Positions 1 to 64,000 of a stretch of DNA of 64,000 bases are shown piece by piece. A program made the translations under genes and the position numbers. The DNA is taken from positions 14,145-78,144 of the forward strand of contig JAHEFZ010000002.1 in NCBI GenBank assembly GCA_024639935.1. Direction: 5' to 3'. How positions within the stretch are numbered: position 1 is the stretch's first letter; every line of letters starts with the position of its first letter. Source of the stretch: Microbacteriaceae bacterium (GTDB taxonomy: Bacteria > Actinomycetota > Actinomycetes > Actinomycetales > Microbacteriaceae). Under the pieces are notes generated by a model that did not search any database, was not told where the DNA came from, and saw only the letters and a program-made list of their open reading frames with translations.

Positions 1-255
1 TATGGCGCCCGAATCCCCGATTCCGCCAGAAAGAGATTGGGTAATGGGACCGGTCTCGACATATTGATTGAAATTCGCGTCAACTTCGCCTGCCGTGTTG
101 AAGTTATACGACAACGACACACTTGCCCAGGACGCCGGAGCACCGACAAACAACGTGGCGACCAACGCTATGACCAGAGTGAACGCTGATCTAATTACAG
201 TGAACTTTACGAGATTTCGAAAATTTTTCACTCGAAAAAATTTACGTGCGCGCAA
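1..255 (-). CDS. Secreted protein, N-terminal part only (runs off the window)
   Basis: Reading the minus strand gives an open frame from position 255 to the left edge. A basic N-terminus (RARKFFRVKNFRN) is followed by a hydrophobic stretch (SAFTLVIALVATLFVGAPA) and a probable cleavage site ASWA, so this is a signal peptide. The mature part (SLSYNFNTAGEVDANF) resembles nothing I can name. I chose the TTG at 255 because GAGAAG lies 6 nt upstream; a GTG at 231 is the alternative. The product is exported; its function is unknown. Confidence 0.6.
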   Translation of the reverse strand, partial: MRARKFFRVKNFRNLVKFTVIRSAFTLVIALVATLFVGAPASWASVSLSYNFNTAGEVDANFNQYVETGPITQSLSGGIGDSGAI

Positions 256-343
256 TTTCAACTTCTCTCTGGGTGGGTTAGCTCTTAGTCACCGCAAAAA
301 CCTGCATAGGGTAACGAAATCAATGTATTAAACTTACACGAGT

Positions 344-349
344 TACTAT
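344..349 (+). promoter_or_regulatory. Candidate -10 element (TACTAT) for the 388 surface-protein gene
   Basis: TACTAT lies 38 nt before the ATG at 388, in an AT-rich stretch between two divergent secreted-protein genes. A GGAGAGG ribosome binding site sits between it and the start. No clear -35 is seen, so the call is tentative. Confidence 0.35.
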
Positions 350-387
350 AGGATTTAAGGCATGCCGCCGCGGGGAGAGGGTTTTCT

Positions 388-1125
388 ATGATAAGGCTCG
401 TGCGTCCCGCGTTGTCGGTAATTCTTGCGCTCGTCAGTTTCCTCGCAATGCCGCTTTCCGCTAACGCGGCTTCCTTTGGCGAAGGATTTGCGGTGAGCGG
501 AAATGCGTCGCCCGCGTTGCCGTCGTGCACCGAGGATGGCGTGTTTGAAGAATTCACGCTGTCGAGCCTCGGCGACCCCTACAGCGACGCCTCAGGGCAA
601 ACCGAATCACTCGGTGACAACCGACTGGCGTTGGTAAGAGGCCGTGACCGCAATTTCCCTTGGGCGCTCAAACTAATCGATTCCAACGGTCACGAGCTCC
701 GCTACGACAGCGGAACGTCAGAGTGGATTGGGTCTGACGATCCGGCTTTCGGCGACGCGGCTCAGTGGTCAACGACGGGTCTTGTTTACGGCCGTTCGTC
801 CGAAGGACGCTACTACGTGTCCTACGACACGGATGCCGGAATCTTTTTGGCTGATGCGGAACCTGGGGGTTCTGTGTCGTACATCCCGACGGACGAATTA
901 AACGACTGCGTCGAACAAGCAGCGGTGCTGAAGGGTTCCGTGAAATTTAATTCAGGATCGAACGGGTCGAGCCCAACAGTGAGCGCCGAAAAGGTCACCG
1001 CAATCGCCTTCACCGGGCTAAACAGTGAATCCATCCTGTGGTTAGTCGCAATTGGCGTGGGTGCAATCGTGAGTGGTGCATTGGTGCTTGCGGGGCGCAA
1101 GCGCACATCTCGCTCAGGCAGCTAG
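388..1125 (+). CDS. Cell-surface protein with signal peptide and C-terminal IAFTG sorting-like anchor
   Basis: The 245-residue product starts with a signal peptide (MIRLVRPALSVILALVSF, cleavage near SANAA) and ends with a motif IAFTG, a hydrophobic segment (ILWLVAIGVGAIVSGALVLA) and a basic tail (GRKRTSR). That is the tripartite layout of sortase substrates; the variant resembles the LAxTG class recognised by class E sortases of actinobacteria. The middle of the protein (about residues 30-200) has two cysteines and no family I recognise. GGAGAGG upstream of the ATG supports the start. No sortase gene is in the window, so anchoring is inferred. Confidence 0.75.
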   Translation: MIRLVRPALSVILALVSFLAMPLSANAASFGEGFAVSGNASPALPSCTEDGVFEEFTLSSLGDPYSDASGQTESLGDNRLALVRGRDRNFPWALKLIDSNGHELRYDSGTSEWIGSDDPAFGDAAQWSTTGLVYGRSSEGRYYVSYDTDAGIFLADAEPGGSVSYIPTDELNDCVEQAAVLKGSVKFNSGSNGSSPTVSAEKVTAIAFTGLNSESILWLVAIGVGAIVSGALVLAGRKRTSRSGS

Positions 1126-1235
1126 CCCATCGATTTTCGTTGGCGCGAAGTCATCAAAGGTCAACGCAACTGAATTTAGGTTCTCGTGACCTTAGTCCAT
1201 CCCACCCTGGCGTGCCCGTCGTTCGCGGAAGTGTC

Positions 1236-2564
<1,329 letters not shown>

Positions 2565-2585
2565 TTCCTGCGGGGACCCCTTCGA

Positions 2586-2591
2586 TAGGCT
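2586..2591 (+). promoter_or_regulatory. -10 element TAGGCT of a leaderless orn transcript
   Basis: TAGGCT, then 6 nt (AAACGA), then the orn ATG at 2598. The hexamer and spacing are identical to argG. No ribosome binding site is present between the two. Confidence 0.6.
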
Positions 2592-2597
2592 AAACGA

Positions 2598-3254
2598 ATG
2601 GCACCCAACGACTACCTCAACGACAATCGCTTCATTGTGTGGCTCGATCTTGAAATGACGGGTCTCCACATCAACACATCCGAACCGGGGAAGCGCGACG
2701 ACGAGATTGTCGAAATCGGCGTCATCGTGACAGACGGCAACTTAGTTCCCCAAGACGAAGGACTTCAACTCGTCATCAAACCGACCGACGCCGCCATGGC
2801 GAACATGGGAAGCTTCGTTCGAAATATGCACGTCAAGAGCGGTCTTCTACCCCTCATCAAAGATGGTGTCTCTGTGGCGGAGGCAGAAAGGCAGGTGCTT
2901 GCCTACATCACCCAACACGTCCCCGTTCGTCAAACCGCCCAGATGGGTGGTAACACAATTCATATGGATCGACGATTCTTGGCAAAATACATGCCCGCCG
3001 TCGAAGACTGGGTTCACTACCGCAACGTCGACACCTCGACCATCAAAGAAGTGCTTTTTCGGTGGTTCCCTTATGTCGTCGATGCCGCCCCCGAAAAATT
3101 GGGCAACCACCGCGCGTTGGCCGACGCGATTGAGTCGATTCGCGAACTCGCGTTTTACCGAGAATTGCTGTTTAGCATGGATTCAATCCCCGTGGACAAA
3201 CTCGAAGCCGCCAAAAAATTCGCCACTGATGCCTGGTCAGAATTACTGGCATAA
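2598..3254 (+). CDS. orn: Oligoribonuclease (DEDDh 3'-5' exonuclease)
   Basis: Degrades 2-5 nt RNA fragments to mononucleotides at the end of mRNA decay. The DEDDh residues are visible: D17 and E19 in WLDLEMTGL, an Asp in NTIHMDRRFLAKYMP, and the His/Asp pair in NHRALADAIESIREL. At 218 residues it is slightly longer than usual, owing mainly to an insertion (HINTSEPGKRDDE) after the first motif, where E. coli Orn has a shorter linker, and a modest C-terminal tail. It is followed at 27 nt by tRNA-His, which could be cotranscribed. Confidence 0.94.
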   Translation: MAPNDYLNDNRFIVWLDLEMTGLHINTSEPGKRDDEIVEIGVIVTDGNLVPQDEGLQLVIKPTDAAMANMGSFVRNMHVKSGLLPLIKDGVSVAEAERQVLAYITQHVPVRQTAQMGGNTIHMDRRFLAKYMPAVEDWVHYRNVDTSTIKEVLFRWFPYVVDAAPEKLGNHRALADAIESIRELAFYRELLFSMDSIPVDKLEAAKKFATDAWSELLA

Positions 3255-3280
3255 TAGAACAGTTGCGTCTCGGCGCACAT

Positions 3281-3354
3281 GGTGGCTATAGCTCAGTTGG
3301 CAGAGCGTCTGGTTGTGGTCCTGAAGGTCGCGGGTTCGAGCCCCGTTAGCCACC
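3281..3354 (+). tRNA. tRNA-His (anticodon GTG)
   Basis: The acceptor stem GTGGCTA pairs with TAGCCAC, with an extra G at -1 (3281) opposite discriminator C, the identity mark of tRNA-His. The D arm is GCTC/GAGC, the anticodon GTG lies at 3315-3317, and the T arm contains GGTTCGAGC. The full CCA end is not encoded in register with C73. The middle base pair of the anticodon stem is a T-T mismatch (TCTGG against CCTGA), which is unusual for this tRNA. Confidence 0.93.
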
Positions 3355-3372
3355 CACCGTCTTTCCCTGGTT

Positions 3373-3876
3373 TCACGTGTGAACGATGACCGTTGCTGTT
3401 GAAATCGGGTCGTTGCTCGCGATGTGCTCGTCAACCTGCGCATCCCAGGCGTTGTACAACGACGTGAATTCTCCACGGTCGCGGACGGCCAATCGTTCCG
3501 ACCGAATCGGCTCGTCGCATTCAACCCACAGCACGGTCGACGCAAGTTCCCGCGACGAGGGGGTGCTGACGCCACACCCCTCGACCACGACAATATTCGA
3601 TGGCTGGACGTCAACGAAATCGCCGGCGACGTCGTGTTTCCAATCCCATGCCCTGAAGCGTCCCTGTTGCCCCAGGGCAATTGGCATCATGAATGTTTCG
3701 AACATCGCATCACGCCCTGCAGCCAATCCGCGCCAACCGTGATACCCGTCGTCGAGATGCACGAGCGTCGCGTCGAGCGCGGCGGCGAGTCGAACAGCAA
3801 GATGCGTCTTACCTGCGCCGCTTTTCCCGTCAATCAGGATGATGTGCGGTTTAGGCAATTGCGCTGTTCCAAACAC
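3373..3876 (-). CDS. Small P-loop nucleoside-kinase-like protein at the end of the TPP-riboswitch operon
   Basis: The 167-residue protein has a clean Walker A motif GKSGAGKT (residues 17-24), a uridine-kinase-like block LVHLDDGYHGWRGL, and a WDW motif (FRAWDWKHD) as in small uridine-kinase-like ATPases. It starts inside the last 26 nt of ykoC, so it is translationally coupled to the ECF transporter and should lie under the same TPP riboswitch. Substrate is unknown. Position suggests a role in phosphorylating or trapping an imported thiamine precursor, but this is inference; a generic nucleoside kinase remains possible. Confidence 0.7.
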   Translation of the reverse strand: MFGTAQLPKPHIILIDGKSGAGKTHLAVRLAAALDATLVHLDDGYHGWRGLAAGRDAMFETFMMPIALGQQGRFRAWDWKHDVAGDFVDVQPSNIVVVEGCGVSTPSSRELASTVLWVECDEPIRSERLAVRDRGEFTSLYNAWDAQVDEHIASNDPISTATVIVHT

Positions 3877-4591
3877 CGATGTATGCCACGACGAACATGG
3901 CTGAAATGCCGATTGCGACGGAACCCGCTATTAGCGTCCAGTCTCGGATACCCAAAGGACGATACACGCTCCAAGTCCGGTTTGGCCGCGAGAAGCCACG
4001 AATCTCGGCGACGTCGCTCATCCGAACGGCTCGACGAATTGCGATGACCAGTGTCGTCAGCGCCACGGTGAACGGTGTCGGAGCGCGGCCATTAGCGCGC
4101 TGAGCCTGTTGCGTTTCATCGAGGTCGGATGCGATCACGGGAACCAACCTCAACGCAATCAGTGTCGCTAACGCGACGCGATCGGGCACGAGTCGTTTCA
4201 CGGCGCACGTTGCCAAAACCTCGTGAGCGGAAATCGCCCCAGCAACGAGCAACGCGGGTAGCGCAATTGAGATGACGCGCAACACTGCGGCGCTAGATGT
4301 CGCAATCGAGCCGTCGCTGATGTGTATGAATCCCCAATGGAAAAGCGTGGCACCGCGATGAGTTCCGTACATCAGCGACGCAACACCCACCATTCCAACC
4401 ACAGCGGCCAACACGTACATCGATGTACGCGAGGGCAACATGATGACGTCCGATGCCATTGCCGCGAGAAACGCGACCAGCGGAAGTCCAACGAGAATGG
4501 GCATCCACGGATCGACGCTCCAGACGAGGACGAACGCGGGGACCGCGCTCGACACGATGAGCGCCACCGAATGCGGGCGGTGTGCGGTCAC
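3851..4591 (-). CDS. ykoC: ECF transporter transmembrane component (YkoC/EcfT type)
   Basis: This 246-residue, highly hydrophobic protein has about five to six membrane segments and the two Arg-containing coupling motifs of EcfT proteins (QQAQRANGRAP and AEIRGFSRP), whose helices contact the ATPases. It follows ykoD with an ATGA overlap and precedes the P-loop kinase. Together with ykoE and ykoD it forms a group I ECF importer. The TPP riboswitch upstream indicates thiamine or a precursor such as hydroxymethylpyrimidine as the substrate. Confidence 0.85.
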   Translation of the reverse strand: MTAHRPHSVALIVSSAVPAFVLVWSVDPWMPILVGLPLVAFLAAMASDVIMLPSRTSMYVLAAVVGMVGVASLMYGTHRGATLFHWGFIHISDGSIATSSAAVLRVISIALPALLVAGAISAHEVLATCAVKRLVPDRVALATLIALRLVPVIASDLDETQQAQRANGRAPTPFTVALTTLVIAIRRAVRMSDVAEIRGFSRPNRTWSVYRPLGIRDWTLIAGSVAIGISAMFVVAYIGVWNSAIA

Positions 4592-5940
4592 AGGGTTTCT
4601 CCGAGATGGATGACTCGGTGTGCAAGTGAACGAACAAGCAGCTGATCATGAGATGCCAGCACAATCGAGCCCCCTGCATCGAGAAAATCCCGGAGCCGGT
4701 CGAGAAGGTCATGCCACGAATGGGCGTCTTGACCAAATGACGGTTCGTCGAGCAAAAGGATTCGGGGGTCACGCGACAGGGCAGAGGCAATCGCAAGCCT
4801 GCGCCGCTCGCCACCGCTCAGGCTTTGCGGATGTCGACGGTCCATCCCACGCAAGCCGACCGCAGCGCGTTCATGAGCGGGCGCTTCGTCCCCCACGGTT
4901 CCGTTTCCGAAACCGTACGACGGATTTTGTAACACGGATGACGCAAATTTCACCAGTGCTCGAGCGGGTATTCGGTGTGGCTCGGCACTCCGCTCAAGAT
5001 ACTCAACGGTTCCGCTGTGTGGAGCCAACAGTCCGCCGAGCACGCGCAGCGCAGTGGTTTTTCCTGCACCGTTGAGACCAGTGATTGCTACCGCCTCCCC
5101 TTCGCGCAGATTCAATGACGGCAACCGAAATGACTTCGCACCTTCTGCTCGACACACGACGAGTTTTCGCGTCGTGAGAACGGTCTGTGCGCCACGCTGG
5201 CGCGCCCTTGGCTTGGTGGCGCGCGAATGGCCCGGGACCCATACTCCGAGCGCTACGAGCGCTCCTCGTTGTGTAGCCAAGACATCGTCGAGAGGTCCGT
5301 CGAGAGCAATTCGGCCATCGGCAACGACGATGATCCGATCAACAAGCTTGCGCCAGAGCTTGATGCGATGCTCGACGATGACGAGGGCAGAAGTCGATTC
5401 CGTGATCACACGGTGGACGGCATCGCGGACCGTTTCCATTGAGATTCCATCGAGACTTGCGGTCGGTTCGTCCAACACCAAAAGGTCGGGACGCGATGCC
5501 ATCGCGGTGGCAATCGCGACCCGCTGTTTTTCGCCGCCCGAAAGGTGGCCGGTAGAGGACTCTATTGGGTTTGTCACACCAGCGGAATCCAGCGCTTCCC
5601 ATATTCGATCCTCAACCTCAGATGGATCCGTCACCGCGGTCTCGGCGACGAAGGCGACCTCATCGCGAATTGTGGGGAAAAGGATCTGTTCGTCTGGTTC
5701 CTGACCGACGAATGCCACCGCTTTCGCACGGCTCGTTCGCGTTCCATATTCTTCAACGAGTGAACTGTCTACCAATCCGGCTATCGCACGAACCAGAGTC
5801 GATTTCCCTCCTCCGCTTGGACCAGTGATGAGCACTCTCTCGCCAGGAGCGATTTTGAATGAAACATCGCGAAGCGTCTCCGAATTAGAGCCGTGAAAGG
5901 CCAACGACCAAGATTTGAATGAAACGAGGCTGCGGGACAT
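4588..5940 (-). CDS. ykoD: Dual-domain ECF transporter ATPase (YkoD type)
   Basis: Two ABC ATPase domains are fused in 450 residues. Domain one has Walker A GPSGGGKST (40-48), signature LSGGE and Walker B LLVLDEPTAS. Domain two has Walker A GLNGAGKTT (near 290), LSGGE and ILLLDEPSFGQD. Such a tandem ATPase is the YkoD arrangement, replacing separate EcfA1 and EcfA2. It powers uptake through YkoC and YkoE. The gene starts 1 nt after the ykoE stop and overlaps the ykoC start by 4 nt, so the four genes form one operon. Confidence 0.9.
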   Translation of the reverse strand: MSRSLVSFKSWSLAFHGSNSETLRDVSFKIAPGERVLITGPSGGGKSTLVRAIAGLVDSSLVEEYGTRTSRAKAVAFVGQEPDEQILFPTIRDEVAFVAETAVTDPSEVEDRIWEALDSAGVTNPIESSTGHLSGGEKQRVAIATAMASRPDLLVLDEPTASLDGISMETVRDAVHRVITESTSALVIVEHRIKLWRKLVDRIIVVADGRIALDGPLDDVLATQRGALVALGVWVPGHSRATKPRARQRGAQTVLTTRKLVVCRAEGAKSFRLPSLNLREGEAVAITGLNGAGKTTALRVLGGLLAPHSGTVEYLERSAEPHRIPARALVKFASSVLQNPSYGFGNGTVGDEAPAHERAAVGLRGMDRRHPQSLSGGERRRLAIASALSRDPRILLLDEPSFGQDAHSWHDLLDRLRDFLDAGGSIVLASHDQLLVRSLAHRVIHLGETL

Positions 5941-5941
5941 T

Positions 5942-6508
5942 TCATCGCCCGAACGTTGCGAGAATGCCGGTTTTGCTCAATGCGCGAACAAGAAGCAGCG
6001 AGAGTCCTGCTCCGAGGATTGCGCCCGATACCGTGGCAGACACGACATAGATCGTGGCGAATCCAACGCCTATTCCGGGATAAAAGTAGAAATATTCAAA
6101 GGTTCCCTGAACAACGCCTCCCAACGCACCCGCGGCCGCGACGACAAAGAATTCAACTTTGTTGCGTCGCATGAGTCGGAAACCCAACTCCATCGCCAAC
6201 CCCTGAGCGAAACCGAAAAGCAACACAGTGAAGCCCCACTGGTTTCCAATAATCGCCGAAACCGACGCGGCAATCATCTCTCCAAGAATGGCTGCACCGG
6301 GTCGGCGGACTACGAGTGGGACGAGCAAACCCCCGATGAGCCATACTCCGTCGAGCAGCGCAACGAAACCCGGAGACAGTCCGCTAAGGCCGAGCGACAA
6401 CGGCACGTACAGCGCATTCCATGCGACAAAGATCACGCCGGATGCAACAGCGAGCACGGCGGCGACAATTAGGTCGACGGTTCTCCAACCCGCAAACGTA
6501 TTATCCAT
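5942..6508 (-). CDS. ykoE: ECF transporter substrate-binding membrane component (YkoE family)
   Basis: A 188-residue integral membrane protein with about five to six helices, small for a transporter and typical of ECF S-components. Blocks such as VAWNALYVPLS, GGLLVPLVVRRPGAA, GNQWGF and QGTFEYFYFYPGI fit the YkoE family for hydroxymethylpyrimidine or thiamine. The N-terminus MDNTFAGWRTVDLIVAAVLA is a typical S-component start. It is the first gene behind the TPP riboswitch, 23 nt upstream, so it is expected to be repressed when thiamine pyrophosphate is plentiful. Confidence 0.87.
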   Translation of the reverse strand: MDNTFAGWRTVDLIVAAVLAVASGVIFVAWNALYVPLSLGLSGLSPGFVALLDGVWLIGGLLVPLVVRRPGAAILGEMIAASVSAIIGNQWGFTVLLFGFAQGLAMELGFRLMRRNKVEFFVVAAAGALGGVVQGTFEYFYFYPGIGVGFATIYVVSATVSGAILGAGLSLLLVRALSKTGILATFGR

Positions 6509-6512
6509 AGTG

Positions 6513-6534
6513 GTGCACTCTCTATCCTGTGCAC
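6513..6534 (-). promoter_or_regulatory. Possible expression platform: GTGCAC inverted repeat flanking the ykoE Shine-Dalgarno
   Basis: Two copies of GTGCAC (6513-6518 and 6529-6534) flank a 10-nt loop AGGATAGAGA that contains the ribosome binding site for ykoE. The distal copy shares 3 nt with the 3' strand of riboswitch helix P1, so the two structures compete. Which state exposes the binding site cannot be decided by eye. Confidence 0.5.
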
Positions 6535-6623
6535 GGGATGAAACTGCCTTCCCAATCCGGCATTATCCGGTTGGTATGACGGTCGAAGCCTTGGCTTCCT
6601 CTCAGCTCTTCCGAGCTCCCGTG
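6532..6623 (-). ncRNA. TPP (thiamine pyrophosphate) riboswitch
   Basis: On the minus strand the region holds the conserved CTGAGAGG block, then CCGGATAATGCCGG and GGGAAGG, the signature of the THI element. Its ends form helix P1: CACGGGA (6617-6623) with TCCCGTG (6532-6538), a perfect 7-bp pair. Inner helices (GAGCTC/GAGCT region, AAGCC/GGCTT, CCGG/CCGG) are also visible. It sits directly upstream of ykoE and identifies the ECF transporter as thiamine-related. Confidence 0.92.
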
Positions 6624-6649
6624 AATCTGACCATCCTATCGTGCTGAAT

Positions 6650-6655
6650 TAGAAT
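6650..6655 (+). promoter_or_regulatory. -10 element TAGAAT of a leaderless terC-like transcript
   Basis: TAGAAT, 6 nt (GAACAG), then the ATG at 6662. The short distance leaves no room for a yybP-ykoY type leader, which often precedes TerC-family genes. Confidence 0.6.
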
Positions 6656-6661
6656 GAACAG

Positions 6662-7501
6662 ATGATCGAATTCTTGACCGACCCGGCCGTCTGGTTATCG
6701 ATGTCAACCCTGTCAATTCTCGAGATTGTTCTGGGAATTGACAACATCATCTTCATTACAATCCTCGCGTCTAACCTCCCCGAGGAGATGCGTAAGCGCG
6801 CTCAGGTCGTCGGACTGAGCGCCGCGATGGTCACTCGTGTGCTGATGTTGTTCGGAGCGTATTGGATCATCCAGCTCGACGACGACATTGCGACGCTCGG
6901 TAACTTTCACTTTTCTGGTCGCGATCTAATCCTGATTGCCGGTGGAATATTTCTCATTTATAAGTCGGTCACCGAGATCCACGAAAATCTTGAAGGCGAG
7001 GAAGGCAAGGCGAATCCTGCCCGCACTGGAGCAAAGGCGTTCGCGGCGATTATCGGCCAAATTCTTGTTCTCGACATTGTCTTCTCGATTGACGGAATCA
7101 TTACCGCTGTCGGCATGACCGTCGGAATGACGAACAGCCTGACAATCATGATTGTCGCGGTCGTCGTCTCCTCCATCGCGATGTTGTTCGCGGCGAACTG
7201 GGTTGGCGACTTTGTCACCAAGCACCCCACGGTCAAAATGCTCGCCCTCGCGTTTCTCGTTCTCATCGGAGCGTCACTGGTCGCCGAAGGATTCGGCTCC
7301 GAGATCGACAAGGCCTTCATTTACGGCCCGATGGCCTTCGCGGTGATTGTCGAAGCCCTCAACATCACGGCAAAAAACCGTCGTCAACGTCACTCTCGTG
7401 CAGAATCAGAACCGGTCGATCTTCACGACGCGATCGTGCCGAAACGGACAAGGTCCGTCTCTCGCAAACCCTCTTCATCACAGGGCACTTCCGCAAAATA
7501 A
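6662..7501 (+). CDS. TerC-family integral membrane protein (probable metal exporter)
   Basis: The 279-residue protein has about seven membrane helices with the paired acidic motifs of the family, LGIDNIIF near the N-terminus and FSIDGIITAVGM in the second repeat. Family members in other bacteria export manganese or help metalate exported proteins; the exact role here is not shown. The C-terminal 45 residues are basic and Ser/Arg-rich (RQRHSRAESEP, RTRSVSRKP), a cytoplasmic tail. Its stop lies 3 nt from the convergent stop of the glycosyltransferase gene. Confidence 0.88.
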   Translation: MIEFLTDPAVWLSMSTLSILEIVLGIDNIIFITILASNLPEEMRKRAQVVGLSAAMVTRVLMLFGAYWIIQLDDDIATLGNFHFSGRDLILIAGGIFLIYKSVTEIHENLEGEEGKANPARTGAKAFAAIIGQILVLDIVFSIDGIITAVGMTVGMTNSLTIMIVAVVVSSIAMLFAANWVGDFVTKHPTVKMLALAFLVLIGASLVAEGFGSEIDKAFIYGPMAFAVIVEALNITAKNRRQRHSRAESEPVDLHDAIVPKRTRSVSRKPSSSQGTSAK

Positions 7502-7504
7502 TTG

Positions 7505-8320
7505 CTATTGGGGCTTGCGAATCGCGCGGCTAAGACGTTTGCCCCAGTGCATCGTCTTCACGATGGGGTACACCGCCATGAAAACCGCCGCGGGGACACG
7601 TAGCCTGCGGTCGGGGATGCCGTGGTGGTTGTAGGTCCGATCGAATCGCATGAGGTACGACACCATGTCGGACGGACTGTCATCCATACGACGAAGCGAC
7701 ATTCCCGCGATGACGTGCGGTGCGTACACGATTTTGAGTCCGGCCCGATGAACATGGACGGCGAGGTCCAAGTCCTCGTGCATGAGGTCTTCTTCGTCAG
7801 CGCAGGTTTCATCCCGGACGGCGAGCCACGCGGAGCGGGTCATTCCCATATTCGAGCCAAACAAAAACTTGTAGTCACGGGCCAATCTGAACATTGCCTT
7901 GCGCATCGTGTCATCGGCAATTCGGCCGAAACGGCGGAACGGAAGTTCGTAATAGATTACGGGTCCCGTGATTGCGTCGACGGTCGGATCCGCGAAGGCT
8001 TTGGCGGTTTCCTCGACCCAGTTCGGTTCGACTATTGAGTCCGAGTCAATTCGACCAATAATGTCCCCCGTCGCGGAATTGAACCCCTTGTTACGGGTAG
8101 GCGTGATGCCTTGCGAATCCGCTTGCTCAATCAGGATGATGGGCGCGTCGGGATAGAGCGATTGCACCTCTCGAACAATGGCAACCGTGTTGTCAGTTGA
8201 CTTGTTGTTGACAACGATGATTTCGTGTGCGGGCACGGTTTGTGCAATACACGCCTCAAGGCAGGGAAGAATCGTTTCTTCCTCGTTGTAGGCGGGAATG
8301 ACGATAGAGACGCTCTTCAC
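7505..8320 (-). CDS. Glycosyltransferase family 2
   Basis: The first half is a GT-A fold: VSIVIPAYNEEETI at the N-terminus, ARNKG-like TRNKGF, and the metal-binding DxD as RIDSDS. A catalytic-base region (MHEDLDLAVHVHRAG) follows. No clear transmembrane anchor is present in 271 residues except a weak hydrophobic patch near the C-terminus (VPAAVFMAVYPIV). The start is GTG preceded by GGAC. Such enzymes usually add sugars to lipids or cell-wall polymers; the acceptor cannot be told from the sequence. Confidence 0.85.
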   Translation of the reverse strand: MKSVSIVIPAYNEEETILPCLEACIAQTVPAHEIIVVNNKSTDNTVAIVREVQSLYPDAPIILIEQADSQGITPTRNKGFNSATGDIIGRIDSDSIVEPNWVEETAKAFADPTVDAITGPVIYYELPFRRFGRIADDTMRKAMFRLARDYKFLFGSNMGMTRSAWLAVRDETCADEEDLMHEDLDLAVHVHRAGLKIVYAPHVIAGMSLRRMDDSPSDMVSYLMRFDRTYNHHGIPDRRLRVPAAVFMAVYPIVKTMHWGKRLSRAIRKPQ

Positions 8321-8434
8321 GAAGTCCTTTCAGGAACGGTCGTCCGAAAAGTCTATCGGTCAACATCACCTGTCCAGGTGGCTTGGGTGCGCCACGGGCG
8401 CAACATCATTTCGAGAGCTCACGGCATTTGTTTT

Positions 8435-8440
8435 TATTAT
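8435..8440 (+). promoter_or_regulatory. Candidate -10 element TATTAT of the cold-shock gene
   Basis: TATTAT lies in an AT-rich stretch about 130 nt before the cspA ATG. If used, it would give the long 5' leader typical of cspA-type mRNAs. No convincing -35 is seen. Confidence 0.35.
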
Positions 8441-8464
8441 TGTGCGGGATTCATGAAATTTGCG

Positions 8465-8479
8465 CTAGTGTCAAACTAG
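8465..8479 (+). repeat. Inverted repeat CTAGT-N5-ACTAG in the cspA leader
   Basis: A perfect 5-bp inverted repeat with a GTCAA spacer lies 92 nt upstream of cspA. It could be an operator or part of a structured cold-responsive leader. Nothing else is recognisable in the 250-nt gap between the glycosyltransferase gene and cspA, apart from a small ACCTG/CAGGT hairpin near 8370. Confidence 0.4.
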
Positions 8480-8570
8480 TCAGACATCACTCTCAGGCAG
8501 TTCTGGGACACAGGGATGGTGACGTTGGTGGGCGAAGTACGACCCATCAAACAGCAAGGAGCGCAGCATC

Positions 8571-8774
8571 ATGGCCACAGGCGTCGTGAAATGGTTTAAC
8601 AACGAAAAGGGTTATGGTTTCATCACCCCCGATGAGGGCGGTCCCGACCTCTTCGCACACTTCAGCTCGATCGAGACCGACGGTTTCAAGAGTCTCGCTG
8701 AGAACCAGAAGGTCGAATTTGAGGTAGCACAGGGCGACAAGGGCCCTCAGGCGGCACACATTCGCCCCCTCTAA
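8571..8774 (+). CDS. cspA: Cold-shock protein (CspA family)
   Basis: A 67-residue single cold-shock domain. RNP1 is KGYGFITP and RNP2 is DLFAHFSSI, so it binds single-stranded RNA or DNA and acts as an RNA chaperone. The length is standard and AAGGAG lies upstream of the ATG. It is monocistronic, closed by a strong hairpin terminator right after the stop. Confidence 0.96.
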
Positions 8775-8786
8775 GTTCTCGACTTA

Positions 8787-8822
8787 AACTAAGGCGCTTC
8801 TCTCGCGAGAAGCGCCTTAGTT
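8787..8822 (+). terminator. Strong hairpin terminator after cspA
   Basis: A 16-bp perfect stem (AACTAAGGCGCTTCTC with GAGAAGCGCCTTAGTT) closes on a TCGC loop. No long T-tract follows. The position, 12 nt after the cspA stop and before the convergent 57-residue gene, suggests it stops transcription from both sides. Confidence 0.8.
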
Positions 8823-8832
8823 CGTTAAGCGG

Positions 8833-9006
8833 CTACTTTGAGAGTTTTGGCACGATGTAGAGCGGAATCATCCAGGCGAAGACCGCCATGAGGACGCCGG
8901 CACCGAAAATCAGTGCCTCGAATCCCGGCACTTGAAACGCGAAAGACATCACGGGGAATGACCCGAGAAATATTGCCCCAGTGAGGATGTTCAAGAAAAT
9001 ATTCAT
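8833..9006 (-). CDS. 57-residue two-helix membrane protein downstream of gatB
   Basis: A short open frame codes for MNIFLNILTGAIFLGSFPVM followed by a second hydrophobic helix (ALIFGAGVLMAVFAWMIPLYI) and a basic end (PKLSK). GGAG lies 6 nt before the ATG. It starts 21 nt after the gatB stop on the same strand, so it is probably the last gene of the gatCAB operon, and it ends just before the bidirectional hairpin. The two hydrophobic helices, the binding site and the clean fit between neighbours make a real gene likely. Function is unknown. Confidence 0.7.
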   Translation of the reverse strand: MNIFLNILTGAIFLGSFPVMSFAFQVPGFEALIFGAGVLMAVFAWMIPLYIVPKLSK

Positions 9007-9027
9007 GATGCTCCTAGTGTAATCCTC

Positions 9028-10527
9028 TTAGGCCGAGGCTCGTTCGATGACGAGCTCGCGTACGCGAGCCGCGTCCGCTTTTCCGCCCATCGCTTTCATG
9101 ACTGCGCCAATGACAGCCCCCGCGGCTTCGACTTTGCCTGACCTGATTTTTTCCAGGACATCCGGCTGGCTGGCGAGGGCGTCGTCGATTGCGGCAATGA
9201 GTGCGCCGTCATCAGACACAACGGTAAGTCCGCGTTTCTCAATAATCTCGGCAACTGTTCCCTCGTTGGCCATCAACCCGGCGAGCGCTTCCCGCGCAAG
9301 TTTGTCGTTGATTGTTCCCGCATCAACCGCCGATTGAAGCTCAGCAACCTGAACCGGTGTGACAAGCGACGCCGGTTCGACATTCGTTTCGTTCGCGATT
9401 CGGCTCAATTCGCCCATCCACCACTTTCGAGCTGATTGGGGATTCGCTCCCGCGTCAACCGTTTCCCGAACCTCGACTAAAAGACCGGCGTTGACAATCG
9501 ATTGGAAATCGACGTCGCTGAAACCCCACTCAGCCTTGAGTCTTCGGCGTTGAGCGGCAGGTGGTTCGGGCAGAGCGGCTCGTAATTCGTCGACAAGTTC
9601 ACGCGATGGGCGAATCGGGAGAAGGTCGGGCTCGGGAAAATACCTGTAGTCGTCGGCATCGCTCTTTGGTCGTCCCGGCGACGTCGTCCCAGAGTCTTCG
9701 TGCCAGTGGCGGGTTTCTTGCAGGATCGCGATGCCCTTGTCAAGAAGGGCCGCCTGCCTTTGAATTTCGTAACGGATTGCGCGCTCAATTGATCGGAGTG
9801 AGTTGACGTTCTTCGTTTCCGTTCGGGTACCGAGTTTTTCGTCACCACGCGGTCGCAACGACACGTTGGCGTCACACCGAAGGTTTCCTCGTTCCATGCG
9901 TGCCTCCGAAATTCCGAGTCCACGAACGATGTCACGAATCGTCGACACATACGCACGGGCGACTTCTCCGGCGCGGGCTTCTGTCCCATAAATGGGTTTG
10001 GTGACAATCTCGACCAGTGGCACTCCCGCTCGGTTGTAGTCGACGAGCGAGTACTCGGCTCCCTGGATGCGCCCGGTCGTTCCGCCAACGTGCGTCAGTT
10101 TTCCCGCGTCTTCCTCCATGTGCGCACGTTCAATGGGGATGGTCACGAGATCTCCGTTGTCGAGTTCGACTTCTAGCGAACCCTCAAACGCAATCGGTTC
10201 GTCGAACTGCGAGATTTGGTAGTTTTTGGCGAGGTCGGGATAGAAATAGTTCTTGCGTGCGAAACGACAGGTCTCGGCAATCTCACACCCAAGCGCGAGG
10301 CCGAGCGAAATCGAATATCTAACCGCTTCCCTGTTGACAACAGGCAGGCTTCCGGGAAGTCCGAGGCAGACGGGTGTCACCGCCGTATTCGGGTCTGCAC
10401 CGAAAACGTTCGATGCACTCGAAAACATCTTGGACTTTGTCGACAGTTCGACGTGAACCTCGAGGCCGATGACTGGCTCAAACTTTTCCAGTGCCGCGTC
10501 GAAGTCCATCAGTGCGTCCCTGGCCAT
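9028..10527 (-). CDS. gatB: Asp-tRNA(Asn)/Glu-tRNA(Gln) amidotransferase subunit B
   Basis: Binds the mischarged tRNA and performs the kinase step in the GatCAB complex, which makes Gln-tRNA(Gln) and/or Asn-tRNA(Asn). Family blocks are clear: IGLEVHVELSTKSKMF, CLGLPGSLPVVN, RKNYFYPDLAKNYQISQ, DYNRAGVPLVEIV and the C-terminal YqeY-like domain. The frame stays open upstream to 10761, but the extra 78 residues lie antiparallel inside gatA coding sequence and look non-native. The ATG at 10527 overlaps the gatA stop (TGATG) and gives the normal 499 residues. Confidence 0.96.
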   Translation of the reverse strand: MARDALMDFDAALEKFEPVIGLEVHVELSTKSKMFSSASNVFGADPNTAVTPVCLGLPGSLPVVNREAVRYSISLGLALGCEIAETCRFARKNYFYPDLAKNYQISQFDEPIAFEGSLEVELDNGDLVTIPIERAHMEEDAGKLTHVGGTTGRIQGAEYSLVDYNRAGVPLVEIVTKPIYGTEARAGEVARAYVSTIRDIVRGLGISEARMERGNLRCDANVSLRPRGDEKLGTRTETKNVNSLRSIERAIRYEIQRQAALLDKGIAILQETRHWHEDSGTTSPGRPKSDADDYRYFPEPDLLPIRPSRELVDELRAALPEPPAAQRRRLKAEWGFSDVDFQSIVNAGLLVEVRETVDAGANPQSARKWWMGELSRIANETNVEPASLVTPVQVAELQSAVDAGTINDKLAREALAGLMANEGTVAEIIEKRGLTVVSDDGALIAAIDDALASQPDVLEKIRSGKVEAAGAVIGAVMKAMGGKADAARVRELVIERASA

Positions 10528-12044
10528 CAAATCACCCCTCCCGCACGACTCGGAGTGAGCGAAGAGAAGGTCGACCCGCGTTTCGCGTCGAGCAAAGCCT
10601 CGATGGCGGCGCCGATCTCGTATAGTCGCGCGTCCTCTCGAGCTGGAGCCATAATTTGTAGACCGACCGGAAGCTGATCCTCGTCCGCCAATCCGATGGG
10701 AATCGAGATTCCCGGGATGCCCGCCATGTTGACAGGGATGGTGGTGATGTCGCTCAGCCACATAGCGAGTGGGTCATCGAGATTCTCCCCCACCTTCCAT
10801 GCGGTGGTTGGCGCCGTCGGCGAAACGAGAACGTCGACCTGGGCGAAAGCGGCGGCAAAATCACGTTGAATCAAGGTGCGGACTTTTTGGGCGGAACCGT
10901 AATACGCGTCGTAATAACCCGCAGACAATGCATATGTCCCGAGGATGATCCGGCGCTTCGCCTCGGCACCGAAGCCAACTTCACGGGTCGTCGACATGAC
11001 ATTCTCGACGGTCGGAGTTCCGCTCGGAGTCACGCGCAGCCCAAATCGAACCGAATCGAACTTAGCAAGGTTGCTCGATGCTTCCGCGGTGAGAATCAAG
11101 TAATACGCGGCGACGGCGTATTCGAAATTCGGTGCGTTGACGTCGACAATTTCTGCACCTTCCGCCGCGAGCATCGTGAGCGTTTCGTGGAATAGCGACG
11201 TGACACCGGGTTGGAAACCGGGCTGGTCGAGTTCCTTCACGACGCCGACGCGAAGACCTTTGAGTGATTCGCCCCGAGCCCCTCGACGAGCGGCATCGGC
11301 AAAGCTCGGCCACTTGTCCGAAATGCTGGTCGAGTCGTGATGGTCGTGGCCACCGATGATGTCATGAAGCAAACCCGCATCGAGAACAGTGCGGGTGACG
11401 GGACCCACTTGGTCGAGCGACGAGGCGAGAGCGATTGCGCCGTACCGACTCACACCACCGTATGTCGGTTTCACGCCGACTGTCCCGGTGAACGCGGCAG
11501 GCTGCCGAATAGAACCGCCCGTATCCGAGCCGAGTGCGAGAGACGCTTGGAAAGCTCCGACGGCCGAGGCCGAACCTCCGCCGGAACCCCCGGGGATGCG
11601 GGTTCTGTCCCAGGAATTGCGGGTGATTTTGTAGGCCGAGTGTTCGGTTGACGACCCCATCGCAAATTCGTCCATGTTCGTCTTGCCGAGGATAGGCAAT
11701 CGAGCGTCGCGAAGTCGAGCGACCGGTGTCGCATCATACGGTGGGACCCAGCCTTCGAGGATCTTTGAACCGGCCGTCGACGGCATGTCGAGCGTGCACA
11801 GCACATCCTTGATTGCGACGGGAATCCCCGCGAGCGGGTTGAGAGCTACACCGCCGGCGCGGGCCGAATCAACCTCGTCCGCGATGGTGAGTGCGTCGTC
11901 GGAAACATACAAGAACGCTCCAAGATCTGTGTCAGTTTCCGCAATGCGGTCAAGATGAGCTTTCGTGAGTTCAACACTGGAAATCTCACGGGACTCGAGG
12001 AGCACAGATTGCTCAGCCGCACTAAGGCGGGTGATATCGCTCAC
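10527..12044 (-). CDS. gatA: Asp-tRNA(Asn)/Glu-tRNA(Gln) amidotransferase subunit A
   Basis: Glutaminase/amidase subunit of GatCAB, which releases ammonia from glutamine. The amidase signature [20 protein letters not shown] and the Ser-cisSer-Lys triad are visible (Lys in IPVAIKDVL, serines in [11 protein letters not shown]). It ends in the usual [20 protein letters not shown] block. At 505 residues it has normal length. It starts with GTG inside the gatC stop (GTGA overlap) and ends inside the gatB start, so all three subunits are translationally coupled. Confidence 0.96.
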
Positions 12045-12340
12045 TCTTCCTCCCCCAAAATTGCGGTCACACGAAAACGCGAACCGTCGTGGTCCGGTGC
12101 GCCGGTAAGTGCCTGCTCGGATGTCAGTTCGTCGGCGACTACATCATCGCGCCAAACGTTCTCCATCGGAATCGGATGTGACGTCGCGGGAATGTCCGCC
12201 GTGGCCACTTCGTTGACCTTCTCGACAGCGCTCACAATCTCAGCGAGTTCACTCGCCAAGGTCGTGACTTCGTCGGGGGTCAAAGCAATGCGGGCAAGAT
12301 TCGCCAGATGGCGAACGGTGTCCTCGGTGATGTCAGACAT
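12041..12340 (-). CDS. gatC: Asp-tRNA(Asn)/Glu-tRNA(Gln) amidotransferase subunit C
   Basis: The small 99-residue subunit that clamps GatA to GatB. Family features are [17 protein letters not shown], an interior [15 protein letters not shown] helix and the conserved P-x-S/E-N-V-W-R-x-D segment ([11 protein letters not shown]). CGGAG upstream of the ATG supports the start. It opens the gatC-gatA-gatB operon and is divergent from the META-domain lipoprotein gene. Confidence 0.93.
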
Positions 12341-12430
12341 GGGTCTCCGTGCGTCGGGATTACCTCCAATCCTACCGAGCCAGCCCGCGCGCCCGTTGGA
12401 CCTCCGTCGTTTCGGGTGGAGAATGAAGCA

Positions 12431-12838
12431 GTGCGAACATTCATCGTGAGCCTCGTAGCCTCGGCAACTCTCGTCCTGACGGGTTGTGTCGCTTTCGTCA
12501 GTGCGGAATACGATTCCGATTGGGTTCTGTCATCGGGAAGCGATGGGCAGGGAGAGTGGGTCAGCGGCGATGATGGCGCAATCCGGGTCAACATCAACGA
12601 CGGGCAAATCTCTGGTCAAATTTGTAACAACTGGGGAGGCAACATCGCTGTCACGGGTTCGGCGGTTGTGGTGAGCTCCCTTTACTCGACCGAAATGTAT
12701 TGCACCGAACCCGCGGGCATCATGGACCGCGAACAGCGTTTCCTCGAAGATCTCGCGCTCATCACGTCAATCGAACTCGTCGACGGTCGACTCCGACTTT
12801 CCGGCGACACCGTGACTTTGGAGTTCGTCGCAGGTTAG
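12431..12838 (+). CDS. META-domain lipoprotein (HslJ-like)
   Basis: Starting at the GTG at 12431 gives 135 residues with a lipoprotein signal peptide (VRTFIVSLVASATLVLTGC; lipobox LTGC). The rest fits the META/HslJ fold: GQISGQICNNWGGN, SSLYSTEMYCTEP, ERFLEDLAL-like and LVDGRLRLSGDTVTLEF. Lipidation would place it on the outer face of the membrane. The track of open frame upstream of 12431 would remove the signal peptide from the N-terminus, so I reject it. GAGAAT 6 nt before the GTG may be a weak leaderless -10. It ends 3 nt from the ligA stop. Confidence 0.75.
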   Translation: MRTFIVSLVASATLVLTGCVAFVSAEYDSDWVLSSGSDGQGEWVSGDDGAIRVNINDGQISGQICNNWGGNIAVTGSAVVVSSLYSTEMYCTEPAGIMDREQRFLEDLALITSIELVDGRLRLSGDTVTLEFVAG

Positions 12839-12841
12839 TTT

Positions 12842-15052
<2,211 letters not shown>

Positions 15053-15055
15053 TCA

Positions 15056-15061
15056 ATTCTA
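15056..15061 (-). promoter_or_regulatory. -10 element TAGAAT of a leaderless ligA transcript
   Basis: TAGAAT, then 6 nt, then the second of two tandem GTG codons (15049). The first GTG would be only 3 nt away. The fixed spacing seen elsewhere in the window therefore decides the ligA start. Confidence 0.5.
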
Positions 15062-15083
15062 CGAGCGCACCCCGCCCCGCGGG

Positions 15084-16022
15084 TTACTGGACGCCGAGGA
15101 TGTCGACAACAAATATGATCGTGTCGCCACCCTTGATTTTGTCTCCTGAACCGGCGTCACCGTAACCGAGGTCACTCGGGATAATGACGACAACACGTGA
15201 GCCAACCTTTTGGCCGACCAGTGCGTCACGGAAACCCTGAATCACACCCGCGGTGCTGAACGTGGCGGTTTCACCTCGGTCAAAACTTGAGTCGAACACC
15301 TCACCCGTGTTCCAGTTGACTCCTTCGTAGTTGACGACGACGGTGGCGCCATCGGCGACAACATCTCCGTCACCCTGGATGAGGGTTTCGATAGCGTACT
15401 CGGAGGGGACATCGCCGGCAGGAATGGTGACCGTTGGGTTTCCGTCGGTGAAAACGACCTCCGGGAACCCCGCGCTCGGCTCGACGGGGGTGCCCGTCGC
15501 TTCGGCGAGTGGTTTTGCCGCGATGGAGGTGACATCGATGACGAACACCAGTGTGTCTTCCGCGCCAATTCCAGCCGATTCTGCCTGAACACCGAAGCCT
15601 TCAGCATTGGGAATGACCGCCACGATTCGCGTGCCCACGGGAGTGCAGGAAATCGCCTTCGCTAGCCCGACAAAGTTTGGTGCGGCAGTGTCAATCGGAT
15701 ACGGAATCGACGAGTTTTCCGTGTATTCGGATTTTTCGATTTCAAGGCCCGTTGTGCCGTTGTAGAGCGTGTAGTTGATTGTGACGGTGTCACCGTTTGC
15801 GACAGCAGCACCAGTGCCGGAAATCGCGACTGACCGTTCCGTCGTGGATGCCGTCAACCCCTTGTCAAAGGAAATAGTCGGCACCTCACCGAATTGACCA
15901 TCCACCTTCACAGCCGAGGACGCAGCTCCAGACGGAATGCAGCCGTCTCCGCTCGGTGTCGAACAAGCAGCCAGGGCCAAGGCGACGAGGGAAACGGTGA
16001 GGATGGAAGCGATACGTGACAT
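15084..16022 (-). CDS. Lipoprotein with two FKBP-type peptidyl-prolyl isomerase domains
   Basis: A lipoprotein signal peptide (MSRIASILTVSLVALALAAC, lipobox LAAC) leads 312 residues with two FKBP-like domains. The first (about 75-165, TVTINYTLYNG to VFVIDVTSI) is divergent. The second (about 210-312, VVVNYEGVNWNTGEVFDSSF, VIQGFRDALVGQKVGSRVVV, IPSDLGYGD, IIFVVDILGV) is canonical. It likely assists folding of exported proteins at the membrane surface. The first domain lacks much of the active-site pattern and may only bind clients. Confidence 0.88.
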   Translation of the reverse strand: MSRIASILTVSLVALALAACSTPSGDGCIPSGAASSAVKVDGQFGEVPTISFDKGLTASTTERSVAISGTGAAVANGDTVTINYTLYNGTTGLEIEKSEYTENSSIPYPIDTAAPNFVGLAKAISCTPVGTRIVAVIPNAEGFGVQAESAGIGAEDTLVFVIDVTSIAAKPLAEATGTPVEPSAGFPEVVFTDGNPTVTIPAGDVPSEYAIETLIQGDGDVVADGATVVVNYEGVNWNTGEVFDSSFDRGETATFSTAGVIQGFRDALVGQKVGSRVVVIIPSDLGYGDAGSGDKIKGGDTIIFVVDILGVQ

Positions 16023-16069
16023 GGGCGACTTTCGGTATCAATGGGCCGCGCAATCCGCGCGGGTACCTT

Positions 16070-16540
16070 CTAGTTTAGGTTCGCGCCGGGCCGAGCGACG
16101 ACGGATTCGATGGTTATGGGGAAATTCACAGAAGCACGGAGGACGCACATCGCCTTAGCTTCGTCGTGGAGTCGGTCCACGTCTGCCGCGCTCGCGATGG
16201 TTTCGATTGTGGGCCGCAGAGTCACGCCCGTCATCGCTCCAGAGCCCCCCTGATAGCTCATTGCCCCTGTGATGTCGTCGACGTAATCGACGATCGATAT
16301 GCCCGCCTCCTGTGCTGCGTAAAGAAAAGACAGCATGTGACATTGCGCGATGGCCGCCATCAGCAGCTCTTCGGGATTCCACAACCGCACATCCCCGCCA
16401 AATCCGCCCGCAGCGGATGCGACAAGAGTGGCATGCTTGTCCGAGGTAATGATCGACTCGTGCGAATAATCGCCCCCAATCTCGCGCTCGGGAGGGCGGG
16501 CGTTGTGCCAGCGAAGTCGAATCTCGAAGTTGTGGTTCAT
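16070..16540 (-). CDS. OsmC/Ohr-family peroxide-detoxifying protein
   Basis: This 156-residue protein has the two redox cysteines expected for the family, in AIAQCHMLSFLYAAQEAG and AKAMCVLRASVNFP, plus the NPEELLMAA segment before the first. OsmC/Ohr proteins reduce organic hydroperoxides using a Cys pair. Which subfamily and electron donor apply cannot be told. It is divergent from gabT, with only 48 nt between the starts. Confidence 0.85.
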   Translation of the reverse strand: MNHNFEIRLRWHNARPPEREIGGDYSHESIITSDKHATLVASAAGGFGGDVRLWNPEELLMAAIAQCHMLSFLYAAQEAGISIVDYVDDITGAMSYQGGSGAMTGVTLRPTIETIASAADVDRLHDEAKAMCVLRASVNFPITIESVVARPGANLN

Positions 16541-16576
16541 AGCCGTTTCTCAATTGTCGTTGGGGTACCAACGGAG

Positions 16577-16582
16577 TACGCT
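16577..16582 (+). promoter_or_regulatory. -10 element TACGCT of a leaderless gabT transcript
   Basis: TACGCT, 6 nt (GGCTGT), ATG at 16589. The open frame extends 423 nt upstream, but this promoter lies inside that extension and fixes the start. Confidence 0.55.
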
Positions 16583-16588
16583 GGCTGT

Positions 16589-17920
16589 ATGAATAGCGTA
16601 GCCACGGATGTGACGCAAGAGCGTCTCGTCGTCACTGAAATTCCCGGACCCAAATCACTCGCCCTTCACGAGCGTCGAAAGAACGCCGTTTCCGCAGGTG
16701 TCGGTGCAACCTTCCCCGTATACATTGAGCGTGCAAAAGGTGCAATCCTCGTTGACGTTGACGGCAATCACATCGTCGATCTCGGCGGCGGTATCGGAGT
16801 CAACACCATCGGCCACTCTGACGACGCAGTCGTCGAGGCGGCCTTCGAACAGGCCCAGCGCTTTACTCACACGCTATTTACTGTTACGGGGTATGAATCG
16901 TACGTTCGCTTGTGCGAATTGCTCGCTCAGCACACCCCAGGCACCTTTGCAAAGAAGTCGGTTTTGTTGAACTCCGGTGCCGAGGCTGTCGAGAACGCCG
17001 TCAAAATCGCGCGTAAGTTCACTGGCCGTCCGGGAGTTGCCGTCATCGATCACGGGTACCACGGTCGGACAAACCTCACGATGTCGATGAACTTCAAGGC
17101 GATGCCCTACAACCTCGGATTTGGACCGTTCGCAGGCGACGTCCATCATGCACCGAACTCCTATCCGCTCCACGACAAGCTGTCGGGTGCCGAAGCCGCG
17201 GCGCGAACCATCTCGTGGCTCGACAAGCGTGCTGGCGCAACCGATTTAGCGTGTCTCGTTGTAGAGCCCATCCAGGGTGAAGGGGGATTTATTGTCCCCG
17301 CGGATGGCTACCTTCCCGCGCTGCAGAAATGGTGTAACGACAACGGAATCGTCTATGTTTCGGACGAAGTGCAGTCGGGCATCATGCGAACCGGCGCGTA
17401 TTACGCCTCGGAACACTTCGGACTCGTCCCCGATCTCGTGACCACAGCCAAGGGTGTTGGTGGCGGATTCGTCATTGCAGCGGTCACTGGACGCGCCGAG
17501 ATTATGGACGCAAGCCATGTCGGCGGGCTCGGTGGCACATTCGGAGGGAACCCGATGTCGGCCGCCGCCGCCGTTCAGATCTTCGAAGAAATCGAGAAGC
17601 GTGATCTCTTGGGCGAGGCCCAGCGAGTCGGTCGTGTTCTCGGTGGCGCACTGCGCGAGTTGCAGAAAAAGCACAACGTCATCGGTGAAGTTCGCGGTAT
17701 CGGAGCCATGCAGGCGATTGAATTCACCGAACCGGGAACGGACACGCCCATTTCAGATATCGTTCCATTCATCTCCGCATACGCGATGAAAAAGGGTCTA
17801 TTGCTGCTCTCGGCAGGAACATACGGAAACGTCCTGCGTTTCCTCCCCGCGGTCGTCACGAGTGACGAACTTTTGCTGGACGCGGTGGCGATTATTGACG
17901 AAGCACTCTCCGCTCGCTAA
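16589..17920 (+). CDS. gabT: 4-aminobutyrate aminotransferase
   Basis: A class III PLP aminotransferase of 443 residues that would convert GABA and 2-oxoglutarate to succinate semialdehyde and glutamate. Marks are the PLP-phosphate motif LNSGAEAVENAVKIAR, YHGRTNLTMSMN, the PLP-ring aspartate in YVSDEVQSGIMRTG, and the Schiff-base lysine in TTAKGVGGGF. It shares TAATG with the asparaginase start, so the two form an operon. Its location beside polyamine import and degradation genes supports the GABA assignment. Confidence 0.9.
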   Translation: MNSVATDVTQERLVVTEIPGPKSLALHERRKNAVSAGVGATFPVYIERAKGAILVDVDGNHIVDLGGGIGVNTIGHSDDAVVEAAFEQAQRFTHTLFTVTGYESYVRLCELLAQHTPGTFAKKSVLLNSGAEAVENAVKIARKFTGRPGVAVIDHGYHGRTNLTMSMNFKAMPYNLGFGPFAGDVHHAPNSYPLHDKLSGAEAAARTISWLDKRAGATDLACLVVEPIQGEGGFIVPADGYLPALQKWCNDNGIVYVSDEVQSGIMRTGAYYASEHFGLVPDLVTTAKGVGGGFVIAAVTGRAEIMDASHVGGLGGTFGGNPMSAAAAVQIFEEIEKRDLLGEAQRVGRVLGGALRELQKKHNVIGEVRGIGAMQAIEFTEPGTDTPISDIVPFISAYAMKKGLLLLSAGTYGNVLRFLPAVVTSDELLLDAVAIIDEALSAR

Positions 17921-18882
17921 TGCATGCGTTGTCGGTTGAGGGGTGTGTCGAACTCGCATCCCTCGACCGAAACGGTCTCGTTGAATCCCGACACATTGGC
18001 GCTTTTGTCGTCATTGACCGCGACGGATCGGTAATCGAATCGGGTGGGGACATCGATGCGATTATTTTTCCGCGTTCGACGCTCAAGCCGTTCCAGGCCA
18101 TCGCCGCACTCCGGGCTGGCGCAGACCTGGAGGGTGTCGAACTCGTTCTTGCGTGCGCCAGTCACTGTGGTTCTCACCGACATACCGATGCGATTGAGGC
18201 GATGCTTGCGCGCGACCAGCTCGATGTAGAGGATCTCGGTTGTCCAGCCTCCTGGCCGCTCGGATACGAAGACAAGGCCGACCGGATCGCCGCAGGAGAA
18301 GTTCCGCAGCGCGTCACAATGAATTGCTCGGGCAAGCACGCGGCATTCCTGCGGGCGTGCGTTGCGAACGGTTGGGACACACAGACCTACCTGCAACCGG
18401 AACACCCGCTGCAAGTGCTCATCCGCGAGGTCGTCACGGAATTCACTGGTTCTCACTCGATCTGGCCGGCAGTCGATGGCTGTGGTGCGCCGTTATACGG
18501 CATGAGCCTTCGCGACCTCGGCACCGGCATCGCCCGGGCAACCGACGGTCATGATGCGGACGCCGAGCGCCTAGTGAATGCGATTCGAACGAACCCGTGG
18601 GCATTGGACGGTCCCGGTCGAGACAACACGCGTGTCATCGAAAGTACAGATGCGATTGCCAAGATCGGCGCTGAGGGCGTGCTCATCATCGCGCGTGACG
18701 GAATCGCCGTCGCAATTAAGTGCCTCGACGGCTCGCAACGCTCGAACACCGCCGTGGCCGTCACCCTGCTCGCGCGCCACGGGGTCATCGATCGTTCCGT
18801 TGCCGAAGCTCTCATTGACGAACTTGTCGAGCCGATCACCGGTGGTGACGAGACCGTCGGGCGACTCTCGGTCAGTGTCTAA
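17920..18882 (+). CDS. Asparaginase (AnsA-like, Rhizobium type II family)
   Basis: The 320-residue protein matches the thermolabile asparaginase family first known from Rhizobium etli, distinct from E. coli AnsA/AnsB: SGGDIDAIIFPRSTLKPFQA, ACASHCGSHRHTDAI, MNCSGKHAAFLRAC, VDGCGAPLYGMSL. It would release ammonia from asparagine in the cytoplasm (no signal peptide). It overlaps the gabT stop by 1 nt. Its stop interlocks with the convergent potC stop over 4 nt (CTAA). Confidence 0.87.
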   Translation: MHALSVEGCVELASLDRNGLVESRHIGAFVVIDRDGSVIESGGDIDAIIFPRSTLKPFQAIAALRAGADLEGVELVLACASHCGSHRHTDAIEAMLARDQLDVEDLGCPASWPLGYEDKADRIAAGEVPQRVTMNCSGKHAAFLRACVANGWDTQTYLQPEHPLQVLIREVVTEFTGSHSIWPAVDGCGAPLYGMSLRDLGTGIARATDGHDADAERLVNAIRTNPWALDGPGRDNTRVIESTDAIAKIGAEGVLIIARDGIAVAIKCLDGSQRSNTAVAVTLLARHGVIDRSVAEALIDELVEPITGGDETVGRLSVSV

Positions 18883-19673
18883 GCGCTAGCCTTCAATCGT
18901 CGACGGTTAATTTCGCCGCCGACTTGGGTGATTACCACGGCAAGTATCGCAAGGATAAAAACCGCGGATGCAAGGACATTGGCCTCGGCGGGAATTCCTC
19001 GGGCTGCCGCGGTGTAAATGAAGGACGGGAGCGTGTTGACTGGGCCACGGTTGAAATTGGTGATGATGAAGTCGTCAAACGACAACGCGAAGGCGAGAAG
19101 AGCCGCCGACACGATACCGGGCATCAACAGCGGAAAGGTGATTTTCCACCACACTTGCGAGGGCTTGGCGTACAGGTCTCTACCGGCTTCTTCCAGTCTC
19201 GGATCGATTCCTGCCACTCGCGCGCGAACAGTGACAACGACGAACGAGATACTGAACATGATGTGCGCCAGAATCACCGTAAGCATTCCCTTGGGAACGC
19301 CCGCGTTGAGGAACTGTGCTGCAAGCCCTGCCCCCAAAACGACTTCGGGGGTTGCCATCGGCATGAACAACAACAGCGTTGTGGCCGCGCGGCCTTTGAA
19401 TTTATAGCGAACAAGAGCAATCGAGATGGCCGTTCCCAATACGGTTGCGAAAACGGTAGAGGCGATCGCGATGACGATGGAATTTCCAAAGGCTTCACAA
19501 ACACCTTGCGCGTCACAAACATTGAGCCAATTATTGAGGGTGAAACCGTTCCAGATGATGTTGGTTCGGTTTGAGTCGTTGAAGGAGAAGGCGATCGTGT
19601 ACACGATGGGCACCATCAGATAAATGAGCGCGAGGATCCCATAGAGCGGAAGTAGATACTTACCCAGTTTCAT
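18879..19673 (-). CDS. potC: Polyamine ABC transporter permease PotC
   Basis: Inner-membrane permease of 264 residues with six helices. The EAA-loop motif that docks on the ATPase is present as EEAGRDLYAKPSQVWWKITF, and the N-terminus (MVPIVYTIAFSFNDSN) fits PotC/PotI. It is the last gene of potD-potA-potB-potC and overlaps the potB stop by 4 nt (ATGA). Substrate is inferred from the neighbours: putrescine or spermidine. Confidence 0.88.
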   Translation of the reverse strand: MKLGKYLLPLYGILALIYLMVPIVYTIAFSFNDSNRTNIIWNGFTLNNWLNVCDAQGVCEAFGNSIVIAIASTVFATVLGTAISIALVRYKFKGRAATTLLLFMPMATPEVVLGAGLAAQFLNAGVPKGMLTVILAHIMFSISFVVVTVRARVAGIDPRLEEAGRDLYAKPSQVWWKITFPLLMPGIVSAALLAFALSFDDFIITNFNRGPVNTLPSFIYTAAARGIPAEANVLASAVFILAILAVVITQVGGEINRRRLKASA

Positions 19674-20590
19674 AGCAGGTCGTCCGTTCCACTCTTGAAC
19701 ACATAGGCGGAAACCAAGACAAGAATCGCCGACATCAGAATGAGCGACATGCTCGCGGCGTGTGGATAGTTCTGTAACACGAGGAAATTCGATTCGATGA
19801 CGTTCCCGATCATCGTTGTTGAGGTGCTCCCGAGGAAGTTGGCGCTGGCGTTGACATAGTCACCGGCCGCCGGGATAAACGTCAACAGAGTTCCCGAGAT
19901 TATTCCCGGCATGGTCAGTGGCAGCGTGATCTTGCGGAATGACGTGAATGCGCCGGCATACAGGTCATTACTGGCTTCGAGGAGTCGCAAATCGAGTCGC
20001 TCGATGCTCGAGTACAAGGGAAGCGTCATGAAGGGGATGAAGTTGTAGGCGAGTCCAAAGATTACGCTGACTGCCGTTCCCGTGATGTGGGTGTCCGGTG
20101 GCAAAATCGACCACGCCTTCATGGTCCCCACGATGAACCCTTCATCGGCAAGAAGTTGTTTCCACGCCACTGTCCGCAAAAGAAACGAGATAAAGAACGG
20201 TGCGATGACAAGAACAAGCGCGAGGGACTGCCAGAGCGGGTAGGGGCGGAGGCGGACGCCGATGAAATATGCGAGTGGATAACCGATTGCTAATGCGATC
20301 AGCGTCGCAGCGGCCGCATACACGAACGAACGAATTGAGTGCTCGCCATACAACGACAACACCTCGGAGTAGTTTTCCCATCTAAGCGCGGTGACATACT
20401 CGCCGATGAACGCACCGGGAGGCGCTTCCTTAAGTGCGGTGATGACGAGCGAAATCAGCGGAGTGATGAAAAACAGAACGAGATAAACGAGACCGGGCAA
20501 GAGCAAGAACCACACGATCCGGCTCTTCTTTTGCGCTGCGGGTTCTGCAGAAACTCCCGAAGGTCCGTGGCTGAAGGCGGTAAGGCTCAT
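19670..20590 (-). CDS. potB: Polyamine ABC transporter permease PotB
   Basis: A 306-residue permease with six helices after an N-terminal cytoplasmic extension of about 28 residues. The EAA loop is EASNDLYAGAFTSFRKITLP, and blocks AYFIGVR and LIVAPFFISFLLRTVAWK-like (VLVIAPFFISFLLRTVAW) are PotB/PotH hallmarks. It starts 6 nt after the potA stop. It pairs with PotC to form the membrane channel. Confidence 0.88.
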   Translation of the reverse strand: MSLTAFSHGPSGVSAEPAAQKKSRIVWFLLLPGLVYLVLFFITPLISLVITALKEAPPGAFIGEYVTALRWENYSEVLSLYGEHSIRSFVYAAAATLIALAIGYPLAYFIGVRLRPYPLWQSLALVLVIAPFFISFLLRTVAWKQLLADEGFIVGTMKAWSILPPDTHITGTAVSVIFGLAYNFIPFMTLPLYSSIERLDLRLLEASNDLYAGAFTSFRKITLPLTMPGIISGTLLTFIPAAGDYVNASANFLGSTSTTMIGNVIESNFLVLQNYPHAASMSLILMSAILVLVSAYVFKSGTDDLL

Positions 20591-20596
20591 GGTTGA

Positions 20597-21760
20597 CTAT
20601 CGCTTGGCGACGGCGAGAGAACGCGTCGTAGTGTCCGATTCGACGAACTGGTCGGTGTCCATTGGCAAACCAAACGAATATTCCGTCGCCCACGACAGCC
20701 AGACCTTCGAGCCAGCGGCGACAATGTCTCCGTCATTCTGTTCGAACACGGTGAGTTTGTTGAGACCGGGAACATCGACAACATACTGCGTCGAAACTCC
20801 GGTAAACGAAGTGTCAATGACGGTACCCGGTCCGACCACTGAGCGAGTGGCCGATGCCGCGGGGGCCGACCGCGAGATCTCGATTTTTTCGGGACGAACA
20901 CCGACCGTAATCTCGCCCGACGTAACTTTTGAACGCGAGGTCGGCACTTCGAGCGTCAATTTTCCGACCGCAACCCGCACGACCTTTCCGGAGGTTCCCG
21001 AGACAACCCCGTCAAACAGGTTCGATTGGCCGAGGAAGGTCGCAACGAAGCGTGTCGCGGGAAGTTCGTAGAGCTCTGCCGGAGGTCCCATCTGTTCGAT
21101 CTTGCCCTTGTTCATGACCGCGACCGTGTCCGCCATGGTCATCGCTTCCTCCTGGTCGTGCGTGACGTGAAGGAAAGTTAGCCCAACCTCGGATTGAATT
21201 GATTTCAATTCAATCTGCATCTGACGACGGAGTTTCAGATCCAGGGCGCCTAAGGGCTCGTCGAGCAAAAGCAGCGCTGGGCGATTCACAACGGCCCGAG
21301 CGAGCGCGACCCGCTGTTGCTGTCCGCCCGACAGTTGCATTGGCTTGCGGTCAGCGAGGTGGTCGAGTTCCACCAGTGCCAGCGCCTCGTGCGCGAGTTG
21401 AATTGCGTCCTTGACGCCTCGTTGCTTTAGTCCGAACGCCACGTTTTCCAGCACCGTCATGTGCGGAAACAGTGCATAAGACTGGAACACCGTGTTTATC
21501 GGTCGCTGATGCGCCTTGGTGTTGGACACGTCTTTACCGCCGACGAGGATTTTTCCCGACGTCGGTTCTTCGAGCCCCGAGATGAGACGCAAGGTTGTCG
21601 TCTTTCCACACCCGGACGGGCCGAGCAGTGCGAAGAACGACCCAGCCGGAACCGTGAAACTCACGTTATCGACCGCGGTGAACCCCGGGAATTGTTTGGT
21701 CACACCGACCAGTTCGAGGTCGGCACCCCCTTGTGCGAAACCGTTCACAGAATCAGACAC
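20597..21760 (-). CDS. potA: Polyamine ABC transporter ATPase PotA
   Basis: ABC ATPase of 387 residues. Walker A is GPSGCGKTT, the Q loop VFQSYALFPH, signature LSGGQQQRVALARA, Walker B LLLLDEPLGALD, and a C-terminal TOBE-type regulatory domain follows (about 260-380). The start is GTG at 21760, 26 nt after the potD stop. It energises PotB/PotC. Confidence 0.92.
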   Translation of the reverse strand: MSDSVNGFAQGGADLELVGVTKQFPGFTAVDNVSFTVPAGSFFALLGPSGCGKTTTLRLISGLEEPTSGKILVGGKDVSNTKAHQRPINTVFQSYALFPHMTVLENVAFGLKQRGVKDAIQLAHEALALVELDHLADRKPMQLSGGQQQRVALARAVVNRPALLLLDEPLGALDLKLRRQMQIELKSIQSEVGLTFLHVTHDQEEAMTMADTVAVMNKGKIEQMGPPAELYELPATRFVATFLGQSNLFDGVVSGTSGKVVRVAVGKLTLEVPTSRSKVTSGEITVGVRPEKIEISRSAPAASATRSVVGPGTVIDTSFTGVSTQYVVDVPGLNKLTVFEQNDGDIVAAGSKVWLSWATEYSFGLPMDTDQFVESDTTTRSLAVAKR

Positions 21761-21786
21761 CCATTACCACCCTTACGTTGACGCGG

Positions 21787-22992
21787 TTAGCCCAGGAGGA
21801 CGCCTTGGAAGGCTGCCTGGAATTCGTTTTCTTCGGCATCTGACAGAGACCGGAAAATCGAAACCTGAGAGAGCGTATCCGCGTTGGGGAAAATGAGTTG
21901 GTTTTCGGCGAGCGCGGGGTCGATCTTGATTGCTTCCTCATATGCGCCGTTGACCGGGGTGACGTAATTCACCCAAGCCGCAACCTGCGCCGCAATGGCG
22001 GGGTCGTAGTACCAGTTGATCAACTTCTCGGCATTCGTCTTGCGAGGGCTTCCAATCGGCACCATGAACGTGTCATTCCAGAACGTTCCGCCCGAATCAG
22101 GAAGCACAAACTTCCACTTTTCGTATCCTGCCTCCAGGTTCAGGACCGTAATGTCACCCGACCAGACAATTCCGGCGAGGGCATCTTCGCTCACAAGGTC
22201 TTCCGAATACGAATTTCCCTTGATGTTACGAATGTAACCATCGGTCACTCGAGCCTCAACCTCGTCCAGCGCGTTGTAGAAGTCGTCGGCGGTGAATTTG
22301 GTGATGTCCACGCCCTGGCTTGACATCATGACACCGAGGGTGTCACGCATTTCGCTCAGGACGACGATGCGTCCCTTCAGGTCCTCACGCCAAAGATCGG
22401 CAACCGAGACCACAGGCTCCGTCACGAGGTCAGAGTTGTATACGAGACCCGCGAATCCGCCCTGCCACGGGAGAGACGACATGCGGCCGGGGTCGAAGTC
22501 GGGGTTGAGGAGGGTGTCCACAACATTGGCGTGGTTCGGAATGTTGTCGAGGTTGAATTCTTGGGTCCAGCCGCGTCGAATCCAGCGAGACACCATCCAT
22601 TCCGTGAGGCACACGGCGTCCGCACCAATGTCCTGTCCCAGCGCGAGCTGGTCTTTGACCTTGGCGAAGTATGAATTGTTGTCGTCGACGTCAACGAGGT
22701 AATTTGCCGTAATCCCTGTCGCCGCAGTGAACGCATCAAGGGTGGGGTGATTGCCCGCATCGTCCTCGTCCAAGTACAAGGGCCAGTTCGCCCAATTGAC
22801 CGTGGGATCCGAATCGGAAATGTCTTCGGCGGCAACGAGTGCTTGTTCGCCGGGCGCGCAGGCTGCGAGCGAAAGCGCGATGGCGCCCCCGAATGCTCCA
22901 CCGAGAAGGGCGCGTCGCGAGATCTGCGCCGCTCGGGCGTGCTGAACGAGTTCGCGAATGATCGGGTCTTCAGGAAGATTTTGCTTGTTCAT
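21787..22992 (-). CDS. potD: Polyamine ABC transporter substrate-binding lipoprotein PotD
   Basis: The N-terminus contains a twin-arginine-like motif (SRRALLGGAFGG), a hydrophobic run and a lipobox LAAC, so it is probably a Tat-exported lipoprotein. The mature part has VNWANWPLYLD, a typical PotD/PotF start, and blocks such as SLPWQGGFAGLVYN and PDSGGTFWNDTFMVP. It captures polyamines outside the membrane for PotABC. It heads the operon; AGAGGA lies 5 nt before the ATG. Length 401 residues is normal. Confidence 0.9.
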   Translation of the reverse strand: MNKQNLPEDPIIRELVQHARAAQISRRALLGGAFGGAIALSLAACAPGEQALVAAEDISDSDPTVNWANWPLYLDEDDAGNHPTLDAFTAATGITANYLVDVDDNNSYFAKVKDQLALGQDIGADAVCLTEWMVSRWIRRGWTQEFNLDNIPNHANVVDTLLNPDFDPGRMSSLPWQGGFAGLVYNSDLVTEPVVSVADLWREDLKGRIVVLSEMRDTLGVMMSSQGVDITKFTADDFYNALDEVEARVTDGYIRNIKGNSYSEDLVSEDALAGIVWSGDITVLNLEAGYEKWKFVLPDSGGTFWNDTFMVPIGSPRKTNAEKLINWYYDPAIAAQVAAWVNYVTPVNGAYEEAIKIDPALAENQLIFPNADTLSQVSIFRSLSDAEENEFQAAFQGVLLG

Positions 22993-23116
22993 GCATTTCC
23001 TCTGCTCTGTGGGTGACTACTCTGTCATTCCCGCGTATGTCTGATACTGGCACATTCGTTGACAAAAAGTAACAGTTGACAGGGAAAAAGAACCGAGTGA
23101 GACAATAAAAAAACGA

Positions 23117-23150
23117 ATTTCGCAGAAATCGCCCGATTTCGTTGCGAAAT
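23117..23150 (+). promoter_or_regulatory. Imperfect inverted repeat between divergent potD and ald
   Basis: ATTTCGCAGAAATCG and CGATTTCGTTGCGAAAT face each other across CC, a 15-bp stem with a 2-nt bulge. It lies between potD and ald, downstream of two TTGACA boxes (near 23060 and 23075) that could be -35 elements for ald. It may be an operator or an mRNA hairpin in the ald leader. The remaining intergenic sequence shows nothing else clear. Confidence 0.5.
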
Positions 23151-23214
23151 CCCTCGCGAATCGCCATAATTACAGAGGGATTCCCCACAACTCGAATGTC
23201 ACAGGAGACACGCC

Positions 23215-24330
23215 ATGCGGATTGCCGTTCCCGCCGAAATTAAAAACAATGAATATCGCGTTGCGATCACACCCGCAGGAGTGAAGGATCTGGTTTCCGC
23301 TGGTCACACTGTGTTGATTCAATCTGGTGCTGGGGAAGGCAGCAGTATTTCTGATGCCGAATATGTTCAGCAGGGTGCCGAAATCGAGAACGACGCGGCA
23401 AAAGTTTGGGCCGCCGGGGACATGATTCTCAAGGTCAAAGAACCAATAGAAAGCGAATACGCCTACTTCCGCCACGGCATGCTGCTCTTCACCTACCTGC
23501 ACCTTGCCGCCGAGGAACACCTGACCAAGGCTCTTCTCGATGCAAAGGTCACCGCCATCGCCTACGAAACCGTGCAACTTCCCTCCCGCGCTCTTCCGCT
23601 CCTCGCGCCTATGAGTGAGGTCGCGGGTCGCTTGTCCGTCGTCGTCGGTGCTAATGCGATGCTTCGCCCCAACGGTGGTAGTGGGCTTCTCGTTTCGGGG
23701 GTTCCCGGAACACACGCAGCGAACATCGTCGTGCTCGGTGGCGGCGTTGCCGGAACCAGCGCGGTGGCGATGGCCGTGGGACTCGGTGCGAACGTGACCG
23801 TGCTTGACACCAATGTTCAACGCTTACGCGAACTCGACGCGCTGTACGCGGGTCGTGTTCAAACGCTCGCGTCGAACGCCTACGAGATTGAAAAGGCCGC
23901 GGTGAACGCCGACATGGTAATCGGTTCAGTACTCATCCCCGGCGCCAAGGCTCCAAAACTCATAACCAATTCGATTGTGAAAAAAATGAAGCCGGGAAGC
24001 GTCCTCGTCGACATCGCCATTGACCAGGGTGGATGTTTCGAGGACTCCCACGCGACAACTCACAGTGAACCCACCTTTGCTGTTCACGACACAATTTTCT
24101 ATTGTGTCGCGAACATGCCGGGTGCCGCACCGCAGACGTCGACGCACGCCTTAACGAACGCTACGGCACCTTACGTTCGCGCACTCGCCGCGAAAGGGTG
24201 GAAGGACGCACTTCGCGCGGATCCGTCGCTCGCGCTCGGGCTCAACACCCATGACGGCACTCTCACGAATGATGCGGTTGCCGTCGCTCACGGTCTCACC
24301 TCGGTGTCACTCGAGTCGGTTCTCTCGTAA
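23215..24330 (+). CDS. ald: Alanine dehydrogenase
   Basis: Interconverts alanine with pyruvate and ammonia using NAD. The 371-residue protein has the N-terminal substrate motif KNNEYRVAITPAGV, the catalytic region KVKEPIESEYAYFRHGMLLFTYLHLA, and the Rossmann glycine motif VVLGGGVAGTSA. CVANMPGAAPQTST closes the family pattern. AGGAG lies 8 nt before the ATG. Its last 43 nt overlap the end of the convergent FtsK-like gene. In this context it could recycle alanine made by the pyruvate-dependent aminotransferase at 28.4 kb. Confidence 0.94.
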   Translation: MRIAVPAEIKNNEYRVAITPAGVKDLVSAGHTVLIQSGAGEGSSISDAEYVQQGAEIENDAAKVWAAGDMILKVKEPIESEYAYFRHGMLLFTYLHLAAEEHLTKALLDAKVTAIAYETVQLPSRALPLLAPMSEVAGRLSVVVGANAMLRPNGGSGLLVSGVPGTHAANIVVLGGGVAGTSAVAMAVGLGANVTVLDTNVQRLRELDALYAGRVQTLASNAYEIEKAAVNADMVIGSVLIPGAKAPKLITNSIVKKMKPGSVLVDIAIDQGGCFEDSHATTHSEPTFAVHDTIFYCVANMPGAAPQTSTHALTNATAPYVRALAAKGWKDALRADPSLALGLNTHDGTLTNDAVAVAHGLTSVSLESVLS

Positions 24331-26219
24331 AGCACAAATCGAAGCCCTCTCCAGGTTCCTACGCCTGGCACAGAGTCGGGGTCGAAAGTCTCTGGCGGTG
24401 CGCCGGTTGCGCGGTGTGCCTCGAGTGTCGATGTTCGCAGTGTGACCGTGGTGCGAACCGAACCGAACGCTCGCGGTAGCAATTGACTGCTCGACACGAG
24501 AACGGTGACCGGCCGCGATGAGTTGCGTGTCCGGCGAACCGCATCGATGAAGGCGGTTACCGCGATGGGCGACGTCGCGTCCAGTATTCGGTCAAAGTCG
24601 TCGATCACGATGATTCGGGAATCGCATTCGAGCTCGTTTACGCTCGTTACCCAGGTAGCCGAATGACCCGCGACCAAGGCCCGCAGTGTTTCAGTTCGAC
24701 CGGAACCTCGGTCGCCAATAATCGCGATGTCGCCGTCACTCGGCTCCCAGTGAGCGATGCGGTGACATCCGTTGCCAACGTCGTCGACGATGCCGAACCC
24801 CGTTCGGCCGTCTCGGGGAACCGGCTTCGTTAACGCCGGCCGCCACGGAAGTGCGTACCGGCTCTCTCCCGTGAATTCCGCCACGGTGGCGGGGTCGGTG
24901 GTCGGAACGGCAACGTCGTGGACCAGTCCATCACCGAGCGTGACAAGGCATCTCCCCCGCGCCGGCGCGACAGACGTCGCTTTTCCCAAAACCTGTATGA
25001 CGTCGTGGAGGGTGTTCATTGCAAGACAGATTCTCACGGGGATGTTGGCCAACACTGAATCGCGTAAAACTCCACTCGGGTGTTGCACAGCGAGGACGAG
25101 ATGAACTCCTAACGAGCGACCGCGCCGGGCGATGTCCGCGAGCAGGTCGTGCGCATCGGGAAATTGGCGCAGAAATTGGTGAACCTCGTCGATGACAATC
25201 GCCAGTCGAGGAACACCCGACGCGACCTCGATTGTCGCGACCCGCTGGCGGACGAACTCGGCCTCGCGCCGCCGAATCTCAGCGCTCAACCCCGCAATCG
25301 CGCGCGGCACATCGGCAGTCGTCAGATCGGTGAGCGTCGCGAGGTGGTTGGGCAATCCGCGGAGAGGATTCAGTGTCGCACCACCCTTGAAATCTATTCC
25401 GACAAATTGGAACTCGGTGGGCGAGAAGCGCGAAGCCCAGTCCGCGAGAAGCGCCGTAATGGCGCGGGATTTTCCCGACCCTGTGCGACCCGCAACAAGC
25501 ACGTGCGGGGTGTCCGAAGCCAGCGTCACTTCTAGGCGAGTTCGGTTGAGTCGGGCAATTGACATCAGAATCGCGTCGGCACCACTGACGTCATCGGGAA
25601 GGTAATCAACGCGAGCCGGGAGTGAGCCCCGCGTTGTGACGGAATCGACACCGAGATGTGAACAACGAATCACGAGGGCGACTTCGGCTGTCTCGCCACG
25701 CGAAATCAACGAACCATTCGCCCACCGGGCAGGGAATTCGGTCGTCTGCCGGTTACCAAGTTGCGCGGTTGCCTGCACAACGAGCGACGTCCACACGGCG
25801 TCTGCTACGGGACCGTCGCCGATGACCGCGACCCCCGAAGCCACATCGACAAGCCACGGAGAACCGTCCGACTGGTGCCCGGCACGAACCACGGTGTGTC
25901 CATTGAGAGCGGGTGTCCAGCCGGGGCTTCGCGCGATGTCCGCGACCGATGGATGAGTTCGGTTCTCGTCATCAATTCGCCGGGCATCCCCCACCAATTT
26001 GGCCTCACGTTCCGCGGCACGCTCGCTTGCCCGCAGAGCGTCCGTTCGGCGGGACTCTCGAGTCGCGCGTCGAACTCCGTCGAGGTGATGCGCCACAACC
26101 ATCGTCGGCGCGATGACGGCGCCGAGTAGGGCGAACGATGAACCCGTCAGGGACCAAATTAATCCCGCCGTCACTATCGGCGCGACCACGCCAATCACAG
26201 GAAAATGCGCGGCGGCCAC
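24288..26219 (-). CDS. Orphan FtsK/SpoIIIE (EccC-like) membrane ATPase
   Basis: A 643-residue protein with two N-terminal membrane helices (about 6-45), a charged linker, and an FtsK/SpoIIIE ATPase domain with Walker A GRTGSGKS (244-251), FVGIDFKGG and Walker B LAIVIDEVHQF (339-349). A second P-loop-like site is degenerate, GDRGSGRTE (502-510), with Arg where Lys is needed, followed by IIVIDDFDRI. Multiple ATPase repeats and two N-terminal helices recall EccC of type VII secretion, but no WXG100 or EccB/D/E gene is present here. It is not FtsK itself: no four-helix membrane domain or gamma domain. GTG start. Function unknown. Confidence 0.75.
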   Translation of the reverse strand: MAAAHFPVIGVVAPIVTAGLIWSLTGSSFALLGAVIAPTMVVAHHLDGVRRATRESRRTDALRASERAAEREAKLVGDARRIDDENRTHPSVADIARSPGWTPALNGHTVVRAGHQSDGSPWLVDVASGVAVIGDGPVADAVWTSLVVQATAQLGNRQTTEFPARWANGSLISRGETAEVALVIRCSHLGVDSVTTRGSLPARVDYLPDDVSGADAILMSIARLNRTRLEVTLASDTPHVLVAGRTGSGKSRAITALLADWASRFSPTEFQFVGIDFKGGATLNPLRGLPNHLATLTDLTTADVPRAIAGLSAEIRRREAEFVRQRVATIEVASGVPRLAIVIDEVHQFLRQFPDAHDLLADIARRGRSLGVHLVLAVQHPSGVLRDSVLANIPVRICLAMNTLHDVIQVLGKATSVAPARGRCLVTLGDGLVHDVAVPTTDPATVAEFTGESRYALPWRPALTKPVPRDGRTGFGIVDDVGNGCHRIAHWEPSDGDIAIIGDRGSGRTETLRALVAGHSATWVTSVNELECDSRIIVIDDFDRILDATSPIAVTAFIDAVRRTRNSSRPVTVLVSSSQLLPRAFGSVRTTVTLRTSTLEAHRATGAPPETFDPDSVPGVGTWRGLRFVLYERTDSSDTEVRP

Positions 26220-26246
26220 CGTGCAACGTTGTCAGGGGAACGGCCT

Positions 26247-26289
26247 AAAAAAGAGAACGGCGACGGTTCTGTGCAGAACCGCCGCCGTT
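26247..26289 (-). terminator. Rho-independent terminator after the aldehyde dehydrogenase gene
   Basis: On the minus strand a 15-bp stem with one mismatch (AACGGCGGCGGTTCT and AGAACCGTCGCCGTT) with GCAC loop is followed by CTCTTTTTT. It begins 10 nt after the dehydrogenase stop and separates it from the FtsK-like gene. Confidence 0.85.
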
Positions 26290-26299
26290 TTCGAATTGT

Positions 26300-27733
26300 T
26301 TACTCGCCGATGTAGGACATGACGTGCTTGATGCGTGTGTAGTCTTCGAAACCGTACATCGAGAGGTCCTTGCCGTATCCCGAGTGCTTGAAACCACCGT
26401 GGGGCATTTCCGCGACGATCGGGATGTGGGTGTTGATCCACACCGCACCGAAGTCGAGGTGCTTGGCAAAACGCATAGCGCGTCCGTGGTCCTTCGTCCA
26501 GACCGATGACGCAAGCCCATACTCGACTCCGTTGGCCCACGAGAGTGCCTCGGCCTCGTCCTTGAACTTCTGCACTGTAACCACCGGACCGAAGATTTCG
26601 TTCTGGATGATCCAGTCCGTTTGCTTGAGACCCGAAACAATCGTCGGTTCGATGAAATAGCCCTCGGTGCCCTGACGGTGTCCACCGGTCTCAACGACAG
26701 CGTTGTTCGGCAAATCACCGAGGATTCCCATCACACGGTCAAATTGGTTCACGTTGTTGACCGGGCCGTACAGAATGTCCTCGTTCGTGGGGATTCCCGT
26801 TGCCACGTTCGCTTTGACGTATTCCTTCATCGCAGCCACAAACTCGTCGTGAACCTTGGCGTGGACGAGCACACGCGTGGCCGCGGTGCAGTCCTGACCG
26901 GCGTTGAAGTAGCCGGCCGTGGCGATACCCTCGACGGCACGGGCGATATCGGCATCGTCGAACACGATGACGGGAGCCTTGCCTCCCAGTTCGAGGTGAA
27001 CGCGCTTGACATCGGCGGCGGCCGACTTTGCGACCTCCATTCCGGCACGAATCGAACCGGTGATGGACACCATCTGGGGAATCTTGTGCGCGGTCATTGC
27101 TGCTCCCGTGGTGCGGTCACCGACGACCACATTCATGACGCCTTTGGGAAGAAACTCCTGCGCAACCTGTGCGAGAAGCAACGTCGACTGCGGGGTCGTG
27201 TCCGACGGTTTGAGGACAGTGGTGTTTCCCGCAGCGAGCGCTGGCGCGAACTTCCAAATGGCCATCATAAGCGGGTAGTTCCACGGAGTGACCTGGCCGA
27301 CAACCCCGATGGGCTCGCGGCGAATGATGGAGGTGTGGTCCCTCATGTACTCGGCTGATGCGCGACCTTCGAGATTTCGAGCTGCGCCAGCAAAGAATCG
27401 GATCTGGTCAACACCGACCGCGATCTCTTCGCTCAAGGTGAGGGCGATGGGCTTGCCCGTGTCCTGAACTTCGGCCGCCGCGAATTCATCTGCTTTGGCT
27501 TCCATCGCATCGGCGATCTGCCAGAGTGCTTTTTGGCGTTCGCTGGGAGTCGTCTCGCCCCATTCTTCGAACGCAGTGGCGGCCGCTTGGTAGGCCGAAT
27601 CGACGTCAGCGTCGTTCGACACAGGCGACTTTGCGTAAACGTTTCCGGTAACCGGGTCAACGAGGTCGATGGTGTCCTTGCCGCGCGAGTCGACGAGTTC
27701 ACCGTTGATGAAGTTCTTCAATGTTTTAGTCAT
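26300..27733 (-). CDS. Aldehyde dehydrogenase, probable gamma-aminobutyraldehyde dehydrogenase
   Basis: A 477-residue NAD(P)-dependent aldehyde dehydrogenase. The oxyanion/cofactor blocks [19 protein letters not shown] and [13 protein letters not shown], the general base Glu in LELGGKAP, and the catalytic Cys in [11 protein letters not shown] are all present. The sequence type and the neighbours (PotABCD, aminotransferase, GabT) suggest 4-aminobutanal to GABA. Other amino-aldehydes or betaine aldehyde are possible. I start at the ATG at 27733; the frame extends 39 nt upstream with a non-family N-terminus. It is divergent from the Lrp gene. Confidence 0.88.
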
Positions 27734-27772
27734 GGCTCCACAATAATCACTCCGCGCCGTAGTTTCCAGCAC

Positions 27773-27787
27773 AAATTCTTCGAATTT
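27773..27787. promoter_or_regulatory. Candidate operator AAATTC-TTC-GAATTT between the dehydrogenase and Lrp genes
   Basis: A perfect 6-bp inverted repeat with a 3-nt spacer sits midway in the 123-nt divergent intergenic region, with another AAATTC half-site 6 nt further right. Lrp/AsnC proteins bind AT-rich dyads of this kind and often regulate the neighbouring divergent gene. The link to this Lrp is inferred. Confidence 0.5.
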
Positions 27788-27844
27788 CCGCAGTAAATTC
27801 GGCGTTTCGCGACGGAATCACTTGATTTTTACCCCATTTACCGT

Positions 27845-27850
27845 CAGAAT
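27845..27850 (+). promoter_or_regulatory. -10-like element CAGAAT of a leaderless lrp-type transcript
   Basis: CAGAAT (one mismatch to TAnnnT), 6 nt (CAGTTC), ATG at 27857. No ribosome binding site lies in between. Confidence 0.4.
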
Positions 27851-27856
27851 CAGTTC

Positions 27857-28324
27857 ATGGTCACTAACGCGCGCCCGTCGACACTCGACGACGTGTCGCG
27901 TGCAATCGTGGAGCAACTCCAGATTGATGGACGCAAATCGTATTCGGATATCGGCCGAGCGGTTGATCTGTCTGAGGCCGCCGTGCGCCAGCGTGTCCAA
28001 AAGATGATCGAATCGGGCGTCATGCAAATCGTCGCAATCACGGATCCTCTTCAAATGGGATTCAACCGTCAAGCGATGATTGGGATTCGCACGTCGGGTG
28101 ACTCACGAGCCGTGGCCGAAGCGCTCTCGAAAATCGGCGCCGTCGAATATGTCGTCCTCACCGCTGGCTCGTTTGACATCATGGTCGAAGTGGTCTGCAC
28201 CGACGACGGTGACCTGCTAAACCTTCTCAACGGAACTATCCGAAACGTGACGGGCGTCGTCGAAACCGAAGTTTTCACCTATCTACAACTAAAGAAACAG
28301 CAGTACAACTGGGGAACGCTGTAG
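27857..28324 (+). CDS. Lrp/AsnC-family transcriptional regulator
   Basis: The 155-residue protein has an N-terminal winged helix-turn-helix (DDVSRAIVEQLQIDGRKSYS, then DLSEAAVRQRVQKMIESGV) and a C-terminal ligand-binding RAM domain (AVEYVVLTAGSFDIMVEVVC, with TGVVETEVFTYLQL). Family members sense amino acids or related amines. It lies between the divergent aldehyde dehydrogenase and the codirectional aminotransferase (29-nt gap), so it is the probable local regulator of amine breakdown. Confidence 0.9.
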   Translation: MVTNARPSTLDDVSRAIVEQLQIDGRKSYSDIGRAVDLSEAAVRQRVQKMIESGVMQIVAITDPLQMGFNRQAMIGIRTSGDSRAVAEALSKIGAVEYVVLTAGSFDIMVEVVCTDDGDLLNLLNGTIRNVTGVVETEVFTYLQLKKQQYNWGTL

Positions 28325-28352
28325 CCCTCACAACAAATAGGAGTTGAACGTA

Positions 28353-29834
28353 ATGACACTACTGTCGAGAAAGTCCAAGGTCGCTAAACCTGCGACAAAG
28401 AAGGTCGCTAAGGCCAACGTGCCCGCAGAAGGAAAGATTCTTTCGCAGCGTGAGGTCATGAAAGACCCGTTGCAGAAGATGGCAAAGGACCACCTCTGGA
28501 TGCACTTTGCGCGACAGTCGGGAATGGAGTCCGGCAAGGGCGTTCCGATCATCACTAAGGGCGACGGACACCACATCTGGGACTCGAGTGGCAAAAAATA
28601 CATCGATGGGCTCTCGGGGCTTTTCGTCGTCAACGCTGGTCACGGGCGCAAGCGCCTGGCGCAGGCTGCCGCAAAACAGGCAGAAGAACTTGCATTCTTC
28701 CCGCTCTGGAGCTACGCGCACCCTTCGGCGATCGAGCTGGCTGACCGTTTAGCTGACTACGCTCCGGGCGACCTAAACCGCGTCTTCTATTCCACCGGTG
28801 GCGGTGAAGCGGTTGAGACCGCATTCAAGTTGGCCAAGCAGTACTGGAAGATCCAGGGCATGCCCATGAAGACCAAGGTCATCGCGCGCAACATCGCCTA
28901 CCACGGCACCCCGCAGGGCGCTCTGGCGATCACAGGACTTCCCGGAATCAAAGCGGCGTTCGAGCCTCTTGTTCCCGGAGCGTTCCACGTACCGAACACA
29001 AACATCTATCGCGCCAAGGAACAGGGTTACCATGGCGTCGAATCCGAAGAAGCGTTCGGCCTTTGGGCCGCCGACGAGATTGAGCGCATGATTCAGATGG
29101 AAGGCCCCGATACGATTGCGGCCGTCTTCCTTGAGCCCGTGCAAAACGCGGGTGGATGTTTCCCGCCCCAAGCCGGTTACTTTAAGCGAGTTCGCGAAAT
29201 TTGTGATCAGTATGACGTTTTGCTGGTGTCGGACGAGGTCATCTGTGCCTTCGGTCGAATCGGCGAGATGTTTGCCTGCAACGCCTACGATTACGTCCCC
29301 GACATGATCACGTGCGCCAAAGCGATGACGTCGGGCTACTCGCCCATCGGCGCAACAATCATCTCCGACCGAATCTACGAGCCCTTCAAGCACGGAACCA
29401 CCGCGTTCTACCATGGGTACACTTTCGGCGGACACCCGGTATCTGCCGCGGTTGCCATGGAAAACCTCGACATTTTCGAAGAGGAAGACCTCACCGGGAA
29501 TGTTCGTCGGAACGCCCCTGCGTTCAAGTCGACACTTGAGAAGTTGAAAGACATTTCTATTGTCGGAGACGTTCGTGGCGCCGGTTACTTCTACGGCATC
29601 GAACTCGTCAAGGACCAGGTAACGAAGGAAACCTTCAACGACAAGGAAGCCGAGCGCCTGTTGCGCGGCTATTTGTCCCAGGCCCTCTACAGTGCGGGGC
29701 TTTACTGCCGCGCCGACGACCGCGGCGACCCCGTAATCCAGCTCGCTCCTCCGCTCACTATCGGGCAGCCTGAATTCGACGAGATCGAGCAGATTCTGCG
29801 CGAAGTTCTGGTCGGCGCAACGAAACTCCTGTAA
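28353..29834 (+). CDS. Class III aminotransferase, probable putrescine/omega-amine:pyruvate type
   Basis: A 493-residue PLP enzyme. Family marks are YSTGGGEAVETAFKLAKQYW, IAYHGTPQGALAITG, LLVSDEVICAFGRIG and the PLP lysine in CAKAMTSGYSPIGA. Spacing and length fit the SpuC/omega-amino-acid:pyruvate group, so putrescine deamination to 4-aminobutanal is likely. AGGAG 9 nt upstream supports the ATG at 28353. An odd Lys/Ala-rich extension (SRKSKVAKPATKKVAKA) precedes the catalytic fold by about 28 residues. The next gene starts 3 nt after the stop. Confidence 0.87.
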   Translation: MTLLSRKSKVAKPATKKVAKANVPAEGKILSQREVMKDPLQKMAKDHLWMHFARQSGMESGKGVPIITKGDGHHIWDSSGKKYIDGLSGLFVVNAGHGRKRLAQAAAKQAEELAFFPLWSYAHPSAIELADRLADYAPGDLNRVFYSTGGGEAVETAFKLAKQYWKIQGMPMKTKVIARNIAYHGTPQGALAITGLPGIKAAFEPLVPGAFHVPNTNIYRAKEQGYHGVESEEAFGLWAADEIERMIQMEGPDTIAAVFLEPVQNAGGCFPPQAGYFKRVREICDQYDVLLVSDEVICAFGRIGEMFACNAYDYVPDMITCAKAMTSGYSPIGATIISDRIYEPFKHGTTAFYHGYTFGGHPVSAAVAMENLDIFEEEDLTGNVRRNAPAFKSTLEKLKDISIVGDVRGAGYFYGIELVKDQVTKETFNDKEAERLLRGYLSQALYSAGLYCRADDRGDPVIQLAPPLTIGQPEFDEIEQILREVLVGATKLL

Positions 29835-29837
29835 CAC

Positions 29838-31184
29838 ATGGGTTCCGTCTCTTTTTGGCACGAGGCGGTCGACCTCACCCCGAGGCCGGCCCTCGATGGC
29901 AACGCGCACGTTGATGTCGCCATCGTAGGGGCCGGACTCACGGGACTATGGACCGCCTATTATCTGCAGAAGGAAAACCCGCGCCTTTCAATCATGCTCG
30001 TAGAAAAACACTTTGCTGGTTTCGGTGCGTCCGGACGTAACGGTGGGTGGGCCAGCGCACTTTTCCCGCAGTCGACCAAGTCGCTGGTGACACGGTACGG
30101 TTTCGACCGCGCCAAGGCATTACGTGATGCGATGTCTGAGACCATCTCCGAAATCGGGCGCGTCGTCGCGTCTGAAAAAATCAACTGCGACTGGGCACAC
30201 AAGGGAACAATCATTTATGCCCGCAGCGCACTTCAGGAACGTGAACTTCGTGCAGAAGTCGCCGCGACCAAGGCTCTGGGAATCGACACGCTCGAATGGT
30301 GGGATGCTGACAAGGTCCAAGCCTCGGGCGCGCGCGGGGCAAGTTTCACTCCCGACTGCGCGCGAGTGCATCCCGCCAAACTCGTTCGTCGGATCGCCGA
30401 GATTGTCGAATCGCGAGGAGCCCGAATCGTCGAAGGCACTACAGTCACGTCATGGAAGAGCGGTGTCGTCCACACCGATCGCGGCGACGTTCGTGCGACG
30501 CACATCATCAATGCGACCGAAGGCTACGGCGCGTCCATCGCTCAGACGAAGCGCCAAATTCTTCCGTTGTATTCGCTCATGATTGCGACGGAGCCTCTTC
30601 CCGATTCCGTTTGGGATGAATTGGGAATCGAACATGGCCACACCTTCTCGGACGGCCGTCACCTCGTCATCTACGGTCAACGCACGGCTGATAACCGGTT
30701 CGCCTTCGGGGGTCGTGGCGCGCGTTACCACTGGGATTCCGCAATCAAACCAGAATACGATCGCGTTGAAAGTGTCTTCCTCCACCTCACTCGAACCTTG
30801 CGAGAAATGTTCCCGCAGATAGCAGACCGCCTCGTGGTGACACACCGTTGGGGCGGACCTTTGGGGGTCCCTCGCGACTGGCACGCGAACGTGACGTACG
30901 ATCCCAAAACCGGACTCGGTGGTGCGGGTGGATATGTGGGTGACGGTTTGTCGACAACAAACCTTGCCGGTCGAACACTCGCCGACCTCATCACCGGGAG
31001 AATTACGCCCTTGACCGAATTGCCCTGGGTGAACCACACGTCGCCGTCGTGGGAGCCAGAGCCGCTGCGATTCCTCGGCGCCAACGCTGGCCTCGTCGGG
31101 ATGACCGTAGCAGACGAGGAAGAGAAAATCACGGGGCGACCGTCGCTTGTCGCTCGTCTCCTTGCGCCACTCACCGGGCACTAG
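29838..31184 (+). CDS. FAD-dependent amine oxidase-like protein (DAO/PuuB type)
   Basis: The 448-residue protein has the FAD-binding Rossmann motif VAIVGAGLTGLWTAYYL, the DAO-family block GFGASGRNGGWASALFP and the C-terminal GGAGGYVGDGLSTTNLAGR. It resembles gamma-glutamylputrescine oxidases (PuuB) and related amine oxidases. No glutamylpolyamine synthetase (PuuA) is in the window, so the substrate may be a free or acylated amine. It is 4 nt behind the aminotransferase gene, so both are co-expressed and probably serve the same amine pathway by different chemistry. Confidence 0.85.
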   Translation: MGSVSFWHEAVDLTPRPALDGNAHVDVAIVGAGLTGLWTAYYLQKENPRLSIMLVEKHFAGFGASGRNGGWASALFPQSTKSLVTRYGFDRAKALRDAMSETISEIGRVVASEKINCDWAHKGTIIYARSALQERELRAEVAATKALGIDTLEWWDADKVQASGARGASFTPDCARVHPAKLVRRIAEIVESRGARIVEGTTVTSWKSGVVHTDRGDVRATHIINATEGYGASIAQTKRQILPLYSLMIATEPLPDSVWDELGIEHGHTFSDGRHLVIYGQRTADNRFAFGGRGARYHWDSAIKPEYDRVESVFLHLTRTLREMFPQIADRLVVTHRWGGPLGVPRDWHANVTYDPKTGLGGAGGYVGDGLSTTNLAGRTLADLITGRITPLTELPWVNHTSPSWEPEPLRFLGANAGLVGMTVADEEEKITGRPSLVARLLAPLTGH

Positions 31185-31188
31185 CCAA

Positions 31189-31194
31189 TAGCCT
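31189..31194 (+). promoter_or_regulatory. -10 element TAGCCT of a leaderless transcript for the HEALH protein
   Basis: TAGCCT, 6 nt (GAAAGT), GTG start at 31201. It lies just after the stop of the oxidase gene, so the next gene has its own promoter. Confidence 0.5.
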
Positions 31195-31200
31195 GAAAGT

Positions 31201-32238
31201 GTGAAACGGTACCTCGCACCCGGCTTAGGACGGCGCGTTGGAATTGCCATCGCCGTGATTTCGCTTGTTGCGCAAGTCGGCGCACTTTCCATGCTTGGCT
31301 GGGGATTTCTCAACGTGTCAAGCGTGCGGGATTGGCTCACGGTAGGGAAAGCCGTTGAAAACGCCCGAATCGAAGAATATGTCGCTCGCGCAGGTCTTTC
31401 GTCAGCCGGTCGATTTTATTTGTTGGCGGCGCGTCCGACTCTTCACAGCCCGGATACGTTCGACGAATCATGCCCGCATCCTGAAGCGGGGATTGCGGTG
31501 CTCGGATGCTATTCCGTCTCGAACGACACGATCCATCTTCTCGACATCACGGATGATGTCCTGACGACGTTAGCGCCCGTCGTCGCCGCCCACGAAGCAT
31601 TGCATGCAATCTGGGCGCGGCTTGACCCGGTTGAACGAGCAACGATTTCCGCGGAGATCGAAAAATCGTTCACCAGCATCAGTGACCCCGCAATTCTGGG
31701 GCGCCTTGCACCATACGAAAACTTGACGTCAGATCAACGTGTTGCAGAGCTCTTCGCGATTCTCGGCACTGAATCTGCCACCGTGACGCCTGCCCTCGAA
31801 GAGGTTTACGCACGCTATTTTGACAATCGGCAATCCTGTGTCGAACTCGCCGTGTCGTCCGCCAACACAATTTCCGAGATTTCAAATTCAATCCAATCAG
31901 TTGGCGGTCAAATCCTTGCGGTCGAAACGAGGGTCAAGGACGGTCTTGCAACGTACGCATCGGAGAAGCGCACTCTGCTAGCCGACATCGATTCATTCAA
32001 CGCTCATGCAAAAGTTCCTGGCTACTTCCCCTCGTCGTCAGATTTCACTCGTGAACGAAACTCGCTTGAACTTCGGCAAACAAAATTGGAAAACACGCGA
32101 ATTGCACTGAATGAACTCATTGCACGATACAACTCGCTCGTCGAAAAAATGTCTCTACTCAACGCTCGAGCTACGAGGCTCAACACGGCTTTGGGCATTG
32201 ATGCGAGTGCGATGCTTCCGGTGCCAGCCGAACCCTAG
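31201..32238 (+). CDS. Membrane-anchored protein with an HEALH (HExxH) metalloprotease-like motif
   Basis: One N-terminal membrane helix (about 14-37, GIAIAVISLVAQVGALSML) is followed by an extracytoplasmic part. Residues near 130 read VVAAHEALHAIWARL, the HExxH zinc motif, and ELFAILGTE about 60 residues later could supply the third ligand. Two cysteines before it (SCPHPEAGIAVLGC) could form a disulfide. Residues about 220-330 are alpha-helical and coiled-coil-like (LRQTKLENTRIALNELIARYNSLVEK in pieces). I do not recognise a named family. The stop interlocks with the convergent reductase stop (CTAG). Confidence 0.7.
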   Translation: MKRYLAPGLGRRVGIAIAVISLVAQVGALSMLGWGFLNVSSVRDWLTVGKAVENARIEEYVARAGLSSAGRFYLLAARPTLHSPDTFDESCPHPEAGIAVLGCYSVSNDTIHLLDITDDVLTTLAPVVAAHEALHAIWARLDPVERATISAEIEKSFTSISDPAILGRLAPYENLTSDQRVAELFAILGTESATVTPALEEVYARYFDNRQSCVELAVSSANTISEISNSIQSVGGQILAVETRVKDGLATYASEKRTLLADIDSFNAHAKVPGYFPSSSDFTRERNSLELRQTKLENTRIALNELIARYNSLVEKMSLLNARATRLNTALGIDASAMLPVPAEP

Positions 32239-33203
32239 GGCTTGACGGGGAAGAAATTCGCTATCTGAGTGAACTCGCGGGTCGTTGGGCTCCACGAGAC
32301 GGCGGCGTCGGCGTTCTCACGAACTTGAACGACCGTTGTCGCGCCTGCAATAACGCTTGACATTCCAGGAACCGCCAAAAGCCAACCAATCGTCGCCTCG
32401 AGCATGGTGATCCGCCGTGACTCGCAGAACGCGGCAAACCTTTCCATCGCGTCCCAGGGAGCTTCCGCGTGTACATGGTGACGCGACTGCATTATTCGTG
32501 AGTTTTCGGGGCCGCCATCCTTGGTAAATTTTCCCGTGAGCAGCCCGTTGTGGAGAGGAAACCACGGCAAAAAGCCCAAACCTAAATCCTGAACAGTAGG
32601 CAGAATGTCGTGTTCTGCCTCACGCGCCAGAAGGTTGTATTCGTTTTGTGCTGACACAAACGTCCTCAACCCGAGGCGCTTTGCGACGGATTGTGCTCGG
32701 CGAGCTTGCTCGCCCGAGTAATTGCTGTGACCAATGTGCCGAACCTTGCCCTCGTCGATCAATTCATTGAGCGCCTCCAGTGTTTCTTCAATGGGCACTC
32801 GTGGGTCGGGAGTGTGATGTTGATAAAGATCGACGTAATCCGTTTGAAGCCGTTCCAGAGACTCGTCGATTGATGCTCGGATGTAGGCGCGTGAGCCACC
32901 TGGACCTAAGCGAGCGAGCGGACTTTCGTATTCCGTGTGTCCGAACTTTGTAGTGAGGACCATTTGTTCGCGGGCTTTCGCCACAACCGGCCCCATGAGG
33001 CGTTCCGACATCCCAAATTCGGCGCCGTAAATATCGGCGGTGTCAAAGAAGTTAATGCCCGCTTCGATTGCGGCCACCATCACATCGGCCGTTCCCTCGG
33101 CCGTAAACGTCGGTGTGTCAACACGACCAAAATTGTTGCAACCCAAGCCGACCGCCGAAACAAGCAGTCCCGAGTTCCCGAGGTAACGGATGGGGATGTC
33201 CAT
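32235..33203 (-). CDS. Aldo/keto reductase
   Basis: The 322-residue protein is a TIM-barrel NADPH oxidoreductase. The catalytic Tyr lies in FFDTADIYG, Lys in LTTKFGH and His in DLYQHHTPDP. The cofactor segment near the end is SSVIAGATTVVQVRENADA. I choose the ATG at 33203, where the family starts (MDIPIRYLGNSGL); the frame stays open 34 codons further but those residues are not family-like and would overlap the ogt promoter. Physiological substrate unknown. Divergent from ogt. Confidence 0.9.
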   Translation of the reverse strand: MDIPIRYLGNSGLLVSAVGLGCNNFGRVDTPTFTAEGTADVMVAAIEAGINFFDTADIYGAEFGMSERLMGPVVAKAREQMVLTTKFGHTEYESPLARLGPGGSRAYIRASIDESLERLQTDYVDLYQHHTPDPRVPIEETLEALNELIDEGKVRHIGHSNYSGEQARRAQSVAKRLGLRTFVSAQNEYNLLAREAEHDILPTVQDLGLGFLPWFPLHNGLLTGKFTKDGGPENSRIMQSRHHVHAEAPWDAMERFAAFCESRRITMLEATIGWLLAVPGMSSVIAGATTVVQVRENADAAVSWSPTTREFTQIANFFPVKP

Positions 33204-33234
33204 AAGAACATCATTCCCCAAGTTTGAATAACGC

Positions 33235-33253
33235 CACATTACTAACACATTAC
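33235..33253. repeat. Direct repeat CACATTAC-TAA-CACATTAC between the reductase and ogt
   Basis: Two perfect 8-nt copies spaced 11 nt start-to-start, one helical turn, in the 93-nt divergent region. The minus strand also offers TTTACA and TAATGT at 16-nt spacing as a reductase promoter overlapping the repeat. A regulator binding site is plausible. Confidence 0.45.
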
Positions 33254-33284
33254 AATCGTTTTTGTCAGTGTAAAGTCCCTCAGC

Positions 33285-33290
33285 TACCAT
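33285..33290 (+). promoter_or_regulatory. -10 element TACCAT of a leaderless ogt transcript
   Basis: TACCAT, then ATGACA, then the second ATG at 33297. The spacing rule favours the second ATG (MHHFDG...) over the first at 33291. Confidence 0.5.
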
Positions 33291-33296
33291 ATGACA

Positions 33297-33788
33297 ATGC
33301 ACCATTTTGATGGCATCAGCCGCATGGACAGCCCGATTGGCCGTCTCGAGATTGTGTCGCGAGGTGACTCGATTGTGGGGCTGGCCATCGCGCGCGACGG
33401 AGACTTACCTCACGATTCGCAACCCGAGAAGAAGAATGCTGTACTCGTCTCGGCAATGCGACAACTTGGCGAATATTTCGCGGGGAAGCGTCGCGAATTC
33501 AGCATCCCCGTGTCCCTATCCGGAACGCCATTTCAACGGTCGGTGTGGGATTCATTGGCAGCAATCCCGTACGGTGCGGTTCGATCGTATGGAGAAGTGG
33601 GTAGAACTACGGGACGAGCCTCCGCAGGTCGCGCCGTCGGTGGTGCGGTCGGCGCGAACCCCGTTCCCATCATCATCCCCTGCCACCGCGTGCTCGCGAG
33701 CGACAGTCGAATCACCGGGTACTCAGGCGGAAACGGTATTCCCACGAAAGTGTGGCTATTAGACCACGAGGGCATCCCCCACCGATGA
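33297..33788 (+). CDS. ogt: Methylated-DNA--protein-cysteine methyltransferase
   Basis: Direct-reversal repair of O6-alkylguanine by suicide transfer to a cysteine. The active-site motif IIIPCHRVL is present, preceded by the DNA-binding helix (GTPFQRSVWDSLAAIPYGAVRSYGEV in pieces) and the arginine finger region GRASAGRAVGGAVGANP. The start at 33297 follows the leaderless promoter; an ATG 6 nt earlier would add Met-Thr. The gene ends in ATGA, coupled to tag, forming an alkylation-repair pair. Confidence 0.94.
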   Translation: MHHFDGISRMDSPIGRLEIVSRGDSIVGLAIARDGDLPHDSQPEKKNAVLVSAMRQLGEYFAGKRREFSIPVSLSGTPFQRSVWDSLAAIPYGAVRSYGEVGRTTGRASAGRAVGGAVGANPVPIIIPCHRVLASDSRITGYSGGNGIPTKVWLLDHEGIPHR

Positions 33789-34363
33789 GTTCCCTGCAGG
33801 TCGGCATCGACGGCGTCTCGCGATGTTGGTGGTGCGGCGAAGACCCGCTCTACGTGGAATATCACGACACGGAATGGGGCGTCCCGGTTCACGGCGACCG
33901 CGAGATGTTCGAAAGGCTCGTTCTCGAATCCTTCCAGTCGGGGCTGTCGTGGATCACAATACTGCGTCGGCGCGAAGGCTTCCGCGCCGCGTTCCGTAAC
34001 TTCGACCCGCACGCCATCGCGGGGTTCGGGTCGGCCGATCGCGCGCGACTTATGTCCGACGCAGGGATCATCAGGAACAACGCCAAAATCGACGCGACGA
34101 TTCACAACGCGGCAATTGTCGCCAACATGATGGACACCGAGCCGGGTGCGCTCGATGACCTGATCTGGTCACATTCCCCCAAGGGTCGCCAACCCGTTCG
34201 TAAGACCCGAACTGATATTCCGGCCGTCACCCCCGAGTCCTTTGCCCTGGCAAAGGCGCTCAAGAAGCGAGGCTTCACATTCGTCGGGCCTACCACCGCC
34301 TACGCGCACATGCAGGCGGTCGGCGTCGTGACCGATCACGTGCAGGGCTGTCACCGTGAATAG
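33785..34363 (+). CDS. tag: DNA-3-methyladenine glycosylase I
   Basis: Removes 3-methyladenine from DNA. The 192-residue protein shows CWWCGEDPLYVEYHDTEWG, GLSWITILRRREGFRAAF and the C-terminal zinc ligands in TDHVQGCH, all typical of Tag. The ATG at 33785 overlaps the ogt stop by 4 nt; the open frame extending to 33752 would lie within ogt. It forms one repair operon with ogt. Confidence 0.95.
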   Translation: MSSLQVGIDGVSRCWWCGEDPLYVEYHDTEWGVPVHGDREMFERLVLESFQSGLSWITILRRREGFRAAFRNFDPHAIAGFGSADRARLMSDAGIIRNNAKIDATIHNAAIVANMMDTEPGALDDLIWSHSPKGRQPVRKTRTDIPAVTPESFALAKALKKRGFTFVGPTTAYAHMQAVGVVTDHVQGCHRE

Positions 34364-34438
34364 GCCCGATGGCCCGGTCTCAATGTTTCGCGGGAGGTGC
34401 ACCACGTCATTATTGAGATGGCAGGCAAGCTCACGGCC

Positions 34439-36391
34439 TCAGTTACGGAGAAACAACACGAAAAGATTCTGGGTCGCACTAATCGACACAGCGTCGAGGG
34501 TCATGGTGCTTCGAGTGCCACCGGAACAAGAATTGTTTCCGCCGTTAGAGGTATTGGAGACATTGACAGTGAACACACGTGGCGAATTAGGTTCGGGCAC
34601 GAGATTAGCCCCGGACGGTGCAACTAAATCGATGTCGTCAATCACGGCTTGAACGTTTACGCGTGTCCCTCTTAGCGAGACACCGCGAGTTCTCGATTCT
34701 GCAGTCACTCCCACGGCACTCGGCACCGACACGGTCGCCGCAGTCGCATGACCGTCACCAGAGTTCTCGGTTATGCAAAGCAACACGTTCGTCGCGTCAC
34801 CGAGAGGAAAATTCGGCAAACGAACAGTTGATACGCGTGGGTCGGCGAGTAAGCGAATGGGCGTTACTTGATTCGGGTCCTCAACAGTAACAAGAACATA
34901 ACTTTCCGACGTCACACCAGTCGAGGAGGTGATTCGATAGATTACCGGATACGTTCCCCCGATCAGTGAACTTCCAGAAGGAACGCTGATTCGAAGTTGG
35001 GAGGTGTTGACCACCGTAGCTGAGAGATTGCCCGAGGATGGGTTAGCGGTAGGTAGTGTGACCACGGACAGAGTTGCGCCCGCCGCAGAGAAGGACACCG
35101 GACCCGTCAACGCTGTCACATCGGTTGAAGTGCCGTCGGCTTGAACCGTCACCTCGGTTGGGCATGCTAATGGTGTTGATCTCGTCGTATTCGACGAATT
35201 GGGGCAACTCGGGTCGACAATCGTGTAACGCAGGACGACGCGTCCACTTCCGCCTGCACGACCACGGATGTCCTCCGGATCGGTACCACCCCCGCCTCCA
35301 CCGAAACCGTCAGTACCGTCGGTCCCGATTGCGGCTTGCCATTGTGCCAGGCTCACGGAGTTCGGTAATGCGTTGGTGTTGTAGTCGGTGTACAACGGGG
35401 CATAAGCAGAACCCCGTCCCGCGCTAGAACATCCCGCAGTGCCACCACCACCGGTGATAACTTTTGCGGCGTTCGAGTTAACTCCACCCCCTCCGCCACA
35501 AGCGTAGGTTACCCATGGTCCCGTGATGTCTGATTCGATCCCGGCGCCTCCGTTGCCGCCGCCGTGGTAAAAACTAGTGCACGATTCTGCAAGACAACCT
35601 GCCGAAAGAGTGCGCGAATTTCCGCCATTCGCGCCTGCACCGCCGCCACCGCCACCGGCGGAGTATGAGCCTGCGAGTGATGCACCACCCGCATTCCCAT
35701 ACGACCGAGCACCCACGGCTGTGGAGGTGCTCGCGGAGGTGACCGAACTGAGGTTTCGATCATACGACGCACCTCCTGATGACCCACCCGATTGACCGTC
35801 ACCGTTGATGACGCCGGTGAACGGCGAGCGGCGATGGCCACCCGCTCCTCCTCCCGTGGCGGTAATGCTGCCGAAAATTGAGTCGTGACCGTTGGACGGA
35901 ATCGTTTGGTGGGTTGTCGTCCACGTGCCGGAATATCGGTCCGATCCGCCCGCGCCTCCCGATCCGCCTGCGCCGACTGTCACGGCGATATCGTCCCCGG
36001 GAGTAACGGAAAGCGGAGTGCTCCGGTTCGTCGTTGTTCCAGAAATGCGCGTCGTCCACGATGTTGCCACTCCTCCCGCACCGCCACCTCCGGACGCACC
36101 CCCGCCTCCTCCCGCTAACACGAGGTAGTCCACCGAATAAACGTTCTCGGGAACAGTCCACGTGCAGTTCGCATCTCCCGAGGCGGGCGCGGTGAATGTC
36201 ACCACGATGATTGGTGACGCTGAATTGTCCGTGGACACGGTTCCGGCAGAACACGCCGTCGCCGCCTCGGCCGTGAGGGTGGAAATTGGTTCAATGGCTA
36301 GTCCGATTGTCGCCCCAATGATCGCCATCACGAGGGAATGCCGACCGGCCACCACGATTCGTTGACGCGACCACCAACGGGTGACGACCAT
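34439..36391 (-). CDS. Large glycine-rich secreted protein
   Basis: A 650-residue exported protein. The signal peptide (RHSLVMAIIGATIGLAIEPI, cleavage near AEAA) has a long basic N-region. Residues about 45-375 form a domain with repeated Gly runs (VLAGGGGGASGGGGAGG, GAGGSGGAGG, YACGGGGGVN, FGGGGGGTDPED) typical of glycine-rich adhesin-like proteins. The rest is Ser/Thr-rich and beta-rich, with paired cysteines. No LPxTG-like anchor or terminal helix follows; it ends FVLFLRN. I start at the ATG at 36391 because GAAGGG lies 7 nt upstream. Role in surface attachment is inferred. Confidence 0.75.
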   Translation of the reverse strand: MVVTRWWSRQRIVVAGRHSLVMAIIGATIGLAIEPISTLTAEAATACSAGTVSTDNSASPIIVVTFTAPASGDANCTWTVPENVYSVDYLVLAGGGGGASGGGGAGGVATSWTTRISGTTTNRSTPLSVTPGDDIAVTVGAGGSGGAGGSDRYSGTWTTTHQTIPSNGHDSIFGSITATGGGAGGHRRSPFTGVINGDGQSGGSSGGASYDRNLSSVTSASTSTAVGARSYGNAGGASLAGSYSAGGGGGGAGANGGNSRTLSAGCLAESCTSFYHGGGNGGAGIESDITGPWVTYACGGGGGVNSNAAKVITGGGGTAGCSSAGRGSAYAPLYTDYNTNALPNSVSLAQWQAAIGTDGTDGFGGGGGGTDPEDIRGRAGGSGRVVLRYTIVDPSCPNSSNTTRSTPLACPTEVTVQADGTSTDVTALTGPVSFSAAGATLSVVTLPTANPSSGNLSATVVNTSQLRISVPSGSSLIGGTYPVIYRITSSTGVTSESYVLVTVEDPNQVTPIRLLADPRVSTVRLPNFPLGDATNVLLCITENSGDGHATAATVSVPSAVGVTAESRTRGVSLRGTRVNVQAVIDDIDLVAPSGANLVPEPNSPRVFTVNVSNTSNGGNNSCSGGTRSTMTLDAVSISATQNLFVLFLRN

Positions 36392-36419
36392 TACACGTCC
36401 CTTCACTCCCAACGCTCAA

Positions 36420-36425
36420 ATCTTA
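36420..36425 (-). promoter_or_regulatory. -10 element TAAGAT for the glycine-rich protein gene
   Basis: TAAGAT lies 28 nt before the ATG at 36391. Transcription would start around 36413, giving a short leader that includes the GAAGGG ribosome binding site. A TTG at 36412 is a less likely leaderless start. Confidence 0.45.
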
Positions 36426-36500
36426 CCTGAACCGCATTCAGCCGTTTTGCGTGAAGCGACGGGGGATCGCGATGATGTTCGAGATTGTCGGCGAATTCGA

Positions 36501-37235
36501 CTACACCGCGAGTCGTGCCTGGTTGCCAACAAGCGTGACGGACAATCCGTGTTGGCCAGCCCAGTCAACGAAATCATGGGCGATATCGAGAGCCGGCGAG
36601 TCAGCGACGAGCGCCGCAACGAGTTCGCCCTTGTGAATCTTGTTGAAGTGATTGAGCGCCTTGCCGCCATTCTTCGACACCACCTCGAGATAGTAGGACG
36701 GAATGTTGTCGGGAATGGGCGCGAGTTCGCGGTAACCGGACGACCGCGCGTCGAGCACCCAATCGTCTGCCGCCATGTCCGTCACGGCCATCGAGAGCTG
36801 GTTGCCCCAGAACGAGGCGAGTGGGTGACCGTCGAGACGTGTGTCGTGGGAGAGTCGATAGTTTGGAATCTGGTCCATTGACGAGACGATTCCCCACAGC
36901 GCCGAGTGGATGAAGACGTGGTTGCCCGCCCACCGCCGCTGATCGAGGGTCCAGTTACTGGCATTCGTCGCGGAAAACAAAACGCCTCTGTATCGGTCGA
37001 TGGCGGGCATCACCGGCGCGCTGGTGAAGACGTTGTTGGCGAGTTCACCGACCGACTTCGGCCCAAGTTTGAGAACGCGAGCCGCTTCGTCCTGGTTGTC
37101 ACGACAAAGCTTTTCAAGCGGGATCATGAGTTCGCGCCGCGCGAGATCCTGCACGGGAAAGGACAGGGTGAAGGGCCCGAGATGAGGCTCCCCACCCTTC
37201 TTTTTGGTTTCCGACGGGGGAAGCAGGATTCGCAC
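36501..37235 (-). CDS. yaaA: YaaA-family peroxide-stress protein (DUF328)
   Basis: The 244-residue protein begins ILLPPSETKKKGGEP, the family hallmark, and contains GVLFSATNASNWTLDQRRW-like and SHDTRLDGHPLASFWG blocks. In E. coli YaaA lowers free iron during peroxide stress and binds DNA. The GTG start directly follows the atpC stop, so the gene is the tail of the ATP synthase operon, an arrangement I regard as a linkage rather than proof of a shared function. Confidence 0.85.
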   Translation of the reverse strand: MRILLPPSETKKKGGEPHLGPFTLSFPVQDLARRELMIPLEKLCRDNQDEAARVLKLGPKSVGELANNVFTSAPVMPAIDRYRGVLFSATNASNWTLDQRRWAGNHVFIHSALWGIVSSMDQIPNYRLSHDTRLDGHPLASFWGNQLSMAVTDMAADDWVLDARSSGYRELAPIPDNIPSYYLEVVSKNGGKALNHFNKIHKGELVAALVADSPALDIAHDFVDWAGQHGLSVTLVGNQARLAV

Positions 37236-37496
37236 TCAGGCGACCAATTCCGCCTGGCTGGCGACAACCATCACCGTGTTGTTTTCGACCGAAAGGAAAC
37301 CTCGGTCGGCTTTCGCGAGGATGATTCCGTTGGCAGTGTGGATCCGGACATCGCCGTCGGCCAAAACGCCGAGGAACGGCTCGTGGCCGGGCAGCACACC
37401 CAGTTCGCCTTCGACGGTGCGAGCAACGAGCATCGTCGCCTCACCCGCCCAGACCTTTCGGTCTGCGGCGACAACACGAACCGTAAGAGCGGCCAT
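37236..37496 (-). CDS. atpC: ATP synthase epsilon subunit
   Basis: An 86-residue F1 epsilon subunit, reduced to the N-terminal beta-sandwich (LTVRVVAADRKVWAGEATML, GELGVLPGHEPFLGVLADG). The C-terminal helical hairpin that inhibits the enzyme in other bacteria is missing, as in several small actinobacterial forms. It lies 2 nt after atpD. Confidence 0.92.
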   Translation of the reverse strand: MAALTVRVVAADRKVWAGEATMLVARTVEGELGVLPGHEPFLGVLADGDVRIHTANGIILAKADRGFLSVENNTVMVVASQAELVA

Positions 37497-37498
37497 GA

Positions 37499-39864
<2,366 letters not shown>

Positions 39865-39893
39865 GGTGTTCCTCCTCTCGGCCTATGTCGGAA

Positions 39894-41531
39894 TTATTTA
39901 CGCTTGCGCGGCTTGACGATTTTGGCTTGTTCGACCTCATCGGCGGGCAGTGCGTCGAATTGTTCCGACCCTGCGATGGTTCCACCCTTGCCACCCTGGA
40001 ATGACGTGATGAACTTGTCTATTTCCTTTTCGAGGTCGGCTTCCGTGGCGTCATCAAGAACATTGGTCGAACGGAGTGTGTCGAGAATCTTCGTGTTGCG
40101 GCGAAGGTGTTCGATCAATTCTCTTTCGAAACGAAGGACGTCGGTAATCTCGAGCGTGTCGAGTTTGCCCTTAGTACCCGCCCAAATCGAGACGACCTGC
40201 TCTTCAACCGGGTACGGCGAGTACTGAGGCTGACGCAAAAGCTCGGTCAAACGCGCACCTCGCGCGAGCTGGCGGCGACTCGTCGCATCAAGATCCGATG
40301 CGAACATCGCAAAGGCTTCAAGTGAGCGATACTGCGCTAGCTCGAGTTTCAGTGTCCCGGATACCTTCTTGATCGACTTGACCTGGGCGTCTCCACCAAC
40401 TCGCGAGACCGAAATTCCTACGTCGACGGCAGGTCGCTGGTTCGCGTTGAACAGGTCGGACTGAAGGAAAATTTGTCCGTCCGTGATCGAGATGACGTTG
40501 GTGGGGATGTATGCCGAGACATCGTTCGCCTTGGTTTCGATGATGGGAAGACCCGTCATCGAACCGGCGCCGAGTGCGTCCGACAATTTGGCGCAACGCT
40601 CGAGCAAACGCGAATGCAAATAGAAAACGTCGCCCGGGTAGGCCTCACGTCCCGGCGGTCGGCGAAGCAACAGCGACACGGCACGATATGCCTCCGCCTG
40701 CTTGGAGAGGTCATCGAAAATAATGAGGACGTGTTTGCCCGCGTACATCCAATGCTGGCCAATGGCGGAACCGGTGTACGGTGCGAGGTACTTGAATCCG
40801 GCAGGGTCCGAGGCAGGTGCAGCGACGATGGTCGTGTACGCCATTGCTCCGGCTTCTTCGAGTGCGCCCTTGACGGCCGCGATTGTTGAACCCTTCTGAC
40901 CGATGGCGACATAGATACAGCGAACCTGCTTGTTCGTGTCACCCGATTCCCAGTTCGCTTTTTGATTGATAATCGTGTCCACGGCAATTGCGGTCTTACC
41001 AGTCTGGCGGTCACCAATGATGAGCTGGCGCTGTCCGCGACCAACGGGAATCATGGCGTCGATTGCTTTGATTCCGGTCTGCAGTGGTTCGTGTACCGAC
41101 TTTCGCGCCATGACTCCGGGAGCCTGAAGCTCTAGAGCACGGCGCCCTTCCGTCTTGATCGTTCCCAGACCGTCAATGGGGTTACCCAGCGGATCAATCA
41201 CGCGACCGAGGTAACCCTCGCCAACCGGGACCGAGAGGACCTCTCCGGTTCGGGTGACCTCTTGACCGGCTTGAACTCCCGAGAATTCACCGAGCACGAC
41301 GACACCGACGGAGTCCTCGTCAAGGTTCAACGCGAGACCGAGCGTCCCGTCAGCGAACTTGATCAACTCGTTCGCCATCACCCCGGGAAGTCCATCGACG
41401 TGCGCGATTCCGTCACCCGCGTCGATGACGTGTCCGACCTCTTTCGCGCTCGATTTCGAGGGCTCGTACGACTTCGCGAAATCGCCCAGCGCCTTGCGGA
41501 TGTCATCCGCGTTGATTGTCAGTTCAGCCAT
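39894..41531 (-). CDS. atpA: ATP synthase alpha subunit
   Basis: Non-catalytic F1 subunit, 545 residues. Walker A is [11 protein letters not shown], with [16 protein letters not shown] and [18 protein letters not shown]-like blocks. A C-terminal extension of about 40 residues ([20 protein letters not shown], then KPRKRK) goes beyond the core and is basic at its end, as in many actinobacteria. Confidence 0.98.
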
Positions 41532-41554
41532 TGTTGTTTCCCTTTGTGTGGCGG

Positions 41555-42337
41555 TTAGCCCGCGAGTTTCGAGGAGAGTTCTGTGAGGCGCGAACGGATG
41601 CTCGCGTCAATTGTGTCGTTTCCGACCTGAACGGTGAAGCCACCGACGATCGAATCGTCAATTACTTCATCGATGTGGTGGTCGCGCCCAAAACGGGCAC
41701 GGAGCACCGTCGAAATGCGTTCACGTTGCGCCGCGTCTAGCGGGTGAGCGACCGTCACGATTGCAACCCCGCGGCCTTGTTGGTCCGCGACGATGTTTTG
41801 AGCTTCGGTGAGGAGCGCGCGAATGCGCCGACCTCGCGGTTGGCTCACGAGGTGACGCACGATTTCCGTCGTCGCGCCGCTCGCGCCCCGAAGCACGGCT
41901 CCGGCAAGCGATCGCTTTGCGTCAGCCCCACCGCGTTTGGCGCTGAGTGCCAATTCGAGTTCCGGGTTTGCCGCCACTGCCTGAGCGATCGAGAAGAGTT
42001 CCGATTCGATCGGGTCAGCGGAACCCGCGGCGATGACGCGAATTCCAATTTCTTCGATTCCAGCGAGCATCTCGTCCGCGGAAGACCACCTCTCGCCAAC
42101 AATCGTGCGGAGGACGGTCGTCGCGGTTGAGTCGAGTTTGCCAACGACGCCATCTACGAGCGCGGCTTTTGCCGAGGCGGTCGCAACGGGATTTGCGAGT
42201 GCAGCACGCAACGCCGGGGTTTCCCCGATGGCGCGACCAACGGACAGGATTGCGGCTCCTGCCGCAACACTCAATCCCTTCGCCTTCGCAACCTCAGCCT
42301 TCGCCGAGGTCAACGCAACGCGCGATGCACTGCCCAT
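41555..42337 (-). CDS. atpH: ATP synthase delta subunit
   Basis: Peripheral-stalk subunit, 260 residues, longer than the E. coli form (177) as is common in actinobacteria. The C-terminal OSCP block is [20 protein letters not shown]-like ([17 protein letters not shown]) with [20 protein letters not shown]. Its start overlaps the atpF stop (TAATG). Confidence 0.93.
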
Positions 42338-42888
42338 TACTTACTCTTCTCGTTTTTTTCGACGTCTGCGAGATACCGGTCGATAACAGCAGATGATGCC
42401 GTGGCGTCCTTCACCTGTTCACCAATAACCCGACCAGCGAGTTCGAGAGCAAGTTGGCCGACTTCCGAGCGCAGCGACTGTATCGCAGCGAGGCGTTCGG
42501 CCTCAATCTGCTGGTGTGCTTTGGCCGTGATCGCCTCGGCAGCATCCGACGCTTGGTCCTTCAACTCGGCGAGAATGAGCGCACCCTCTGCGCGAGCCTT
42601 GTCCTTGATATCCGAAGCCTCGGCGCGCGCCTCCTGTAGAAGGGCGTTGTACTTCTCGAGGGCAATTGCCGCTTCTTTCTGAGCCGATTCAGCGAGGGCG
42701 ATGCCGCCTTCGATTTTTTCCGCGCGCGCGTCGAGCGTTTTGTTCATGTTCGGAAGGATGACCTTCCAGAACATGACGAGGACGATCGCGAAAGGAATGA
42801 TCGACCAGACGATGTCATAAATCGCCGGGATGAGCGGGTTCGGGACCGATTCAGCCGATTCCGACGCCCACACGAATGCGTGCAGCAT
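42337..42888 (-). CDS. atpF: ATP synthase subunit b
   Basis: Peripheral stalk, 183 residues. One N-terminal membrane helix (IYDIVWSIIPFAIVLVMFWK) is followed by a long charged helix (LDARAEKIEGGIALAESAQK and onward) that forms the dimeric stalk. Linked to atpH by a 1-nt overlap. Confidence 0.95.
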   Translation of the reverse strand: MLHAFVWASESAESVPNPLIPAIYDIVWSIIPFAIVLVMFWKVILPNMNKTLDARAEKIEGGIALAESAQKEAAIALEKYNALLQEARAEASDIKDKARAEGALILAELKDQASDAAEAITAKAHQQIEAERLAAIQSLRSEVGQLALELAGRVIGEQVKDATASSAVIDRYLADVEKNEKSK

Positions 42889-42906
42889 GTCGATTCCTTA
42901 TCGTAT

Positions 42907-43167
<261 letters not shown>

Positions 43168-43971
43168 TTAGTGTTCTTCCGCCAGCGCGAGCTGGAGGTA
43201 GACAGCGGTCAAGAGTGTGAAAACGTAGGCCTGAAGTACAGCGACCAAGATTTCAAAAAGTGAGAAGGCGATTCCGAACGCGAGAGTGCCAGCGCCCCCG
43301 ACGTATCCGTACCATTGGCCGACGCCGAGCACGAAAAAGTGGGTTGCCGAAAAGAGCAAAACGAGGAGAAGGTGCCCGACGATCATGTTCATGAGGAGTC
43401 GAAGAGTCAGCGTGACGGGTCGAAGCACGAATGTCGAGAGCAATTCAATCGGCGTGACGACCAGGTAGAACGCCTTCGGCACACCGGACGGGAAGAGAGA
43501 ATTCTTGAGGAACGCGCCGGGGTGCTTTTTCAGTCCAGCATAAATAAACGTGATGTAGGACACTACGGCCAAGACGAGGGGAATCCCGATAACCGACGAA
43601 CCGGCAATGTTGAAGCCGGGAACAATCCCCGTGATGTTAAGGAACAGGACGAGGAAGAAGATTGTTGTGAGGATGGGCAGGAAACGCCGGCCGTCCTTTG
43701 TACCCAAGAGGTCCTCGGCGATGTTGACCCGAACCAGGTCGAGACCCATCTCGATGACTCCTTGGAAACGACCGGGGACGAGGGACATTTTGCGTGTGCC
43801 CAGCCAGAAGAGGACAACGAGCAGGATGACCATGACCATGCGAATGATCATGATGCGATTCATTTCGAAGGGAGTTCCCGCGAAGAGAATCGCTGCGGGG
43901 AAGAATTCGGAAATGGACGGGGCATGAAAGGTAATGCCTTCAGACAGAACGAGGCTGTTCAGTCCGTTCAC
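43168..43971 (-). CDS. atpB: ATP synthase subunit a
   Basis: Membrane stator channel, 267 residues, with the essential arginine in RLLMNMIVGHLLL-type helix (VTLRLLMNMIVGH) and PIELLSTFVLRP before it. GTG start with AGGAG 7 nt upstream. Five to six membrane helices. It precedes atpE with a 39-nt gap. Confidence 0.95.
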   Translation of the reverse strand: MNGLNSLVLSEGITFHAPSISEFFPAAILFAGTPFEMNRIMIIRMVMVILLVVLFWLGTRKMSLVPGRFQGVIEMGLDLVRVNIAEDLLGTKDGRRFLPILTTIFFLVLFLNITGIVPGFNIAGSSVIGIPLVLAVVSYITFIYAGLKKHPGAFLKNSLFPSGVPKAFYLVVTPIELLSTFVLRPVTLTLRLLMNMIVGHLLLVLLFSATHFFVLGVGQWYGYVGGAGTLAFGIAFSLFEILVAVLQAYVFTLLTAVYLQLALAEEH

Positions 43972-44028
43972 GTTGTCTCCTTGAGTCGAGCGCTACCCTG
44001 CGCTACATGGGCTCATTTAGTCCCGAGC

Positions 44029-44460
44029 CTACACCATGTCGACAATGGGAACACGAGCCTTGGAGACTGCGATGACGTCACTGGCGAGAGCTCCGATCAC
44101 GGCCGCGATGACGCAACTGAAGGCGATTTCGGTGTCAAGTGAATCGGAATTTCGGATGGCAAACGCGACAACGAGAAAGAACACAAATTTGAGGAGCCAC
44201 GACCCAAGGACTATTCCGAAAAAAAGTCCCGACGCGATGGTTCCGCCACTCGCGTTTTGGCCAATAAGAATACTTCCCGCGGTAATTCCCATGAATGCGA
44301 AGGCCACGGCGCTCCCGACAAGTGCACTCCAGATTCCCATTTCACCGACCAGTGAGTAGCCGATCGCACCGCCGACGAGCGCGATTGCGAGGGTAACGAT
44401 TGCTCCTATCCAGAGTGCCGTGCGTAATGCTTTCGCCGCGAGCTGAACTGCACTAGTCAT
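44029..44460 (-). CDS. Four-helix membrane protein at the AtpI position
   Basis: The 143-residue protein from the ATG at 44460 has four predicted membrane helices (IGAIVTLAIALVGGAIGYSL, ALVGSAVAFAFMGITAG, GLFFGIVLGSWLLKFVFFLV, FSCVIAAVIGALASDVIAV). Position between the wecA-like gene and atpB, and the helix pattern, match the AtpI-like proteins thought to help c-ring assembly or Mg uptake. Sequence identity to AtpI is not obvious. It overlaps the upstream gene by 8 nt, so it is coupled to it. Confidence 0.75.
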   Translation of the reverse strand: MTSAVQLAAKALRTALWIGAIVTLAIALVGGAIGYSLVGEMGIWSALVGSAVAFAFMGITAGSILIGQNASGGTIASGLFFGIVLGSWLLKFVFFLVVAFAIRNSDSLDTEIAFSCVIAAVIGALASDVIAVSKARVPIVDMV

Positions 44461-45580
44461 GGGTGTCCTCCGGAATGTCGCCGAACAAATTGATGGGTTT
44501 GTCACGGCCGAGTGGCGCGATCGTCAGAATCGTCGTCACGACGAGCCCGGCACCCACAATTCCCGTTGCCACAGGCGCATCGACAAACATGAAAAGCAGA
44601 GCCCCGACCGCGACCACGATGGTCCACGCATACAAAATCAGAACTGCTTGAAAGTGTGTATGCCCCATATCGAGAAGTCGATGATGAAGATGCTTACGGT
44701 CGGCAGCGAACGGAGATTGACCGTTCAGAATGCGGCGGGTTACCGCGAGGATGAAGTCGACGAGTGGGACAACGAGAACAGCGAGCGGAAGCGCGAGCGG
44801 AATGAACGCAGGCAGAAATTGCCCAGGGTCGATGCGCGTGGGGTCGACCTGCCCCGTCACCAAAATGGTGGATGTCGCAAGGACCAGGCCGATCACCAGA
44901 GCGCCTGAATCTCCCATGAACATCTTGGCGGGATGCCAATTTACGGGCAGAAATCCGATGAGTGCACCACACAATGCTGCAGTGAGAAGCGTCGAGAGAT
45001 TAAAGTAACTTGTTTGACCTGGGCCGGTCGAGAGGATGTACGAGTAGATAAAGAAAACCGTTCCGGCGATCAGTGTCACTCCGGCAACCAATCCATCGAG
45101 ACCGTCAATGAAGTTGATTGCGTTCATGACAAGCACGACCGCGAAAACAGTAAGCACGAGTGACATCGTTGGCGAAAGAAGTGCGACGAAACCAAACGGC
45201 AGACTGACGATTTGCACACCACTCCAGGCGAGCACGCCCGCAGCGATCAGTTGTGCGCCAAGTTTCACCAGCCAATTTAGGTCGATGAGGTCATCTATCA
45301 CGCCGACCACTGCCATGAGCAAAATTCCAAATCCGATCCCGATTATTGGGCTGATGTTGACAAAAACTGGCGCGAATACAGGAAGGAACGTCGCGGCGAT
45401 GAGGGCAGAACCGAGACCGAGGATGATCGCAACACCACCGAGTCGCGGCGTTGGCGTCGAATGGACGTCACGGTCACGGATCACGGAATATAGTGCGAAA
45501 CGATGACTCAAACGAAGTAACGCGTGGGAACCAGAAAACGAAATCAGCGCTGCCACGAATCCGATGATCAGATAATTCAT
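44453..45580 (-). CDS. Undecaprenyl/decaprenyl-phosphate GlcNAc-1-phosphate transferase (WecA-like)
   Basis: A 375-residue membrane enzyme with about ten to eleven helices that starts lipid-linked glycan synthesis. Motifs of the polyprenyl-phosphate transferase family are GVIDDLIDLNW, NAINFIDGLDGLVAG, FMGDSGALVIG and the cytoplasmic HLHHRLLDMGH. The arrangement beside the atp operon is the usual actinobacterial one, where the homologue primes arabinogalactan or secondary polymer. It overlaps the tsaC stop by 4 nt. Confidence 0.92.
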   Translation of the reverse strand: MNYLIIGFVAALISFSGSHALLRLSHRFALYSVIRDRDVHSTPTPRLGGVAIILGLGSALIAATFLPVFAPVFVNISPIIGIGFGILLMAVVGVIDDLIDLNWLVKLGAQLIAAGVLAWSGVQIVSLPFGFVALLSPTMSLVLTVFAVVLVMNAINFIDGLDGLVAGVTLIAGTVFFIYSYILSTGPGQTSYFNLSTLLTAALCGALIGFLPVNWHPAKMFMGDSGALVIGLVLATSTILVTGQVDPTRIDPGQFLPAFIPLALPLAVLVVPLVDFILAVTRRILNGQSPFAADRKHLHHRLLDMGHTHFQAVLILYAWTIVVAVGALLFMFVDAPVATGIVGAGLVVTTILTIAPLGRDKPINLFGDIPEDTHD

Positions 45581-46260
45581 TCGTCGACCTCGGCAATAAC
45601 GCCCAGCACGTCGCGAATTGAGTCTCGCGAGACCGACCCTTCACGCACGATCCGAGCAGGCAGGCCGTCACGCGTCGGTGTGGTGTCCACGATTGTTGAC
45701 CCAACCCGGGATCCCGAAGACTCTCCGGCATCGAGATAAACCGAGACGCGATCTCCCAATTGGGCCATCGCTTCGACGGCGGTGAGTGCCGCCGGTTTCC
45801 CCGTCACGTTTGCGCTGGACACGGCCAATGGTCCCGTCTCGCTCAAGAATTCGCGAACGAGGTCGTGATCGGGAACGCGAAGCGCCACGGTGCCATTGGT
45901 CTCACCGAGATCCCACGCGAGGGTTTGCCGGGCCGCCACAATGATGGTCAACCCGCCTGGCCAGAATGCGTTGGCAAGTTTTTCCACTTCGGGAGTCACG
46001 CTCTCTGCCAGTGCGGACACAGTGTCGAACCCCGTGACGAGAACGGGAGGCGGCGACTGACGCCCTCGTCCCTTCGCGTCGAGCAACTTCTGGACCGCGG
46101 CTGGGCTAAACGCATCGGCAGCAAGCCCGTACACCGTGTCGGTGGGAAGCACGACCAGGTCGCCGCGACCGATCGCCCGTCGTGCCAGTCGCAGTCCCGT
46201 CAAGGCCTCGTTCATATCGAGGCAGTTATAGATTGTGGACATCCCTGACAGTTTAGCCAT
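45577..46260 (-). CDS. tsaC: L-threonylcarbamoyladenylate synthase (Sua5/TsaC)
   Basis: First enzyme of t6A tRNA modification. The substrate-binding block RGDLVVLPTDTVYGLAADAF and the later GPLAVSSANVTGKPA and STIVDTTPTRDGLPARIVREG are clear. The start is uncertain: the ATG at 46260 has AGGTG three nt upstream; ATG 46242 gives the typical MSTIYNC start; GTG 46266 follows the prmC stop directly. Coupled to prmC and to the wecA-like gene. Confidence 0.92.
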   Translation of the reverse strand: MAKLSGMSTIYNCLDMNEALTGLRLARRAIGRGDLVVLPTDTVYGLAADAFSPAAVQKLLDAKGRGRQSPPPVLVTGFDTVSALAESVTPEVEKLANAFWPGGLTIIVAARQTLAWDLGETNGTVALRVPDHDLVREFLSETGPLAVSSANVTGKPAALTAVEAMAQLGDRVSVYLDAGESSGSRVGSTIVDTTPTRDGLPARIVREGSVSRDSIRDVLGVIAEVDE

Positions 46261-46266
46261 GGGCAC

Positions 46267-47124
46267 CTAACGGACCGCGGTGAGGGCTCGTTCGCGTTGG
46301 AGAAGGTCCGCGTGTGTCGTAGCCATCGAGAGCCCCGCATCCCGCGCAATGTTTCGAACGGCGGCCCCCTGCCCGTCGCCGTGCTCGACAACGAGCGTTC
46401 CGCCGTGACGCAAGAGACATGCGGCACGGGCAATGAATATACGAATATCCCGTAACCCGTCCTCTCCGCCAAACAGTGCGATCTCGGGGTCGTGGCCCAG
46501 CACCTCAAGGTCTGCTGGCTTTTCCGAATCCGGGATGTACGGCGGGTTTGCCACAACGACATCGATTGTCCCATCGAGTTCCGGCATCGCGCTCGTTACA
46601 TCACCAACCACAAGTGTCACTCGCCCGTCTCCAAATCGTGCGATGTTGCGCTCTGCCCATCCTGCGGCCGCGGTCGACAGTTCGATGGCAAAAACTTCGG
46701 AGTTGGGGACTTCGGTTGCTAGCGCAAGGGCAAGTGCCCCGGTTCCCGTTCCCAAATCGACGGCACGAGGCCGCGGTGACGGAACTTGCCGGAGTGCGTC
46801 GATCGCCCATTCGGCCACCATCTCGGTTTCGGGCCGCGGGATGAGGACTCCCGGGCCAACGGCAAGAACGAGGTGGCGAAACGGTGACTCACCCGTGATG
46901 TGTTGGAGTGGTTCACGGGACTCACGACGGGTTGCGATGATCACAATTTCCGCAACCAACGCCTGGTCCAGCTCGACCCCCATGAACGCCTTGGCAGCCA
47001 CCTCGCCGCGAGTCCAGCCTGCGACATGTCCAACAATAAGTTCAGCGTCGGCGAGAGCCGAGACGATGCCTGCTCGATCGAAACGCTCGGCGAGAGCCGA
47101 AACGATCTCGCCGACCGAGGTCAC
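46267..47124 (-). CDS. prmC: Release-factor glutamine methyltransferase
   Basis: Methylates the GGQ glutamine of release factors such as PrfA, encoded just upstream. The SAM-binding block is [15 protein letters not shown] and the catalytic motif [12 protein letters not shown]. The GTG at 47124 overlaps the prfA stop by 4 nt (GTGA), which gives 285 residues; an open extension to 47181 lies inside prfA. The tight coupling with its substrate gene is conserved in many bacteria. Confidence 0.95.
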
Positions 47125-48206
47125 GAGCCGGAGGACTCCGAGAGCGCTTTGAGTTGCGCCTCTTCGTCGACAGCGATACACGAGTCAATAATCGGTTCCA
47201 GCGCGCCGTTCATCACTTGATCGAGGTTGTAGGACTTGTATCCCGTTCGGTGATCCGCAATACGGTTCTCGGGGAAGTTATAGGTGCGGATTCGCTCTGA
47301 CCGGTCCATCCCTCGAATCTGACTCTTGCGGGCGTCACTCGCGACGGCATCGCGTTCTTCTTGCTGACGTGCCAGCAAGCGCGCGCGCAGAACACGCATC
47401 GCCGATTCCTTGTTTTGGATCTGGCTCTTTTCGTTCTGACACGACACAACGATTCCCGTCGCAAGGTGAGTTATTCGAACCGCCGAATCGGTCGTGTTGA
47501 CAGACTGACCGCCCGGCCCGCCCGACCGGAATACATCGATACGGATGTCATTCGGACTGATTGCGACTTCTTCGGGTTCGTCGACCTCGGGAAACACCAG
47601 CACGCCCGTCGTCGAGGTGTGAATTCGTCCCTGGGCTTCCGTTGCGGGAACGCGTTGCACGCGATGAACCCCGCCCTCATATTTGAGTTTCGCCCACGCG
47701 CCGTTTGCGGGGTCCGTTGCATTGCTCTTTATCGCGAGCTGAACATCTTTGAAGCCGCCGAGGTCGCTGTCGGTGCTGTCGAGAATCTCGACCCGCCACC
47801 CGCGGCTGTCGGCGTATTGGGTGTACATGCGAAGCAGATCGGCGGCGAACAAAGCGCTTTCGGCCCCGCCCTCACCACCCTTAATCTCCATGATGACGTC
47901 ACGACCATCGTCGGGATCACGAGGGATGAGCAACCGACGAAGTTTCTCTTCGAGCTCGGTGACACTTGCTTCCATCGGCGCAATCTCCGCAGCGAACACC
48001 TCATCATCCTTGGCGAGTTCCTTTGCCGCCGCGAGATCATCACGAGCAGCGGACAACGCTTCGTGCGTCGTGACAATCTGATTCAACTCCGAATAACGGC
48101 GGTTGAGCTTTTTAGCGCGCGCCGGATTAGCGTGAATTGCCGAATCGGCAAGTTCAACCTGCAGCGCGGCGTGTTCCGCGACGAGTCCGTCGATTGATTC
48201 GAGCAT
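47121..48206 (-). CDS. prfA: Peptide chain release factor 1
   Basis: Terminates translation at UAA/UAG. The GGQ loop is [20 protein letters not shown], and the stop-codon tripeptide region is [12 protein letters not shown]. At 361 residues it is normal. It starts 9 nt after the rho-like stop and overlaps prmC. Confidence 0.97.
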
Positions 48207-48215
48207 CGGGACTCT

Positions 48216-49451
48216 TTACAGGGTGACGACTGCGGTGGCGATATCGAGGAGTTCGTCGCGAACCGCACCGTTGAATCCGTCGGGCTGGTTATCGATTGTG
48301 GCAATGACCGTGAGCGAACCACCCGTCTCGAGAGCGCGCCCCGCGCCGAACAAGCGCTTGGTCGCCGAGAACACGGCGGCATCCACCGCTCCGTCACCGA
48401 GAGGACGAGATCCCTGAATCACGGCTAGTTGGTTCTTCGAAACACGGGTCATCGAGTCGACGAGGACGACAACGTGATGTCCCTTTTCGACAAGTCGCTT
48501 CGCCCGCGCGATGGCAAGGTCGGCGACGGTCACGTGTTCGTCCGCATGGCGGTCGTACGACGATGCACTGACTTCGCCGCGAACACCACGGCTGAGTGCT
48601 GTTACGTCCTCGGGCAAACCCTCGGAGACGACGACCATGAGGTGGGCGTCCGTTGCGCTCGCCGAAATCTCGGCCGCGAGTTCACGAATCACGGCGGTGC
48701 GACTCGCGCCAGCAGCCGCATCAATGAGAACGCGATCACCCTTCTTGACGGCACCGAAACGGCCGCTCAAACCCAGTCCCTCGCTCGCGTGAACAGCAAC
48801 GAGGTCGTTGAATTCTTCGCGGACGACGGCTTCTTCTGGTGCTGCACCGTTCACAAAATCTATGGTCGCGAGCGCGTTGTACTTCTGACGATTTTGGAAG
48901 TCGTTGTCGCGAGGCTGGCGGATTGCTCCCACAATGGCGTCACCCTTGCGAAGGTTGTACTTTTTGACCTGACCGAGCGCGACATAGATGTCGGCGGGGC
49001 TGGCAAGGTAGCCTGCCGTGCGAACGAACGCATAGTTGTCGAGAATGTCGAGGATTCCGGCCACGGGGATGAGAACGTCATCGTCGCTCACGCCATCAAA
49101 ATCATCGTCGCGTCCGCGACCGCGCTTGCGGTTGCGCTGTCGGCCACGGCCGGTGTCTGCTTGCGCGTCATCGGACTCGGACGTTTCCACATTGTCCGAG
49201 CCCTCGGCGTCGGTGGTTGCGGCCGCGGTGCGCCCACGACCGCGACCGCGAGTGCGTCGGCCAACGGGTGCTTCGCCATCAGTCGGCGCCTCACCCGATT
49301 CAGTTGCCGACTCGGGTGCGACCGTGGCGTCGAGGGTGACGACCTCAACCGGCGCGTCAGCGGACTTCTTGGTCGCCCGTCGCGGTGCACGCTTTCGGAC
49401 TGGCGCTTCTCCGCTATCAGCCACGGGTACGTCTGTTACTTCGTTATCCAT
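48216..49451 (-). CDS. rho: Rho-like protein with degenerate ATPase site and missing C-terminus
   Basis: Occupies the conserved rho position upstream of prfA. Residues 1-127 are the acidic/Arg-rich extension usual in actinobacterial Rho. Residues 128-200 keep the RNA-binding cold-shock fold (AGILDILDNYAFVR, SPADIYVALGQVKKYNLRKG). In the ATPase part, the P-loop APPKAGKT of normal Rho is replaced by AAAGASRT (245-252), so the essential Lys is gone; DERPEE becomes SEGLPED (276-282), losing the catalytic Glu-Arg. Walker B (VVVLVDSMTR) stays. After FNGAVRDE the protein ends at residue 411, without the R-loop, arginine finger and last helices. No frameshift is seen; prfA follows at 9 nt. Probably cannot hydrolyse ATP. 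Confidence 0.85.
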   Translation of the reverse strand: MDNEVTDVPVADSGEAPVRKRAPRRATKKSADAPVEVVTLDATVAPESATESGEAPTDGEAPVGRRTRGRGRGRTAAATTDAEGSDNVETSESDDAQADTGRGRQRNRKRGRGRDDDFDGVSDDDVLIPVAGILDILDNYAFVRTAGYLASPADIYVALGQVKKYNLRKGDAIVGAIRQPRDNDFQNRQKYNALATIDFVNGAAPEEAVVREEFNDLVAVHASEGLGLSGRFGAVKKGDRVLIDAAAGASRTAVIRELAAEISASATDAHLMVVVSEGLPEDVTALSRGVRGEVSASSYDRHADEHVTVADLAIARAKRLVEKGHHVVVLVDSMTRVSKNQLAVIQGSRPLGDGAVDAAVFSATKRLFGAGRALETGGSLTVIATIDNQPDGFNGAVRDELLDIATAVVTL

Positions 49452-49538
49452 TAGTTACTCCTTGATGTGTCACACCACTGTGAGCAATCGCACAACGCGA
49501 CATTCAGTGAGGTGAATCGAAACCTGCTCGGGATCCGG

Positions 49539-50489
49539 TTAGAGACCGTCTCCATCGGGCAGTACCACAACTGTAGCACCCTTAAAGTCAACGGCGAGCA
49601 TGAGACATTCCCACCGCGTCTCTTTCGACGCGTCAACGATGCTCGCTGCGCGCGCACGTTCGAGTGGGTCGTCGGTGAGAACAAGGACCGACGGCCCGGC
49701 GCCCGACACGACAGCGGCGAATCCCTCGTCACGCAAACGACGAATTAGGGCAATCGTCTCCGGCATTGCTTCCGCGCGATATTCCTGGTGAAGTTTGTCT
49801 TCCGTTGCGGCGTGCAGAAGTTCGGGACTCTGGAGGAGGGCCGCAATGAGAAGCGCGGAACGCGACACGTTGAAAACCGCGTCCTCGTGCGGAACCGTTT
49901 CCGGCTGAAGGTCTCGAGCCAACTTGGTGCTCATTGTCATATCGCGGGGAACAGCAACCAACAGTGAAACACCGCGGTGCACTGTCAACTTTTTGTGTTG
50001 GGGTCCGGTTTCGGTCATCCACGCAATCGACAAACCTCCGAAAAGGGCGGGGGCGACGTTGTCAGGGTGCCCTTCCATTTTCGTTGCGATGTCCAGCAAG
50101 CCCTGCGCATCGATATCGACGATTCCTTCGAGAAGGCCCTTCGCCACCATTATTCCGCCAACAATCGCCGCCCCAGACGATCCCATTCCACGACCGTGCG
50201 GAATCCGGTTGTCGCACACGAGGTCGACGATCGGAACGGGGATTCCGACATGTTCGAACGTTGCTGCCATCGATTGAACGACCAGATTAGTTTCATCCGT
50301 CGCCACCGTCCCATCGCCGACGCCGCGAACGGTGACCCGAGTGACACCAGTGTCGAGCGCAGTTGCAGTCAACTCGTCGTAAAGCGACAGGGCAATTCCG
50401 AGAGTGTCAAAACCGGGGCCGAGATTCGCCGTGGTGGCGGGTACTTTGACATGGACGGCACGCCCGACGGGAACGGTGGACGGCATCAT
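49539..50489 (-). CDS. thrB: Homoserine kinase
   Basis: GHMP-family kinase of 316 residues: ATP loop [18 protein letters not shown]-terminal [18 protein letters not shown] and C-terminal [14 protein letters not shown]. Phosphorylates homoserine for ThrC. Its ATGATG start overlaps the thrC stop by 4 nt. It closes the threonine operon before the rho-like gene (87-nt gap). Confidence 0.95.
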
Positions 50490-51565
50490 GCGCCCTTCAC
50501 GAGACCGAGTACGTTGGCTATTTCATCCACATCCACCGGGACGACCTGCGGCATCGCGTCGGCTCCGTCCGGAAGCTTGAGTGCCCACTGCGGATCTTTC
50601 AACCCGTGTCCCGTTACGGTCAGCACGCACACTGCACCCTTCGGGATGACTCCTGCCTCGGCGCGTTCGAGGAGCCCCGCGACCGACGCGGCCGATGCCG
50701 GCTCGACAAAAATTCCGACCTCTGCTGAGAGGATCCGCTGTGCTGCGAGGATATCGGCGTCACTGATTGCACCGAAATATCCGTCCGAGTCTTCCCGAGC
50801 AGAAATTGCCAAATCCCACGACGCGGGGTTCCCGATACGAATCGCGGTGGCGATGGTTTCGGGGCTCATCACGCGCTCACCAATCACGAGCGGCGCCGAA
50901 CCTGCCGCCTGGAAACCAAACATACGCGGCAAAACATCAGTCGTTCCGCGCGCAATTTCCTCGCGATAGCCCCGATGGTAGGCGGTGTAGTTTCCCGCGT
51001 TTCCAACCGGGATGAAGTGAAAATCGGGTGCACGGTCGAGGACTTCGACGACTTCAAAGGCGGCCGTTTTTTGTCCTTCGATCCGATCATTGTTGACCGA
51101 GTTGACCAAGTGGACGGGGTAATTCGCTGCAAGGTCGCGCGCAATGTCGAGGCAATCGTCGAAGTTCCCCTGCAACTGAAGAATCTCGGCATTGTGCGCC
51201 ACGGCCTGGCTCAATTTGCCCATCGAAATCTTGCCCTCAGGAACGAGCACTGCTGCCGTGATCCCCGCGTGCGCGGCATAGGCCGCTGCGGCTGCCGAGG
51301 TGTTTCCCGTCGATGCGCAGATGACCGCTTGAGCGCCGGCCTCCACCGCTTTCGAAATCGCCATCGTCATTCCGCGGTCTTTGAACGAACCCGTCGGATT
51401 CATTCCTTCGTATTTGACATAAACCTTCGCGCCCGTGCGATTCGAGAGCGCCGGAGCATGGATAAGAGGTGTACCGCCCTCGCCAAGGGTAATGATTGGA
51501 GTTTTGTCGGAAACGTCGAGGCGATCCCGATATTCGTGAAGGACGCCCCGCCACTGATGAGCCAT
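50486..51565 (-). CDS. thrC: Threonine synthase
   Basis: PLP enzyme of 359 residues converting phosphohomoserine to threonine. The PLP lysine is in [20 protein letters not shown] and the phosphate cradle is [16 protein letters not shown]. It starts 1 nt overlapped with the hom stop (TAATG), so hom-thrC-thrB are one unit. Confidence 0.96.
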
Positions 51566-52878
51566 TACAGACCTTCCATTCGAATTACTCCCACAACGCG
51601 TCGGACAAACGCCGACTCCCCGAGTGAACCGACGGTCGCGACGAGATCGGATTCGATTGCCTCGTGAGTTCCAATTACCAGCGTAGCGGTGGCCGACTGC
51701 CCGTCGGAATCCGCGGGTTTCTGCTCAACCGACTCAACCGAAACACCGTGCGCGGCAAAGATCGAGGCAATGTCCGCGAGAACCCCGGGCGCATCGGTGA
51801 TCTCGAGAGAGATGTGGTACCGAGTGCGGATGTCGGAGATTGGCAAGATGGGGAAGGTCGCGTGCGTGCTCTCGGCGACGCCAGGACCCCCAATAACGTG
51901 TCGACGCGCGGCGGAAACGAGGTCTCCGAGGACGGCCGACGATGTCTGTACTCCACCGGCGCCCGCACCGTAGAACATCAAAGGACCCGCGAGTTCCGCC
52001 TCGACAAACACTGCATTGTTCGCACCGTGTACGGCAGCGAGCGGGTGGCTGTCGGGGACCATTGCGGGGTAAACACGCGCACTGACGCCTTCGCTACCGT
52101 CGGTGGAGACGACCCTCTCGCACATCGCAAGGAGCTTGACAACGTAACCCGCTTGCCTCGCAGCGCGGACTTGATCGAGCGTAATTTCGGTGATTCCTTC
52201 GCGATAAACGCGGTCTATCGGGACATGGGTGTGGAAGGCGAGAGAGGCGAGGATCGAGGCCTTCTGTGCGGCGTCGTATCCCTCGATGTCTGCGCTGCTG
52301 TTTTCCTCGGCATACCCGAGTTTCTTCGCCATCGCAAGCGAGTCCTCCATCGATTCGCCTAGGGTGTCAATTCGATCAAGGATGAAGTTGGTAGTGCCGT
52401 TGACGATTCCAAGAATTCGCGTCACTCGGTCGCCTGCGAGAGAATCGCGAAGCGGACGAATAATAGGAATTGCGCCGGCCACGGCCGCTTCGTAGTAAAC
52501 CTGCGCGCCGACCTGGGCGGCAGCCTCAAAAATCTCCGTGCCGTGGTGCGCAAGTAGCGCTTTATTCGCGGTGACGATATCGGCGCCTGCGTTGATTGCA
52601 TCGAGGATAAGGGTGCGCGCCGGCTCGATGCCGCCCATGAGTTCGATGACGATATCGGCTTCACGAACGAGCTTCGCCGCGTCGGTCGTGATGAGATGTG
52701 CGGGGATGTTTACCGAACGCTTCGATTTCGGGTCGCGAACGGCGACACCAACCAGTTCAATACCAGCGCCGATTCGCGCCGCCAGCTCATCGCCGTGATT
52801 AAGAATCTGATTCGCCACCTGCGCGCCAACACTTCCAGCGCCGAGAAGCGCGATTCGAAGGTTTCGATACTCAATCAA
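51565..52878 (-). CDS. hom: Homoserine dehydrogenase
   Basis: Makes homoserine from aspartate semialdehyde, the branch point to threonine and methionine. The NAD(P) motif [24 protein letters not shown] and [19 protein letters not shown] mark the catalytic part; residues about 350-437 form a C-terminal ACT domain ([20 protein letters not shown]) for feedback control, usually by threonine. TTG start at 52878 with AGGA upstream. Monofunctional: no aspartokinase domain. Confidence 0.96.
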
Positions 52879-52916
52879 TGGAATTCCTTAACACGGGCGG
52901 ACCTTCGGGCATTGAG

Positions 52917-53363
52917 TCAGTTTAGCGACTCACGCGTCAGAATCAGGCTGTCTTCGGCGGCGACCCAGGCCAACATCGCGCATTTGACGCGGGCAACAAA
53001 CTTTGAGACGCCGGAGAGAGCCGCAAGATCGCCATACTCGTCTTCCGACAGCGAAATCGTTCCGCGCGATCTCATCGCATCACGGAACCCGTTCGCGAAC
53101 GACTCGAATTCGATAATCGACATTCCCGTCGCTTCGGATGCCATGAGAGACGCCGATGCTTGAGAAATCGAACAACCCTTGCCCTCCCATTCGAAGGCGG
53201 CGATGGTGGACCCGTCTTCGGAAAGTCGAACGGTCAATGTCAATTCGTCACCGCAGGTCGGGTTGTATTGGTGTGAGGGAAATCCTCCCGGCTGCAGCCC
53301 GTAGCCCACGCGCCTTTTGTTGTGGTCAAGAATGATTTGTTGATACAAGTCGTCGAGTTCCAT
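52917..53363 (-). CDS. sufU: Iron-sulfur cluster scaffold protein SufU
   Basis: A 148-residue NifU-N-type protein. The three conserved cysteines are in PTCGDE, GKGCSISQASASLM and RVKCAMLAW, with the Asp in the first motif. In Gram-positives SufU is a zinc-dependent sulfur relay that accepts persulfide from SufS. It overlaps sufS by TGATG, so the pair works together. No SufBCD genes are in the window. Confidence 0.9.
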   Translation of the reverse strand: MELDDLYQQIILDHNKRRVGYGLQPGGFPSHQYNPTCGDELTLTVRLSEDGSTIAAFEWEGKGCSISQASASLMASEATGMSIIEFESFANGFRDAMRSRGTISLSEDEYGDLAALSGVSKFVARVKCAMLAWVAAEDSLILTRESLN

Positions 53364-54631
53364 CAGTCCTCACCGAAGTATTTCCGAACATCCGAGAGCG
53401 CAGCGACGGCGAGAGCGACGTCGTCCACGGTCGAATACATTCCGAGTGAGAACCGTGTCGATGAATCGATTCCCAACCGCTTGTGCAGAGGTTGAGCACA
53501 GTGGTGTCCAACTCGCGCGGCAATTCCGCGTGAGTCGAGGTACTGACCGACATCGTGGGGGTGCACTCCCTCCACAGCGAAACTCACGAGCCCGACGCGG
53601 CGAACACCCTCTGCGGTTCCCACGATTCGAACGTTCGGAATCGCGGCCACACCGGCGAACAATTCTTTGCCAAGCGCTTCCTCGTGTTCGGCAATCGCGT
53701 CGACACCGACCGAGTCGACATAGCGAAGTGTTTCCGCCCATCCAATCGCCTGTGTGAGTCGCGGCGTGCCCGGTTCGAACTTCGCTGGTGCGGGTAGGTA
53801 ATCGGACGAGTCGTAATCGACGCGCGTAATCATCGAACCACCGGTGAGGACAACCGGCATTTCGGCGAGAACGTCAGACGTTCCCCAGAGGGCTCCGATG
53901 CCCGTCGGGCCATACATTTTGTGCGCAGAAAACACGACGAAATCAGCGCCATACGTTTCGACATCCAGCCGTCCGTGCGCGGCGGATTGACACGCGTCGA
54001 CAACGACGAGCGCCCCGGTCGCTCGACCGAGGTCCGCTATGGCTCGCACGGGGTTCACAATTCCAAGCACATTGGACACGGCGGTTACCGCGACAACTCG
54101 CGTCCGGGAAGTCAAGACCGACTTCACGGCATCGGCCGTCAATTCTCCGCCATCGGTTATTGGGGCGACGCGAATTACGGCACCCGTCTGCCGGGCCAGC
54201 TCTTGCCACGGAATGAGGTTTGCGTGGTGTTCCGCCTCGGACACGACAATCTCGTCACCAGCCGCAAGAGTGAATCGAGCGGGCGACCCGACGGCCGATG
54301 CCAAACGCATTGCCAGAGCAATGAGATTAATCGATTCGGTCGCGTTGGACGTGAAAACGAGTTGGTGTGGTCGTGCGCCGACGAACGCAGCGATCGACGC
54401 GCGCGCGTCATCGTAAGCCTCGGTCGCTTCGGCAGCGAGTGAGTGTGCCCCTCGATACACCGCGGCCGTGTGTCGCAAAGCGAATTCCGCTTCGAGGTCG
54501 ACCGAAACCCGAGGTCGAAGGCTCGTCGCTGCCGTATCGAGATAGACGAGCGGATGCCCACTCACGGTTTCGGAAAGTTCGGGGAACTCCGCTCGGATTG
54601 CGGCACTCTGTTCTGGTGTGAACGGGCTCAC
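53363..54631 (-). CDS. sufS: Cysteine desulfurase SufS
   Basis: A class II cysteine desulfurase, 422 residues. The PLP lysine lies in FSAHKMYGPTGIGALWG and the active cysteine in ARVGHHCAQPLHKRLG, close to the C-terminus. The N-terminal LDTAATSLRPRV and TSNATESINLIAL are typical. GTG start overlaps the argS stop by 4 nt. It passes sulfur to SufU. Confidence 0.93.
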   Translation of the reverse strand: MSPFTPEQSAAIRAEFPELSETVSGHPLVYLDTAATSLRPRVSVDLEAEFALRHTAAVYRGAHSLAAEATEAYDDARASIAAFVGARPHQLVFTSNATESINLIALAMRLASAVGSPARFTLAAGDEIVVSEAEHHANLIPWQELARQTGAVIRVAPITDGGELTADAVKSVLTSRTRVVAVTAVSNVLGIVNPVRAIADLGRATGALVVVDACQSAAHGRLDVETYGADFVVFSAHKMYGPTGIGALWGTSDVLAEMPVVLTGGSMITRVDYDSSDYLPAPAKFEPGTPRLTQAIGWAETLRYVDSVGVDAIAEHEEALGKELFAGVAAIPNVRIVGTAEGVRRVGLVSFAVEGVHPHDVGQYLDSRGIAARVGHHCAQPLHKRLGIDSSTRFSLGMYSTVDDVALAVAALSDVRKYFGED

Positions 54632-56283
54632 ATTCGCTCCGGTGCGCTGACGCCTAACAAGTCGAGACCATTACGCAAAACCTGTCCAGCGGAATCGTTG
54701 AGCCAGAGACGCGTTCGGTGAGCGTCGTCGACCTCGTCATCTCCCAACGGTGTGACACGGCAATTGTCGTACCAGCGGTGATAGAACGCGGCGAGCTCTT
54801 CGAGATAGCGCGCGACACGGTGCGGTTCACGAAGCGTGGCCGACTGTGCGACAACCCTTGGAAAGTCGGCGAGCGCGTTGGCAAGATCGGCTTCGGTCTG
54901 ATGGTCAAGCAATTCAGCCCGAAAAACCGAGCGGTCGACACCGGCGGTGGCCGCGTTGCGCGCGACGGCGCAGGTGCGGGCGTGCGCGTACTGCACGTAA
55001 AACACCGGATTGTCGTTCGACTTTTTGGTCAAGAGTTCCGGGTCAAGCGATAGGGGCGAATCCGCTGGGTACCGGGCAAGCGAATACCGCAGTGCATCGG
55101 TGCCGAGCCACTCCCGAAGGTCGTTCAATTCGATGATGTTCCCCGCGCGCTTCGACAGTTTGGCGCCGTTGATACTCACGAGCTGACCGATGAGAATTTC
55201 GATGTCCTTGTCAGGGTCGTCACCCGCCGAGCCCGCGAGCGCCTTGAGTCGATGAACATATCCGTGATGGTCAGCGCCCAGCAGGTAAATTTTGTGTTGG
55301 AAGCCGCGGTCGCCCTTCGACAGGTAATACGCGGCATCGGCGGCGAAGTACGTAAAGATGCCGTTGCCTCGACGAATCACCCGATCTTTGTCGTCGCCGA
55401 AGTCCGTCGTGCGAACCCACACGGCGTCGTCTTCGTCATACACGTGACCTTGGGCTCGTAGCCGGTCGATGGCTTTGTCGATGAGCGAATCGTGCTCACC
55501 CGCGTGCAGGGTGCGTTCGCTGAACCACACATCGAAGGTGACGTTGAAGCGCGCGAGAGAATCCTTGATTTCCTGCAATTGCAGTTCATAACCGATATCT
55601 CGGGCGATGGTGATCGCTTCTTCTCGCGGAAGGGCAGCGAGATCGGGACGACGATCACGCGCGGCCTTACCCAACTCCTGCACGTACTCCCCCGGATACC
55701 CGTTCTCGGGGGTCGGTTCACCCAGGGCAGCCGCGAGGACAGATTCACCAAAGACGTCCATCTGTGCACCGGCGTCATTAATATAGAACTCGCTCGCTAC
55801 CGTTGCGCCGGACGCGCGCAGAACGCGACCGATGGAATCGCCCAACCCGGCCCAGCGTGTGTGGCCGATGTGCAAAGGCCCGGTGGGGTTGGCCGAAACG
55901 AATTCGAGATTGATGGACTGTCCGGCGAGAACGTCATTGTGTCCGAAGGTGGAACCTGCCGCCAAGATGGTGCGAGCGATTTCACCGGCCGCCGCCGCGT
56001 CCAGTGTGATGTTGAGGAATCCCGGCCCCGCGATATCAACGTTCTTGATACCGGGAATCGCCGCGAGTGTCGAGTGAAGTTCTGCGGCAAGTTCGCGCGG
56101 ATTCATGTCAATTCGCTTGGCGACCTTCAGTGCGATTGACGTCGCCCAATCCCCGTGATCACGATTTTTTGGACGCTCCAGGGCAACCAGCGACTCGGTG
56201 ATTTCCGACACATCCGCATCGCGAGCGCCGATGACCTCACGCGTTGCCTCGGCAATCGCGGTACTCAACGCGTCGGGGTTCAT
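54628..56283 (-). CDS. argS: Arginyl-tRNA synthetase
   Basis: Class I synthetase, 551 residues. HIGH is LHIGHTRWA and the KMSKS region reads AKLSKRAGNIIEL, lacking Met as often in ArgRS. The N-terminal Add-1 domain and the C-terminal anticodon-binding domain (from about 430) are complete. The ATG at 56283 lies 6 nt after TAAGAT. A tRNA-Arg gene lies just upstream on the same strand. Confidence 0.97.
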   Translation of the reverse strand: MNPDALSTAIAEATREVIGARDADVSEITESLVALERPKNRDHGDWATSIALKVAKRIDMNPRELAAELHSTLAAIPGIKNVDIAGPGFLNITLDAAAAGEIARTILAAGSTFGHNDVLAGQSINLEFVSANPTGPLHIGHTRWAGLGDSIGRVLRASGATVASEFYINDAGAQMDVFGESVLAAALGEPTPENGYPGEYVQELGKAARDRRPDLAALPREEAITIARDIGYELQLQEIKDSLARFNVTFDVWFSERTLHAGEHDSLIDKAIDRLRAQGHVYDEDDAVWVRTTDFGDDKDRVIRRGNGIFTYFAADAAYYLSKGDRGFQHKIYLLGADHHGYVHRLKALAGSAGDDPDKDIEILIGQLVSINGAKLSKRAGNIIELNDLREWLGTDALRYSLARYPADSPLSLDPELLTKKSNDNPVFYVQYAHARTCAVARNAATAGVDRSVFRAELLDHQTEADLANALADFPRVVAQSATLREPHRVARYLEELAAFYHRWYDNCRVTPLGDDEVDDAHRTRLWLNDSAGQVLRNGLDLLGVSAPERM

Positions 56284-56289
56284 AGGTCC

Positions 56290-56295
56290 ATCTTA
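56290..56295 (-). promoter_or_regulatory. -10 element TAAGAT of a leaderless argS transcript
   Basis: TAAGAT, 6 nt (GGACCT), ATG at 56283. It lies 27 nt downstream of the tRNA-Arg gene, so argS does not depend on tRNA readthrough. Confidence 0.55.
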
Positions 56296-56321
56296 AGTCG
56301 CTCGTCGGGTGAGTTGAGGGG

Positions 56322-56394
56322 TACCCCCTACAGGATTCGAACCTGCGACCTTCTACGCCGGAGGTAGACGCTCTATCCACTGAGCTAAAGGGGC
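56322..56394 (-). tRNA. tRNA-Arg (anticodon CCG)
   Basis: On the minus strand the acceptor GCCCCTT pairs with AGGGGGT (two wobble pairs), D arm GCTC/GAGC, anticodon stem TCTAC/GTAGA with loop CTCCGGC giving anticodon CCG, and T arm with GGTTCGAATCC. Discriminator is A; CCA is not encoded. It reads the CGG codon and sits upstream of argS. Confidence 0.95.
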
Positions 56395-56410
56395 TTGTTG
56401 GAACAGCGTA

Positions 56411-57841
56411 CTACTGCGCCGAGTGCCGCTCGAGGAATTCGAATACTGCCCGATCGTCTACTCCCGGAAAACTCCCCCGGTGAAGGGGTGTAAGCACCTG
56501 TGAGTGCATCGCGGCGCTCGTCCAGGTATTTCCCCCCCATTTCGCGGTGAGTTCGTCGGTTGGCAACACACAACAGGTTGGGTCGGGGCAGGTCGACGAT
56601 TTTCGATCGACGGTGTCGCGACCGCGGAACCACTTTGTTTCGGCGAAGGGAACCCCGACGGTAATCGAAAAGTTCCCGTCGACACCGGAACCGGTCTGAG
56701 TTGATTCCCAAAAGGTCCCATCCGGGGTGTCCGTGTACTGGTGATATTCAGTCGTCCGATTGACGCGTTCGAGCGCAACTCTGGCACTCCAGTGCCGGCA
56801 AAGTCGCTGCCCTTCGACCGCGCCGGTGACGTCGGTCGGAATCGGCAGCCCGTCGTTTTCGTAGGCCTTGTAGACCGCACCCTCGTGTCCGACGCGCAGG
56901 AAGTGAACCGGAATATCGAGATGGCTCGTCGCAAGGTTGGTAAATCGCATCGAGGCAAATTCGTGGGTGACACCGAATGCGTCGCGGAAATCTTCGACGG
57001 CGATGTTGCGGTCAGACTTTGCTTTTGTCAGGAATTCGACGGCTTGGCGACCCGGCATGATGGCCGCGGCAGCCACATAGTTGATTTCCAGACGTTGCTG
57101 CAAAAACTCCGAATAGCTCGAGGGGACACTGTGCCCAAGGATTCGGTGAGCAATCGACTGTATCGCCATCGACCGAAGTCCGTGCCCGCCTGGAATCGAC
57201 GCGGGCGGAAGATAGACGTGTCCATTTGACCAGTCGGTGATGCTGCGAGCCGATTCCGGAAGGTCGTCCACATAAATTATCTCGAGACCGTGACGCTCTG
57301 CCATCTGGCTCATCTCTCGGTGTGTGAGTGCACCCGTGGTGTGGCCAACCTGGTCGGACAGGTCCTGACCGATTGCCTCGAGATCCGGGCGGTAGTTATT
57401 AATTTCCCGCATTGCACGCCGCAGTTCCGTGTTGGCTCGACGCGCTTCCTCAGGTGTCGCGATTGCGGTTGTCTCGCGGCGCACGATTTCTCGGTGCAAT
57501 CCCAGAAGTGCGTCAAGGGTCTCGTCGTTCATCGTCTTTCCCACGCGGGTCGACGGAATTCCCAATCGCGTGGCGAGAGCGGAGTGTTGCAAAGCGTCCA
57601 ACTCGAGCTCTTTTGCGCTGCGTTCGTCCGGCGCCCCGGTCTCGAGAAGGGTAGCGACCGTGACTCCGAGAGCCTCCGCAAGAGACGTCACGAGTCCGAT
57701 CTTGGGTTCGCGCTTTCCGTTTTCAATAATCGAAAGTTGGCTTCCCGATAATCCCACCTTGTCGCTCAGAGCATCGAGCGTGAGGTTTGCCCGTTGACGG
57801 AAATGTCGAATTCGACGGCCCAGCGTTGGTGACGTTGACAT
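56411..57841 (-). CDS. ramB: RamB-like transcriptional regulator (XRE + peptidase-like + ScfR domains)
   Basis: The 476-residue protein has an N-terminal XRE helix-turn-helix (RRIRHFRQRANLTLDALSDK, LSGSQLSIIENGKREP), a middle region with a peptidase-like remnant (SMAIQSIAHRILGHS, where an intact site would read HExxH) and a C-terminal short-chain fatty-acid regulator domain with a cysteine cluster (TCPDPTCCVLP). This is the RamB/ScfR architecture that controls acetate and glyoxylate genes in Corynebacterium and Mycobacterium. The leaderless promoter 6 nt upstream fixes the ATG at 57841. Divergent from pckG, a plausible target. Confidence 0.85.
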   Translation of the reverse strand: MSTSPTLGRRIRHFRQRANLTLDALSDKVGLSGSQLSIIENGKREPKIGLVTSLAEALGVTVATLLETGAPDERSAKELELDALQHSALATRLGIPSTRVGKTMNDETLDALLGLHREIVRRETTAIATPEEARRANTELRRAMREINNYRPDLEAIGQDLSDQVGHTTGALTHREMSQMAERHGLEIIYVDDLPESARSITDWSNGHVYLPPASIPGGHGLRSMAIQSIAHRILGHSVPSSYSEFLQQRLEINYVAAAAIMPGRQAVEFLTKAKSDRNIAVEDFRDAFGVTHEFASMRFTNLATSHLDIPVHFLRVGHEGAVYKAYENDGLPIPTDVTGAVEGQRLCRHWSARVALERVNRTTEYHQYTDTPDGTFWESTQTGSGVDGNFSITVGVPFAETKWFRGRDTVDRKSSTCPDPTCCVLPTDELTAKWGGNTWTSAAMHSQVLTPLHRGSFPGVDDRAVFEFLERHSAQ

Positions 57842-57847
57842 GGCGAC

Positions 57848-57853
57848 AGAATA
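57848..57853 (-). promoter_or_regulatory. -10 element TATTCT of a leaderless ramB-like transcript
   Basis: TATTCT, 6 nt (GTCGCC), ATG at 57841. No ribosome binding site is found before this ATG or before the in-frame ATGs further upstream. The AT-rich region up to 57890 contains ATAAATCGCAATAAAT, a possible autoregulatory site. Confidence 0.55.
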
Positions 57854-57940
57854 CGTCAAAAGTTTCATAAATCGCAATAAATAGTTTTCTTTCATCAAAA
57901 ATTGGCGGCGTGTTGCCCAAATCCAGACAATTCTTGAGTC

Positions 57941-59782
57941 ATGCCCTCAATGTCGACCCGCACCGAGTCCCCCGTTTCTGCTGTGGCGGGTGAGACACCG
58001 ACCACCCGCAAGGACCTTCTCGAATGGGTGTCCGAAATCGCGAGTCTCGCCCAACCCGCAAAGATTCAGTGGTGCGACGGTTCGATTGGAGAGCGCCACG
58101 CCCTCATCTCCGAGATGGTCGCGTCCGAAACTCTCATCCCACTTGACGGCGAAATTCGCCCGAACTCTTTTCTCGCACGAAGCAACCCGGACGACGTGGC
58201 CCGCGTCGAAGCTCGAACCTTCATCTGCTCGTCGTCCGAGCGCGATGCCGGACCGACTAACAATTGGCGCGACCCCGACGACATGCGCGTGACCCTCCAG
58301 GAACTCTTTAGCGATTCGATGCGCGGCCGAACAATGTATGTTGTGCCGTTTCTGATGGGGCCGGTTGGGTCGCCGGTCACTCGAGTCGGTGTCGAAATCA
58401 CCGACTCCCCCTATGTCGTCGTCTCCATGGGAACAATGACTCGGATGGGACGAATCGCACTCGACGTCATCGACGGAGGCGCGGATTGGGTGCGGGCGGT
58501 TCACTCGGTCGGCGCCCCCCTCGAAACCGGCCAGATCGATGTCGCGTGGCCGTGCAATCCGACCAAATACATCACGCACTTTCCCGAGACTCGCGAGATC
58601 TGGTCGTTCGGGTCGGCCTACGGGGGCAACGCGTTGCTGGGTAAAAAGTCCTTCGCGCTGCGAATCGCGTCGGCGATGGCACGCGATGAAGGCTGGCTCG
58701 CGGAACACATGATGCTCGTCCGAGTAACCTCGCCGGAGGGGCAGGTCGCGCACATCGCGGCAGCCTTCCCCAGTGCCTGTGGAAAAACCAATTTCGCGAT
58801 GATGCAACCGACACTACCGGGATGGCGGGTCGAAACCCTCGGCGACGACATCGTCTGGATGTGGATCGATGACAACGGGTTGTTGCGCGCCATCAACCCC
58901 GAAGCCGGGTTCTTCGGAGTCGCCCCGGGAACAAGCGAGGCGACCAACCCCGTGGCCATCCAAACGCTCTGGGGGAACACTATCTTCACGAACGTTGCCT
59001 TGACCGACGACGGTGACGTGTGGTGGGAGGGGCTCACGAAGGAAAAGCCAACCCATCTCACCGATTGGACCGGCCAGGATTGGACGCCGGAATCGGGAAG
59101 ACCCGCGGCGCACCCCAATTCGCGATTCACCGTCGCCATCGATCAGTGCCCGACCACCGCGAGCGACTGGACGGATCCGCGTGGCGTTGTCGTCGACGCG
59201 ATAGTTTTTGGTGGTCGACGGTCCGACACCATGCCACTCGTCACCGAAGCTCGCTCGTGGTCACACGGTGTGTACCTCGGCGCGACCATGGCGTCGGAGC
59301 GCACGGCAGCCGCGGAAGGTAGTCTCGGCGAACTGCGCCGTGACCCGTTTGCGATGGCGCCCTTCACCGGATACAACGCTGGCGACCACTGGGCGCACTG
59401 GTTGTCCATCGGAGAGCGACTTCGCGTCTCTGGACGCTTTCCTCGTATTTTCCAGGTCAACTGGTTCCGACGTGATGCGAGTGGGCGATTCCTCTGGCCA
59501 GGATTCGGCGACAACGTTCGTGTCGTCAAATGGATGATGGATCGTTTGCGCGGCGACGTTGGCGGCGTTGACAGCCCCGTAGGCACACTTCCGAAACGTG
59601 AAGATTTTGATTTGAGCGGACTAGACATGGCCGATGCTGACGCTTCCGAAATCCTGTCCGTCACGTACAGCGAAATCGAACGCGATGCGAACGACGCGCA
59701 ATCTTTGCTCACTCTCATCGGGGAAACCGTTCCGGCTGCGATGTGGGACGAGAATTCTCAGACAATCGCACTCAGTCAGTGA
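57941..59782 (+). CDS. pckG: Phosphoenolpyruvate carboxykinase (GTP)
   Basis: Links the citric-acid cycle and gluconeogenesis using GTP. The 613-residue protein has the kinase loop [13 protein letters not shown], the metal/OAA region [17 protein letters not shown], the guanine-binding blocks GEWILWMWIDD-like (DDIVWMWID) and [14 protein letters not shown]. Length is normal for the GTP class. An internal ATG at 57950 is an alternative start. The gene is divergent from the RamB-like regulator, which suggests control by carbon source. Confidence 0.96.
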
Positions 59783-59783
59783 C

Positions 59784-59804
59784 ACATTTTCGTAATCAAA
59801 ATGT
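59784..59804 (+). terminator. Weak hairpin after pckG
   Basis: ACATTTT and AAAATGT form a perfect 7-bp AT-rich stem around CGTAATC, beginning 2 nt after the pckG stop. There is no T-tract after it. It may mark the transcript end, but the stem is weak. Confidence 0.35.
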
Positions 59805-59840
59805 CATCGAATCTTGACTGGTGTCGAGCGGTAGTGCGAG

Positions 59841-59846
59841 TAGATT
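59841..59846 (+). promoter_or_regulatory. -10 element TAGATT for the lipoprotein gene at 59854
   Basis: TAGATT, 7 nt, ATG at 59854. The frame is open to a GTG at 59821, but that would put 11 residues before the signal peptide and lies upstream of this element. Confidence 0.5.
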
Positions 59847-59853
59847 TATCACC

Positions 59854-60495
59854 ATGCAGTTGCCATCTCAATTCACATTGATTCGTGTCGTTGCGCCCTT
59901 GGCCATTGTCATGCTCGCCTTGACAGGCTGTGGTCTTAATGCAGGACCGACGTCGAGCCCAAATCCGTCCGAGTCGACTCAGCCGACGGTGGAACCGTCC
60001 GAGAGCCCCGTTCAAACCGAGTTCTTCTCGATGCCCGCTGACTGCACCGCCATTTTGCCGGCATCGGACGTCGCAGCAATGGCCGCCGACGGCATCATCC
60101 TGTTGGCTGGACCTGGCGGAAAATACGGCAACGAACTCATTACCGAGCCGACCCCCGAAATGGTTGCCGGTGGAATCTCGTGCTATTTCGGTGTCGATAA
60201 CGAAGACCTCACGTTGCTTCGTGTCTCGGTGCTTGTCTCTGCGGTGGCCCTTGATGACACGAGCCGCGCGACAGTAATCGACGACCTCACGACTCAGGGA
60301 CTAGCGCGGGCAATGGACGAACGCGGGGATGTTACCTTCGGGATTCTCGGTGTGAGCGAAGGTCAAACGACGGCGAATTACAACGTCATCGCTAGCGATT
60401 CCTGGATTTCCGTGCTGTCATCGGATGGCGGAGAAGCGGCGTTTCTGGCCATCGTTAGCCTTGCAAACGCCGTTCACACCGCGAACTACAGTTAG
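59854..60495 (+). CDS. Lipoprotein of unknown function
   Basis: From the ATG at 59854 the product has 213 residues with a lipoprotein signal peptide (PLAIVMLALTGC; lipobox LTGC) and a Ser/Pro/Thr linker (TSSPNPSESTQPTVEPSESP). The folded part (about 60-213) holds two cysteines (ADCTAILP and GISCYFGV) that could bond, and a pattern seen in small actinobacterial DUF-type lipoproteins, but I recognise no named family. Exposed on the membrane's outer face. Confidence 0.75.
   Translation: MQLPSQFTLIRVVAPLAIVMLALTGCGLNAGPTSSPNPSESTQPTVEPSESPVQTEFFSMPADCTAILPASDVAAMAADGIILLAGPGGKYGNELITEPTPEMVAGGISCYFGVDNEDLTLLRVSVLVSAVALDDTSRATVIDDLTTQGLARAMDERGDVTFGILGVSEGQTTANYNVIASDSWISVLSSDGGEAAFLAIVSLANAVHTANYS
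60487..60492 (+). promoter_or_regulatory. -10 element TACAGT of a leaderless ung transcript
   Basis: TACAGT, 6 nt (TAGCCC), GTG at 60499. It overlaps the last codons of the upstream lipoprotein gene. Confidence 0.45.
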
Positions 60496-60498
60496 CCC

Positions 60499-61170
60499 GT
60501 GCCGTCGGATTTTGTTTCCGGAATTGACCCGAGCTGGGAATCCGTTTTTTCGGGGGAATTAGAATCTCTCGACGAAATCGAAAAACGGTTAGACACCGAA
60601 CTCCTCTCCGGTATCCGACATGCACCGGCGCGCAAGGACATGTTTCGCGCTTTTTTCACTCCGCTCGACTCCATCCGTGTAGTCATCCTCGGCCAAGACC
60701 CCTACCCGACCGAGGGTCACGCGGTCGGACTGTCGTTTTCGACGAATAGACCGGTGAGCCCGTTACCGCGAAGTCTTTCGAACATTTATGCCGAGCTTCG
60801 AGATGACGTTGGACTTGAACCCGCAGAGCACGGTGACTTGTCTCGATGGGTCGACCAAGGTGTGATGTTGCTCAACACGTCACTGTCCGTGCGGGAAGGC
60901 GAGGCGGGTTCGCATCGAACATGGCCGTGGAGAAACGTCACGGATGCAGCGATTCACACTCTCGCCCAACGCGGCGGTCCGCTCGTCGCCATCCTGTGGG
61001 GCCGAGACGCACAGCGGGCGGCACCACTGTTGAACGGGGTCGACACGATCGCTACGCCCCACCCCTCACCGCTCTCGGCACACCGAGGCTTTTTCGGCTC
61101 GCGACCTTTCACACGGACAAACGCCTCCCTCATCGAGCAGGGCGGCGACCCGATTGACTGGCGCCTCTAG
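60499..61170 (+). CDS. ung: Uracil-DNA glycosylase (family 1)
   Basis: Excises uracil from DNA. The water-activating motif is VILGQDPYPTEGHAVGLSFS and the minor-groove loop is HPSPLSAHRGFFGSRPF. The 223-residue length and the LLNTSLSVREGEAGSH segment fit family 1. GTG start supported by the leaderless promoter. Confidence 0.97.
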   Translation: MPSDFVSGIDPSWESVFSGELESLDEIEKRLDTELLSGIRHAPARKDMFRAFFTPLDSIRVVILGQDPYPTEGHAVGLSFSTNRPVSPLPRSLSNIYAELRDDVGLEPAEHGDLSRWVDQGVMLLNTSLSVREGEAGSHRTWPWRNVTDAAIHTLAQRGGPLVAILWGRDAQRAAPLLNGVDTIATPHPSPLSAHRGFFGSRPFTRTNASLIEQGGDPIDWRL

Positions 61171-61173
61171 ACT
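61168..61173 (+). promoter_or_regulatory. -10 element TAGACT of a leaderless GNAT transcript
   Basis: TAGACT, which includes the ung stop TAG, 6 nt (CGTGTC), ATG at 61180. Confidence 0.5.
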
Positions 61174-61179
61174 CGTGTC

Positions 61180-61692
61180 ATGACTGGACTGACGTTCCGA
61201 TCGGCCACCGTTGTCGATGCCGACGTCCTTGTTGAGATTTATAACCACTACGTTCGAACCTCATCGGTCACCTTCGATCTCGACCCGTGGTCAACGGACG
61301 ATATGGCTCACAAAATCGAGGCGGTGGCAGAGTTGGGCATGCCGTTTCTTGTTGCGGAACTAGCGGGCGAGCTTGTCGGGTACGCCTACCTCTCGATGTG
61401 GCGAGAAAAGCGCGCCTATCAGACGACGATGGAAAACACTCTCTACGTGCGTAATGATGTGCGAGGCAAAGGCTACGGTCGGTTGTTGCTCGACGCCGTT
61501 GTGCAAGACGGGGTCGAAGTTGGAGTCCGTGAGGTCGTCGCCGTGATCGCCAACACGCCCGACGCGGTTCCGTCGATTCGACTTCACGAGAAAGCGGGTT
61601 TTGTCTCCGTGGGAGCAATGGACAGGGTAGGCCGCAAGTTTGACGAATGGATTGGTGTCGTCATGATGCAAAAATCTCTGTCACGCGACTAA
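61180..61692 (+). CDS. GNAT-family N-acetyltransferase (phosphinothricin-acetyltransferase-like)
   Basis: The 170-residue protein has the GNAT acetyl-CoA motif VRNDVRGKGYGRLLLDAVV and a PAT-like start (RSATVVDADVLVEIYNHYV, TSSVTFDLDP). Members acetylate small amines such as phosphinothricin or methionine sulfoximine; the natural substrate here is unknown. It is leaderless and stands between ung and metY. Confidence 0.88.
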   Translation: MTGLTFRSATVVDADVLVEIYNHYVRTSSVTFDLDPWSTDDMAHKIEAVAELGMPFLVAELAGELVGYAYLSMWREKRAYQTTMENTLYVRNDVRGKGYGRLLLDAVVQDGVEVGVREVVAVIANTPDAVPSIRLHEKAGFVSVGAMDRVGRKFDEWIGVVMMQKSLSRD

Positions 61693-61777
61693 TCCTTTCG
61701 TTACGCACTGTTTCGACGCGGGTGGCACGAACCAGTCGCGCTCCCTACTGTGAAGGGAACAAGCCAAAGGAGCCCAC

Positions 61778-63073
61778 ATGTCGTGGAAATTTGAAACCCA
61801 GCAGATTCACGCAGGAACCGCCCCGGATCCTGTCACCAACGCTCGAGCCGTCCCCGTGTATCGCACTACCGCGTACGTCTTCAACGACTCTGACCACGCG
61901 AAGAATTTGTTCGCGCTCGCCGAGTTCGGAAACATTTATACCCGCATCATGAACCCGACCCAGGACGTCGCCGAAAAACGTATCACTGCCCTGGAGGGGG
62001 GAACCGCGTCACTTCTGGTCGCTTCTGGTTCTGCAGCAACCACCTATGCGGTCCTCAACATTGCCGGCGCGGGCGACCACATCGTGTCCTCGTCGAGCAT
62101 CTATGGCGGTACCTACAACCTTTTCCATTACACGCTAGCCAAACTCGGAATTGAGGTTACCTTCGTTCACGACCAGGACAACCTCGACGAGTGGAAAGCT
62201 GCCGTTCGCCCCAACACCAAGTTGTTCTTCGGTGAAACGATTGCCAACCCGCGGATCAACATCCTCGACATTGAAGGAGTTTCGGCTGTTGCACACGATG
62301 CTGGTGTGCCACTCATCGTCGATAACACCATCGCGACCCCTTACTTAATCCGTCCGTTCGAGCACGGTGCCGACATCATCATCCATTCGGCCACCAAATT
62401 CCTCGGCGGACACGGTACGGTCGTCGCCGGCGCAATCGTCGATGGCGGAAAGTTCCCGTGGTCGAAGAACGTCGAAAAGTTCCCCGGCTTAACCGAACCA
62501 GACCCGTCCTACCACGGTGCGTCATTCACAACCGTCTTGGGAGACGGAATTGCCTACATCATCAAAGCGCGAGTCCAGTTGCTTCGCGACACCGGCGCCG
62601 CCGTTGCGCCCGACAACGCGTGGGCAATTCTGCAGGGCATTGAGACACTGTCCCTTCGCATGGACCGCCACGTCGAGAACGCGAATGCCGTTGCCCGTTG
62701 GTTGGAGGCTCACCCCGATGTCGCCAGCGTGTCCTATGCGGGACTCGAGTCGAGCACATGGTTCAGTGCAGGACAGAAATACGCCCCTAAAGGTGCCGGT
62801 GCGGTCCTCTCGTTCGAGCTCAAGGGCGGCGTCAAAGCCGGTCGCACGCTGGTCGAGTCGACCGAACTGTTTAGCCACGTTGCGAACATCGGTGACGTGC
62901 GTTCGCTCATCATCCACCCCGCGTCGACCACGCACTCTCAGCTCTCCCCAGAAGAGCAACTCAGCGCGGGGGTCACTCCCGGGCTTGTTCGCCTCTCGGT
63001 CGGACTCGAACACATCGACGACATCATCGCTGACCTCGACTCCGGTTTCGCAGCGGCACGCAAAGCCAAGTAA
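61778..63073 (+). CDS. metY: O-acetylhomoserine sulfhydrylase
   Basis: PLP enzyme of 431 residues that makes homocysteine from O-acetylhomoserine and sulfide. Family marks are TQQIHAGTAPDPVTNARAVP, YTRIMNPTQDVAEKRI, and the PLP lysine in IIIHSATKFLGGHGTVVAG. AAAGGAG upstream of the ATG gives the start. The next gene, metX, makes its substrate, so the two form the direct sulfhydrylation route to methionine. Bifunctional use of O-succinylhomoserine is possible. Confidence 0.95.
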   Translation: MSWKFETQQIHAGTAPDPVTNARAVPVYRTTAYVFNDSDHAKNLFALAEFGNIYTRIMNPTQDVAEKRITALEGGTASLLVASGSAATTYAVLNIAGAGDHIVSSSSIYGGTYNLFHYTLAKLGIEVTFVHDQDNLDEWKAAVRPNTKLFFGETIANPRINILDIEGVSAVAHDAGVPLIVDNTIATPYLIRPFEHGADIIIHSATKFLGGHGTVVAGAIVDGGKFPWSKNVEKFPGLTEPDPSYHGASFTTVLGDGIAYIIKARVQLLRDTGAAVAPDNAWAILQGIETLSLRMDRHVENANAVARWLEAHPDVASVSYAGLESSTWFSAGQKYAPKGAGAVLSFELKGGVKAGRTLVESTELFSHVANIGDVRSLIIHPASTTHSQLSPEEQLSAGVTPGLVRLSVGLEHIDDIIADLDSGFAAARKAK

Positions 63074-63083
63074 CAACTCTCTG

Positions 63084-63118
63084 CGTGCGGGGTCGGCCCC
63101 AGGGAACGACCCCGCACG
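63084..63118 (+). terminator. GC-rich hairpin between metY and metX
   Basis: CGTGCGGGGTCG and CGACCCCGCACG form a perfect 12-bp stem around an 11-nt loop. No T-tract follows, and metX starts 28 nt downstream. It may be a partial terminator that lowers metX expression or an mRNA-stability element. Confidence 0.6.
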
Positions 63119-63146
63119 TCATGGGGCGTGAGAGACTAGGCGCACT

Positions 63147-64000
63147 ATGGATTGGCAGACGTCGGAAGAGACCGTTCCCTCAGCATTTGTGACCGAGGGG
63201 ACCGTTCGCGCGCTCGGTGCACCGCCCGTGACGGGCGCCTGGCGCGACGGTGATCATCCCGGAAACCGGCAATTCGCCCAATTGGGCGACCTTACGCTCG
63301 AATCGGGTTCGACACTTCCGAGGGCACGTCTCGCTTACGAAACGTGGGGAACACCCAACGCCGACCTCTCGAACGCAATTCTGATTATTCATTCGCTCAC
63401 CGCTGATTCCCACGTCGCCGGCGCGGCTGGACCGGGGCACGTGACCGATGGCTGGTGGGGAGGAGTCGTCGGCGATGGGCTCGGGATTGACACAACCACG
63501 TGGTTCGTCGTCTGTCCGAACACTCTCGGTGGGTGCCAGGGGTCGACCGGACCGTCCACCGTGACCAGCGATGGACGCGAATGGGGATCCCGTTTCCCGT
63601 ATCTCACTGTTCGAGATCAGACCTTCGCTTTGAAGAAGCTCGCGGAGCAACTGGGCATTTCACGCTGGGCCGCCGTCATCGGCGGAAGCGCAGCAGGCAT
63701 GAGTGCCCTTGAGTACGCCGTGACCTACCCTGACGAGGTCGAGCGACTTGGATTACTTGCCACGTGTGGGGTGACCAGCGCTGACCAAATATCCCTTAAC
63801 TCCGTTCAAATCGAAGCGATTCGAATGGACCCGTCGTATGCGGGAGGGGACTATTACGAGAACGAGGAAGGCCCTTATCGCGGGCTCTCACTAGCTCGAC
63901 GACTGGCGATGTTGTCCTATCGGTCCCCTGCCGAATTCAACGATCGATTCGACCGCGCCTGGCAAAGTGGAATTAGTCCTCTCGGAGACGGTGGGCGCTT
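63147..64000 (+). CDS. metX: Homoserine O-acetyltransferase, 3' end outside the window
   Basis: The visible 284 residues are an alpha/beta-hydrolase of the MetX type: LAYETWGTPNADLSNAILI, HSLTADSHVAG, PNTLGGCQGSTGPST and the nucleophile elbow GGSAAGMSALEYA. The usual elbow is GGSMGGM; Ala-Ala replaces Met-Gly here, while the Ser stays. The later Asp and His of the triad lie beyond the window. No typical ribosome binding site is seen before the ATG. It supplies O-acetylhomoserine to MetY. Confidence 0.92.
   Translation, partial: MDWQTSEETVPSAFVTEGTVRALGAPPVTGAWRDGDHPGNRQFAQLGDLTLESGSTLPRARLAYETWGTPNADLSNAILIIHSLTADSHVAGAAGPGHVTDGWWGGVVGDGLGIDTTTWFVVCPNTLGGCQGSTGPSTVTSDGREWGSRFPYLTVRDQTFALKKLAEQLGISRWAAVIGGSAAGMSALEYAVTYPDEVERLGLLATCGVTSADQISLNSVQIEAIRMDPSYAGGDYYENEEGPYRGLSLARRLAMLSYRSPAEFNDRFDRAWQSGISPLGDGGR

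Follow-up and report, generated by a model that had tools for sequence, protein, structure and literature searches.

A Rho homologue that has probably lost its motor is the sole, conserved Rho of a genus of Microbacteriaceae and may act together with an altered NusG

Our results indicate that a genus of small, streamlined freshwater bacteria of the Microbacteriaceae possesses, as its only Rho homologue, a protein that retains the RNA-binding fold of Rho and in which the residues that serve hydrolysis of ATP, as well as those through which a neighbouring subunit activates it in trans, are missing. It is nearly certain that this pseudo-Rho is functional and maintained by selection, and very probable that it is not a motor. 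Our main reading, to which we give a probability of roughly one in two, is that it is a hydrolysis-free, RNA-binding protein linked to NusG and acting on elongation. The gene was found in a 64,000-nt stretch of DNA (hereafter the window; GenBank assembly GCA_024639935.1, contig JAHEFZ010000002.1, positions 14,145 to 78,144) from a genome of 1.31 Mb that is 96% complete and assembled in 23 contigs. Ribosomal protein S10 was unmatched in this whole genome and present in the congeners, which is probably an assembly gap. The gene, its domains and its neighbours are listed below in window coordinates.

48216..49451, (-) strand: pseudo-rho gene, 411 aa, the sole Rho homologue of the genome
49083..49451, (-) strand: N-terminal extension, Arg/Gly-rich and of low complexity (RGRGRGR, RNRKRGRGR), residues 1-123, the fastest-evolving part
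48834..49082, (-) strand: OB-fold RNA-binding domain, residues 124-206
48219..48833, (-) strand: ATPase remnant, residues 207-411
48696..48722, (-) strand: former Walker A motif, DAAAGASRT, residues 244-252, with K184->R
48600..48626, (-) strand: former catalytic-Glu motif, SEGLPEDVT, residues 276-284, with E211->G278, invariant
48453..48473, (-) strand: Walker B strand, VVVLVDS, kept, residues 327-333, with D332 invariant
47121..48206, (-) strand: prfA (release factor 1), 9 nt downstream of pseudo-rho, a control gene for the selection tests
46267..47181, (-) strand: prmC (methyltransferase of release factors), the next gene after prfA
49539..50489, (-) strand: thrB, the upstream neighbour of pseudo-rho, a control gene

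The order rho-prfA-prmC is the usual one, and gene order in the window and at the congener loci places pseudo-rho in the orthologous position. Its 411 codons are open and the frame is intact, as a previous reading of the sequence alone (the sequence-only reading) had stated. The same strand holds the F1-ATPase genes atpA and atpD (window 37871-41075), some 8-10 kb downstream of pseudo-rho, and their nucleotide-binding domains score normally. The Pfam family Rho_RNA_bind (PF07497) matches residues 130-206 of pseudo-Rho with an E-value of 2.9e-24. The NCBIfam rho model TIGR00767 also matches (E-value 7.5e-68), over positions 45-315 of its 415, and the score of 229.3 bits stays below the full-length cut-off of 509.45. 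For NF041509, the Rho short-form paralogue, the score of 204.8 bits likewise stays below the cut-off (628); the protein resembles that family in its Rho-like core but is a sole copy rather than a paralogue.

Residues were compared using E. coli Rho (L108, from the MG1655 record) as the reference. The sequence-only reading had described a kept RNA-binding fold and Walker B strand, a lost P-loop lysine and the loss of the catalytic Glu and Arg of DERPEE, and the alignment bears out all of these. The equivalents of the primary-site residues F62 (as Y), F64, R66, D78, Y80 and Y110 are kept in the OB fold, as are D265 and S266 of Walker B. The substitutions K181->G, G183->S and K184->R turn PPKAGKT into AAGASRT, such that GASRT stands in place of the Walker A GK[T/S], and E211->G and R212->L turn DERPEE into SEGLPED. 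The Q-loop and R-loop of the secondary RNA site are rewritten, with G282R, R283P, L285G and K326G fixed, and the R-loop position reads DNQPDGFNGAVRDE in place of DTGSKMDEVIYEE. The protein had also been described as stopping before the R-loop, the arginine finger and the final helices. The truncation stands for the latter two only: the open reading frame passes the rewritten R-loop and ends one strand beyond it, at about E. coli residue 345. Some 74 C-terminal residues are absent, including R353, the arginine finger R366 and the C-terminal helices. Because Rho rings assemble via the C-terminal domain, the truncated protein may not form a polymerase-contacting ring. AlphaFold models had a mean pLDDT of 39 with the genus alignment and 45 for residues 124-411; the alignment was shallow and these models were set aside.

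The dead form of Rho was confirmed and found to be a property of the genus, not of one genome as first described. Each of the 15 genomes of the genus has a single Rho, always in this form, and none of these proteins reaches the TIGR00767 cut-off. A search of the window genome for a second Rho returned only two F1-ATPase subunits, which upholds the claim that this Rho is the sole one. The isolate MWH-Ta3, whose genome is near-complete (a contig of 1,544,824 bp), also carries pseudo-Rho as its only Rho. No frameshift or stop was found in the gene in any of the 15 genomes. The 14 aligned copies, one of which lacks its N-terminus owing to a contig end, have in common the P-loop Arg-Thr (R251, T252), Gly in place of the catalytic Glu and the Walker B Asp, and they share an identical C-terminal end point (VVTL or VVAL).

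We compared the window gene with those of the six closest congeners by Nei-Gojobori dN/dS. The ratio was 0.006-0.012 for the OB-fold domain (0.006-0.02 at its widest), 0.05-0.09 for the ATPase remnant and 0.11-0.19 (about 0.16) for the Arg/Gly-rich N-terminus, relative to 0.009-0.016 for prfA, 0.025-0.047 for thrB and 0.032-0.045 for thrC. For the closest pairs, the RNA-binding domain showed lower values than all three control genes. Since dS was high, the low dN does not stem from low divergence. Across the genus, 60 of the canonically conserved positions of the ATPase domain are invariant and unchanged, 40 have become fixed for another residue and 58 vary. The 40 fixed positions have the same new residue in 14/14 copies and include K184R, E211G, Y274Q, P279Q and K326G; in E. 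coli Rho, P279S and Y274D are termination-defective (PMC1950744). The 239-257 block and R221 of the ATPase remnant are conserved. These patterns of substitution are those of a protein that is not decaying and has settled into a new conserved shape.

Rho scored above the curated cut-off in 383 of 394 genomes of the class and in 216 of 250 genomes of Microbacteriaceae. By E-values and contig counts, the sole basis of this judgement, the low scorers of the class other than the window genome resemble contig fragments or less divergent forms. Partial matches at contig ends (G099, G181, G081, G137, G219) were left out of the count of degenerate Rho. Motor residues were found lost or eroded in the genera g6, g15, g49 and g19 and in the genome G029, and more mildly in g52, g13, g73 and g17. 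The P-loop Lys is replaced by Arg in the window genus, G029 and g49, by Gly in three g15 genomes and by Ile, Val or Ala in g6; it is kept in one member of g15, and the truncated Rho of g19 keeps GKT. In the eroded lineages, the RNA-binding domain agrees with the family consensus at 0.74-0.98 of conserved columns (0.62 in G029), against 0.37-0.62 for the ATPase domain of the strongly degraded lineages. Canonical Rho proteins have pairwise identities of 0.84 in the RNA-binding domain and 0.95 in the ATPase domain, and this order is inverted in g6 (0.79/0.48), g15 (0.90/0.61), g52 (0.95/0.71) and g1 (0.93/0.81).

In an RpoB tree, the window genus is sister to g52, the Pontimonas lineage (support 98/94). 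The genus g19 groups with the canonical g5 and g7 and the mildly divergent g17 (97/94), g13 groups with the canonical g68 (99/97), and g6, g15, g73 and g49 form one group (84/85 with g49, 100/99 without it). These groups, together with G029, suggest about four to five independent starts of motor erosion in the family, as counted by eye on this single-gene tree. Rho of g52 (L084, L086, L087, L089) keeps Lys184 and Glu211, has R212Q/N and an eroded C-terminus, and possibly represents an intermediate stage. Rho of G029 (L095), a genome of 927,303 bp that we take to be possibly Tropheryma whipplei Twist, carries Lys->Arg in Walker A and Ile in place of the catalytic Glu, with the domain order kept. 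The ATPase domains of g15 and g6 are still diverging. In the 3.2-Mb genome G132, the Rho match (L094) holds an in-frame TAG, and therefore loss of the motor domain may be continuing in g15.

The lineage must terminate transcription without a Rho motor because the motor residues are lost and no other rho is present, in agreement with what had been proposed from the gene alone. Compensation by intrinsic terminators was the expected outcome and was rejected, as the window genome has fewer of them than its relatives. We surveyed hairpins in 400-kb samples of six genomes at convergent gene junctions with a gap of at least 30 bp, using our own gene calls; the window-genome sample consisted of contigs C16, C1 and C23, window included, the genome is fragmented and the samples are small. 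Strong hairpins were found at 0/10 convergent gene ends in the window genome, 11/15 in MWH-Ta3, 6/8, 7/9 and 12/29 in three canonical relatives and 3/17 in a putative Pontimonas genome. The difference between the window genome and MWH-Ta3 gives a one-sided Fisher P of about 3e-4, calculated by hand. The window genome had 4 perfect stems of at least 11 bp, against 2 in a Markov control; MWH-Ta3 had 12 and the other genomes 25-27. The window species thus appears to lack both a Rho motor and visible terminators. The losses of the Rho motor and of the hairpins are not tied to each other, because MWH-Ta3 has the same pseudo-Rho and has hairpins. Purine bias of genes, an idea for a mark of Rho loss taken from PMC13323073, was 0.489-0.502 in the six genomes and offered no useful contrast.

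In the genus, only 0.58-0.64 of conserved columns in the KOW domain of NusG match the canonical consensus, as compared to 0.86-0.95 in the NGN domain. The KOW domain of the sister genus g52 is canonical (0.96-0.98). A new sequence, KLSI[FL]INVFGRDTAVEF, replaces KLTVLVSLFERETPVEL and is common to all six congeners that were read. The KOW domain was rewritten on the branch leading to the genus and was conserved afterwards. In E. coli, the NusG loop around I164, F165 and G166 contacts Rho (PMC7593976); S10 also binds to this part of KOW (PMC7819879). This loop has changed from SLFER to NVFGR in the genus; the equivalents of F165 and R167 are kept and the KOW domain is remodelled as a whole. Because the loop reads NVFGR, it is changed and not abolished, and we read the NusG-Rho interface as altered rather than abandoned. 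Alternatively, the KOW changes could reflect S10 binding or a loss of Rho binding. Erosion of the Rho ATPase correlated with KOW divergence across 11 hand-picked genera (Spearman 0.90, uncorrected for phylogeny), and the correlation with the KOW minus NGN difference alone was not significant in these genera. In one g6 genome (G124, L114), the NusG KOW is strongly diverged (0.64) beside a degenerate Rho, as an independent case.

We propose that the ancestral rho gene became a selected, hydrolysis-free RNA-binding protein, the only Rho homologue of the genus. Its OB fold and Arg/Gly-rich tail would bind nascent RNA; in M. tuberculosis Rho, the N-terminal region that corresponds to this tail binds RNA (PMC4167861). 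The modified contact with the NusG KOW domain would hold pseudo-Rho at or near the transcribing polymerase, and pseudo-Rho would affect elongation by binding alone, through pausing, inactivation or transcript marking, and would not pull on RNA. Transcripts would in that case have to be released by something else, for example RNases or collisions. There is a precedent in E. coli, for whose Rho a translocation-independent step and motor-independent polymerase inactivation have been proposed (see the discussions in PMC7819879 and PMC9908020). The sequence-only reading had offered three options: a hydrolysis-free RNA- or NusG-binding factor, a protein that regulates a second Rho, and a Rho that is drifting towards its loss. 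Purifying selection and the co-remodelling of KOW make the first of these the best supported.

Pseudo-Rho might instead be a general RNA-binding protein or RNA chaperone that handles mRNA or small RNAs outside transcription, with the ATPase remnant as a scaffold. That the RNA-binding domain is the most constrained part of the protein, and is kept in several lineages while the motor decays, would fit such a role, but neither the NusG KOW change on the same branch nor the conserved ATPase remnant, with its 239-257 block and R221, is predicted by it, and we judge it unlikely, though worth keeping in mind. It is rather improbable that pseudo-Rho is an antiterminator or RNA-shielding factor that covers nascent RNA and protects it rather than stopping transcription: the kept RNA-binding residues and lost motor agree with this, and read-through may be tolerated or favoured in a window genome without terminator hairpins, yet there is nothing obvious to antagonise because the genome has no active Rho.

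P-loops of the RecA superfamily in which Lys is replaced by Arg can still bind ATP. This general knowledge, together with the invariant R251-T252 and Walker B Asp, is what speaks for a working motor with an unorthodox ATPase site in which Arg takes the place of the P-loop Lys. Every congener, however, has Glu->Gly, rewritten Q- and R-loops and no arginine finger or C-terminal helices, which makes such a motor very improbable. A decaying remnant heading for loss, the third of the earlier options, might be expected from the small genome, the partial erosion in sister g52 and the continuing ATPase divergence of g15 and g6; it is contradicted by dN/dS values of about 0.01-0.09, by intact frames in 15 genomes, by the identical end point and by the 40 ATPase positions fixed in 14 copies, and is hardly credible. 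Random decay of this copy beside a normal Rho in its relatives was not what we found: the congeners share the dead form, and most other genera are normal. The fragmentation (23 contigs) and 96% completeness of the window genome leave some room for an assembly artefact or for a regulator of a second Rho. The same form is nevertheless present in independent assemblies and in the 1.54-Mb contig of the isolate, and a second Rho is absent from the window genome and from all 15 genomes of the genus, such that the chance of either is close to negligible.

Pseudo-Rho resembles TIGR00767 Rho in its rho-prfA-prmC locus, its OB fold with primary-site residues, its Walker B and its actinobacterial Arg/Gly-rich extension, but lacks the Walker A Lys, catalytic Glu, arginine finger and C-terminal helices, and its Q- and R-loops are rewritten. 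The closest solved chain is that of M. tuberculosis Rho (PDB 7oqh; PMC8828861, PMC4499133), which has the same domain order and an RNA-binding N-terminal extension but differs in having the motor motifs and in having been shown to be a motor (PMC4499133); an earlier, disputed proposal, which offers a second precedent, held its activity to be independent of the motor (PMC4499133). Rho of g52 is similar in its intact RNA-binding domain, eroding motor region and replaced R212, but it keeps the P-loop GKS, E211 and the C-terminal domain, and its NusG KOW is canonical. The proteins of g6, g15, g49, g19 and G029 have also lost motor residues and kept the RNA-binding domain, but through other substitutions, mostly without truncation and from separate origins. 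A literature search, which did not include the survey of Rho distribution by D'Heygere et al. (2013), found no description of a motor-dead Rho in Microbacteriaceae, and Rho goes unmentioned in the paper on the Pontimonas genome; it is possible that individual degenerate Rho sequences were noticed earlier. Taken as a whole, we advance only tentatively, and at somewhat less than even odds, that Rho was converted several times in one family into a motor-free RNA-binding pseudoenzyme, and that it here co-evolved with NusG into a hydrolysis-free factor controlling elongation or termination in genomes with no Rho motor and, in the window species, no recognisable intrinsic terminators.

The usual picture of Rho is that of an ATP-driven ring motor, and it is disputed whether Rho can inactivate polymerase by binding alone. 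A lineage that keeps only the non-motor parts of Rho, under selection and with a matching change in NusG, would make this dispute testable beyond E. coli. The family also points to a repeated evolutionary path in which the motor erodes first and the RNA-binding domain stays, and leads one to ask how transcription comes to an end in these streamlined freshwater bacteria. Because the RNA-gripping part is strongly selected and the relatives lost the engine independently, these results suggest that part of Rho can work usefully without fuel.
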